DNA from: a virus | Reading direction: 5' to 3' (one strand) | IMG/VR virus record: IMGVR_UViG_3300042519_002162 | Location: 1-32,006 of that record | Length of the DNA: 32,006 bases | In this document: positions 1 to 32,006 of the stretch, piece by piece | Position numbering within the stretch: the first letter of the stretch is position 1 | Layout: each line of letters starts with the position of its first letter | Made by a program: the position numbers and the translations under genes | Notes under the pieces: generated by a model | Seen by the model: the letters and a program-made list of their open reading frames with translations, nothing else | What the model was told of the DNA's origin: nothing | Database searches by the model: none

Positions 1-1
1 A

Positions 2-214
2 GAAACGCCAATTCCGCCAACAGCAACGCCATTGCCAACAGAAACGCCAATTCCGCCAACAGCAACGCCATTGCCAACAGAAACGCCAATTCCGCCAACA
101 GCAACGCCATTGCCAACAGAAACGCCAATTCCGCCAACAGCAACGCCATTGCCAACAGAAACGCCATTGCCAACAGAAACGCCAATTCCGCCAACAGCAA
201 CGCCATTGCCAACA
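2..214 (+). repeat. 39-bp in-frame tandem repeat
   Basis: Four perfect 39-bp units start at 2, 41, 80 and 119, then an 18-bp partial unit (158-175) and a fifth full unit (176-214). Each unit encodes 13 residues. Near-identity at DNA level, including third positions, points to recent slippage or recombination expansion rather than old protein-level selection. Confidence 0.9.
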
Positions 215-427
215 GAAACGCCAACACCGGAACCAACAGCAACGCCTGAACCGTCTACCTGTCATTTATGGACATCCACCGCCGAGTCACAAAGTGTAGT
301 TATGGCTGGCGCGGAATGTAGTGGTGGTAATATCAACGGAATGTTTAACACCGGCGACACTATATGCTTGGCGAGTGGTTACACGCCACCGGGAGATTGG
401 ACTGACGGCGGTGCAGGATCTTGCTAA
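2..427 (+). CDS. Thr/Pro-repeat protein, 5' truncated by window edge
   Basis: The frame is open from the first base, so the start lies outside the window; the TTG at 32 is only an internal Leu codon. About 80 residues are a 13-residue repeat of the form [13 protein letters not shown], a rigid extended Pro/Thr stalk. The last ~60 residues form a different, Cys- and Gly-containing domain ([10 protein letters not shown] near its start, final Cys at the stop) with four cysteines. Pro/Thr stalks joined to a small C-terminal domain occur in surface-exposed or fibre-like proteins; I infer a surface or virion role but recognise no family. The neighbour downstream (442-636) is in another frame and starts 14 bases after this stop. 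Confidence 0.6.
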
Positions 428-441
428 TAAAACCAACTCTT

Positions 442-636
442 ATGCTAACATATAACGAAATTCAAGGCGCACTAATGTCAAACGCACCCACCAAAGTTGC
501 CATCACCAGCGGCAGCGAAGATATTCCTATATACGGTGCCGGAAAAAGTCCCGCGAATCCCTATATCTGGGTATCCCCGTACACCGGAAGTGTATTCAAA
601 ATAACAGAGCAGCATACAATTAAAATTTTACCATAA
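442..636 (+). CDS. Small hypothetical protein (64 aa)
   Basis: An ATG at 442 is the first good start in this frame; a TTG lies at 421 and another ATG at 475. The product has polar residues, no signal peptide and no membrane segment, with a Pro/Gly/Tyr-rich middle (NPYIWVSPYTG) suggesting beta structure. It sits 14 bases after the Thr/Pro-repeat protein and reads in the same direction, so the two may be co-transcribed. I do not recognise the family. The next feature downstream is a promoter region, so this is probably the last gene of its transcript. Confidence 0.4.
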   Translation: MLTYNEIQGALMSNAPTKVAITSGSEDIPIYGAGKSPANPYIWVSPYTGSVFKITEQHTIKILP

Positions 637-658
637 ATTGTATTAAATCACGTTACGG

Positions 659-666
659 TATAAATA
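659..666 (+). promoter_or_regulatory. T4-type late promoter match (TATAAATA)
   Basis: Exact match to the T4 late promoter core TATAAATA in the gap before the kinase gene. No start codon follows at the 5-6 nt spacing seen elsewhere; the nearest gene begins 80 bases on. In DNA this AT-rich a chance match is possible. Confidence 0.3.
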
Positions 667-711
667 TTAAACGTACTAAAACAAACACTCTTGTATATCA
701 CATAAAAATAT

Positions 712-740
712 TTGACATCTTATAAAATGTTACACAATAT
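712..740 (+). promoter_or_regulatory. Early-type promoter of the kinase gene
   Basis: TTGACA (712-717), 17-base spacer, CAATAT (735-740). The ATG of the kinase follows 6 bases later, where transcription would start, so the mRNA would be leaderless. The same layout precedes the polymerase and clamp genes. Confidence 0.7.
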
Positions 741-746
741 AGTTAC

Positions 747-1193
747 ATGAAACCTATTTTAGCAGTCATGGTTGGTATAAGCGGTTCTGGTAAAAGCACT
801 TTTGCTTCTGGACTAAAAACATCACTCAAAGCCGAGTTGGTGGAAACTGATGCTATTCGGGTTGAATTGACCGGAAATGCCGAAGATCAAAGCCAAAATG
901 GAAAAGTATTTACTATTGCAAAAAAACGTATAAATGATTATCTATCAAATGGCAATAACGCAATTATTGATGCGACAAGTCTTAGTGTAAGAGATCGTAA
1001 AGATTGGATTGAGATTGCTAAATCAAACAACGCAGAAGCGCGTGCATATTTTGTTGATACTCCAGTTGATGTAGCAAAGCGTCAAAACGCAAGTCGTAAG
1101 CGCAAGGTTCCGGAGTTTGTTATAGATAAACAAGCCAGCAAGTTGCAACCTCCTACCAAAGCCGAGGGTTTTGATAGTGTTAGTACGATTTGA
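747..1193 (+). CDS. 5'-hydroxyl polynucleotide kinase domain protein (T4 Pnk-like, no phosphatase)
   Basis: Transfers the ATP gamma-phosphate to a 5'-OH RNA or DNA end. P-loop GISGSGKST spans residues 10-18. Asp35 and Arg38 (motif TDAIR) fall at the positions of the catalytic Asp35 and Arg38 of T4 Pnk. The segment RDRKDWIEIAKS followed by KRQNASRKRKVPEFVI matches the lid region that carries the phosphate-binding Arg in the T4 enzyme. At 148 aa it is only the kinase domain; the C-terminal phosphatase of T4 Pnk is absent. The start codon lies 6 nt after the -10 box with no Shine-Dalgarno sequence. It is the first gene of the replication cluster. With the 2H phosphoesterase (5485) and RNA ligase (9569) it suggests RNA repair. 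Confidence 0.85.
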   Translation: MKPILAVMVGISGSGKSTFASGLKTSLKAELVETDAIRVELTGNAEDQSQNGKVFTIAKKRINDYLSNGNNAIIDATSLSVRDRKDWIEIAKSNNAEARAYFVDTPVDVAKRQNASRKRKVPEFVIDKQASKLQPPTKAEGFDSVSTI

Positions 1194-1196
1194 TTA

Positions 1197-1225
1197 TTGA
1201 CATTTATTGCTCGCTCGGGCAATAT
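1197..1225 (+). promoter_or_regulatory. Early-type promoter of the polymerase gene
   Basis: TTGACA (1197-1202), 17-base spacer, CAATAT (1220-1225), then 7 bases to the ATG at 1233. The -35 box overlaps the region just after the kinase stop. Again no room for a leader. Confidence 0.7.
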
Positions 1226-1232
1226 AATTGGA

Positions 1233-3743
1233 ATGTATCAAGCAATATATTCGGATCGTAAGACATCAACCATCCACCTATGGGATGATATTCACGGCTA
1301 TACATCGTTCCCAGACCAACCATATGCTTACAGGAAGTCTAGAAATGGTAAATATAAATCAATTTTTGGCGATAGTCTTGAAAAAATTACAAAATTTAAT
1401 TTTCGTGATCCAAACTTATTTTCTTCTGATATACCTGTAGATACTAGAGTTCTTATTGATGCATATGGAGATAGTGATGAAATCAGCATCAATCATCGTA
1501 TTGCTATCATCGACATTGAAGTTGATTCTGTGGGTGGTTATCCAAACATACAAGACCCACAAAAGAAAATTACTGCTATTGCTTTATACGATGCTAAGAA
1601 TGACCATTACTATTGTTTTGTTCTTGATGAAGAGGGCAATGTAAAGAATGAAGATAAAGATGATAGTAGTGTCATTGCGTATATAAATGAGCAAGAATTG
1701 CTAATTGCGTTTTTACAAAAGTGGAGAGAAATCAATCCCACTATTGCAACAGGTTGGAATATCGACGGCTTCGACTTTCCATACTTACATGCTCGCATGG
1801 TTGTGGTACTTGGTGAAGAAACGGCAAACGGATTGTCGTCTATCAATATTTGTTATTTCAACAAGTATAAGAATAAGATGACGATTGCTGGTTTAAATTG
1901 TCTTGATTATCTTATTCTTTACAAAAAATATAGTGGCAAGAACTTGACGAACTACCGACTTGACACAGTTGCCAAAGAAGAGTTGAAGGTTGGTAAAGTA
2001 GAATATACAGGTTCTCTTGACGATCTCAAGCGCACAGACATAAAGAAGTTTATTGAATATAATCTTCACGATATTATTTTGGTAAAGAGGATGAACGACC
2101 AGTTGCAGTTTATCGAACTGGCGATGAGTATCTGTCACGTTTGCCACGTTGGATATGAAGAGTTCGGTATGTCTTCAAAATTTCTTGAAGGAGCCTTGCT
2201 TACATATCTACGCAGAAAAAAGCTTGTTGCTCCAAACAAGAAAGTAGAACTAGAAGTTGTAGACAAAGATGATAACTTGGCCGATGATGTGGGTTTTGAA
2301 GGTGCGTATGTAAAAGATCCTATACCCGGTCGCTATGAATGGATTTGTAGCGCCGATATTAATTCTCTATATCCTTCGGTGATTATGAGTTTGAATATCA
2401 GCCCAGAAACCAAGATAGCTGTAATCAAGGATTGGGACAGTGAGAAACTTGTTAAGAAATCCGCCGATAAGATTGCATTTGATAATGAAATATATACCTA
2501 TGAAGATTTTGGTAAAATCATTGTAGATAATAATCTTTCTGTAAGTGCCAACGGCGTTGTATATGACCAAAGTAAACTCGGCTGCATTCCAGACATTCTT
2601 AAAACGTGGTTTGCCGAGCGTGTTGAGTTCAAGAACAAGATGAAAGAATGTTCTGATAAAGGCGATAAAGCCGGAACAACGTTCTGGAAGCGTCGTCAGC
2701 ATGTACAAAAGATTTTGCTCAACTCATTATACGGTGTTCTTGGCTTATCTATCTTTAGATTCTATGACTTGGACAATGCATCTGCGGTTACACTTACTGG
2801 CCAAGAAATTATCAAGACCAGTGCAAGATATGTAAATGGAAAGTTTAATAAACGATGCAATACCAAAGATAAAGATTATGTTGTGTATATTGACACCGAC
2901 AGTTTGTATTTGGACATAAAGTCCTTGTCCGATTATGAAAAGATTGAAGATGTAAAGCCATTTGCTATCAAAACGATTGGCGAAGTATCAGACGACCTAA
3001 ATAACTTCTACAAGGTTATGATGGTTCGCATGTTTAACTCTACAGACAATCGTATCAAGATTGCTTCTGACGTTGTAGCCAAAGCTGCGTTTTGGGTAGT
3101 AAAGAAACGGTATGCTATGCACAAGGTGTACAACATGGAACTGAACAAAGACGTTGATGAAATTGAAATCAAAGGTCTTGACGTTGTGCGTTCATCATAT
3201 CCAAAAAAGTTCCGCGACTTTATGAAATCTGTTCTTGAAGATATTCTTCGCGGCACATCCAACAAAGAACTAAACTCTAAGATTGGAGAGTTCAAATCTA
3301 CAATGGCTGAGTTTAATCTTGAAGATATTGCCAAGAATACTTCCGTTAAGTTTATATCCAACACAGAAGCCAAAATAAACTTTGATCCAAAACATCGCGA
3401 ATTATTTAACTTTGAAGGCGGTTCTACGGCACAATGTAAAGCGGCGTTGGCATATAATGATATGCTCAAGAAATACGAAATCAATGAAACGGAACCTATT
3501 CTACACGGTGGAAAAATCAAATGGGTATATCTAAAAGAAAATCCATTTGGTCTTACAGGTATGGCGTTTAAGGACGACGACAAAGACCCAAAGATTATTA
3601 TGGATTTTATCAATCAATATATTGATCGTACTGCTATCTGGAACGCAGAGCTTGAAAAGAAGCTAAATGACTTCTATAATGCTATGCGGTGGGAAATGTA
3701 CAGCGAAGATGCCGAAACGATTGATCAGTTTTTTAGTTTTTAA
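1233..3743 (+). CDS. DNA polymerase, family B (T4 gp43-like)
   Basis: Replicative polymerase with 3'-5' proofreading, 836 aa (T4 gp43 is 898). Exonuclease motifs are present: ExoI IIDIEVD with Asp94 and Glu96, ExoII region GWNIDGFDFPYL near 175-185, ExoIII YNLHDIILVKRM near 276-287. Polymerase motif A is ADINSLYPSVIMS (Asp375), motif B KILLNSLYG (Lys493), motif C YIDTDSLYLDI (Asp554, Asp556). All catalytic acidic residues are intact. I start at the ATG at 1233 because an upstream TTG in frame at 1197 is part of the -35 box. Clamp and clamp loader genes follow, as in a T4 replisome cluster, though in a different order. No gp62-like small loader subunit is recognisable in the window. Confidence 0.97.
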   Translation: MYQAIYSDRKTSTIHLWDDIHGYTSFPDQPYAYRKSRNGKYKSIFGDSLEKITKFNFRDPNLFSSDIPVDTRVLIDAYGDSDEISINHRIAIIDIEVDSVGGYPNIQDPQKKITAIALYDAKNDHYYCFVLDEEGNVKNEDKDDSSVIAYINEQELLIAFLQKWREINPTIATGWNIDGFDFPYLHARMVVVLGEETANGLSSINICYFNKYKNKMTIAGLNCLDYLILYKKYSGKNLTNYRLDTVAKEELKVGKVEYTGSLDDLKRTDIKKFIEYNLHDIILVKRMNDQLQFIELAMSICHVCHVGYEEFGMSSKFLEGALLTYLRRKKLVAPNKKVELEVVDKDDNLADDVGFEGAYVKDPIPGRYEWICSADINSLYPSVIMSLNISPETKIAVIKDWDSEKLVKKSADKIAFDNEIYTYEDFGKIIVDNNLSVSANGVVYDQSKLGCIPDILKTWFAERVEFKNKMKECSDKGDKAGTTFWKRRQHVQKILLNSLYGVLGLSIFRFYDLDNASAVTLTGQEIIKTSARYVNGKFNKRCNTKDKDYVVYIDTDSLYLDIKSLSDYEKIEDVKPFAIKTIGEVSDDLNNFYKVMMVRMFNSTDNRIKIASDVVAKAAFWVVKKRYAMHKVYNMELNKDVDEIEIKGLDVVRSSYPKKFRDFMKSVLEDILRGTSNKELNSKIGEFKSTMAEFNLEDIAKNTSVKFISNTEAKINFDPKHRELFNFEGGSTAQCKAALAYNDMLKKYEINETEPILHGGKIKWVYLKENPFGLTGMAFKDDDKDPKIIMDFINQYIDRTAIWNAELEKKLNDFYNAMRWEMYSEDAETIDQFFSF

Positions 3744-3745
3744 CA

Positions 3746-3774
3746 TTGACATTATATAAAAAGTTAAACAATAT
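3746..3774 (+). promoter_or_regulatory. Early-type promoter of the clamp gene
   Basis: TTGACA (3746-3751), 17-base spacer, CAATAT (3769-3774), then 7 bases to the ATG at 3782. A second CAATAT follows directly (3776-3781). It shares with the kinase promoter the order TTGACAT, TATAAAA, GTTA and ACAATATA. Confidence 0.7.
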
Positions 3775-3781
3775 ACAATAT

Positions 3782-4510
3782 ATGAATAAATCAAATTTAA
3801 TCAAATTTATCGAGCTTTATAACCTCGGCGGCACGGTTGAGCGAGTTAAATTAGAATCGGATGGTAAGAATCTTTCTACCAAGATTATCTCGGAAGATAA
3901 AACTTTGGCAGGAACTATTACGTTCAATGACATCAAGTTGGAAAAGGGTGAATATGGTATTCATGACACTGCTCAATTCAAGAAGATGTTGAGTATCTTG
4001 GATGAAGAAGTTGAAATGAATGTCAATTCTGTTGATAAACGCGCAATCAGTTTAACTATATCGGATAAGAACACAGAATCTCTTGTCATTCTAGCAGATA
4101 TGTCAGTTATTCCAAAGACTCCATCCGTCACAAACGTTGGTACATTTGATTTAGAAATTGAATTGGACGATGCTTTTATTGATCGCTTTATCAGAGCCAA
4201 GAATGCTCTGCCAGATGTTACATCTTTTACATTGTCTTTGAACAAGAAGGGTGATAAAGTAGAAATGATTATTGGTGATAATGATAACAATACCAATCGC
4301 ATCAAGTTAGAAGTCAAAACCGTTGCAGGAAAAGACAAGCCCGCTAAAGAAATCAGTTTCAATGCAAACTATTTCAAGGAAATATTGACCAGAAACCGTA
4401 ATGTAACTGGTGCAGTACTTAAAGTGAATACTGCTGGCATTAGTAACATCAACTTCAAGACAACTGAATACGAAGCAAATTATTACTTGCTCAAAACCGC
4501 TAAATCGTAA
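3782..4510 (+). CDS. Sliding clamp (T4 gp45-like DNA polymerase processivity factor)
   Basis: 242 aa against 228 for T4 gp45. It should trimerise into a ring that tethers the polymerase and, in T4, also activates late transcription. The sequence has the alternating beta-strand pattern of PCNA/gp45 folds and an early Leu/Phe-rich helix (LIKFIELYNLGG), with a two-domain repeat (second half begins near FDLEIELDDAFIDRF). Identity rests partly on position directly between polymerase and clamp loader. The ATG at 3782 is preferred because the in-frame upstream TTG at 3746 is the -35 box. The message appears leaderless. If gp45-dependent late transcription operates here, the TATTTATT/TATAAATA motifs elsewhere in the window are candidate targets. 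Confidence 0.85.
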   Translation: MNKSNLIKFIELYNLGGTVERVKLESDGKNLSTKIISEDKTLAGTITFNDIKLEKGEYGIHDTAQFKKMLSILDEEVEMNVNSVDKRAISLTISDKNTESLVILADMSVIPKTPSVTNVGTFDLEIELDDAFIDRFIRAKNALPDVTSFTLSLNKKGDKVEMIIGDNDNNTNRIKLEVKTVAGKDKPAKEISFNANYFKEILTRNRNVTGAVLKVNTAGISNINFKTTEYEANYYLLKTAKS

Positions 4511-4516
4511 TATAAT
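4487..4516 (+). promoter_or_regulatory. Promoter of the clamp-loader gene
   Basis: TATAAT (4511-4516) lies 6 bases before the ATG at 4523, with a weak -35 TTGCTC (4487-4492) at 18-base spacing inside the end of the clamp gene. Another candidate leaderless start. Confidence 0.55.
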
Positions 4517-4522
4517 ACGAAC

Positions 4523-5476
4523 ATGAACTTTCTCGCAGAAGAAAAATCCGAACCTGTTGCCAACACGCACACATTATGGTGCGAAAGATATAGGCCCAAT
4601 AAACTAGAAGATTATGTTGGCAATGATACGCTCAAAGCCAAAGTAAAGCAATATATTGAAACCAATGATATACCACATTTGCTGTTATACGGCAGTGCTG
4701 GCACAGGTAAAACCACACTTGCTAAGTTAATTACCAATAGCATCAAGTGTGATATGCTGTATATCAATGCGTCCGATGAAAATGGTATTGATACTATTCG
4801 TGTTAAAATCAAGAACTTTGCTTGTAACATTGGGTTTAATCCACTCAAAGTCATCATTCTAGATGAAGCGGACTATTTTACTCCCGCAGGTCAAGCCGGT
4901 TTGCGTAATGTAATGGAAACATTCAGTGAGCATACACGGTTTATTTTGACTTGTAACTATCACGAACGCATCATTGAACCGATTGTATCTCGTTGTCAAT
5001 CATTTGCTATCACACCTCCAACCAAAAAGGATGTGGCGGTCAGTTTGTCTAACATATTAAAGAAAGAAAATATAAAGTTTGACAAAGACGGTGTGGTATT
5101 ACTTGTAAATACACACTATCCAGATATTCGTGCTGTAATCAATACTGCTCAACGTAATGTTATTGATGGTGTTCTTACATTAGCTCGCGAAGATGTTCTT
5201 GAAGGCGATATCAAAGCTAAGATGATTGAAATGTTAAAAGTTGATGACAAGAAACAAGCATTTACAAACATCCGTCAACTACTTGCTGACAATAGTGTAA
5301 AGAGCTTCGCAGACTTTTATACAGTATTGTTTGAAAAGGTAGATGAATATGCACCAAGTAATGTTGCCGACGTTATAATTATTATAGCAGATGGTCAATT
5401 TCAAGATGCGTCTGTTGTAGATAAAGAAATCTGCTTTATGGCAACAATCATTAAACTACTACGAGCAACTAAATAA
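4523..5476 (+). CDS. Clamp loader ATPase large subunit (T4 gp44-like)
   Basis: AAA+ ATPase that opens and loads the sliding clamp onto primed DNA; 317 aa, close to the 319 of T4 gp44. Near the start is WCERYRPNKLEDYVG, typical of RFC/gp44 subunits. Walker A is GSAGTGKTT (about residues 57-65), Walker B is ILDEADYF, and the SRC arginine-finger motif is IVSRCQSF. The C-terminal part is helical, as in the collar domain. It follows the clamp by 12 bases and has its own TATAAT box. In T4 the gp62 partner follows gp44; here a 2H phosphoesterase gene follows instead, so the small subunit is either elsewhere or replaced. Confidence 0.95.
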   Translation: MNFLAEEKSEPVANTHTLWCERYRPNKLEDYVGNDTLKAKVKQYIETNDIPHLLLYGSAGTGKTTLAKLITNSIKCDMLYINASDENGIDTIRVKIKNFACNIGFNPLKVIILDEADYFTPAGQAGLRNVMETFSEHTRFILTCNYHERIIEPIVSRCQSFAITPPTKKDVAVSLSNILKKENIKFDKDGVVLLVNTHYPDIRAVINTAQRNVIDGVLTLAREDVLEGDIKAKMIEMLKVDDKKQAFTNIRQLLADNSVKSFADFYTVLFEKVDEYAPSNVADVIIIIADGQFQDASVVDKEICFMATIIKLLRATK

Positions 5477-5484
5477 AAATATAT

Positions 5485-5886
5485 ATGTATTCCGCAATAT
5501 TACTAGACGAAAAATCTCAACTATCATTATCTGCGTGGGCAGATAAGAATATCAAAGTAGATGGTGTTCGCCTTCCTATTTTAGTTAGAGACAATGGATG
5601 GGAAATGGTGTGTCATCATATGACCATTAAATATCCCGGCACACCTGAATTTGTTAAAAAGTATCTTGAGACAGAACAACGCCTTGAAGTTACTCACGTT
5701 GGTATTAGCGACAAAGTAGTTGCTGTGCGTGTAGTTGGATTTCCAAGTGAAAACAAGATTCCACATATTACTGTTGCGGTCAATGTTCGTGGCGGCGGCA
5801 AGCCGGTTATGAGCAACACGATTAAAGATTGGACAGCGGTTGAGAATGGTCCAAAACTTCGCGGTACGGTCAAAGAATTACAATGA
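5485..5886 (+). CDS. 2H phosphoesterase family protein
   Basis: 133 aa with the two signature HxT motifs of 2H phosphoesterases: HHMTIKY (His45, Thr47) and PHITVAVN (His94, Thr96). This fold hydrolyses 2',3'-cyclic phosphate RNA ends (LigT, the CPD domain of fungal tRNA ligase) or cyclic oligonucleotides (phage anti-CBASS Acb1). The GGGKPVMSN segment after the second motif is a Gly-rich loop I recall from phage and tRNA-ligase-type members. It begins 8 bases after the clamp loader stop with no Shine-Dalgarno sequence and overlaps the next gene by 4 bases (ATGA). With the kinase and RNA ligase nearby, RNA end healing is the simplest role; anti-defence cyclic-nucleotide cleavage is the main alternative. 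Confidence 0.8.
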   Translation: MYSAILLDEKSQLSLSAWADKNIKVDGVRLPILVRDNGWEMVCHHMTIKYPGTPEFVKKYLETEQRLEVTHVGISDKVVAVRVVGFPSENKIPHITVAVNVRGGGKPVMSNTIKDWTAVENGPKLRGTVKELQ

Positions 5887-6101
5887 AAGTAACTGACGCT
5901 ATATTTTACACAGACAATAAAACTGTGAGGTTAGAAACAAATGATGGTAAGTTTTATCTTGATTCTGACAAAAAGTTTTATGACATGCATCCTATCAATG
6001 TAATGGCGGAAGAAATCAAGGGTGCTAAACTCAAAGAAATCAAAGCTGCTGCTAAAGCGGGTGGATACAAAAACGACGACGAAGTGAAAAAGTGGTTGTG
6101 A
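5883..6101 (+). CDS. Small hypothetical protein (72 aa)
   Basis: Translationally coupled to the 2H gene by an ATGA overlap, so probably made with it. The N-terminal half looks like short beta-strands (AIFYTDNKTVRLETNDGKFYLD), the C-terminal half is Lys/Ala-rich helix (AKLKEIKAAAKAGGYKNDDEVKKWL), suggesting a small nucleic-acid-associated or partner protein. I do not recognise a family. No late motif or promoter lies in front of it. Confidence 0.6.
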   Translation: MKVTDAIFYTDNKTVRLETNDGKFYLDSDKKFYDMHPINVMAEEIKGAKLKEIKAAAKAGGYKNDDEVKKWL

Positions 6102-6152
6102 TTAGCGATAAATAAGTTATATAAAAAGTGTTTGTTCTCATGTTTTATGTTC

Positions 6153-6177
6153 CCATGATATATTTATTGATATATGG
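6153..6177 (+). promoter_or_regulatory. Late-promoter-like motif inside a hairpin
   Basis: TATTTATT (6161-6168) sits in the loop of a hairpin whose arms are CCCAT and ATGGG. It precedes the GIY-YIG gene by about 36 bases. Homing endonuclease genes in T-even phages are often controlled by hairpins near their start; whether this one does so is inference. Confidence 0.4.
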
Positions 6178-6204
6178 GAAGAAAAAAACTAAATAGAACA
6201 AAAC

Positions 6205-6915
6205 ATGAACTCGACCAACTATCAAGAAATCGCTCCGCGAGATATTATCAAAGAAATAGACAAAAAATATGCGAAAAGCGCATGTTGCGGTATTTACGGA
6301 CTAAGGAACAAAATAACGGGTAAATGGTACGTTGGACAGAGCGTGAACATACAGAAAAGATGGCACTATGGATATGAACTATTGCACTGCAAAACCCAAC
6401 CAAAGATTTATAGAGCGTTGCTGAAATATGGTTATAATAACTTTGATACCATTGTCATAGAAGAGTGTCAAGAAGTTTCGTGGATATTGGATTATAGAGA
6501 AACATTCTGGATACGGCAACTAAATTCTATAAAAAATGGATACAATTTGAGAGAGGGGGGTCATTCCGGAAAAATGTCGGAGGAGACGAAAGATAAAATA
6601 GCACTGGCGAGAACCGGAAAGCGTTGGTCGGACGAGCACAAAAAAATTATATCGGCGGCAAATAAAAAAGCACAATCTTTTCAAGTATATAAACAAAAAA
6701 TTTCCGATTCGTGGATAACTCGCAGATTGCTTGGAGTATCCGATAAAACTCGGGCAAAAATGACCGCAGCGAAATTGAATCAAAGCGAAGAAACCTGCAA
6801 GAAAATATCGGAATCAAACCGTAATAGAAAACACTCAGAAGAATCAAAAAGTAAGATACGGGAAGCGAGAAAAGAGTATTGGAGAAAGAAAAAACTTGAC
6901 AAAATACCAGTTTAA
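6205..6915 (+). CDS. GIY-YIG homing endonuclease (Seg-like, free-standing)
   Basis: 236 aa. The GIY-YIG catalytic domain is at residues ~28-110: CGIYGLRNKITGKWYVGQS, then the Arg in IQKRW and a Glu in YRETFWIRQL. Following are NUMOD3-type DNA-binding repeats (SEETKDKIALARTGKRWSDEHK and further KISESNRNRKHSEESK copies), typical of mobile phage endonucleases. Such genes spread by cutting an uninvaded allele near their own insertion site. It lies alone between the replication cluster and an unrelated gene, consistent with insertion in an intergenic gap. Codons are AT-rich like the neighbours. Confidence 0.92.
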   Translation: MNSTNYQEIAPRDIIKEIDKKYAKSACCGIYGLRNKITGKWYVGQSVNIQKRWHYGYELLHCKTQPKIYRALLKYGYNNFDTIVIEECQEVSWILDYRETFWIRQLNSIKNGYNLREGGHSGKMSEETKDKIALARTGKRWSDEHKKIISAANKKAQSFQVYKQKISDSWITRRLLGVSDKTRAKMTAAKLNQSEETCKKISESNRNRKHSEESKSKIREARKEYWRKKKLDKIPV

Positions 6916-6917
6916 TA

Positions 6918-6926
6918 TATATTTAT
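6918..6926 (+). promoter_or_regulatory. Late-promoter-like motif before the 6978 gene
   Basis: TATATTTAT lies 51 bases before the ATG at 6978. Between them is a small hairpin (CCCGCA/TGTGGG with one G-U) and AAAAGG (6965-6970), one of the few clear Shine-Dalgarno-like sequences in the window. Confidence 0.35.
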
Positions 6927-6977
6927 GTATTGAAGTCCCGCATTGTGTGGGCTAGACATCTAACAAAAGGTTGAAAT

Positions 6978-7835
6978 ATGAATATGCATAACGTAAGTAT
7001 GCACGTCCAAGTAAATGGTCGTGCTTGTAAAGAATATACCCACAAGGGTATGAGCTTCATCGAAGCTCGCACCGGTACTAATTATACCGTTAAAATAAAG
7101 AACGATAATCCATACAGAGTAATGGCTGTATTGTCGGTTGATGGATTAGACGTTGTAACTGGAAAACCGGCAGAAGAAACTAACACTGGCTACATTATAG
7201 ATGCTTATAGTAGCTTAGATGTAAAAGGCTATAGAATCAGCGATGATAACTCTGCCTCATTTATATTCACAAGCAAAGGTAAGAGCTATGTGCAGCAAGC
7301 CAAGAGTAATGCTACTAATGCAGGAGTTATTGGATTGCGAACATATAAAGAAAAAGTTCCGTATTATTCTGGATGGATACTGGATTCGGGCGTGCCATAT
7401 ACAATTCTCGGAAATAATACAATAAACACAATTCCGTGTACATACACGGTTGGTAATACAACTGTAACTGGAACGACGACCGCTGCGAATAATTGTTCTA
7501 ATTATTTTAACACCACCCTAGCATCAAATACGAGTTTGAATGCTTCATCCGGAATTTTACGTTCAATGAATGTTAGTTCCGACACAAGTACACCACTAAG
7601 TCACAAGCAGTTTGATACTGGCACTGGTTGGGGAAGTAAGCTTGAAGATAAAGTCACAAGAGTAAGCTTTGAAAAAGGTGATATGCTTGTGGAAATGAGT
7701 GTGTATTATGCTAGTAAAGAAGCGCTCGTTGAAATGGGAGTAGATTTGCAAAATACTCCCAAGATAGCAAAAGAGCCAATTATGCCAAAAGCATTTGGAA
7801 ATTATTGCACTCCGCCAAAAGGTTGGAACGGATAA
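6978..7835 (+). CDS. Conserved hypothetical protein (285 aa), possible virion or surface protein
   Basis: No signal peptide or membrane segment. The first ~110 residues (HVQVNGRACKEYTHKG, then EARTGTNYTVKIKNDNPYRV, then SVDGLDVVTGKPAEE) resemble a beta-sandwich domain that I recall from hypothetical proteins of phages and aquatic bacteria, without an assigned function. The middle is Thr/Asn-rich and compositionally simple; the C-terminal part returns to ordered sequence ending in a Cys-Pro-Pro. It has a good ribosome-binding site, a late-like motif and its own strong terminator, which fits a highly expressed late gene. No catalytic motif is visible. Confidence 0.7.
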   Translation: MNMHNVSMHVQVNGRACKEYTHKGMSFIEARTGTNYTVKIKNDNPYRVMAVLSVDGLDVVTGKPAEETNTGYIIDAYSSLDVKGYRISDDNSASFIFTSKGKSYVQQAKSNATNAGVIGLRTYKEKVPYYSGWILDSGVPYTILGNNTINTIPCTYTVGNTTVTGTTTAANNCSNYFNTTLASNTSLNASSGILRSMNVSSDTSTPLSHKQFDTGTGWGSKLEDKVTRVSFEKGDMLVEMSVYYASKEALVEMGVDLQNTPKIAKEPIMPKAFGNYCTPPKGWNG

Positions 7836-7840
7836 AAAAC

Positions 7841-7868
7841 AAAAGGCGCTCAAACGAGCGCCTTTTTT
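7841..7868. terminator. Two-way intrinsic terminator
   Basis: An 11-bp perfect stem AAAAGGCGCTC/GAGCGCCTTTT with an AAAC loop and T-runs on both sides. It serves the plus-strand gene ending at 7835 and the convergent minus-strand gene ending at 7880. Confidence 0.9.
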
Positions 7869-7879
7869 GTGTAGATATT

Positions 7880-9484
7880 TTATTTAGCAGCGGCTGGAGT
7901 AGCCGGTGTTGGATTATAACTCAATATCCAACGCAATGCTTGAGAAAGTGCAGACTTTCTATCGGTGGGTTGTACTGTATGTACCGGAGTTTTCTTTGAA
8001 ACATCCATATCGTATATGTCTACTTGATTATTGTCTTTGACAGCAACTTTCATCTTACCCCATTTGACATCAGCCATTGCAGCTTTCTTTTTGGCTTTTT
8101 CTTCAACGTCGTTCTTTGGTGGAAGATAATAAACATTTTGATATGCATCACGGTTTTGTATTGTATCAATAACATCTTGTTTTCTTTTAAACTTGAAGCG
8201 AGGACCGGAGGCCAAAACTTTGATAGTGTTCATAACACCATTGATGTTTGGATCAAGTTGTAAAATTCCTTTTGCTGCTTCTTGAGCATAATCCATAACG
8301 TCTTCAAACTTGGCAAACTTTGCTGCTGGTTCTTTATAACGAATACGAATATTTACCCATGCAAGAGCTTGTAATTGATATGATGTTAGTCCCATCTTTT
8401 GACCAGCTTCGTTTAGAATCTTCACAAGGTTTTGACGAACTTCATCGCTGCCGAACAATTGCATTATGGCGGCATTAACAATACCATCCTTGTTCTTTTG
8501 TAAAAGTGCTTGTTTCTTTTTTAGCAATGTTTCTTCTGTATCTTTTTTTCCCACTTTAATTTTTGATTGGTCGGTGATACGCTGAATCCAGTCACTAACA
8601 TCCTCTTCAACCATGCGAGCAAGAGGTTTGTCAAAGAATACACGAATCATCCAACGGTCAACTGTGGCTGGATCAATTTTATCATTCCATTTATAACCTG
8701 GAAAAATTAGATTAATAAAGAAAGAATTAATCTTGGTGCCACCGATCTTCAACTTGCCACTTTTTAGATCGTTGAACAATTGGTCTTTGGTTATATTTCC
8801 TTCGTTTGCTAGATAGTATTTTACAAACAAGTTGAAGTTTGGAATCTTTGCATTTGAAACTGTGATCTCACTGAAAACGTCATCTTGACCCTTTCTAGCG
8901 CCAGCGTCTACTGTTCCACCTTTGTAATCTTTCTTTGGAGCAAGCAAATCCGCATATTTTGATCCTTTTCCTTGGAACGTTTTCAAATATGCCAATGTTT
9001 CATTGTTCATATTGTCTTTAACATTTGTAGAAAGAGCATCTAGTGTCTGTTTGCCATTTGGCAATGCCATGTCTGCTTTTACAGCACTAAAGAGTTTTGC
9101 GGCTTCTAAAATATTTTGGTCAAGTGCTGTATTAGCGGAGCAATACGCACAAGCGGCCAAGAAAAGACATGCATCATTTTCCGGCATACTACCGAAAACA
9201 AGCTTGTTAAAATTGTCATACCAATATGCGTATGTATCAAACTTCTTCTTTAGTTCAGGAGTTGCTTTTAGATATTGTTCAACTTCTTGATCAAGATTGT
9301 CCATTTCAAGTTTGATTGGAATTTGTAAATCAACCTTTTTGTTGTCAATTTTAAATGGAACAGTAACATTAAATGTGTCTTTTGATTTAAACTCCGGACT
9401 GGTGAGTTGATTATAAAATTCTGGGCCTGTCATTGCTTCGGCCAATTCAAGTTCGTCAAGATTCAAGATTTCGGTAAGTTTCAT
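7880..9484 (-). CDS. Hypothetical protein (534 aa), conserved-looking, function unknown
   Basis: The one long minus-strand gene outside the tRNA region. It starts MKLTEILNLDELELAEAM and is rich in Lys, Asp and Asn with no signal peptide or membrane segment. A stretch near residues 255-285 (NSFFINLIFPGYKWNDKID followed by TVDRWMIRVFFD) has the Trp/Arg-rich look of a helical DNA-binding or nuclease-associated domain, but I cannot name a family. The C-terminus is Pro/Ala-rich (NPTPATPAAAK), as in flexible tails. A TATTTATT motif lies just upstream in the correct orientation, so late expression is likely. It shares a terminator with the convergent gene. Confidence 0.75.
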   Translation of the reverse strand: MKLTEILNLDELELAEAMTGPEFYNQLTSPEFKSKDTFNVTVPFKIDNKKVDLQIPIKLEMDNLDQEVEQYLKATPELKKKFDTYAYWYDNFNKLVFGSMPENDACLFLAACAYCSANTALDQNILEAAKLFSAVKADMALPNGKQTLDALSTNVKDNMNNETLAYLKTFQGKGSKYADLLAPKKDYKGGTVDAGARKGQDDVFSEITVSNAKIPNFNLFVKYYLANEGNITKDQLFNDLKSGKLKIGGTKINSFFINLIFPGYKWNDKIDPATVDRWMIRVFFDKPLARMVEEDVSDWIQRITDQSKIKVGKKDTEETLLKKKQALLQKNKDGIVNAAIMQLFGSDEVRQNLVKILNEAGQKMGLTSYQLQALAWVNIRIRYKEPAAKFAKFEDVMDYAQEAAKGILQLDPNINGVMNTIKVLASGPRFKFKRKQDVIDTIQNRDAYQNVYYLPPKNDVEEKAKKKAAMADVKWGKMKVAVKDNNQVDIYDMDVSKKTPVHTVQPTDRKSALSQALRWILSYNPTPATPAAAK

Positions 9485-9498
9485 AGATAGAATATAAC

Positions 9499-9506
9499 AA
9501 TAAATA
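9499..9506 (-). promoter_or_regulatory. Late-promoter-like motif of the minus-strand gene
   Basis: Read on the minus strand this is TATTTATT within TATATATTTATTG, 14 bases before the ATG. Because the plus strand here reads AATAAATA, the motif is correctly oriented for the minus gene, which supports it being a real element. Confidence 0.45.
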
Positions 9507-9530
9507 TATACGAAACAGCATAAAAAGTCC

Positions 9531-9558
9531 TTGACGAGCGATTATTTTAGTGTATATT
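9531..9558 (+). promoter_or_regulatory. Promoter of the RNA ligase gene
   Basis: TTGACG (9531-9536), 16-base spacer, TATATT (9553-9558), then 10 bases to the ATG at 9569. GGGGTGA between them could act as a Shine-Dalgarno sequence, unlike the leaderless genes upstream. Confidence 0.55.
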
Positions 9559-9568
9559 GGGGTGATAT

Positions 9569-10591
9569 ATGAGCGAAAGAAAACTAGCATCTATTCAAAC
9601 AATCACTGAAATCCTACCAATTGAAGGGGCGGATAAGATTGTTTGTGTGAAAATCCTTGGATGGCAGTGTGTTGCATTAAAAACGGAGTTTTCTGTGAAT
9701 GACAAATGTGTATTTTTCGAGATCGACTCTGTGCTACCAATCGCAAGTTGGAACGACCATTTGCGTAAAGAACCAAGTAAACCATTACGTGTTCGCACAA
9801 TTCGACTGAAAGGAACATTAAGTCAAGGACTTGCATTACCGATTTCTATTTTACCAAACGGTGAATATGAAGTGGGCCAGGATGTTAAACAACTCGTTGA
9901 TGTTACTAAATACGAACCTGTTGTACCTGCCCATTTATCCGGCATGGCTAAAGGAAACTTCCCAGCATTTTTACATAAAACCGATGAAACTCGTTTACAA
10001 TCTGAACCAAGAGTACTTGATGAAGCTATATCCAAAGGTCTTGTGTTAGTTGGTACACTCAAGATGGACGGTACCAGTTTTACTGCATACAGAAGAGACG
10101 CCGACTTTGGCGTATGTTCAAGAAATTTGGATTTGAAAGAAACCGAGGACAATGCTCACTGGAAGATGGCTCGCAAGCTTAAACTTGAAGAAATTCTTCG
10201 TAGCGAACCTCGCAATCTTTCTATTCAAGGAGAAATGGTGGGGCCAGGCATTCAAGGCAACCGTATGGGTTTCAAAGAAGTTGATTTATATCTATTCAAC
10301 TTATACGACATTGATACTGGAAAATATGCTGGATACAATGAACTTGTTGAGTTTGGAAAAAAGCACAATATAAAAGTTGTACCGCTTGTTGCACAGAAAG
10401 ATTTTGGTTTTGGTGAAACAGCCACCGTAAGTAAAATGCTTGAAGTTGCTTTGGCTCTAAACTATGACAACGGCACACCAGCCGAAGGCATTGTTTGGCG
10501 TTCTGCTTGTGAAACTTACAGTGAAGTTCTTAAAGGTAGAATGAGTTTTAAAACTATCAGCAATCGCTTCCTTGAAAAATACAAGGAGTAA
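9569..10591 (+). CDS. RNA ligase, DRB0094 (Rnl5-like) family
   Basis: ATP-dependent RNA ligase, 340 aa, with an N-terminal OB-like domain (~1-110) and a C-terminal nucleotidyltransferase domain, the domain order of the Deinococcus DRB0094 ligase. Motif I is LKMDGTSF with nucleophile Lys165; the CSRNLDL segment carries the conserved Arg; IQGEMVGPGIQ is motif III (Glu222); PAEGIVWR is motif IV (Glu306); MSFKTIS is motif V (Lys328). All look intact. It joins 5'-phosphate to 3'-OH RNA ends. With a 5' kinase and a 2H phosphoesterase in the same window and more than 40 tRNA-type genes downstream, tRNA repair is the likely job. It is a single-gene transcript between its own promoter and terminator. 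Confidence 0.93.
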   Translation: MSERKLASIQTITEILPIEGADKIVCVKILGWQCVALKTEFSVNDKCVFFEIDSVLPIASWNDHLRKEPSKPLRVRTIRLKGTLSQGLALPISILPNGEYEVGQDVKQLVDVTKYEPVVPAHLSGMAKGNFPAFLHKTDETRLQSEPRVLDEAISKGLVLVGTLKMDGTSFTAYRRDADFGVCSRNLDLKETEDNAHWKMARKLKLEEILRSEPRNLSIQGEMVGPGIQGNRMGFKEVDLYLFNLYDIDTGKYAGYNELVEFGKKHNIKVVPLVAQKDFGFGETATVSKMLEVALALNYDNGTPAEGIVWRSACETYSEVLKGRMSFKTISNRFLEKYKE

Positions 10592-10603
10592 TCATTCAAA
10601 TCT

Positions 10604-10637
10604 AAAACCAAGTTACCGCTTGGTTTTATTTTTTTAC
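10604..10637 (+). terminator. Intrinsic terminator after the RNA ligase gene
   Basis: Perfect 9-bp stem AAAACCAAG/CTTGGTTTT with a TTACCG loop, followed by an A-interrupted run of T. Confidence 0.9.
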
Positions 10638-10690
10638 GCATCGGCGATGTGTATGTAGTGTATATATAAAAAGTTTGTGTAGTTCTCGGT

Positions 10691-10712
10691 CATATATATA
10701 ATATATAATATA
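10691..10712 (+). promoter_or_regulatory. Alternating-AT promoter region of the curli operon
   Basis: A CATATATATAATATATAATA tract lies about 10 bases before the csgF start. Very similar tracts precede the genes at 22180 and 29433. It contains TATAAT-like hexamers but no clear -35, so it may be a separate promoter class; weak evidence. Confidence 0.35.
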
Positions 10713-10721
10713 TGACTGATT

Positions 10722-11186
10722 ATGAAACACAAATTCTATATATTTTTAATTATAATAACGGCTTGCGCTTCGTATGCAAGTGACATGGTGCATAGCTTTA
10801 AGTCGGCGACTTTCAATGGAGTAAATTTCTCTAACACAGCTATGACGATTGAAAACTTGGCAAGAACAAGAAAACAATCTATAAAAGAAGTAGCAAAGTC
10901 AGAAGCTGAACAAGCTAAGATACAAGCCTCTAATACGCCGTTAAACACGTTTATAAACAATCTACAGGCTAGAATATACTCACAGTTGGCTTCTCAAGTA
11001 ACTGACCAGATATTCAATTCTAATGGTGCTACGTTTGGCGTTATCAATTTACAGGGCGGTTCTACAATTACTTGGCAACGAAATGGCGATTTTGCTACTT
11101 TATATATTGTAGACCCATCAACAGGAACGACCACACAAATAACCGTGCCAATCGGTTCTTTAAGCACGATACCTGGTGGCGGTTAA
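10722..11186 (+). CDS. csgF: CsgF-like curli assembly protein
   Basis: 154 aa with a signal peptide (FYIFLIIITACASYAS). The mature start MVHSFKSATFNGVNFSN parallels the CsgF N-terminus (MTFQFRNPNFGGNPNNG), the part that plugs into the CsgG pore in E. coli. Next come a helix containing TPLNTFINNLQARIYSQL, matching the CsgF LDNFTQAIQSQIL helix, and a C-terminal beta unit with DFATLYIVDPSTGTTTQITV matching YIVDIANRDGQ...LNVTDRKTGQTSTIQV. The protein should sit at the outer membrane beside CsgG and couple subunit export to nucleation. First gene of a five-gene operon; csgG starts 2 bases after its stop. No csgE or csgD homologue is visible. Confidence 0.85.
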   Translation: MKHKFYIFLIIITACASYASDMVHSFKSATFNGVNFSNTAMTIENLARTRKQSIKEVAKSEAEQAKIQASNTPLNTFINNLQARIYSQLASQVTDQIFNSNGATFGVINLQGGSTITWQRNGDFATLYIVDPSTGTTTQITVPIGSLSTIPGGG

Positions 11187-11188
11187 CA

Positions 11189-11992
11189 ATGAATAAATAT
11201 TTATGCATATTTATTTTACCACTGTTGTTGGCCGGTTGTGCATCTGTACCATCTAGGCCATCAATACTTGAGGTACCAAAGCATCAAGCGTCTCCACTTG
11301 AAAAAGAGCTTATGGGGCTACCTTCACCAGACGGACCAAGAATGACCGTTGCGGTATATTCATATACTGACAAAACTGGACAACGCAAGGTTTTGGATGC
11401 TTATGCTTCATTTTCATCTGCGGTTACTCAAGGTGCCGAGAGCTGGCTGATTGATTCGTTGCGAACTGCGGGTGGAGGATCGTGGTTTCAAGTATTAGAA
11501 AGAGCAAATCTTGATAACATCATCAAAGAGCGTCAGTTGATTAGCCAAACCAGAGAAACATTTCAAGGAAAGAATGCAGAAAAGCTTACACCTATGCTTT
11601 TTGCCGGAGTTATAGCAGAAGGTGGTATCATAGGATATGATTCAAACATTTTAACGGGTGGTGCCGGAGCAAGTGTGCTCGGCATATCATCAAATGCTCA
11701 ATATCGCAAAGATGTAGTTACGGTTTCATTACGATTTGTAAGCGTACAAACAGGAGAAGTACTTTTAAGTGTTGCAGTTACCAAAACAATTTCCAGTGTT
11801 GCAGTATCTGGCAATCTATTCAAATTCTATGAGCATGGAACATTGCCTATAGAGTCTGAACTAGGATTAACAGCAAATGAACCAAACACTATTGCTGTTC
11901 GCAGTGCAATAGACAAAGCCGTTATAGAGATAGTTAATCAAGGCGAGAGAATGAAGCTCTGGAAATTCAACCCTAATAAGAAAACATTATGA
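11189..11992 (+). CDS. csgG: CsgG-like outer-membrane curli secretion lipoprotein
   Basis: 267 aa from the ATG at 11189; lipoprotein signal ending LLLAGC with Cys17 as lipidation site. The body aligns with CsgG along its length: MTVAVYSYTDKTGQRK (CsgG IFVSVYNIQDETGQFK), ASFSSAVTQGA at the pore constriction with the conserved Phe, WFQVLERANLDNIIKERQLI, then IAEGGIIGYDSNILTGGAG, then LRFVSVQTGEVLLSV, and TANEPNTIAVRSAIDKAV. CsgG forms a nonameric channel that exports curli subunits. A longer in-frame reading from 11072 would lack the lipobox context, so I reject it. It overlaps the next gene by ATGA. Isolated csgG/csgF homologues in marine T4-like phages are, as I recall, known; the attached signalling genes are the unusual part. 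Confidence 0.95.
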   Translation: MNKYLCIFILPLLLAGCASVPSRPSILEVPKHQASPLEKELMGLPSPDGPRMTVAVYSYTDKTGQRKVLDAYASFSSAVTQGAESWLIDSLRTAGGGSWFQVLERANLDNIIKERQLISQTRETFQGKNAEKLTPMLFAGVIAEGGIIGYDSNILTGGAGASVLGISSNAQYRKDVVTVSLRFVSVQTGEVLLSVAVTKTISSVAVSGNLFKFYEHGTLPIESELGLTANEPNTIAVRSAIDKAVIEIVNQGERMKLWKFNPNKKTL

Positions 11993-12792
11993 AGAAACTA
12001 ATAACAACACTAGCATTCATATGTTTGGCAAGTATCGGATACGGTCAAAACCAAATATATGTAAATCAAATAACTACCGCTGGTAGTACGACGTTAGTAC
12101 AAGTTGGAAGCCTCAATAAAATTGGAGTTTCTAGCGGCACGCCGTCTGATATAACAGGAGATAACATCCTGTTTGAAATGAGACAAATGGGTAACAACAA
12201 TACCACGGACTTCTCCATCACCGGAGCAAATAACCTAAAGTTGTTATCTGTTGCAACAGGAAATAGCAATACACAAAAATACTACTTGAACGGAGCAAGC
12301 AATAACATGAACATTGCTCTAAATGGTAATAGCAACAGTGTATTGTTCAACAAAGACACGACCGTTGATCATACATCCAACACCGATGACAGCAAAGCAA
12401 CTATGGCTAACTCCGATGTAATATTGAATGTTACTGGTGACTCTAATGTATTGAAGTTTGGTATCAAAGATGCCAACTATAACTACATTGATTATAGTAT
12501 CACTGGTAACTCAAACACTGTTAAATCAACTCAAATTGGTTCAACTGGTGGTGTCGCTGCTAAAGATGGTCATGAACAAAAAGTCACCATCCAAGGAAAC
12601 ACAAACGATCTAACGGTATACCAGTCGGGTGTAGAAAAACAAACATTCCAATATAGTTTGGTAGGAAGTGGGAACACCGTTCGTGTAGTGCAAACTACAA
12701 GTGGTGCAGCGCCTGCTATGACAACCGGTGGAACATCTGGCCCAACGGGTCCAGCAAATCCTACTACTGGTATCAGTCCTCCAACTCCATAA
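11989..12792 (+). CDS. Curlin-like amyloid subunit (CsgA/CsgB-type repeats)
   Basis: 267 aa with a signal peptide (MKKLITTLAFICLASIGYGQ). The mature part has degenerate repeats of about 20-25 residues built around G-x-x-N: MGNNNTTDFSI, TGANNLKLLSV, TGNSNTQKYYL, NGNSNSVLF, TGDSNVLKFGI, TGNSNTVKSTQIG, QGNTNDLTVYQSG, GSGNTVRVVQT. This is the SxGxxNxxxxxQ strand-turn-strand pattern of curlin repeats, forming a beta-solenoid amyloid. The tail is low-complexity Thr/Gly/Pro (TSGPTGPANP), unlike bacterial CsgA. Being directly after csgG, it is the likely export substrate. It could decorate the virion or alter the infected cell's surface; the sequence does not decide between these. Confidence 0.8.
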   Translation: MKKLITTLAFICLASIGYGQNQIYVNQITTAGSTTLVQVGSLNKIGVSSGTPSDITGDNILFEMRQMGNNNTTDFSITGANNLKLLSVATGNSNTQKYYLNGASNNMNIALNGNSNSVLFNKDTTVDHTSNTDDSKATMANSDVILNVTGDSNVLKFGIKDANYNYIDYSITGNSNTVKSTQIGSTGGVAAKDGHEQKVTIQGNTNDLTVYQSGVEKQTFQYSLVGSGNTVRVVQTTSGAAPAMTTGGTSGPTGPANPTTGISPPTP

Positions 12793-12795
12793 GGA

Positions 12796-14004
12796 ATGGT
12801 TGCAAAAGTTATATTGATATTGGCTGGAGTATTATTCTGCTCCAACTTATTCGCCGCAGCCGGTAAAATTACCGAGGTGACTGGTCCTACTCAAGTGACA
12901 AGAAACCAAGATAAAATTGAAGGTAAGGTTGATGTTGGAATAGAAATGGATGATACAATTGAAACGTTAAAAGCGAGAGTTGGAATAACCTTTGAAGACG
13001 GTACTCGGGTTCAATGCACCGAATTCAGTAAGTTGGTTATAGACACATTTGTATATGATCCATCAACTGGTAAAGGAAAATTGGGGTTGAAAGCATCGCT
13101 TGGTACAGTAAGATACGCATCCGGTCTTATCGCAAAAAATAGCAGAGATGAAGTCAAAATAAAAACACCAACTGCATCTGTTGTAGTTCGTGGTACTGAC
13201 TTTTCTCTTACAGTCGATGAGATGGGTAGAAGTTTAATTATTCTTCTACCCTCTCTCGCACAATTTGGTCCTCCTGTTGTTGGTAGTATTGAAGTTAGTA
13301 ATGGATTGGGAACGGTGGTTATGACAAAAGCATATCAAGCAACAATGGTCGCTTCATCTAATGTAGTACCATCTGCACCGGTGTTATTAAATTTAGAAGA
13401 TGAAACAAGTGTGAATAACGGACTTTTATTGGACACACCAAAATCAGTTACGCAATCTGCAAAAGAAGCAAAGAAAGCACCTGTACAGATAAGTAAAGAT
13501 TCGTCGGACGATTCATCCAACAAAAAAGGAACAAAATCGGAATCAAAAGCGGCATCATCTGGAAATTCAAACTCACAATCAACGTCGGTTGCTCAAGTTG
13601 ACAACACATCAACAAGCTCGGCACCGGCAGAAGAGACACAATCTGCTGCATCTACACAGCCGCAAGAAGCGTCAGCTACACTAGCATCTGTATCTTTAGA
13701 TATAAACAAATTACAACCAGAAGTAAACAAATCTATAATCGAGGCAATATCTACAAAAGTTGCTACAGTGAATGCGACGATAGCATCCGCTATTCCTACA
13801 ATAACATTGCCAACATCAACAGTAAACACCGGTTTTACTACAGATGGTACAAGTGCTATTTTGTATGTCAACAATAGCGGAGTGATTTTTTACAAAGTCA
13901 AGGTAGATACGAACGCTACTTTTACAGTTACAGATAAAGATAGCACAAAAGAGTATCCATTAAATTACGGATCTAAGTTGAAAGTTAATATCATACAAAG
14001 ATGA
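12796..14004 (+). CDS. FecR-domain secreted protein
   Basis: 402 aa: signal peptide (ILILAGVLFCSNLFAAAG), then a FecR-type domain (~20-150) with the diagnostic order AGKITEVTGPTQVTR, then DTIETLKARVGITFEDGTRVQC, then KASLGTVRYASGLI and TPTASVVVRGTDFSL. A Ser/Thr/Lys-rich linker (~225-300) and a C-terminal beta region (TLPTSTVNTGFTTDG...) follow. FecR domains act in the periplasm in signal transduction across the envelope. It begins 3 bases after the curlin stop, with AAGGA abutting the ATG, and overlaps the cyclase by ATGA. FecR next to a CHASE2 cyclase is a recurrent bacterial pairing, so the protein is likely the periplasmic partner of the cyclase sensor. Confidence 0.85.
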   Translation: MVAKVILILAGVLFCSNLFAAAGKITEVTGPTQVTRNQDKIEGKVDVGIEMDDTIETLKARVGITFEDGTRVQCTEFSKLVIDTFVYDPSTGKGKLGLKASLGTVRYASGLIAKNSRDEVKIKTPTASVVVRGTDFSLTVDEMGRSLIILLPSLAQFGPPVVGSIEVSNGLGTVVMTKAYQATMVASSNVVPSAPVLLNLEDETSVNNGLLLDTPKSVTQSAKEAKKAPVQISKDSSDDSSNKKGTKSESKAASSGNSNSQSTSVAQVDNTSTSSAPAEETQSAASTQPQEASATLASVSLDINKLQPEVNKSIIEAISTKVATVNATIASAIPTITLPTSTVNTGFTTDGTSAILYVNNSGVIFYKVKVDTNATFTVTDKDSTKEYPLNYGSKLKVNIIQR

Positions 14005-16058
14005 AAAAATATCTGATAAAACTATTTGGTGTTGGCTTGTTGATACTAATTAGTTTAGTCGCACTTCGCGTAATAGACCCATATCCAATTGAAGTTATAC
14101 GCCTAAAAGGGTTGGACTATTATCAACGCACTCAAACTAAAGTTGATAGTGATAATGTTGTGGTTATAGAGATAGATGAAGCTAGTTTAGAAAAGAATGG
14201 ACAATGGCCGTGGCCAAGAACAGAACTGGCAAATGGTATCAAGAAAGCATTTGAAAATGAAGCAGCCGTTGTAGTGCTTCCTATTATATTTGCAGAAAAA
14301 GATAGAATGGGCGGTGATGCTGAATTTGTAGATATGCTACAAAAAGTTCCCGTGATTACATCACAATCGGCATCTGTAAAAGGCAAAGGAGTTCCAGTGC
14401 CAAGAGGACTAGCAACTGTGGGAGGTCAATCTGATGGGTGGTTGTATGACTATCCAAATGCAATTGGACCTGTAAAAGAAATCGGAGAATCTTCGGCTGG
14501 AGTTGGTATGTTGTTAACTGCACCTGAACTTGATGGAGTAGTTCGTCGCTTACCTTTAATAATTCAAGTTAAAAAAGAAACATATCCAACACTATCATTA
14601 GAAGTACTTCGTGTTTTTAGTGGAGAACCAAGTTATCAAGCAAAAATTAATGAAGCAGGTATACAAGCGGTTAGAGTAAAAGGTACAAATCCAATAAACA
14701 CAGATGCTAATGGTAGAGTGTGGATAAATTTCAAGTATAAGTTTGATACAATGTCATATACAGACAATGATTGGTCAAAAGTAAAAGGAAAGATTGTGGT
14801 TATTGCACTAACTGCCGAGGGATTAAGTAATACTGTAGCTACACCTGTTGGAATAGCATATGGTCATGAAGTAAGTATGCAAACACTACAAATGCTTGTT
14901 GATGGAAATAGACTAGAAAGAAAAGCAGAGTTTGATTTATATGAACTAGCCGTTGGTATAACACTTGGATTGATTTTAGTAACATCTGCGGCATATCTTG
15001 GATATGTTTGGAACGCGGCACTGTTAAAAATATTAACTACTGCTATTGTGGTTTCGGGATTTTACTTATTTAGAAACAGCGGATACTTAGTAGATTATAC
15101 ATGGCCATTGATGGCAGCATTTTTACCGTGGGTTGGAGCAATATTCATGAGATTTGTAATGGAGTTTAAACTCAAGATGCAAATCAAGAAACAATTTGGT
15201 ACATATCTAGCACCCGCACTTGTTGAAAAACTACAAAAGAATCCAGGTTTGCTACAACTTGGCGGCGATGAAAAAGAATTAAGCATAATGTTTACAGACG
15301 TGCGGGGATTTACAGCTATATCTGAACACTATGGAAGAAATGTTCAAGGACTTACATCTATAATGAATAGATATATGACTGCTATGACCAGAGCTATTCT
15401 AGCAAATGATGGAACCTTAGATAAGTATATCGGTGACGCTCAGATGGCTTTTTGGAATGCTCCGTTGGACAATCCAAACCATGCTAAAGATGCTGCCAAA
15501 ACTGCATTGTCTATGCTAAAAGAGTTAGACAACTTCAACGCCGAGATAAAAGTCGAAGGTATCCCTGCATTTGGAATGGGGCTAGGTATAAACACCGGAG
15601 ATGTTGTAGTAGGAAACATGGGGTCGGACCAACGATTTGATTATACCTGTCTCGGCGACCATGTTAATCTAGCTTCTCGTCTTGAAGGTCAAAGTAAATC
15701 ATATGGTGTTCGTATTATCATTGGACCAAGAACATATGAATTGATAAAAGATGAATATAGATGCGTTGAATTAGATTGCATCGCGGTAAAAGGAAAGAAA
15801 CAAGGTGTACAAATTTATACGATATTGGAAAATCAAGAAATATCTTCTCGGAGCGTTATACCCTCGGTACATTCAGAATTTCTAAACCAATACAGAGCAC
15901 AGAATTGGGACAAAGCTATCAGCACAGCAAATGTGTTAATGAAGCACAATAAAGAACTCGTGCAATACTATGAGATGATGATAGAAAGAATAGAAGGGCT
16001 ACGAAACAGCAATCTTGATGAAAATTGGGACGGAGTTTTTAGAGCAACCAGCAAATAA
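14001..16058 (+). CDS. CHASE2-domain class III adenylate cyclase (transmembrane)
   Basis: 685 aa. An N-terminal membrane anchor (~5-23) leads to a periplasmic CHASE2 sensor (~25-305, with VVVIEIDEASLEKNGQWPWPR and the AGVGMLLTAPELDGVVRR segment), then three membrane helices (~314-385), then a class III cyclase domain (~425-610). Catalytic residues are present: metal-binding Asp433 (FTDVRGF) and Asp479 (KYIGDAQ), purine-binding Lys475 and Asp547 (FDYTCLGD), and transition-state Asn556 and Arg560 (VNLASRLEG). Lys/Asp at the purine positions indicates ATP rather than GTP. It should turn a periplasmic signal into cAMP. Last gene of the curli operon, followed by a terminator. A plausible effector is encoded at 29433. 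Confidence 0.95.
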   Translation: MKKYLIKLFGVGLLILISLVALRVIDPYPIEVIRLKGLDYYQRTQTKVDSDNVVVIEIDEASLEKNGQWPWPRTELANGIKKAFENEAAVVVLPIIFAEKDRMGGDAEFVDMLQKVPVITSQSASVKGKGVPVPRGLATVGGQSDGWLYDYPNAIGPVKEIGESSAGVGMLLTAPELDGVVRRLPLIIQVKKETYPTLSLEVLRVFSGEPSYQAKINEAGIQAVRVKGTNPINTDANGRVWINFKYKFDTMSYTDNDWSKVKGKIVVIALTAEGLSNTVATPVGIAYGHEVSMQTLQMLVDGNRLERKAEFDLYELAVGITLGLILVTSAAYLGYVWNAALLKILTTAIVVSGFYLFRNSGYLVDYTWPLMAAFLPWVGAIFMRFVMEFKLKMQIKKQFGTYLAPALVEKLQKNPGLLQLGGDEKELSIMFTDVRGFTAISEHYGRNVQGLTSIMNRYMTAMTRAILANDGTLDKYIGDAQMAFWNAPLDNPNHAKDAAKTALSMLKELDNFNAEIKVEGIPAFGMGLGINTGDVVVGNMGSDQRFDYTCLGDHVNLASRLEGQSKSYGVRIIIGPRTYELIKDEYRCVELDCIAVKGKKQGVQIYTILENQEISSRSVIPSVHSEFLNQYRAQNWDKAISTANVLMKHNKELVQYYEMMIERIEGLRNSNLDENWDGVFRATSK

Positions 16059-16082
16059 ACCATTATTTTTGAGTATAAAAAC

Positions 16083-16110
16083 AAAAAAAGTGAAAAAATA
16101 TCACTTTTTT
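16083..16110 (+). terminator. Terminator after the cyclase gene
   Basis: A-rich arm ending AAAAGTGA pairs with TCACTTTTTT; the A- and T-runs flank the core, so it can work on the plus strand at the end of the operon. Confidence 0.75.
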
Positions 16111-16122
16111 AATAAAAAACGA

Positions 16123-16151
16123 TTGACATTTGATTTTTTTGATTACATAGT
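16123..16151 (+). promoter_or_regulatory. Promoter of the 16.2 kb non-coding RNA
   Basis: TTGACA (16123-16128), 17-base spacer, CATAGT (16146-16151). A TATTTATT motif (16154-16161) follows directly, so both an early and a late promoter may drive the RNA. Confidence 0.5.
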
Positions 16152-16157
16152 TGTATT

Positions 16158-16357
16158 TATTAAATAACAAAGCATCAAATCATGAACAACGTTTCACATA
16201 AATCGCAAAATTTAAACTCCTATTGGAGCTTGTGCTTTATTGCGCAACCGACACTAGGAGCCAATGAAGGTCGTGATATGAAAGGTGTGGCATAACGGAG
16301 ATTATAAAAAATCTAACCTAAAATGCCCCACCTTCCTAAAAAGAGGTGGGTTTTTTA
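16158..16357 (+). ncRNA. Structured non-coding RNA with own promoter and terminator
   Basis: A ~200-nt unit. The central element pairs CTCCTA (16217-16222) with TAGGAG (16255-16260) and TTGTGC (16230-16235) with GCGCAA (16242-16247) around a TTTATT loop. The 7x7 internal loop between them can form G-C, tandem G-A/A-G and G-C pairs, a known RNA motif. A second hairpin is AGATT/AATCT (16299-16314). The unit ends in a strong terminator. An alternative reading is a 37-codon ORF at 16182-16295, but the nested pairing and lack of a ribosome-binding site favour RNA. Family unknown. It lies between the curli operon and the tRNA array. Confidence 0.6.
16326..16357 (+). terminator. Intrinsic terminator of the 16.2 kb RNA
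   Basis: CCCACCT pairs with AGGTGGG (16344-16350), followed by TTTTTTATTTT. Confidence 0.92.
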
Positions 16358-16382
16358 TTTTAGAAGATTTAGTAAAAAAAGT

Positions 16383-16411
16383 TTGACAAATAATAAAAAG
16401 TAAATAGAGTT
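16383..16411 (+). promoter_or_regulatory. Candidate promoter of the second 16 kb RNA and the tRNA array
   Basis: TTGACA (16383-16388) with TAGAGT (16405-16410) at 16-base spacing, a 4/6 match to TATAAT. A TATAAATA late-type match lies at 16683-16690, just before the first tRNA. Confidence 0.35.
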
Positions 16412-16682
16412 AGGGAAGTTAGCAGTAAGTTATCAATTTCAAGTTTTTTCACAGTACAATTTAGATGGGTAAAAATGCACCCCGAAGCACTAAAATAGCC
16501 ACCGGCGCGATAGCGACCGTTTTGTGGGAATCAATATCAACAGAGAAAGTTTTATCTGTTGTGAGGCCGAAGTGATATGTTATTTTTAATATAAAGTTGG
16601 AGAAGGATGTTATATTCTTTACGGATCGTAAAATGAGCATCCTTCTCTAAACAATTTCTAGTCGTTAAACAAGTTGCGACTA
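16412..16682 (+). ncRNA. Second structured non-coding region before the tRNA array
   Basis: About 270 nt without a credible ORF. Long perfect stems visible by eye: CAACAGA/TCTGTTG (16538-16561), GAGAAGGATG/CATCCTTCTC (16600-16647, 10 bp, enclosing TTTACG/CGTAAA), and TAGTCG/CGACTA (16659-16682). The density of perfect stems in AT-rich DNA suggests a functional RNA. It does not show the conserved cores of RNase P RNA or tmRNA that I looked for. Family unknown. Confidence 0.45.
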
Positions 16683-16701
16683 TATAAATAAAAACTATAA
16701 T

Positions 16702-16785
16702 GGTGCTGTTCCTATAGCGGCGAATAGCTCTGGCTCTTAACCAGATATACAAACAACGTGGGTTCGAGTCCCACCGGCACCACCA
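16702..16785 (+). tRNA. tRNA-Lys(CTT)
   Basis: Acceptor GGTGCTG/CGGCACC, A73 and encoded CCA. Anticodon loop CTCTTAA, anticodon 16736-16738. Canonical T arm. The variable region is 12 nt, longer than usual for a class I tRNA. Confidence 0.85.
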
Positions 16786-16864
16786 AATTTAAAAAGTGAA
16801 AAAATTGTAGATAAATCATAAGTTTTGTTAGATGTGTATAGTATTTATAATTAACTAAAAAATT

Positions 16865-17182
16865 ATGGAAGACAAAGATATACTTATGGAGTTTTTAAGA
16901 GGCGGCTGGATTGTTGCTCTTATTGGAGCACTGGGTATGTTAGCAAGAACTTTCATGGATGGTGTAAAACGTACTAATGGTGAACAAGTCAAACGAATCA
17001 TCGCAGCGGCGATATGTTCAACGATAGCATGGTTTATTTTAGAGCAAGTTGAAGTAAGTAGCTTAACAAAAGCAATCAGTTATGGTATAACTGGTGTGAT
17101 AAGTCCAGAAATCCTTCAAGGTATAACACTTCTTTCAAAGAAGTTTGCCAAGAAACCGGAAGATTTCTTAAATAAAAAATAA
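16865..17182 (+). CDS. LydA-like holin (holin superfamily III)
   Basis: 105 aa with hydrophobic segments at ~12-30 (GGWIVALIGALGMLARTF), ~44-60 (IIAAAICSTIAWFILEQ) and an amphipathic third segment near 68-88 (SYGITGVISPEILQGITLL), then a Lys-rich cytoplasmic tail. The order GGWIV..IGA.GMLAR, then IIAAAI.STIAWFILEQ, then YGI.GVISPEIL matches LydA-type phage holins, which form inner-membrane lesions that release the endolysin. No endolysin is in the window. A TATTTATA motif (16842-16849) lies 15 bases before the ATG, fitting late expression. It sits between two tRNA genes, and the next tRNA begins 6 bases after its stop. Confidence 0.8.
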   Translation: MEDKDILMEFLRGGWIVALIGALGMLARTFMDGVKRTNGEQVKRIIAAAICSTIAWFILEQVEVSSLTKAISYGITGVISPEILQGITLLSKKFAKKPEDFLNKK

Positions 17183-17187
17183 TTTTT

Positions 17188-17263
17188 GCGGTAGTATCTC
17201 AGTTGGTAGAGAGCGAGTTTTCCAAACTTGATGTCGCAGGTTCGATCCCTGTCTGCCGCTCCA
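17188..17263 (+). tRNA. tRNA-Gly(TCC)
   Basis: Canonical cloverleaf: acceptor GCGGTAG/CTGCCGC, anticodon loop TTTCCAA (anticodon 17221-17223), T loop TTCGATC, T73 and CCA. Confidence 0.93.
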
Positions 17264-17267
17264 TTTT

Positions 17268-17322
17268 GCAAACGCCACGTCATTGGCGAAATTGAGGTTG
17301 ACTCAAATGACAATTTTTTGGA
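17268..17322 (+). ncRNA. Twin-hairpin spacer RNA
   Basis: CGCCA/TGGCG and TTGAG/CTCAA form adjacent hairpins, and GTCAT can alternatively pair with ATGAC across both. Not a tRNA. It lies between two tRNA-type units in the same orientation. Confidence 0.35.
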
Positions 17323-17329
17323 CCGAAAC

Positions 17330-17428
17330 TGATCTTAACACTTACGGGTGTTGATACGTTAAACATTCAACATGACGCTAAAGCATGGAACAGAATGTCG
17401 ATAGGTTTGATTCCTATACGGTCCACTA
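17330..17428 (+). tRNA. Degenerate or expanded tRNA, anticodon uncertain
   Basis: GGACCG/CGGTCC acceptor (6 bp), A73, and a perfect T arm ATAGG-TTTGATT-CCTAT, but CTA in place of CCA. The ~60 nt between have no standard D arm; they hold AACAC/GTGTT and ACATTC/GAATGT hairpins. A CATGA-CGCTAAA-GCATG arm shows CTA in the anticodon position but lacks T33. I leave the amino acid open. Confidence 0.45.
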
Positions 17429-17434
17429 TTTTAT

Positions 17435-17520
17435 GGGCGCGTCGCATAGCGGCTATTGCAGGACACTGTAAATGTCCCCTCTTCGGATAACCCTTGGTTC
17501 GAGTCCAAGCGTGCCCACCA
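17435..17520 (+). tRNA. tRNA-Tyr(GTA)
   Basis: Acceptor GGGCGCG/CGTGCCC, anticodon stem GGACA/TGTCC with loop CTGTAAA (anticodon 17468-17470), long variable arm as in bacterial Tyr tRNA, A73, CCA. Confidence 0.93.
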
Positions 17521-17531
17521 TTTTAAGACAT

Positions 17532-17619
17532 AGAAGGATGGCTGAGTGGCTTAAAGCAGGAGTTTACTAAACTCCCGAAGCGAAAGCTTCCGTGGGTTCG
17601 AATCCCTCTCCTTCTACCA
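17532..17619 (+). tRNA. tRNA-Ser-like(ACT), class II
   Basis: Perfect acceptor AGAAGGA/TCCTTCT, long variable arm GAAGC-GAAA-GCTTC, loop TTACTAA giving anticodon ACT (17566-17568). A34 in this box is unusual; Ser AGY codons are normally read by GCT, which is also present at 25311. A73 rather than the G73 of the other Ser tRNAs here, and one T-T mismatch in the T stem. Confidence 0.75.
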
Positions 17620-17628
17620 AATTTCTAC

Positions 17629-17703
17629 GCCGGATAAACATAAGTGGTGATGTGCAACTCTTGTAAAGTTGAAAAGCGAGTTCGACTCTCGCATCTGGCT
17701 CCA
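17629..17703 (+). tRNA. tRNA-Thr(TGT)
   Basis: Acceptor GCCGGAT/ATCTGGC, D stem ACAT/ATGT, loop CTTGTAA (anticodon 17662-17664), T stem GCGAG/CTCGC, T73, CCA. Close in design to Thr(CGT) at 25634. Confidence 0.93.
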
Positions 17704-17709
17704 TTTTAT

Positions 17710-17786
17710 GGAGACGCTGGCAAAGTAGAGCCGACCTCGCTTCGAACGAGTTATAACTATAGGTTAGAGTCCTATCGTCTCCACCA
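17710..17786 (+). tRNA. tRNA-Arg(TCG)
   Basis: Acceptor GGAGACG/CGTCTCC, D stem GGC/GCC, loop CTTCGAA (anticodon 17742-17744), T stem ATAGG/CCTAT, A73, CCA. The outermost anticodon-stem pair is mismatched. Confidence 0.88.
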
Positions 17787-17794
17787 ATTTATAT

Positions 17795-17870
17795 GCAGTA
17801 GTAGTTCAATGGTAGAATGCTTCGTTGCCAACGAAGAGGTCTGCGGGTTCGAGTCCCGCCTACTGCACCA
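17795..17870 (+). tRNA. tRNA-Gly(GCC)
   Basis: Acceptor GCAGTAG/CTACTGC, anticodon stem CTTCG/CGAAG, loop TTGCCAA (anticodon 17827-17829), T stem GCGGG/CCCGC, A73, CCA. Fully canonical. Confidence 0.94.
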
Positions 17871-17873
17871 GTT

Positions 17874-17978
17874 TCGTATGTAGTTCAGAGGTAGACCAGT
17901 GCTCACTATAATGGTAAATGACACCGCAAAAGTGTGATAAAGCACATGCCGTTGGTTCGAATCCAACCATGCGAATCA
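17874..17978 (+). tRNA. tRNA with enlarged anticodon loop (possible Ile(GAT) if 30 nt are removed)
   Basis: Acceptor TCGTATG/CATGCGA, A73, TCA in place of CCA, canonical T arm GTTGG-TTCGAAT-CCAAC. The anticodon stem GTGCT/AGCAC (17899-17903, 17941-17945) encloses 37 nt instead of 7. Keeping C17904 and TGATAA (17935-17940) would give CTGATAA, a perfect Ile(GAT) loop; the 30 nt between contain CAC-CGCAAAA-GTG. The splice idea is inference. A decayed gene is the alternative. Confidence 0.55.
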
Positions 17979-17986
17979 ATTTTACA

Positions 17987-18061
17987 TATATAGTTACGAC
18001 AATTGGCAGACGTTATGAGGCTATAGACTCAAAAGTTTGGGTTCAAATCCCAACTATATAT
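17987..18061 (+). tRNA. tRNA-like, 8-nt anticodon loop, no encoded CCA
   Basis: Acceptor TATATAG/CTATATA continues outward to a 12-bp helix (17984-17995 with 18052-18063) if the T stem opens. T arm TTGGG-TTCAAAT-CCCAA is canonical, D stem ACG/CGT is short. The anticodon arm TGAG/CTCA leaves 8 loop bases, so the anticodon cannot be assigned. No CCA follows. Confidence 0.5.
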
Positions 18062-18067
18062 GTTGTC

Positions 18068-18105
18068 GCATAGAGTTGGGTCACTGTTGAAGTGAAACTC
18101 TATGC
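18068..18105 (+). ncRNA. Long bulged hairpin between tRNAs
   Basis: GCATAGAGTT pairs perfectly with AACTCTATGC (10 bp), a GGG bulge follows, then TCACT/AGTGA with a GTTGA loop. No T-run after it, so not a standard terminator. Confidence 0.5.
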
Positions 18106-18115
18106 AATATTTTAT

Positions 18116-18193
18116 GGCCATGTGACGCAACTGGATAGTCGTGTTACGCTTAGAACGTAAATGTTGGGGGTTCGAGTCCCTCCATGGCCACCA
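18116..18193 (+). tRNA. tRNA with Leu anticodon TAG, short variable loop
   Basis: Acceptor GGCCATG/CATGGCC, D stem GAC/GTC, anticodon stem TTACG/CGTAA with loop CTTAGAA (anticodon 18151-18153), canonical T loop, A73, CCA. The variable region is about 5 nt, whereas bacterial Leu tRNAs, including two in this window, have a long variable arm. Confidence 0.85.
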
Positions 18194-18280
18194 TTTTGTC
18201 AACGAAAAACGCGGACTGATAGGCCGCAAGTAGTTTTAATCTCAAACAGGAAAAACTTATCTCCATGTGAGACGACAAAA
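18194..18280 (+). ncRNA. Non-canonical tRNA-like RNA with a GAT-type loop
   Basis: Closed by TTTTGTC/GACAAAA (7 bp). Contains GCGG/CCGC around a loop CTGATAG plus an A-G pair, which would be an Ile(GAT)-like anticodon loop, and TCTCA/TGAGA. No D arm, no TTCRANY T loop, no CCA. It directly abuts the preceding tRNA's CCA. Confidence 0.4.
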
Positions 18281-18288
18281 AATTTTAT

Positions 18289-18366
18289 GGGCGTGTGACG
18301 TAACTGGATAACCGTGTTTCATTCAAAATGAAAATTTTGTGGGTTCGAGTCCCACCATGCCTACCA
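18289..18366 (+). tRNA. tRNA with Leu anticodon CAA, short variable loop
   Basis: Acceptor GGGCGTG/CATGCCT with G-T pairs, anticodon stem TTTCA/TGAAA, loop TTCAAAA (anticodon 18324-18326), T stem GTGGG/CCCAC, A73, CCA. Variable loop ATTTT, again too short for a normal bacterial Leu tRNA. Confidence 0.85.
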
Positions 18367-18370
18367 ATTT

Positions 18371-18447
18371 AGGTCGAAAGAACGAGTCTGTAGGATTCGA
18401 TGAAACGGTTGGCTAATAACCAACAGCCACTTTTCTTGGCTCGACCT
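18371..18447 (+). ncRNA. Four-way-junction tRNA mimic (AAT-type loop)
   Basis: Acceptor-like AGGTCGA/TCGACCT (7 bp); hairpin CGAGTC/GATTCG with a 5-nt loop in the D position; GTTGG-CTAATAA-CCAAC as a perfect anticodon arm with T33 and AAT (18415-18417); GCCA/TGGC with loop CTTTTCT in the T position. No T-loop consensus, no variable loop and no CCA. It imitates a tRNA in outline but lacks the elbow contacts. Confidence 0.5.
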
Positions 18448-18452
18448 TTAAT

Positions 18453-18574
18453 TTTGATAGTGTATGTGTTTTCGTCTCTAAAATCTTACGGCACATGGAA
18501 GACGTGTAACGGGTTCAAAGTCCGACCACTTTGCATTGAGCAGAGTGAGTAAGCCAACCATATACATTATCAAA
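18453..18574 (+). ncRNA. Structured RNA with long closing stem
   Basis: Closed by TTTGATA/TATCAAA extended by TGTATGTG/CATATACA into about 16 bp. Inside are CGTCT/AGACG, a T-arm-like CGG-GTTCAAAGT-CCG and an 8-bp hairpin CACTTTGC/GCAGAGTG with an ATTGA loop. Not a standard tRNA. Confidence 0.5.
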
Positions 18575-18582
18575 CATTTTAT

Positions 18583-18658
18583 GGGAGTTTGGTGAAGGCG
18601 GTCCTCACGTCGCACTGAAGATGCGAAGAAGTTGGTTCAATTCCAACAGCTCCCACCA
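18583..18658 (+). tRNA. tRNA-Phe(GAA)
   Basis: Acceptor GGGAGTT/AGCTCCC, D stem GTGA/TCAC, anticodon stem TCGCA/TGCGA, loop CTGAAGA (anticodon 18617-18619), T stem GTTGG/CCAAC, A73, CCA. Confidence 0.93.
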
Positions 18659-18664
18659 TTTTAT

Positions 18665-18738
18665 GTAGTGTGGTAGCCGAGTTCAATGAACGCGGTGACT
18701 TGGTAATATGGGTGAATGTAACCCGTCACACTGCTTCA
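18665..18738 (+). ncRNA. Non-canonical tRNA-like RNA
   Basis: Acceptor-like GTAGTGT/ACACTGC then TTCA. Internal hairpins CCG-a-GTTC-aat-GAAC-g-CGG and GTGAC/GTCAC enclosing GGGT-GAATGTA-ACCC. No T-loop consensus and no identifiable anticodon. Length 74 nt equals a tRNA. Confidence 0.4.
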
Positions 18739-18745
18739 TTTTTAT

Positions 18746-18819
18746 TGGGATATGTTGTAGTGGTAGCAAAGGAGTCTTTGAAACTCTTAGTCTTGGTTCG
18801 ATTCCAAGTATCTCAGCCA
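18746..18819 (+). tRNA. tRNA-Gln(TTG)
   Basis: Acceptor TGGGATA/TATCTCA with the T1-A72 pair and G73 typical of Gln, loop CTTTGAA (anticodon 18778-18780), T stem CTTGG/CCAAG, CCA. Confidence 0.92.
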
Positions 18820-18823
18820 TTTT

Positions 18824-18975
18824 ATTATACAACAACTGCGGAGATAGTAATTCCAAAAAAGTTGTTACTGTATGAGTAGAAGATATCGTGAGTTAATTAC
18901 TATGTCACGTGAAGCGAAAAATATAGGATAATATAAAGGTGAAGCCTCATCTTGAATGGGTTAAATTCCCAAAGG
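18824..18975 (+). ncRNA. Structured intergenic RNA with a T-arm-like hairpin
   Basis: ATACA/TGTAT outside AACAAC/GTTGTT, then CGTGA/TCACG, then TGGG-TTAAATT-CCCA framed by GCCT/AGGC. The TTAAATT loop differs from the T-loop consensus by one base. No complete tRNA can be folded. No ORF. Confidence 0.35.
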
Positions 18976-18984
18976 CATTTTTAT

Positions 18985-19059
18985 TCCCATCGGGCTGGCA
19001 TGGTGTTAAGCACGTGACTGTTAATCACGATAAGCGTGGATCGTTACCACGGGTGGGAG
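18985..19059 (+). tRNA. tRNA-Asn(GTT), no encoded CCA
   Basis: Acceptor TCCCATC/GGTGGGA, D stem GCT/AGC, anticodon stem CGTGA/TCACG with loop CTGTTAA (anticodon 19020-19022), T stem CGTGG/CCACG, G73. T loop ATCGTTA swaps the T54/A58 bases. The next bases are CTT, so CCA must be added. Confidence 0.8.
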
Positions 19060-19065
19060 CTTTGG

Positions 19066-19120
19066 TATGAATTGAACATGAAATAATACTGTTAATTCAT
19101 ATCGTTTTTGTTCGAGTCCA
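19066..19120 (+). ncRNA. Hairpin and T-arm remnant before the GIY-YIG gene
   Basis: TATGAATT/AATTCATA with an inner AACA/TGTT forms a long hairpin, followed by TTCGAGTCC, a T-loop-like remnant without a good stem. May be a tRNA damaged by endonuclease insertion at its 3' side. Confidence 0.3.
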
Positions 19121-19123
19121 TGA

Positions 19124-19131
19124 TATTTATT
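19124..19131 (+). promoter_or_regulatory. Late-promoter-like motif of the second GIY-YIG gene
   Basis: TATTTATT ends 5 bases before the ATG at 19137, the spacing of a late promoter with a leaderless start. Confidence 0.5.
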
Positions 19132-19136
19132 AGTAT

Positions 19137-20039
19137 ATGCACTTCTTGATTTATAAAATTACTAATAGATTAAACAATAAAATTTATGTTGGTGCTCATA
19201 AGACCAATGACAAAGGTGATGGTTACTTTGGTTCTGGGCTGTTGATTGAGCGGTCCGTGTCTAAACACGGAAAAGAAAATTTCTTCAAAGAAATTCTATT
19301 TGAGTTATCAACAGAAGAGGAGATGTGGCAAAGGGAGCGGGATATCGTTGATGAAACGTTTATTTCTCGCAACGACACGTACAACATTAAGTTGGGAGGT
19401 CACGGTGGATTTGATTATATCAATAAAACAAGAAAAAATATTTATAAAAATCATTCCGAAATTGCAAGAAAAAATTCTGCTAAGAACTTTGTAAGTTCAG
19501 GAGAGACAAAGCGTCGTCTGATATTAGAAGGAAAATGGGGAGAGTATAAGAAAAAATTATCCAATTCAATAAAAGAATCTTACAAGAAACGGGGGAAATC
19601 CCATTGGTTAGGACGACTGCACAGAGAAGAAAGCAAATTTAAAATAGGAGAAAAAAGTAAAATTAATCAATCGGGAAAAAGAAACTCCCAATATGGAACG
19701 AGGATAATATATGAAATGTCAACTGGAAACAAAATGCGGCTTAAATTTGGACAAGAAATCCCTATCGGGTGGGCAAGTTCCGAAGATTGGAAAAAAATAA
19801 CCCAAGAAAAAATAAAAAACTTAAAAGAAAAAACAAAGAGTTTAAAAAAACAACATAATAAAGAAAAATCTAGAAATTATGCGATTCGGTTACACGAAGA
19901 ATATATTAATTCTGGTTGTAGATCATTGAGAGAATTCTGTAAGAGTGGTAAGTATAACCACAGCGTACAAGCGTTAACCATGGCTTGGAAAAAAAACATA
20001 CCGGATATATACAATCCAATTCATGGTAAATCTTATTGA
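19137..20039 (+). CDS. GIY-YIG homing endonuclease inside the tRNA array
   Basis: 300 aa. Catalytic domain at the N-terminus: FLIYKITNRLNNKIYVGAHKT (GIY-YIG variant with IY and YVG), Gly/Tyr-rich DGYFGSGLLIER, and a Glu in REDIV-like WQRERDIVDE. Helical DNA-binding modules follow (SKFKIGEKSKINQSGKRNSQYG and others), then a very basic region (~220-260) and a C-terminal helix-turn-helix-like stretch (SLREFCKSGKYNHSVQALTMAW). Such enzymes often cut conserved sites such as tRNA genes. It directly follows a tRNA-like remnant and is followed 12 bases later by tRNA-Lys(TTT). Confidence 0.88.
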   Translation: MHFLIYKITNRLNNKIYVGAHKTNDKGDGYFGSGLLIERSVSKHGKENFFKEILFELSTEEEMWQRERDIVDETFISRNDTYNIKLGGHGGFDYINKTRKNIYKNHSEIARKNSAKNFVSSGETKRRLILEGKWGEYKKKLSNSIKESYKKRGKSHWLGRLHREESKFKIGEKSKINQSGKRNSQYGTRIIYEMSTGNKMRLKFGQEIPIGWASSEDWKKITQEKIKNLKEKTKSLKKQHNKEKSRNYAIRLHEEYINSGCRSLREFCKSGKYNHSVQALTMAWKKNIPDIYNPIHGKSY

Positions 20040-20051
20040 AAAATTTAAATT

Positions 20052-20127
20052 GGTGCTCTGGCAGAGCGGTTTATGCAGCGGACTTTTAATCCGTATAAGG
20101 TGGGTTCGAGTCCCACCGACACCACCA
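20052..20127 (+). tRNA. tRNA-Lys(TTT)
   Basis: Loop CTTTTAA (anticodon 20085-20087), T stem GTGGG/CCCAC with canonical loop, A73, CCA. The inner acceptor pairs are weak (GGTG/CACC pairs, then mismatches), which is unusual for an intact tRNA. Confidence 0.85.
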
Positions 20128-20136
20128 ATTTTATAT

Positions 20137-20212
20137 CCAGCATTCGCCTAGTAGCTATGGCATTCCGTTTGGGGCGGAATTATCGGGGGTGCGAGTCCCT
20201 CATGCTGGACCA
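20137..20212 (+). tRNA. tRNA-Pro(TGG)
   Basis: Acceptor CCAGCAT/ATGCTGG, D stem GCC/GGC, loop TTTGGGG with G37 (anticodon 20170-20172), T stem GGGGG/CCCTC, T loop TGCGAGT, A73, CCA. Confidence 0.9.
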
Positions 20213-20218
20213 CTTTAT

Positions 20219-20301
20219 AGCAGAGACAAGCCAAGGGACGCTAACTGCGCTCATAACGCAGCCGAAAGGTATGATGTGTTCGATTCACATCTCTGCTTCC
20301 A
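20219..20301 (+). tRNA. tRNA(CAT), Met or Ile2
   Basis: Acceptor AGCAGAG/CTCTGCT, anticodon stem CTGCG/CGCAG with loop CTCATAA (anticodon 20252-20254), T stem ATGTG/CACAT, CCA. T73 is unusual for either identity. A tilS-type C34 change would make it read AUA. Confidence 0.87.
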
Positions 20302-20307
20302 TTTTAT

Positions 20308-20383
20308 CAGTGTGTGGTGCCAAAGGTTGGCGATTCCGCTTGGAACGGAAATTATGTAGGTTCGAGTCCTATCGCACTGACCA
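20308..20383 (+). tRNA. tRNA with Pro anticodon TGG and A37
   Basis: Acceptor CAGTGTG/CGCACTG, D stem GCC/GGC, anticodon stem TTCCG/CGGAA, loop CTTGGAA (anticodon 20341-20343), T stem GTAGG/CCTAT, A73, CCA. Pro tRNAs normally carry G37; A37 makes this a second, atypical copy. Confidence 0.82.
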
Positions 20384-20388
20384 TTTAT

Positions 20389-20465
20389 GCTTGTGTAGCT
20401 CAACTGGATAGAGCAACAGATTACGAATCTGTAGGTTGAAGGCTCGAATCCTTCCACAAGCACCA
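20389..20465 (+). tRNA. tRNA-Arg(ACG)
   Basis: Acceptor GCTTGTG/CACAAGC, anticodon stem ACAGA/TCTGT, loop TTACGAA (anticodon 20423-20425), T stem GAAGG/CCTTC, A73, CCA. Needs A34-to-inosine editing to read CGC/CGA. Confidence 0.94.
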
Positions 20466-20468
20466 TTT

Positions 20469-20564
20469 TGAGTAGAAACTAGTTGTTCATAAAACAGGAG
20501 TCGGTGTTATCATACAGTATGTTGAACAACAAGTAACCGTGCTCGGAATAATCGGTACTACTCA
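20469..20564 (+). ncRNA. Structured RNA between tRNAs
   Basis: Closed by TGAGTAG/CTACTCA (7 bp). GTTGTTCA/TGAACAAC (8 bp) encloses CATA-CAG-TATG; ACCG/CGGT forms a third arm. tRNA-like length (96 nt) but no anticodon or T-loop consensus, no CCA. Confidence 0.45.
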
Positions 20565-20569
20565 TTTTT

Positions 20570-20645
20570 GGCCCTATAGAATAATGGTTGAGTTCGCTTG
20601 CCTTTCAAGCAAGAGAGCCGGGATCGTGACCCGGTGGGGCTACCA
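20570..20645 (+). tRNA. tRNA-Glu(TTC)
   Basis: Acceptor GGCCCTA/TGGGGCT, anticodon stem CTTGC/GCAAG with loop CTTTCAA (anticodon 20604-20606), T stem CCGGG/CCCGG, A73, CCA. T loop ATCGTGA has A54 and T58 swapped relative to consensus. Confidence 0.88.
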
Positions 20646-20651
20646 ATTTAC

Positions 20652-20730
20652 GGCGATATCGTCTATGTTTGGAAAGGACAGGATGTTCTCAACATCAAAA
20701 GCTCGGTTCGACTCCCGAGTATCGCCGCCA
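20652..20730 (+). tRNA. tRNA-Glu(CTC)
   Basis: Acceptor GGCGATA/TATCGCC, D stem GTC/GAC, anticodon stem GATG/CATC with loop TTCTCAA (anticodon 20688-20690), G73, CCA. The T stem CTCGG/CCGAG leaves an 8-nt loop. Confidence 0.85.
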
Positions 20731-20734
20731 TTTT

Positions 20735-20888
20735 TGAGCGGCAGCGTGGAAGGACATGCAGCCTTGAGAAGTTCTATTACGCGCAGTATAGTGTACATAA
20801 AGCTGTGCCTCTGAAACGAAGCGATGACTACCTAATAGATCGGGTCAGATTCAATGTCATCAATAGGTATCAATTCCTATCCGACTCA
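20735..20888 (+). ncRNA. Structured RNA, tRNA-like ends with ~100-nt insert
   Basis: TGAG-CGG pairs with CCG-A-CTCA at the ends. Near the 3' end ATAGG-TATCAATT-CCTAT looks like a T arm. Between are GATGAC/GTCATC and a GGC...GTGCC helix. No CCA and no anticodon arm identified. First member of a 900-nt block of structured RNA with no credible gene. Confidence 0.45.
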
Positions 20889-20895
20889 AATTAAT

Positions 20896-21081
20896 TTCTT
20901 CTGTGTTTATGCAGACCGTTACATTCGCCGACTAAGGTATGGCTCCATGTTGCTAAGAAACTGGGCAATCTTATACCTGTGTAAAAGGTTGCGTTCCTTT
21001 AGGGGGTTTAAGAGCGTAACGCATACAAGTGCATTCATCTTCTGGAAATGTTCTGGAAGACTTGTATGGCAGAAGGATCCA
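20896..21081 (+). ncRNA. Structured RNA with CCA end
   Basis: TTCTTCTG/CAGAAGGA (8 bp) followed by T-CCA, exactly like a tRNA 3' end, but 186 nt long. Inner helices: CGTTAC/GTAACG, AGGTAT/ATACCT, GTTGC/GCAAT, AAAGG-TTGCGTT-CCTTT and ATACAAGT/ACTTGTAT (8 bp) around TCTTC/GAAGA. Not tmRNA: no consensus T arm and no tag ORF. Confidence 0.5.
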
Positions 21082-21083
21082 AT

Positions 21084-21294
21084 TTTGAATAGCAGCTCGG
21101 AATGTAGAAGATTGTTTCCATCTTCGGTACGAGCACGGGGTCTAACCGTCAGCGGAAAAACATGGAAGTAACGAAAAGCCTCTGAGTTCATAACAGTACG
21201 TTTATTGGGAAACATTAAACGTGTTGGAATCTATGCGTAAATAAGAAACTCGCTGGAGTGTAGTTTATATAAAGCAAAGCTACATCTATTCAAA
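21084..21294 (+). ncRNA. Structured RNA, 211 nt, 9-bp closing stem
   Basis: TTTGAATAG/CTATTCAAA at the ends. Inside: GCTCG/CGAGC around GAAGAT-TGTTTCC-ATCTTC; ACGG/CCGT; ACGTTTA/TAAACGT (7 bp); TGTAGTTT/AAGCTACA (8 bp, one G-U). Four independent perfect arms in one closed unit are very unlikely by chance. No CCA, no ORF. Confidence 0.55.
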
Positions 21295-21307
21295 TAATTT
21301 TTGTTGA

Positions 21308-21585
21308 GGAGGTTGGCCTAGAGGCAGCAATCCTATAATGAGTAGAGTCCGTACTCTCAGTGAGTAAAAATGCAGCGATGAATTCTTGAATTCTGCATTT
21401 TCCATTACCAACTATAATGGTTTTGCTCGGAGGCAATTCAGACGATTGAACCGATAAGAACTAAGGAATTGACCTTAGCTCGGTGCCGAAACAGTAAGCG
21501 CAAGTGTAGTTGTTATATGCTTGGCCGCGAAACGGTGTCAGCTCTTTTGGCGTAATAGCACACTCTTCAAATAACTCATGCCTCC
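21308..21585 (+). ncRNA. Large structured RNA, ~278 nt
   Basis: GGAGG/CCTCC at the ends. Arms visible: GCC-TAGA-GGC, AGAGT/ACTCT, AAAATGCA/TGCATTTT enclosing the palindrome pair GAATTC-TT-GAATTC, ACCGA/TCGGT enclosing CTAAGG-AATTGA-CCTTAG, and AAGC/GCTT. Largest of the block. Position beside a phage tRNA array recalls the GOLLD/ROOL class of large RNAs, but I cannot confirm membership. Confidence 0.5.
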
Positions 21586-21599
21586 ACACGGAAGAAAGT

Positions 21600-21706
21600 T
21601 GGTAGATGGCACGGGAAACCGCCAACCATCTAGCCTACCATGAGTATAATTTTAACATACACAGTAGTCCTCTTGATTTACGTCAATGACAATAATGGCT
21701 GTGTGA
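21600..21706 (+). ncRNA. Hairpin pair closing the structured block
   Basis: TAGATGG/CCATCTA around CGG-GAAA-CCG (21600-21640 region, GGTAG/CTACC also pair), then ACACAG/CTGTGT enclosing GTC/GAC and TTGA-TTTACG-TCAA. No T-run follows either. They immediately precede tRNA-Asp. Confidence 0.4.
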
Positions 21707-21714
21707 AACTTTAT

Positions 21715-21788
21715 GGGGATATAGTATATGGGTATTACATTGGCCTGTCACGTCAAATAAGCGAGTTCGAGTCTCGCTATCCTCGCCA
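21715..21788 (+). tRNA. tRNA-Asp(GTC)
   Basis: Acceptor GGGGATA/TATCCTC, D stem GTA/TAC, anticodon stem TTGGC/GTCAA, loop CTGTCAC (anticodon 21747-21749), T stem GCGAG/CTCGC, G73, CCA. Confidence 0.93.
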
Positions 21789-21837
21789 TTTTTCGGCGTA
21801 CCGAAATCGGACAAGCAGTTCCGTTAACTGTTGAGCC

Positions 21838-21906
21838 AAATGGATGGCTCTGTAGATCAAATCGCTTAGTCTTGATCTATAATAATGGTGAAAATCCAAT
21901 CCATTT
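21838..21906 (+). ncRNA. Structured RNA, 8-bp closing stem
   Basis: AAATGGAT/ATCCATTT closes a 69-nt unit with a perfect 8-bp hairpin TAGATCAA/TTGATCTA (11-nt loop), then ATAATGG, a D-loop-like run found in several tRNAs here but on the wrong side. A smaller hairpin CAGTT/AACTG lies just upstream (21815-21831). Confidence 0.45.
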
Positions 21907-21919
21907 ATTTATAATTTAC

Positions 21920-22001
21920 AGAGAGTTAAGGGTACTGCCACCGGGCTTACGCGGTGGGTTCACGTAGCCTAATAAGCACACATGACCAAACACTCTCTCC
22001 A
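21920..22001 (+). ncRNA. tRNA-like RNA with CCA end
   Basis: AGAGAGT/ACTCTCT then CCA. Central hairpin CCACCG-GGCTTACG-CGGTGG has a strong stem and 8-nt loop. A TTCACGT stretch sits near the T-loop position but its stem is poor. tRNA length and CCA end, but no assignable anticodon. Confidence 0.4.
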
Positions 22002-22031
22002 TTTTGATTCCGATTAATTACCGGAGTTAAG

Positions 22032-22113
22032 CGTCCAATACGTCAAAGTCGAATAGCAAAGAGGTGCAGTTGACACAGGAACCTCTCGTGGTGCGAATCC
22101 ATCGGTTGGACGT
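22032..22113 (+). tRNA. tRNA-like with 17-nt anticodon loop, no CCA
   Basis: Acceptor CGTCCAA/TTGGACG, T arm GTGG-TGCGAAT-CCAT, T73, then TAA. Anticodon-position stem AGAGG/CCTCT (22060-22064, 22082-22086) encloses 17 nt. D arm unclear. Shares the enlarged-loop feature with the units at 17874 and 22444. Confidence 0.45.
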
Positions 22114-22179
22114 TAATTTTTTTGATTATAAAAAGTTTATAATAAAGTTTTGATATAATATATTCAATATATATTATAT

Positions 22180-22434
22180 ATGAACATATCACCTATACAA
22201 CCATCGGCTGGAATAAATAGTTCGCCAATAAACATTGAAACTGCGGCAAAGATATACAATAAAAATAGTCCAATGTCTATGCACACAAGTGCGGCTGGAT
22301 TTTTTGCTGGCGCAGATGTTGATATTGTATATGATCTTAAAAAAGCTTTGATGGCTGCAATAGATCGCGGCGATTTTGATAAAGCTATTTATATTTTAAA
22401 GTGTCTACAAGAAATAGGCTTTAGTAAGTTATAA
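22180..22434 (+). CDS. Small hypothetical protein (84 aa)
   Basis: Clear start after an AT-rich promoter-like tract (TATAAT at 22154-22159, CAATAT at 22165-22170). The N-terminal half is Ser/Pro/Asn-rich and probably disordered (NISPIQPSAGINSSP); the C-terminal half is a likely helical hairpin (IVYDLKKALMAAIDRG, then DFDKAIYILKCLQEIG) resembling a tetratricopeptide-like pair. Located between a tRNA-like unit and the interrupted tRNA at 22444. No family recognised. Confidence 0.6.
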   Translation: MNISPIQPSAGINSSPINIETAAKIYNKNSPMSMHTSAAGFFAGADVDIVYDLKKALMAAIDRGDFDKAIYILKCLQEIGFSKL

Positions 22435-22437
22435 ATA
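22430..22437 (+). promoter_or_regulatory. TATAAATA motif 6 nt before the interrupted tRNA
   Basis: Exact T4 late core overlapping the stop region of the 22180 gene. The tRNA at 22444 begins 6 bases after it, the usual distance to a late transcription start, so this tRNA could be made with its natural 5' end. Confidence 0.4.
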
Positions 22438-22443
22438 AATTAT

Positions 22444-22564
22444 TGGGATATGGTGTAATGGTAACACAGACGACTTTTTCATATCTGGAGATTCACAAGT
22501 GTGAGAAGGTTCGATTCCTTCAATGACTCGTCTATTCATGGTTCAAATCCATGTATCCCAGCCA
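22444..22564 (+). tRNA. Interrupted tRNA-Gln(TTG) with ~47-nt anticodon-loop insertion
   Basis: Every other part is canonical: acceptor TGGGATA/TATCCCA with T1-A72, G2-C71, G3-C70 and G73 (Gln identity set), D stem GTGT/ACAC, T arm CATGG-TTCAAAT-CCATG, CCA. The anticodon stem GACGA/TCGTC (22469-22473, 22528-22532) encloses 54 nt. Removing 22478-22524 leaves CTTTGAC, a 7-nt loop with T33 and anticodon TTG, nearly identical to the loop of tRNA-Gln at 18746. The insert folds as TCACA/TGTGA plus GAAGG-TTCGATT-CCTTC, a second perfect T arm. Far too short for a group I intron. Confidence 0.75.
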
Positions 22565-22605
22565 ATACAGAGTTGATGGGCGACGCAGACATTTTTAGAA
22601 TTTAT

Positions 22606-22680
22606 GGTGTGGTAGAACAATGGTAGTTCACCGTCTTGATAAGGCGTTGGTTGTGGGTTCGACTCCCACCCGCACCACCA
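22606..22680 (+). tRNA. tRNA-Ile(GAT)
   Basis: Acceptor GGTGTGG/CCGCACC, D stem GAAC/GTTC, anticodon stem CGTC/GGCG, loop TTGATAA (anticodon 22638-22640), T stem GTGGG/CCCAC, A73, CCA. Confidence 0.92.
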
Positions 22681-22772
22681 GCTTACCCGAAGCATCCCTC
22701 TCTTATGTAAAAATAATGATGGAGTCAATCTGAACAAACAGATGATGCTATATGACGATATAGCTAGGGCAA
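22681..22772 (+). ncRNA. Structured spacer RNA
   Basis: AGCATC/GATGCT encloses ATCTG-AACAAA-CAGAT, followed by the perfect hairpin GCTATAT-GACG-ATATAGC. No tRNA features, no ORF. Confidence 0.4.
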
Positions 22773-22780
22773 TCTTTTAT

Positions 22781-22858
22781 AGTCGTCTAGTTCATCTGGT
22801 TGAAGACACTTGCTCGACATGCAAGAATAGGTGAGTTCGATTCTCGCGGCGACTACCA
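22781..22858 (+). tRNA. tRNA-Val(GAC)
   Basis: Acceptor AGTCGTC/GGCGACT, anticodon stem CTTGC/GCAAG, loop TCGACAT (anticodon 22816-22818), T stem GTGAG/CTCGC, A73, CCA. Base 33 is C instead of the near-universal T, so decoding may be altered. Confidence 0.82.
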
Positions 22859-22869
22859 ATCAATAACAC

Positions 22870-22898
22870 TTGACATTTTTAGAGAAGATTAGAGTATT
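22870..22898 (+). promoter_or_regulatory. Candidate early-type promoter before tRNA-Ala
   Basis: TTGACA (22870-22875) with AGTATT at 17-base spacing (22893-22898). It could re-initiate transcription within the array. Confidence 0.35.
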
Positions 22899-22916
22899 GA
22901 TAGTTAAATATTTTAT

Positions 22917-22991
22917 GGGCTTATAGTGATAATGGTAGCACAGTTGATTTGCATTCAACAGGTTGGGATTCGATTTCCCATAGGTCCACCA
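22917..22991 (+). tRNA. tRNA-Ala(TGC)
   Basis: Acceptor GGGCTTA/TAGGTCC, D stem GTG/CAC, anticodon stem GTTGA/TCAAC, loop TTTGCAT (anticodon 22950-22952), T stem TGGGA/TCCCA, A73, CCA. Confidence 0.92.
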
Positions 22992-22992
22992 G

Positions 22993-23403
22993 TTATTCGT
23001 GCAGGTTTTTCAAACGATATCTTCGTTTATAAGTTGCCCGTTTTGTGTTCTTTACATTCCTTCCACAATAAGTATCAGTTTGAGAATGACAGTTTGGACA
23101 AAGAAATCTCAAATTTGAGGGAAAATTGTTGTCAGAGTTTCCGTCTATATGGTCGATGTGCAATGCTATATTCTTTCCATTCCAATTCAATAGGTTGCAG
23201 ATATTACATTTATATCCACCATTGTTCTCCGTTAAATAACGTTTCAATGTCAATGGGTGATGAACCTTTCCGTCCTCTATACGAGGTTTGGTTATGGTTT
23301 TATATTGATAGTCCAATTGACATCTGTTACTACAATATTTGCCGGTCTGTTGAGACGGCATAAACACAAATTCTTTACTACAATTTTTACAGTTTGATTT
23401 CAT
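22993..23403 (-). CDS. HNH homing endonuclease, antisense within the tRNA array
   Basis: 136 aa from the ATG at 23403. N-terminal zinc-finger pairs: CKNC near the start and YCSNRC about 20 residues on. The HNH core is LHIDHIDGNSDNNFPSNLRFLCPNCHSQT, with His-Ile-Asp-His as the metal site and the Asn and final His of the beta-beta-alpha-metal fold, plus a KCNIC/CPNC zinc pair around it. The basic tail (KRATYKRRYRLKNL) should bind DNA. I prefer the internal start because TATTTATT sits 3 bases upstream of it on the minus strand; a longer version from 23430 adds nine residues. It lies between tRNA-Ala, which ends 2 bases before it, and tRNA-Val. Typical of a selfish insertion. Confidence 0.9.
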   Translation of the reverse strand: MKSNCKNCSKEFVFMPSQQTGKYCSNRCQLDYQYKTITKPRIEDGKVHHPLTLKRYLTENNGGYKCNICNLLNWNGKNIALHIDHIDGNSDNNFPSNLRFLCPNCHSQTDTYCGRNVKNTKRATYKRRYRLKNLHE

Positions 23404-23406
23404 ATC

Positions 23407-23414
23407 AATAAATA
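23407..23414 (-). promoter_or_regulatory. Late-promoter-like motif of the HNH gene
   Basis: TATTTATT on the minus strand, 3 bases before the ATG at 23403; orientation matches the gene. Confidence 0.45.
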
Positions 23415-23457
23415 TTAGACCGAATGACAAAAAACACTTGGTCTAACAACATTTTAC

Positions 23458-23533
23458 ACCGGGTTAGCACAGTGGCTAATGCACTTCGTTTACATCGAAG
23501 CTATCAGGGGTTCGAGTCCCTTACCCGGTACCA
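23458..23533 (+). tRNA. tRNA-Val(TAC)
   Basis: Acceptor ACCGGGT/ACCCGGT, D stem GCA/TGC, anticodon stem CTTCG/CGAAG, loop TTTACAT (anticodon 23491-23493), T stem AGGGG/CCCTT, A73, CCA. Confidence 0.94.
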
Positions 23534-23605
23534 TTTTTGCTTACGAGGGAAGCCCCTTAGTGGTGACGACATACTTTATCACGTCAAATTTTTGATACTA
23601 AATAG

Positions 23606-23636
23606 GTTGACAACTGTTCATATATAGATATTTATA
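23606..23636 (+). promoter_or_regulatory. Promoter region of the Ala-rich protein gene
   Basis: A TTGACA hexamer followed about 17 bases later by ATTTAT, which is part of TATTTATA (23629-23636). Early and late elements overlap. The ATG at 23672 is 35 bases downstream, so this message has a leader. Confidence 0.4.
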
Positions 23637-23671
23637 TATGCAGGTATTATATAACAATAATAAAAAACCAT

Positions 23672-24748
23672 ATGAGTAAAAAAATCAATACTATTCAAGA
23701 CCTAGCCGCACGTTTGTCGGCGGTCGAAGCAAAGTTAAACACGCTTTCTGGATTTGAATCCATTGGCGTCGATGCATCAAGCATCCAAGAATTAAACATT
23801 CGTTTGTCTATCGTTGAAAATGCGGTAGATACACTAATCGAAAAACCAGCTGTTGATGCAGTTGCTGAATTGATTGCTGCTCCAGCATATCAATCTACAA
23901 TCGCAATTGACGACGTTGTTGCTCTAAGCCCAGCCGCCGAAGTTCCAGCCGCCGCAGCCATTGTAACTGATGTTATTACCGCTCAAGCTGCCTCCGAAGC
24001 ACCGGTTGATGCGCAAGTTGCCGAAGTCGTAACTGCCGCAGTTGCCGCCGTAGTTAATGCCGAAGCCGAAGTTGTAACTAACTCCGAAGCTCTTGTAGCC
24101 GCTATCGTTGAAGCCGTTTCCTACACTCAAATCGTTTCGGAACCAGCATCTTCTCAAGCCGCAATTGATGCCGTTGTTGCAATCATTGAAACCGCAACAG
24201 GCGAAGCTCCAAGTGCAGAAGTTATTGCACAAGTTACCGAAGCAATCGAAGCTTGCCCAACAGAAGCCGCAATCTCCGAAGTTATTTCCGCAGAAGCTGC
24301 TCCAGCTGCTGTAGTTGAAACCATCATCAACGAAATCGTTGCTGAAAGTCCAAGTGCAGAAGTTCCAGCTGCCGCTGAAATCGTAAACGCGGTAGTTGAG
24401 TCTGTTGTTACTGCTGACGCAGAAACGCACCCAGAAGTTGTTGCCGCCGTTGCTGCTGCTGTTGCTGCTATTGTTAATGCTGAACCAGAAGTTGTTCAAG
24501 ATGCAGAAGCTATCACCGACGCAATCACTGCCGCCGTTGCTGAACTACCGGCACCAGAATCTGCCGCTGTTCAAAATCAAATTACAGATGCTGTTACTGC
24601 CGTTATTGCTACTGCTACAAGTGTAGAGCAAGTTGATACAGAAGTATTGGCACAAGTAGCAGAGGCCGTAGCTGCTGACCCAGAATTAGATGCTGTTGCC
24701 GAACGTTTGAGTTTGGTTGAACAAAAACTTTTTTCGCTGGGAAAATAA
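23672..24748 (+). CDS. Ala/Val/Glu-rich repetitive acidic protein (358 aa)
   Basis: The ends share a related heptad-like motif: IQDLAARLSAVEAKLNTLSG at the N-terminus and LDAVAERLSLVEQKLFSLGK at the C-terminus, likely short coiled coils. Between lie ~280 residues of Ala, Val, Glu, Thr and Ile with loose repeats of the form APSAEV-AAEIV-AVV and about 45-residue periodicity, almost no aromatic or basic residues. Predicted as an elongated, strongly acidic helical rod. No signal peptide. Its own promoter region and strong terminator suggest high expression, as for a structural, scaffolding or decoration protein. I do not recognise a family. Confidence 0.75.
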   Translation: MSKKINTIQDLAARLSAVEAKLNTLSGFESIGVDASSIQELNIRLSIVENAVDTLIEKPAVDAVAELIAAPAYQSTIAIDDVVALSPAAEVPAAAAIVTDVITAQAASEAPVDAQVAEVVTAAVAAVVNAEAEVVTNSEALVAAIVEAVSYTQIVSEPASSQAAIDAVVAIIETATGEAPSAEVIAQVTEAIEACPTEAAISEVISAEAAPAAVVETIINEIVAESPSAEVPAAAEIVNAVVESVVTADAETHPEVVAAVAAAVAAIVNAEPEVVQDAEAITDAITAAVAELPAPESAAVQNQITDAVTAVIATATSVEQVDTEVLAQVAEAVAADPELDAVAERLSLVEQKLFSLGK

Positions 24749-24788
24749 CAGCCAGCGTAGGACAGAAGTTAGATGGTGTTCGACGCTG
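24735..24788 (+). promoter_or_regulatory. Three-segment alternative hairpin at a gene end
   Basis: CGCTGG (24736-24741, in the last codons), CCAGCG (24753-24758) and CGCTGG (24784-24789 region) can pair 1-2 or 2-3. The two hairpins exclude each other and lie before the terminator. May be an attenuator-like switch or a 3'-end stability element. Confidence 0.3.
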
Positions 24789-24816
24789 GATACTAAATTT
24801 ATTTTAATCTAATACG

Positions 24817-24844
24817 AAGGCTCCAGAAATGGAGCCTTTTTTAT
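24817..24844 (+). terminator. Intrinsic terminator of the Ala-rich gene
   Basis: AAGGCTCC-AGAAAT-GGAGCCTT followed by TTTTATT. Confidence 0.92.
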
Positions 24845-24876
24845 TGATGTGTTGTATATTATAAGAAACAATTTAT

Positions 24877-24955
24877 GGCGATATTAGTGTAATGGTTTAG
24901 CACAGAATCCTGTGAAGATTCGAGAGAGTGGGTTCAATTCCCCCATATCGCCCCA
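24877..24955 (+). tRNA. tRNA-His(GTG)
   Basis: Encoded extra G-1 pairs with C73, the His hallmark. Acceptor GCGATAT/ATATCGC, D stem GTG/CAC, anticodon stem GAATC/GATTC, loop CTGTGAA (anticodon 24912-24914), CCA. One mismatch in the T stem. Confidence 0.93.
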
Positions 24956-24966
24956 ATTTGATTTAT

Positions 24967-25043
24967 AGGTGGGTCGCATAATTGGTATTGCAGCAGTCTC
25001 CAAAACTGCCACCCTGTGGGTTCGAGTCCCACCCCACCTGCCA
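24967..25043 (+). tRNA. tRNA-Trp(CCA)
   Basis: Acceptor AGGTGGG/CCCACCT, G73, D stem GCA/TGC, anticodon stem GCAGT/ACTGC with loop CTCCAAA (anticodon 25000-25002), T stem GTGGG/CCCAC, CCA. Confidence 0.94.
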
Positions 25044-25048
25044 TTTAT

Positions 25049-25125
25049 GCTAATGTAGTCTAAAGAATAGGCACCAGTTTCCTAAACTGTTTTACATATA
25101 GGTTTGAGTCCTATCATTGGCACCA
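25049..25125 (+). tRNA. tRNA-Arg(CCT)
   Basis: Acceptor GCTAATG/CATTGGC, anticodon stem CAGT/ACTG with loop TTCCTAA (anticodon 25081-25083), T stem ATAGG/CCTAT, A73, CCA. The D loop lacks the usual GG. Confidence 0.88.
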
Positions 25126-25132
25126 ATTTTAC

Positions 25133-25209
25133 GTCGCTGTGCGCTCGAATGGTTAGAGCAGCCTCTGCAAAAGGCATTTATGTGGGTTCAACTCCCATCA
25201 GCGACTCCA
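25133..25209 (+). tRNA. tRNA-Cys(GCA)
   Basis: Acceptor GTCGCTG/CAGCGAC, D stem GCTC/GAGC, anticodon stem GCCT/AGGC, loop CTGCAAA (anticodon 25167-25169), T73 as usual for Cys, CCA. Confidence 0.93.
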
Positions 25210-25215
25210 CTTTAT

Positions 25216-25304
25216 GGAGAATACCGTGGGGGGTTTCCACGAACAACTTGGAAAGTTGTGGTGCGCCTAAAAACGCAATAGCTCGACTCTATTATTCTCC
25301 GCCA
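25216..25304 (+). tRNA. tRNA-Ser(GGA), class II
   Basis: Acceptor GGAGAAT/ATTCTCC, D stem GTGG/CCAC, anticodon stem ACAAC/GTTGT, loop TTGGAAA (anticodon 25250-25252), long variable arm TGCG/CGCA, G73, CCA. Confidence 0.93.
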
Positions 25305-25310
25305 TTTTTT

Positions 25311-25402
25311 GGAAGATTAAACAGCAAGGCGTTGTAACTGTTTGCTAAACAGATTGTCTGGTGTAAAAGCCGGATGAGTTTCGAGTACTCAGTCTTCCGC
25401 CA
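25311..25402 (+). tRNA. tRNA-Ser(GCT), class II
   Basis: Acceptor GGAAGAT/GTCTTCC, anticodon stem CTGT/ACAG, loop TTGCTAA (anticodon 25344-25346), variable arm TCTGG/CCGGA, T arm TGAGT-TTCGAGT-ACTCA, G73, CCA. Confidence 0.92.
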
Positions 25403-25457
25403 TTTTTAATATGTATTCTGCAATATAATTCAATTTGCTTTATACATATGTTTATAC

Positions 25458-25549
25458 GGAAGCGTGGGTGAGTGGATAAAAATCGCTTGTCTTGAAAACA
25501 AGAATCGGTGATGAGCCGGTCGTAGGTTCGAATCCTACCGCTTCCGCCA
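25458..25549 (+). tRNA. tRNA-Ser(TGA), class II
   Basis: Acceptor GGAAGCG/CGCTTCC, anticodon stem CTTGT/ACAAG with loop CTTGAAA (anticodon 25493-25495), variable arm CGG/CCG, T stem GTAGG/CCTAC, G73, CCA. Confidence 0.94.
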
Positions 25550-25556
25550 TTTTTGA

Positions 25557-25628
25557 TAAGTTATAGTGTAATGTTAGCACGCATTCGGTAGCGAGTGAAG
25601 GAAGGCTCGATCCCTTCTAACTTGTCAA
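25557..25628 (+). tRNA. Atypical tRNA, anticodon uncertain
   Basis: Acceptor TAAGTTA/TAACTTG (continues to 9 bp with GA/TC), D stem GTG/CAC, T arm GAAGG-CTCGATC-CCTTC, T73, CAA in place of CCA. The anticodon arm CATTC/GAGTG has only a 6-nt loop GGTAGC; an alternative CGC/GCG stem gives 8 nt. Decayed or specialised. Confidence 0.55.
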
Positions 25629-25633
25629 TTTTT

Positions 25634-25708
25634 GCAGCATAAACATAAATGGTGATGTACAAGTTTCGTAAACTTGAAAACCGAGTTCGATTCTCGGATG
25701 CTGCTCCA
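25634..25708 (+). tRNA. tRNA-Thr(CGT)
   Basis: Acceptor GCAGCAT/ATGCTGC, D stem ACAT/ATGT, anticodon stem CAAGT/ACTTG, loop TTCGTAA (anticodon 25667-25669), T stem CCGAG/CTCGG, T73, CCA. Confidence 0.94.
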
Positions 25709-25752
25709 CATTATAAAAAGATTATAATATATGTTATAATATAACTATAATA

Positions 25753-25760
25753 TATTTATT
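25753..25760 (+). promoter_or_regulatory. Late-promoter-like motif, 6 nt before a start codon
   Basis: TATTTATT followed by GGTACT and the ATG at 25767. The spacing puts the expected transcription start on the A of ATG. Confidence 0.5.
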
Positions 25761-25766
25761 GGTACT

Positions 25767-26447
25767 ATGGATACCAATAATATTATATTAGTACAAGATA
25801 AGTCGTTTAATCAAGCCAATTCATATAATCCTGACACACCTGATAATAAGTGTGATCATTTGTCTGTGTTGTGCTTTAGTGGCAAAAGAGATGTAGTTGT
25901 TGAAAACTGCGTTATTGACGGCCAAAATGCAAGATGGGGTAGCAAAGCTTCAAATGGATTTAATCATACTTATAACAATTGCATATTTAAAAATGCAACT
26001 GCTCGTTCGTTTGATATGGTTCGTGGAGGCAACATAACATTTAACAACTGTCGTTTTGAAAATGATGGCAGTCGTAAAAAAATAACATCACCATATGCTA
26101 TCGCCGAACAGTGTGATATTGGCATGAAGGCTGGTATTCGCGATGTTACATTTAACGACTGTGTACTAAATGATATTCTTATTGGCGATTATAGCATATA
26201 TGATCAAGCTGATAGACCAAAGGCTCGTAGATTTACATTTAATAATTGTAAGAATCTTGACGGCGGCGCAATTATCATTCGTGGCAAATATTTTGAAAAA
26301 GACAGTCTTGTGCTAAACAACACAAAAGCTAAGGTGTGGATCTGGCCAGAACTATTGACCAAACTATATTGGGCATATAACCGTAAGTTTGGTGACACTA
26401 GAAAGTTTGAAGGTTGGAATGTCATAACAGACGAAGAAAAATTATAA
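25767..26447 (+). CDS. Right-handed beta-helix protein (226 aa)
   Basis: No signal peptide. Regular ~22-25-residue rungs containing an N-C-x-F or N-C pattern: VVVENCVIDGQ, HTYNNCIFKNA, ITFNNCRFEND, VTFNDCVLND, FTFNNCKNLDGG, LVLNNTKAKV. This is the parallel beta-helix rhythm of pectate-lyase-like folds, with stacked Asn and Cys ladders. Phages use such folds in tail spikes and in carbohydrate-active proteins. No catalytic residues are evident and it is short for a spike, so it may be an accessory fibre domain or a sugar-binding protein. Single gene between a leaderless-type late motif and a terminator. Confidence 0.7.
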   Translation: MDTNNIILVQDKSFNQANSYNPDTPDNKCDHLSVLCFSGKRDVVVENCVIDGQNARWGSKASNGFNHTYNNCIFKNATARSFDMVRGGNITFNNCRFENDGSRKKITSPYAIAEQCDIGMKAGIRDVTFNDCVLNDILIGDYSIYDQADRPKARRFTFNNCKNLDGGAIIIRGKYFEKDSLVLNNTKAKVWIWPELLTKLYWAYNRKFGDTRKFEGWNVITDEEKL

Positions 26448-26455
26448 AATAACTC

Positions 26456-26486
26456 AAACCCAACTTTATAATCGGTTGGGTTTTTT
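26456..26486 (+). terminator. Intrinsic terminator
   Basis: AAACCCAAC/GTTGGGTTT stem with a 10-nt loop, then TTTTTG. Confidence 0.92.
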
Positions 26487-26500
26487 GTTGTTTCTGTATA

Positions 26501-26508
26501 TATTTATA
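26501..26508 (+). promoter_or_regulatory. Late-promoter-like motif, 5 nt before a start codon
   Basis: TATTTATA, then AGCAT and the ATG at 26514; directly after the preceding terminator. Drives the 26514 gene and possibly the PlcP/Agt pair. Confidence 0.55.
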
Positions 26509-26513
26509 AGCAT

Positions 26514-26798
26514 ATGACAAAATCAGAACTTAAAGCACTAATCAAAGAAGTTGTACAAGAAACAAAAGCAATGAACCAAGATTGGTTTGCCGAAGATGTG
26601 CAACTCAATCCAGAGAAGCAAGAACAAATGACAACCACTCAATTGAATGGCTTGAATCAAAAATCTGAAAAGATGCTTGAAATCATTAAGTCTGATAATG
26701 TAAAGTTAGAGCCTTGGATGATTGACTTGATTAGCCAAGCATATCATAATATTGATGCCGTTGCCAACAAACTTATGTTTGGTGATAATAGTCAATAA
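26514..26798 (+). CDS. Small hypothetical protein (94 aa)
   Basis: The start MTKSELKALIKEVVQETK resembles the short amphipathic N-terminal helix I recall from several small proteins of marine T4-like phages. The rest is Gln/Glu/Asn-rich and helical (QKSEKMLEIIKSDNVKL, then EPWMIDLISQAYHNIDAVANKL). No membrane segment or known motif. It is first in a probable three-gene transcript and ends 5 bases before the PlcP-like gene. Confidence 0.65.
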   Translation: MTKSELKALIKEVVQETKAMNQDWFAEDVQLNPEKQEQMTTTQLNGLNQKSEKMLEIIKSDNVKLEPWMIDLISQAYHNIDAVANKLMFGDNSQ

Positions 26799-26803
26799 AT
26801 GAT

Positions 26804-27562
26804 ATGAATCAAATGTTATATCGCTCAATCTTTATATCAGATATTCACCTTGGCTCAAAAGATAGTAAGGCCAAGCAAGTAGATGAATTTCTGAAAATCA
26901 ATACATGCTATAACCTTTATTTGGTTGGCGACATTATTGATGGTTGGAAATTTCAAAAGAATCGTTCTAAATGGAAAAAAAGTCATTCCGAAGTAGTTCG
27001 TAGAATATTAAAGATTGCTAACGGCGAAACAAGTGTGGTTTATATACCCGGCAATCATGATGAATTTGTAAGAATGATTATACCATACCAAATGGATTTT
27101 GGTAATATCAAAATACATAACGATATAGAACATATAGGTGCCGACGGTAAAAGATATCTTGTAGTACATGGTGACTTGTTTGATGGCATCACAAGGCTTG
27201 CTCCGTGGTTGAGTTTTTTTGGAGACAAGGGATATGATCTCATTATCTCAATGAATGCAAAATATAACTGGATACGACATAAGTTTGGATTTGGTTATTG
27301 GAGTTTTTCAAAATATCTAAAACATAGAGTAAAGAAAGCGGTAGATTTTATTTTCAAGTTTGAAATCAATATCTCAAATCACTGTAAGCGTAAAAATTAC
27401 GACGGTGTTATTTGCGGACATATTCATCATGCTGAAATAAAAGAAATTGACGGCGTGAAATATATGAATTGCGGAGATTGGGTAGAATCCATGACTGCTC
27501 TCGTTGAACATCACGACGGCAGATGGGAAATAATACATTATATTCGCCACGATGAACAATAA
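26804..27562 (+). CDS. plcP: PlcP-type metallophosphoesterase (LpxH-like fold)
   Basis: 252 aa calcineurin-like phosphoesterase. Metal-binding motifs: DIHLG (Asp13, His15), GDIIDGW (Asp43), GNHDE (Asn84, His85), HGD (His122), GHIHHAE (~205). Beyond the generic fold it matches PlcP: GDIIDGW then SHSEVVRRIL, YIPGNHDEF.R, ADGKRYLVVHGDLFD, GYWSFSKYLK, GVICGHIHHAEI and NCGDWVESMTALVEHHDG. PlcP in Sinorhizobium and marine bacteria removes phosphoryl head groups from phospholipids under phosphate starvation, giving diacylglycerol; database labels often call it UDP-2,3-diacylglucosamine hydrolase. It overlaps the glycosyltransferase by 11 bases, the same pairing as bacterial plcP-agt. Lack of other lipid A genes argues against an LpxH role. 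Confidence 0.85.
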   Translation: MNQMLYRSIFISDIHLGSKDSKAKQVDEFLKINTCYNLYLVGDIIDGWKFQKNRSKWKKSHSEVVRRILKIANGETSVVYIPGNHDEFVRMIIPYQMDFGNIKIHNDIEHIGADGKRYLVVHGDLFDGITRLAPWLSFFGDKGYDLIISMNAKYNWIRHKFGFGYWSFSKYLKHRVKKAVDFIFKFEINISNHCKRKNYDGVICGHIHHAEIKEIDGVKYMNCGDWVESMTALVEHHDGRWEIIHYIRHDEQ

Positions 27563-28550
27563 AATTTTAGTTATATCTGACAATATGCCAGACCAAATCA
27601 ATGGTGTGGTGACTACATTTAAAAATGTAATAAAGATAGGAGAAAAGAATGGATACTATATCTATACTCTTGATCCATCATATTTTCGTCATTTCTCAAT
27701 GTTCAAATATCCAGAAGTAAAGATCAGTTTACCATTCGGCATATCTAATATGATAGAAGATGTAGAACCTGATTATATTCATATTGCTACAGAAGGTCCA
27801 CTTGGACTTGCTGCGAGAATACATTGTGAAAGAAAAGGATATAAGTATAATACTTCATATCACACAAAATTTCCTGAGTTTTTAAAGAGAATTTATGGTA
27901 TACCTGAATTTATTACATACAAGTATGTTCGTTGGTTTCATAAACATTCCGGAAAGGTGCTTGCTACTACCAAATCTATGGTGAATGAGTTGAAGCAACA
28001 TGATTTTAATGTCGAAGTTATTCCATGGACTCGTGGTGTTGATAGAAGCTATTTAAAATCAACAATTCAAAGATTTAGACATATAAAGCCTGTTGTTTTG
28101 TATGTGGGCAGAGTATCAAAAGAAAAAGGATTAGACGATTTGTGTAAATATCAACACCTGTATTGCATTGATATTGTCGGCGACGGTCCATACAAAGAAG
28201 AGCTTGCTGCAAAATATCCAAACGTTAGATTTTTAGGATACAAAAAGGGAAAAGAATTGGCAGACTATTATACACAAGCAGATGTATTTTGCTTTCCTAG
28301 TAAAACCGACACTTTTGGTATTGTACTAATAGAAGCAATGAGTTTGGGCACACCAGTGGCAGCATATCCTGTATCTGGTCCTATTGATATTGTTGAAGAA
28401 GGACTAACGGGATTTTTATCAAACGATTTGCGCGAGGCTATTGATAAATGTTTATCTCTTAACAATGAAAAGGTTAAGCAAGCAAGTGCTATTTGGTCTT
28501 GGGAAGAGTGCTGGAACATATTTGAAAAGAATTTAGTAAAAAAGATTTGA
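27552..28550 (+). CDS. agt: Agt-like diacylglycerol glycosyltransferase (GT4 family)
   Basis: 332 aa GT-B fold enzyme. N-terminal domain: SDNMPDQINGVVTTFKNV (donor-side Gly loop), the strongly conserved HIATEGPLGLAARIHCERKG and SYHTKFPEFL. C-terminal domain: WTRGVDRS, VVLYVGRVSKEKGL, DIVGDGPYKEEL and the nucleotide-sugar signature CFPSKTDTFGIVLIEAMSLGTPV. This signature set is that of GT4 enzymes that transfer a hexose or hexuronate to diacylglycerol (Agt) or of the related mannosyl and sulfolipid enzymes. Its overlap with plcP makes glycolipid synthesis from PlcP-made diacylglycerol the best reading: peripheral membrane, cytosolic side. LPS or protein glycosylation is the alternative. Confidence 0.83.
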   Translation: MNNKILVISDNMPDQINGVVTTFKNVIKIGEKNGYYIYTLDPSYFRHFSMFKYPEVKISLPFGISNMIEDVEPDYIHIATEGPLGLAARIHCERKGYKYNTSYHTKFPEFLKRIYGIPEFITYKYVRWFHKHSGKVLATTKSMVNELKQHDFNVEVIPWTRGVDRSYLKSTIQRFRHIKPVVLYVGRVSKEKGLDDLCKYQHLYCIDIVGDGPYKEELAAKYPNVRFLGYKKGKELADYYTQADVFCFPSKTDTFGIVLIEAMSLGTPVAAYPVSGPIDIVEEGLTGFLSNDLREAIDKCLSLNNEKVKQASAIWSWEECWNIFEKNLVKKI

Positions 28551-28570
28551 CTTTAGATAAAATTCCTTCA

Positions 28571-28662
28571 CTCTCTTACTCAAGAAAAGGGTGCAGTGAG
28601 ACTGACACGGTGGGACGGCTTTTGACCACCGAAGGACACGAACCGAAATATGTGCCTTCCTC
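28571..28662 (+). ncRNA. Three-hairpin structured RNA
   Basis: TCACT/AGTGA, CGGTGG/CCACCG and GAAGG-a-CAC/GTG-CCTTC form consecutive arms. It could also serve as a 3' end for the Agt message, but no T-run follows. Not a tRNA. Confidence 0.45.
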
Positions 28663-28676
28663 GTTCTTTATATTTT

Positions 28677-28753
28677 CCTCTTGTAGCTCAATTGGTTAGA
28701 GCGGGTGCTTTATAGGCGCAGGGTTGTGGGTTCAAGTCCTACCAGGAGGACCA
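28677..28753 (+). tRNA. tRNA-Ile(TAT)
   Basis: Acceptor CCTCTTG/CAGGAGG, D stem GCTC/GAGC, loop TTTATAG (anticodon 28711-28713), T stem GTGGG/CCTAC, A73, CCA. Reads AUA directly, so no lysidine is needed. Confidence 0.9.
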
Positions 28754-28758
28754 TTTTA

Positions 28759-28836
28759 GATAGCAATGATTGTTGCTTCATAGCAGTAGTAGGTTTGGGT
28801 CCAACCAAATTGAAATGCCGTGAATGCAACAATATC
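28759..28836 (+). ncRNA. Structured RNA, tRNA-sized, 8-bp stem
   Basis: ATTGTTGC/GCAACAAT extended inward by TTCA/TGAA, with GGTTTGG/CCAACC at the tip; outer GATA/TATC. The tip holds GGTTTGGGTCC, close to the T-arm sequence of other tRNAs here. No anticodon arm, no CCA. Confidence 0.4.
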
Positions 28837-28845
28837 GGCTTTTAT

Positions 28846-28931
28846 GCAAGAGTAGGTAAGTGGCTAAAACAGGAAGTTTCATAAGCTTTCGCCGAAAGGC
28901 TCCGTGAGTTCGAATCTCACCTCTTGCACCA
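28846..28931 (+). tRNA. Class II tRNA with CAT anticodon
   Basis: Acceptor GCAAGAG/CTCTTGC, anticodon stem GAAGT/GCTTT with loop TTCATAA (anticodon 28880-28882), long variable arm GCC-GAAA-GGC, T stem GTGAG/CTCAC, A73, CCA. The D region resembles the Ser-like tRNA at 17532. Long variable arms belong to Ser, Leu and Tyr tRNAs, not Met or Ile, so identity is open. Confidence 0.82.
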
Positions 28932-28940
28932 TTTTATAAT

Positions 28941-29016
28941 GCCTCGTAAGTTTTGAGAGCGAAACGGGTTCTTGGTAAGAACACGACGATTGGTGCAATT
29001 CCAATACGAGGCTCCA
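28941..29016 (+). tRNA. tRNA-Thr(GGT)
   Basis: Acceptor GCCTCGT/ACGAGGC, D stem GTTT/AAAC, anticodon stem GTTC/GAAC with loop TTGGTAA (anticodon 28974-28976), T stem ATTGG/CCAAT, T loop TGCAATT, T73, CCA. Confidence 0.9.
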
Positions 29017-29022
29017 ATTTAT

Positions 29023-29202
29023 ATGAAAACTCCGCATAAGAATCGTCGCATTTTGCAAAAACCAAAAAGAAGTGGAGGTTATTGTTTTGGTTGTGATGCT
29101 AACTGGATAATTCCCAATATAAAATGTTCTGTGTGTGGTCGTATTGGAGAGGGTAGAAGAAAGTTCAAGAAACATGCTCCTACAATCGAAGAATTTGATT
29201 AG
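29023..29202 (+). CDS. Small zinc-ribbon protein (59 aa)
   Basis: Starts at the ATG at 29023; the longer open frame upstream runs through tRNA-Thr. Two CxxC knuckles, YCFGC and KCSVC, 15-20 residues apart, form a zinc ribbon. Basic flanks (HKNRRILQKPKRSG before, GRRKFKKHAP after) suggest nucleic acid binding. Stop codon is TAG, so TAG is a true stop in this genome. Spaced 6 bases from the preceding tRNA; no ribosome-binding site. Possibly a small transcription or RNA-processing factor; no family named. Confidence 0.7.
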   Translation: MKTPHKNRRILQKPKRSGGYCFGCDANWIIPNIKCSVCGRIGEGRRKFKKHAPTIEEFD

Positions 29203-29220
29203 TTGTTAGTTTCCATTTTT

Positions 29221-29306
29221 GGTCGCGTGGCGGAACTGGCTATACGCACATGTTTGAGGTGCATGTTCCGAAAGGATTGTGGGTTCAACTCCCACCGCGA
29301 CCACCA
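29221..29306 (+). tRNA. tRNA-Leu(GAG), class II
   Basis: Acceptor GGTCGCG/CGCGACC, D stem GCG/CGC, anticodon stem CATGT/GCATG, loop TTGAGGT (anticodon 29256-29258), variable arm TCC-GAAA-GGA, T stem GTGGG/CCCAC, A73, CCA. Confidence 0.92.
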
Positions 29307-29312
29307 ATTTTT

Positions 29313-29390
29313 ATGATAACATCAATAATAATATGGATAGTATTAGTAATGCTAGTAGCGACTGAAACAGACAACCAACCCCGTGAATAA
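29313..29390 (+). CDS. Possible 25-aa membrane microprotein
   Basis: MITSIIIWIVLVMLVATETD then a short polar tail: a single hydrophobic helix. It starts 6 bases after the tRNA-Leu CCA, and the CCCGT/ACGGG hairpin covers its stop. No ribosome-binding site. Very short, so chance cannot be excluded. Confidence 0.3.
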   Translation: MITSIIIWIVLVMLVATETDNQPRE

Positions 29391-29409
29391 CGGGTCACTT
29401 TTGGCTCAT

Positions 29410-29431
29410 ATATATTATATATATTATATAC
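29410..29431 (+). promoter_or_regulatory. Alternating-AT promoter region of the cNMP-binding gene
   Basis: A tract of repeated ATATATATTATAT ends 1-2 bases before the ATG at 29433. Similar tracts precede 10722 (curli operon) and 22180. Shared promoter type would co-regulate the cyclase operon and this candidate cAMP effector. Confidence 0.35.
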
Positions 29432-29432
29432 T

Positions 29433-30089
29433 ATGGCTAAGAAAATTAAAGTAAATGTAGCAGATATATCAAACAGCTCTTTGTTTGCAGGAGTTCCGGC
29501 AAAAGTATTAAAGAATGTACCAAAGATTTGTACAATGAAAGAATACTCGGCTGGCTCAACAATAATAAACGAAGGTGAAAAAGGAGATTTTATGTTTGTT
29601 ATAGTAGATGGTCAAGTAGATGTACTAAAAGGACCAAAGAAGATGAAACTAGCAACTCTTGGTAAAGGAGTATTTCTAGGAGAAGGTGCTCTTGTTAGCA
29701 AAGCACCAAGAAACGCAAGTATTGTTGCAAAAGATAATGTTAAACTTGCTGTATTTGACCAAGCCGGATTTGATAAACTTTCAGTTATGCATCCATGTAT
29801 TCCGGTCACTATGATGAACGTTCATAATGAGCGTTGCAAAGACACAGTGCGCAAAATGAATGTAGCAAAGTCAAAAGAATTTATATTGATGGCTGGTGTT
29901 GGACTATTACTTTTTATACAAAACTCACATAGTATATTGCCAGAAAATCTACACCCTATAGCAGACCAATTGGCTAGTTATATTCCAGATCAATTGATGG
30001 CATTAGGTGGCCCCGCTGCTGCGGCAATGGGACTAAAGCTCAAGCAACTAGAAATGAGTAGTATTGTTTCTAAACTAGACAAGATTTAA
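29433..30089 (+). CDS. Cyclic-nucleotide-binding domain protein with C-terminal membrane segment
   Basis: 218 aa. The N-terminal ~120 residues are a CAP-family cNMP-binding fold: LFAGVPAKVLKNV, then AGSTIINEGEKGDFMFVIVDGQVDV, then the phosphate-binding cassette GVFLGEGALVSKAPRNASI with Glu84 and Arg93, the residues that hold the ribose and cyclic phosphate. No helix-turn-helix follows, so it is not a CRP-type regulator. Instead a hydrophobic helix (~150-163, FILMAGVGLLLFIQ) and an amphipathic C-terminal region follow, suggesting a membrane-attached effector. The phage's own adenylate cyclase (14001) could supply its ligand. The target of its signal is unknown. Confidence 0.88.
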   Translation: MAKKIKVNVADISNSSLFAGVPAKVLKNVPKICTMKEYSAGSTIINEGEKGDFMFVIVDGQVDVLKGPKKMKLATLGKGVFLGEGALVSKAPRNASIVAKDNVKLAVFDQAGFDKLSVMHPCIPVTMMNVHNERCKDTVRKMNVAKSKEFILMAGVGLLLFIQNSHSILPENLHPIADQLASYIPDQLMALGGPAAAAMGLKLKQLEMSSIVSKLDKI

Positions 30090-30103
30090 AATACCTTCAC
30101 ATA

Positions 30104-30111
30104 TATTTATT
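30104..30111 (+). promoter_or_regulatory. Late-promoter-like motif
   Basis: TATTTATT in the gap after the cNMP-binding gene; the next ATG (30148) is 36 bases on, with a TATAAT-like AGTATAATAC in between. Confidence 0.35.
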
Positions 30112-30147
30112 GAATATAGTATAATACTATAAAACCAAATATTAAAT

Positions 30148-30363
30148 ATGATAACACCAGAAGACCAACCCGAACCAACAGCAGAACAAATCGCCGAAAA
30201 TCGCGCCGCCGCACTCAACGCCGAGCATCCAGCATCATGGGTTTGGGACGAAAGTGCTGTATCGTTTGTTCCTCCAATACCGTTGCCTACTGACGGCAAG
30301 CCATATCTCTGGGACGAGGCGACAAGATCCTTCATACCGTTTCCAGGATTTCCAACTGACTAA
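30148..30363 (+). CDS. Small acidic protein with two WDE/PTDG repeats (71 aa)
   Basis: Two imperfect ~21-residue repeats: SWVWDESAVSFVPPIPLPTDG and PYLWDEATRSFIPFPGFPTD. The Trp-Asp-Glu plus Pro-rich pattern matches short proteins I recall from marine T4-like phages, where they lie near structural genes; function not known to me. N-terminal part is Glu/Ala-rich helix (PEPTAEQIAENRAAALNAEHP). Probably late, given the upstream motif. Confidence 0.65.
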   Translation: MITPEDQPEPTAEQIAENRAAALNAEHPASWVWDESAVSFVPPIPLPTDGKPYLWDEATRSFIPFPGFPTD

Positions 30364-30440
30364 TATATTCTTGCAAAAGAATAGTTGAATAATGGTATTG
30401 ACATCTGTAGAAAATGTTCTATAGTAGTTGGTAGTTATTT

Positions 30441-30517
30441 GGCTACATAGACCAATTGGCAGAGTCGTATCGCTTAGAACGATAGTAGTGTGGGTTCGAA
30501 TCCCTCTGTAGCTACCA
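30441..30517 (+). tRNA. tRNA with Leu anticodon TAG, short variable loop (second copy)
   Basis: Acceptor GGCTACA/TGTAGCT, D stem GAC/GTC, anticodon stem TATCG/CGATA, loop CTTAGAA (anticodon 30475-30477), A73, CCA. Variable loop GTAGT. T stem has a T-T mismatch like the tRNA at 17532. Confidence 0.84.
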
Positions 30518-30565
30518 AATACACTTGACAGTATCGAATAATGATTTATAGTCATTCTTGTTCTT

Positions 30566-30800
30566 TTAAATACTTTTTCCGGTGTTAAATACCTTGGTGT
30601 TCGTCGCACCATTTACTGGCTGATATACAATGACAAATACGTAGTTATTATTGATTGAAATGAAACGACTTCCGACACGCGGGTCTGATATAATAATTAG
30701 ATTAGAGTCCTTGAGGTAATAGCTTGATTGTATATCGAAGGGGAGCATAGCTGCGGTGCCAATCACTGGGATGACCAACCCAACGCGCAGTCGGAAAAAA
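30566..30800 (-). CDS. Possible minus-strand gene fragment
   Basis: The minus strand reads VGLVIPVIGTAAMLPFDIQ, then SYYLKDSNLIIISDPRVGSR and FVIVYQPVNG, a beta-rich sequence that looks more protein-like than chance. Upstream the same frame passes through poorer sequence and no good start is seen, so I give only the better part. It may be a decayed virion or carbohydrate-binding protein. No late motif precedes it. Confidence 0.3.
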
Positions 30801-30810
30801 CTTTTTTGCA

Positions 30811-30882
30811 TTGAGAACCTTGGGGATGACTCACCTGCTGATGAACCTTGGTCGCAGAGACGCAGGTAACTCTGCCAATGCA
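30811..30882 (+). ncRNA. Structured intergenic element
   Basis: GCATTG/CAATGC encloses ACCTGC/GCAGGT, with two copies of AACCTTGG inside. The region 30518-30932 otherwise holds no convincing plus-strand gene, only a TTGACA near 30534. Confidence 0.3.
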
Positions 30883-30932
30883 AAATTACTTTATGACAGG
30901 ATGTTGGAATGAAACTTTTACACAAATAATTT

Positions 30933-31097
30933 ATGGAAACTCAAAATACAACAAGCTACGATTCTGAAAAATTTAAAAGACGCGAAATTATGCGCAATGA
31001 ATATCGTCGTATGCAAATTGAAATGAATCAAATAATTTCTCAAAAATCTGATGAGATTGCTGCTCGTTGGATTGAAGAATTGAAAGATAGTAAATAA
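30933..31097 (+). CDS. Small basic/acidic helical protein (54 aa)
   Basis: METQNTTSYDSEKFKRREIM followed by RNEYRRMQIEMNQIISQKSD and EIAARWIEELKDSK. Highly charged and almost entirely helical, likely a short coiled coil. It starts in a clean ATG after an AT-rich stretch and ends 10 bases before tRNA-Leu(TAA). No membrane segment. Family not recognised. Confidence 0.55.
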   Translation: METQNTTSYDSEKFKRREIMRNEYRRMQIEMNQIISQKSDEIAARWIEELKDSK

Positions 31098-31107
31098 TTT
31101 AGAATAT

Positions 31108-31201
31108 GGTCGTGTGGCGAAACTTGGTAGAACCGCATCACACTTAAAATGTGATACCCACGAGGTAAACACTGTGGGTTCAAATCCCACCACGACTACC
31201 A
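31108..31201 (+). tRNA. tRNA-Leu(TAA), class II
   Basis: Acceptor GGTCGTG/CACGACT, D stem GCG/CGC, anticodon stem TCACA/TGTGA, loop CTTAAAA (anticodon 31145-31147), variable arm ACC/GGT, T stem GTGGG/CCCAC, A73, CCA. Confidence 0.93.
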
Positions 31202-31209
31202 ATTTTAAT

Positions 31210-31368
31210 ATGAAAAAACTATGGAGAATATGGGCAAAAGCCCTTGGTGAAAAAGCAAGTGAAAATGATTGCGAAGCAGATCGTGTTGCGCTTATTCGCA
31301 CACTCATTGTGCTTTTTTATGTATTGACTAATATATTTATTATTGCTGGTGTCATTAGACATTGGTAA
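31210..31368 (+). CDS. Small membrane protein (52 aa)
   Basis: Starts at the ATG at 31210; the frame is open further upstream only because it runs through the tRNA. MKKLWRIWAKALGEKASEND is an amphipathic N-terminus, followed by one strong membrane helix (RTLIVLFYVLTNIFIIAGVI) and a short HW tail. I recall near-identical small proteins in marine T4-like phages, always unnamed. It ends 1 base before the next gene's ATG, so the two are probably co-translated. Confidence 0.7.
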   Translation: MKKLWRIWAKALGEKASENDCEADRVALIRTLIVLFYVLTNIFIIAGVIRHW

Positions 31369-31369
31369 T

Positions 31370-31819
31370 ATGAATAAAAAATATTTAGATCACGATCCTC
31401 ACTGGTCCAATTTACCATATCCACTAAAACCGTGCGATGAAGAAGTTGAGATTTATAAAAAATATAAGCTTGATGGAACAACATTGATGCTCGGTTCAAC
31501 TCGTCAGTTACTTCCTATTTGTGATTCTGCGATAGATTTGGCTCCAAGATATAGCGACCCAAAAATCAAAGAGGGTGATTGGTATAATCTATCAGGTGCA
31601 TATGATAATATCATTGCAGATGGTGCTATAAATTTGTGTAGCGAGTCTTTGATAGACGCAGTAAAGCCGCATTGCCGTAGATTTATCAGTAGAGTATTCT
31701 CAAAGAAGTTGCCACCGATGAAATATGCTGAATTATTTTATAGCGAGTTTCATAACGCAATTAAAGTGGCAGAAATAAACGAATCATGTCCGATTTTCAT
31801 CTGGAAGTTTACAAATTAG
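31370..31819 (+). CDS. SAM-dependent methyltransferase-like protein (149 aa)
   Basis: Start at the ATG at 31370, 1 base after the previous stop. TTLMLGSTRQLLPICDSAIDLAPR looks like the Gly-rich SAM-binding loop and the acidic end of strand 2 in class I methyltransferases; EGDW and YDNIIADGAINL resemble the motif IV region. It is shorter than usual (149 aa) and the C-terminal half after SRVFSKKLPPMKYAELF is divergent, so it may be a trimmed or non-catalytic version. Stop codon TAG. It overlaps the start of the next gene by 34 bases, implying coupled translation and a shared pathway with the adenylate-forming enzyme. Confidence 0.55.
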   Translation: MNKKYLDHDPHWSNLPYPLKPCDEEVEIYKKYKLDGTTLMLGSTRQLLPICDSAIDLAPRYSDPKIKEGDWYNLSGAYDNIIADGAINLCSESLIDAVKPHCRRFISRVFSKKLPPMKYAELFYSEFHNAIKVAEINESCPIFIWKFTN

Positions 31820-32006
31820 TAACTGGATTGGAAGAAAACCAATATAAAGAGCGCGATGTATCGTTGTTGATACCAAATCTTGGTATATTGACAAGAGAAG
31901 AGTTGCAAAAAATACCTGTAGACCAATCCAAACCGTTTTCATCTACAAGTGGAGCAACTGGTCAACCAGTATTTGTTCAAAAGTATATGGCACAGCATAT
32001 ATGGTA
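31786..32006 (+). CDS. PaaK/CapK-like adenylate-forming enzyme, 3' truncated by window edge
   Basis: Only the first ~73 residues are in the window, from the ATG at 31786. They include FSSTSGATGQPVFVQKYMA, the P-loop-type ATP/AMP signature (S-T-S-G-A-T-G-x-P) of acyl/aryl-CoA ligases, and the preceding LTREELQKIPVDQSKP region typical of the CapK/phenylacetate-CoA ligase group. Such enzymes activate carboxylates as acyl-adenylates. The substrate cannot be inferred from this fragment. Overlap with the methyltransferase-like gene suggests a small biosynthetic or modification cassette continuing beyond the window. Confidence 0.6.
   Translation, partial: MSDFHLEVYKLVTGLEENQYKERDVSLLIPNLGILTREELQKIPVDQSKPFSSTSGATGQPVFVQKYMAQHIW

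Follow-up and report, generated by a model that had tools for sequence, protein, structure and literature searches.

The window analysed here, a stretch of 32,006 nucleotides from a viral record, contains a gene for tRNA-Gln(TTG) which is split by 47 nt inside its anticodon (Table 1). ARAGORN missed this gene when it was run without the intron option, and the call appeared only with introns allowed. The part upstream of the insert comprises the 5' strand of the acceptor stem, the D-arm, the 5' strand of the anticodon stem and the loop nucleotides C32, U33, U34 and U35, and the downstream part continues with G36, A37 and C38, the 3' strand of the anticodon stem, the variable loop, the T-arm, the 3' strand of the acceptor stem, G73 and an encoded CCA end. 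The insert is located between U35 and G36 or, owing to a one-T ambiguity of the junction (22477 or 22478), between positions 34 and 35, and 54 nt are enclosed by the two strands of the anticodon stem. The remainder of the gene is undamaged, as illustrated by the acceptor stem TGGGATA/TATCCCA, G73 and CCA, the D-arm GTGT/ACAC, the anticodon stem GACGA/TCGTC and the T-arm CATGG..CCATG; the computed pair probabilities of these arms are ~0.8–0.95. The original prediction had described both the arms and the splitting of the anticodon in this way from the letters alone, and re-inspection, the ARAGORN call and the comparison with relatives (see below) bear it out. The window also codes for a second, uninterrupted tRNA-Gln(TTG), whose presence would make the interrupted copy dispensable for decoding. 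Further genes are found in a run at 10722–16058, coding for CsgG (curli transport), FecR-domain and CHASE2-adenylate cyclase proteins, which together with a gene for a cNMP-binding protein at 29433–30089 might represent a phage-borne cyclic nucleotide module.

Table 1. Features of the window considered in this analysis, with positions counted from its first nucleotide.
Feature	Position	Strand	Basis
P-loop kinase, polynucleotide-kinase type (AAA_33)	747..1193	+	Pfam E 7e-26
2H phosphoesterase	5485..5886	+	Pfam tRNA_lig_CPD E 5e-4, 20 bits vs. cut-off 23
ATP-dependent RNA ligase with PHA02142 OB-fold domain	9569..10591	+	Pfam RNA_ligase E 1e-24; PHROG 968 RNA ligase
tRNA-like RNA, ~103 nt, without consistent anticodon	17873-17975	+	Covariation, contig search
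Second, uninterrupted tRNA-Gln(TTG)	18746..18819	+	ARAGORN; Rfam tRNA 60.5 bits
tRNA-Gln(TTG) with 47-nt insert	22444-22564	+	ARAGORN, introns allowed: i(35,47)
5' part of tRNA-Gln(TTG)	22444..22477	+	ARAGORN i(35,47); equals 5' part of uninterrupted tRNA-Gln of L008
47-nt insert (TTCATATCTGGAGATTCACAAGTGTGAGAAGGTTCGATTCCTTCAAT)	22478..22524	+	Absent in L003, L006, L007, L008; present in L004, L005, L009
Hairpin of insert, TCATAT (22479-22484) with GTGTGA (22499-22504)	22479..22504	+	MFE fold
T-arm copy in insert, GAAGG TTCGATT CCTTC	22505..22521	+	Shuffle test
3' part of tRNA-Gln	22525..22564	+	ARAGORN; identity to L008 tRNA

Scanning viral contigs with the 5' half of the tRNA-Gln gene, we obtained seven matching contigs, four of which (L003, L006, L007 and L008) carry the gene uninterrupted and lack exactly the 47 nt at CTTT^GAC. 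The joined halves of the window gene are identical at 74 of 74 positions to the tRNA of the distant relative L008, which agrees with the expectation that excision of the insert yields a normal glutamine tRNA. The other three contigs contain the insert: two of them (L004 and L005, insert 100% identical) belong to the lineage of the window and are identical to it over 14 kb, and the third (L009) shares the tRNA body (74/74) and 46 of the 47 insert nucleotides, the single substitution being G to A at 22499. Within 100 nt on each side of the gene, L009 and the window are only ~55–60% identical (53–55 of ~92 bases), which corresponds to background, and the downstream flank of L009 matches that of the empty site in L003 at 96 of 98 positions. 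Relatives with and without the insert, as called for by the original prediction, were thus both found, and the insertion polymorphism is real and seen in independent assemblies. We rejected an assembly error as its cause because the insert is present in three further contigs, one of which has unrelated flanks and a substitution. Since the interrupted allele sits in two unrelated contexts, it would most simply have moved as a roughly gene-sized unit. No second tRNA-Gln was seen in the 10.5-kb fragment of L009. Regarding the possibility, raised together with the original prediction, of a random scar in a dead gene, the gene has lost its anticodon as a pseudogene may have, and its body shows no decay, being identical in the window, L009 and L008. 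The undecayed body and the recurrence of the allele in a second lineage argue against old decay, not against recent inactivation.

The insert itself has tRNA-like content. It contains a complete copy of a T-arm, as had been noted from the sequence, and shuffling the insert 300,000 times gave a perfect T-arm in only 44 cases; because of this rarity, a tRNA or a tRNA-like gene is its most likely source. The second element of the proposed fold, a TCACA/TGTGA helix, is better drawn as the hairpin listed in Table 1, which shows pair probabilities of 0.82 in the window and 0.74 in L009. The A at 22499 in L009 converts a G-U into an A-U pair of this hairpin, a single substitution which proves nothing by covariation. 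The whole insert does not fold unusually well (z ~ −1.5, with 7% of the shuffles equally stable), and two rival folds are available: in one, the 6-bp hairpin precedes the T-arm, and in the other, CTTTTTCATAT pairs with GTGTGAGAAGG in an 11-bp helix, which spans the 5' junction, absorbs the CTTT of the anticodon loop and competes with the T-arm of the insert.

A donor of the insert was not found in any of the loci, the seven related records, the viral contigs or the genome contigs. Apart from the known copies, the viral contigs contained no further copy of the insert and the genome contigs none at all; nothing resembling it was present in the phage collection, and a match in L039 was dismissed as chance because it lies in a region without tRNA. 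We considered a copy of the 3' half of another tRNA, composed of the loop-like start TTCATAT and the T-arm, and rejected it because the first 27 nt of the insert matched 208 distinct tRNAs from these phages no better than shuffles did (p 0.38). The best match of the whole insert was with a tRNA-Arg(acg) and rested mainly on the T-arm. The possibility that the insert was copied from the inner domain of the tRNA-like RNA at 17873–17975 was likewise discarded, as the match was weak with the window copy (p 0.03) and absent with that of L008. Among the open-licence literature, we found no paper describing phage tRNAs with a short insert in the anticodon.

The array surrounding the interrupted gene consists of 35 tRNAs identified by ARAGORN, interleaved with noncoding blocks in a mosaic and heavily rearranged order. 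The noncoding blocks are 79–100% identical between phages and most proteins 63–82%; tRNA genes and noncoding blocks frequently reach 90–100%. Several noncoding blocks of the window (18450–18596, 20728–20897, 21295–21652, 21913–22007 and 22674–22781) are 83–100% identical to those of distant relatives, with 98–100% for the block at 20728–20897, and some of the blocks show T-arm-like hairpins and pairing ends when inspected by eye. The blocks between the tRNAs are likely to represent further structured RNAs of the array. The segment at 17983–18061 is tRNA-shaped with a 9-bp acceptor stem (ATATATAGT/ACTATATAT), a perfect T-arm (18037) and an irregular anticodon arm, and ARAGORN makes no call for it. 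A probable tRNA-Glu(CTC) at 20652–20732 is called by ARAGORN in the homologues of L007 and L008 (91.6% identical), not in the window. The tRNA-Ser at 17532–17619 has the anticodon ACT, which is shared by L015, L020 and L022 and replaced by GCT in L018 and L034.

One member of the array is a tRNA-like RNA at 17873–17975, which has an acceptor stem of 8–9 bp and a T-arm; where a tRNA would have its anticodon arm, it carries a structured domain whose core is TATRATGGYAWAWGACRCCGMRAAAG. All of its 28 pairs are kept in all 11 sequences and 11 pairs are changed on both sides, compared to 4 at most in slid controls. It is present in 24 viral contigs (copies include L008:9393-9499, L018:4186-4292, L020:10570-10672 and L033:10801-10907) and was found in no genome contig and without a match in the phage collection. 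ARAGORN labels it as Met, Ile, Asn or Arg with introns of 13–33 nt; because the label varies by phage, the RNA has no consistent anticodon. A link to Y RNA and Ro was rejected, since no TROVE protein was present in three related records. From the sequences, we conclude that anticodon-less tRNA-like RNAs are maintained in this array, and on this basis it is plausible that the interrupted tRNA-Gln ended up as a non-decoding RNA.

Taking these observations together, we consider it probable that the locus codes for a recombination-made, anticodon-less tRNA-like RNA, which would be either a recent pseudogene or a young tRNA-like RNA. A recombination or template-switching event would have pasted a tRNA-derived piece of 47 nt into the anticodon of tRNA-Gln, within an array that undergoes continual reshuffling of its cassettes. 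Judging from the intact acceptor, D and T arms and the CCA end, the product is presumably transcribed and trimmed like a tRNA; it would stay unspliced and, having no anticodon, would not decode Gln codons. It may then be a recent pseudogene, tolerated because the tRNA-Gln(TTG) gene at 18746 is intact; alternatively, it may have newly joined the tRNA-like RNAs without an anticodon that this array maintains, such as that at 17873–17975. Several points speak against this explanation: the insert has no donor in our searches and a beginning that resembles no tRNA of these phages, the tRNA body is without decay in either lineage and there is no need for a dead gene to be passed on, and the second tRNA-Gln that is seen in the window is not among the genes of the L009 fragment.

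An unlikely alternative, which was also put forward in the original prediction, is a decoy: the uncut 121-nt RNA would be selected as bait for a candidate host anticodon nuclease, tRNA-modifying enzyme or tRNA-binding factor, and the second T-arm would serve as an added binding site. The undecayed body and the spread of the allele to a second lineage are consistent with such selection, as is the conserved RNA at 17873–17975, which is tRNA-like and lacks a consistent anticodon, although the insert shares only a short, weakly significant match with the latter. Moreover, phage tRNAs have been proposed to be shaped by host anticodon nucleases via changes in the anticodon loop (van den Berg 2023, PMC10264068). 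The loops of those tRNAs depart from the host norm as the present one does, but they carry small changes and still decode, whereas the 47 nt found here remove the anticodon. Only two versions of the insert are known, one substitution apart, which are too few to measure selection.

Still less probable is a protein-spliced mini-intron, which had been the other inference from the sequence. It would require a putative endonuclease of the phage or the host to cut at U35^U and U^G36, and the 2H protein, kinase and ligase of the phage to heal and seal the ends. The position in the anticodon loop of a tRNA with all other elements intact and the preservation of the allele in two lineages fit this scheme, and excision would yield exactly the extant empty tRNA, though this applies to any insertion. 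As judged by sequence, the window indeed codes for proteins with the kinase, 2H phosphoesterase and ligase functions known from the fungal-type tRNA-ligase pathway, and profile searches recovered all three proteins named in the original prediction; the 2H protein shows a weak resemblance to the phosphodiesterase domain of fungal tRNA ligase, which is below the curated cut-off. However, these repair genes do not track the insert, because the 297-kb record of L003 has an empty site together with kinase, 2H protein and ligase, and the record of L008, also with an empty site, contains the ligase and the 2H protein. The same set of enzymes (kinase, phosphoesterase and RNA ligase, as in T4-type tRNA repair) has been described in jumbo phages, where its proposed role is the repair of tRNAs after cleavage by host nucleases (PMC7824862), and such a use explains the presence of these genes without reference to the insert.

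The insert also differs from each of the known intron types. To our knowledge, bacterial tRNA introns, those of group II included, are known solely as self-splicing elements. As had been stated from the sequence alone, the insert is no group I or II intron: group I introns of bacterial or phage tRNA genes likewise interrupt the anticodon loop of a bacterial-type tRNA, but the present insert has only 47 nt and no ribozyme core, and cmscan found no intron family in 22400–22620 at E values up to 10. A self-splicing intron or a known RNA family was therefore ruled out. Archaeal and eukaryotic tRNA introns share the short insert in the anticodon loop and the intact tRNA body, but those are canonically located at 37/38 and processed by a splicing endonuclease at a bulge-helix-bulge motif, whereas the insert of this bacterial virus is at 35/36 (or 34/35) and reaches at most 2 of 4 helix pairs at any placement of the junctions; a bulge-helix-bulge intron was rejected, in line with the poor fit already predicted. 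In addition, one of the two competing folds buries the 5' junction in a helix. Neither a tRNA-intron endonuclease (tRNA_int_endo, PF01974) nor RtcB was detected in three related viral records, one of them 297 kb long. The known bacterial tRNA introns are described as self-splicing only (PMC4090602). We also analysed the relatives for further interrupted tRNAs in their arrays, applying a two-piece BLAST to every tRNA as well as ARAGORN with introns of up to 3 kb, and neither search revealed one outside the 17873–17975 family; the BLAST yielded one weak pair, the tRNA-Cys of L020 against L033, with a gap of 862 nt. Protein splicing of the tRNA-Gln is thus not supported, and only the position of the insert and the repair genes speak for it.

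Least probable of all is a protective scar, in which a homing endonuclease of the array would have cut the anticodon region of tRNA-Gln, and mending of the break with filler DNA would have produced an allele resistant to cutting, which then spread by recombination. A homing-endonuclease gene (19137–20039, PHROG E 8e-36) and an HNH-like gene (22993–23430) are present in the array, and introns destroying attachment sites in tRNA genes are described for Sulfolobus (PMC4090602), but no donor of the filler was found in the viral contigs, in the genome contigs or among the seven related records.

Because related phages carry one tRNA gene in both a filled and an empty form, a rare question becomes directly testable, namely whether a bacterial virus splices a tRNA by proteins or keeps up tRNA-shaped RNAs that do not take part in translation. 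If the mini-intron were real, it would represent a protein-dependent pathway of tRNA splicing in a bacterial system. The RNA at 17873–17975, for its part, supports the idea that phage tRNA arrays hold RNAs with non-decoding jobs.
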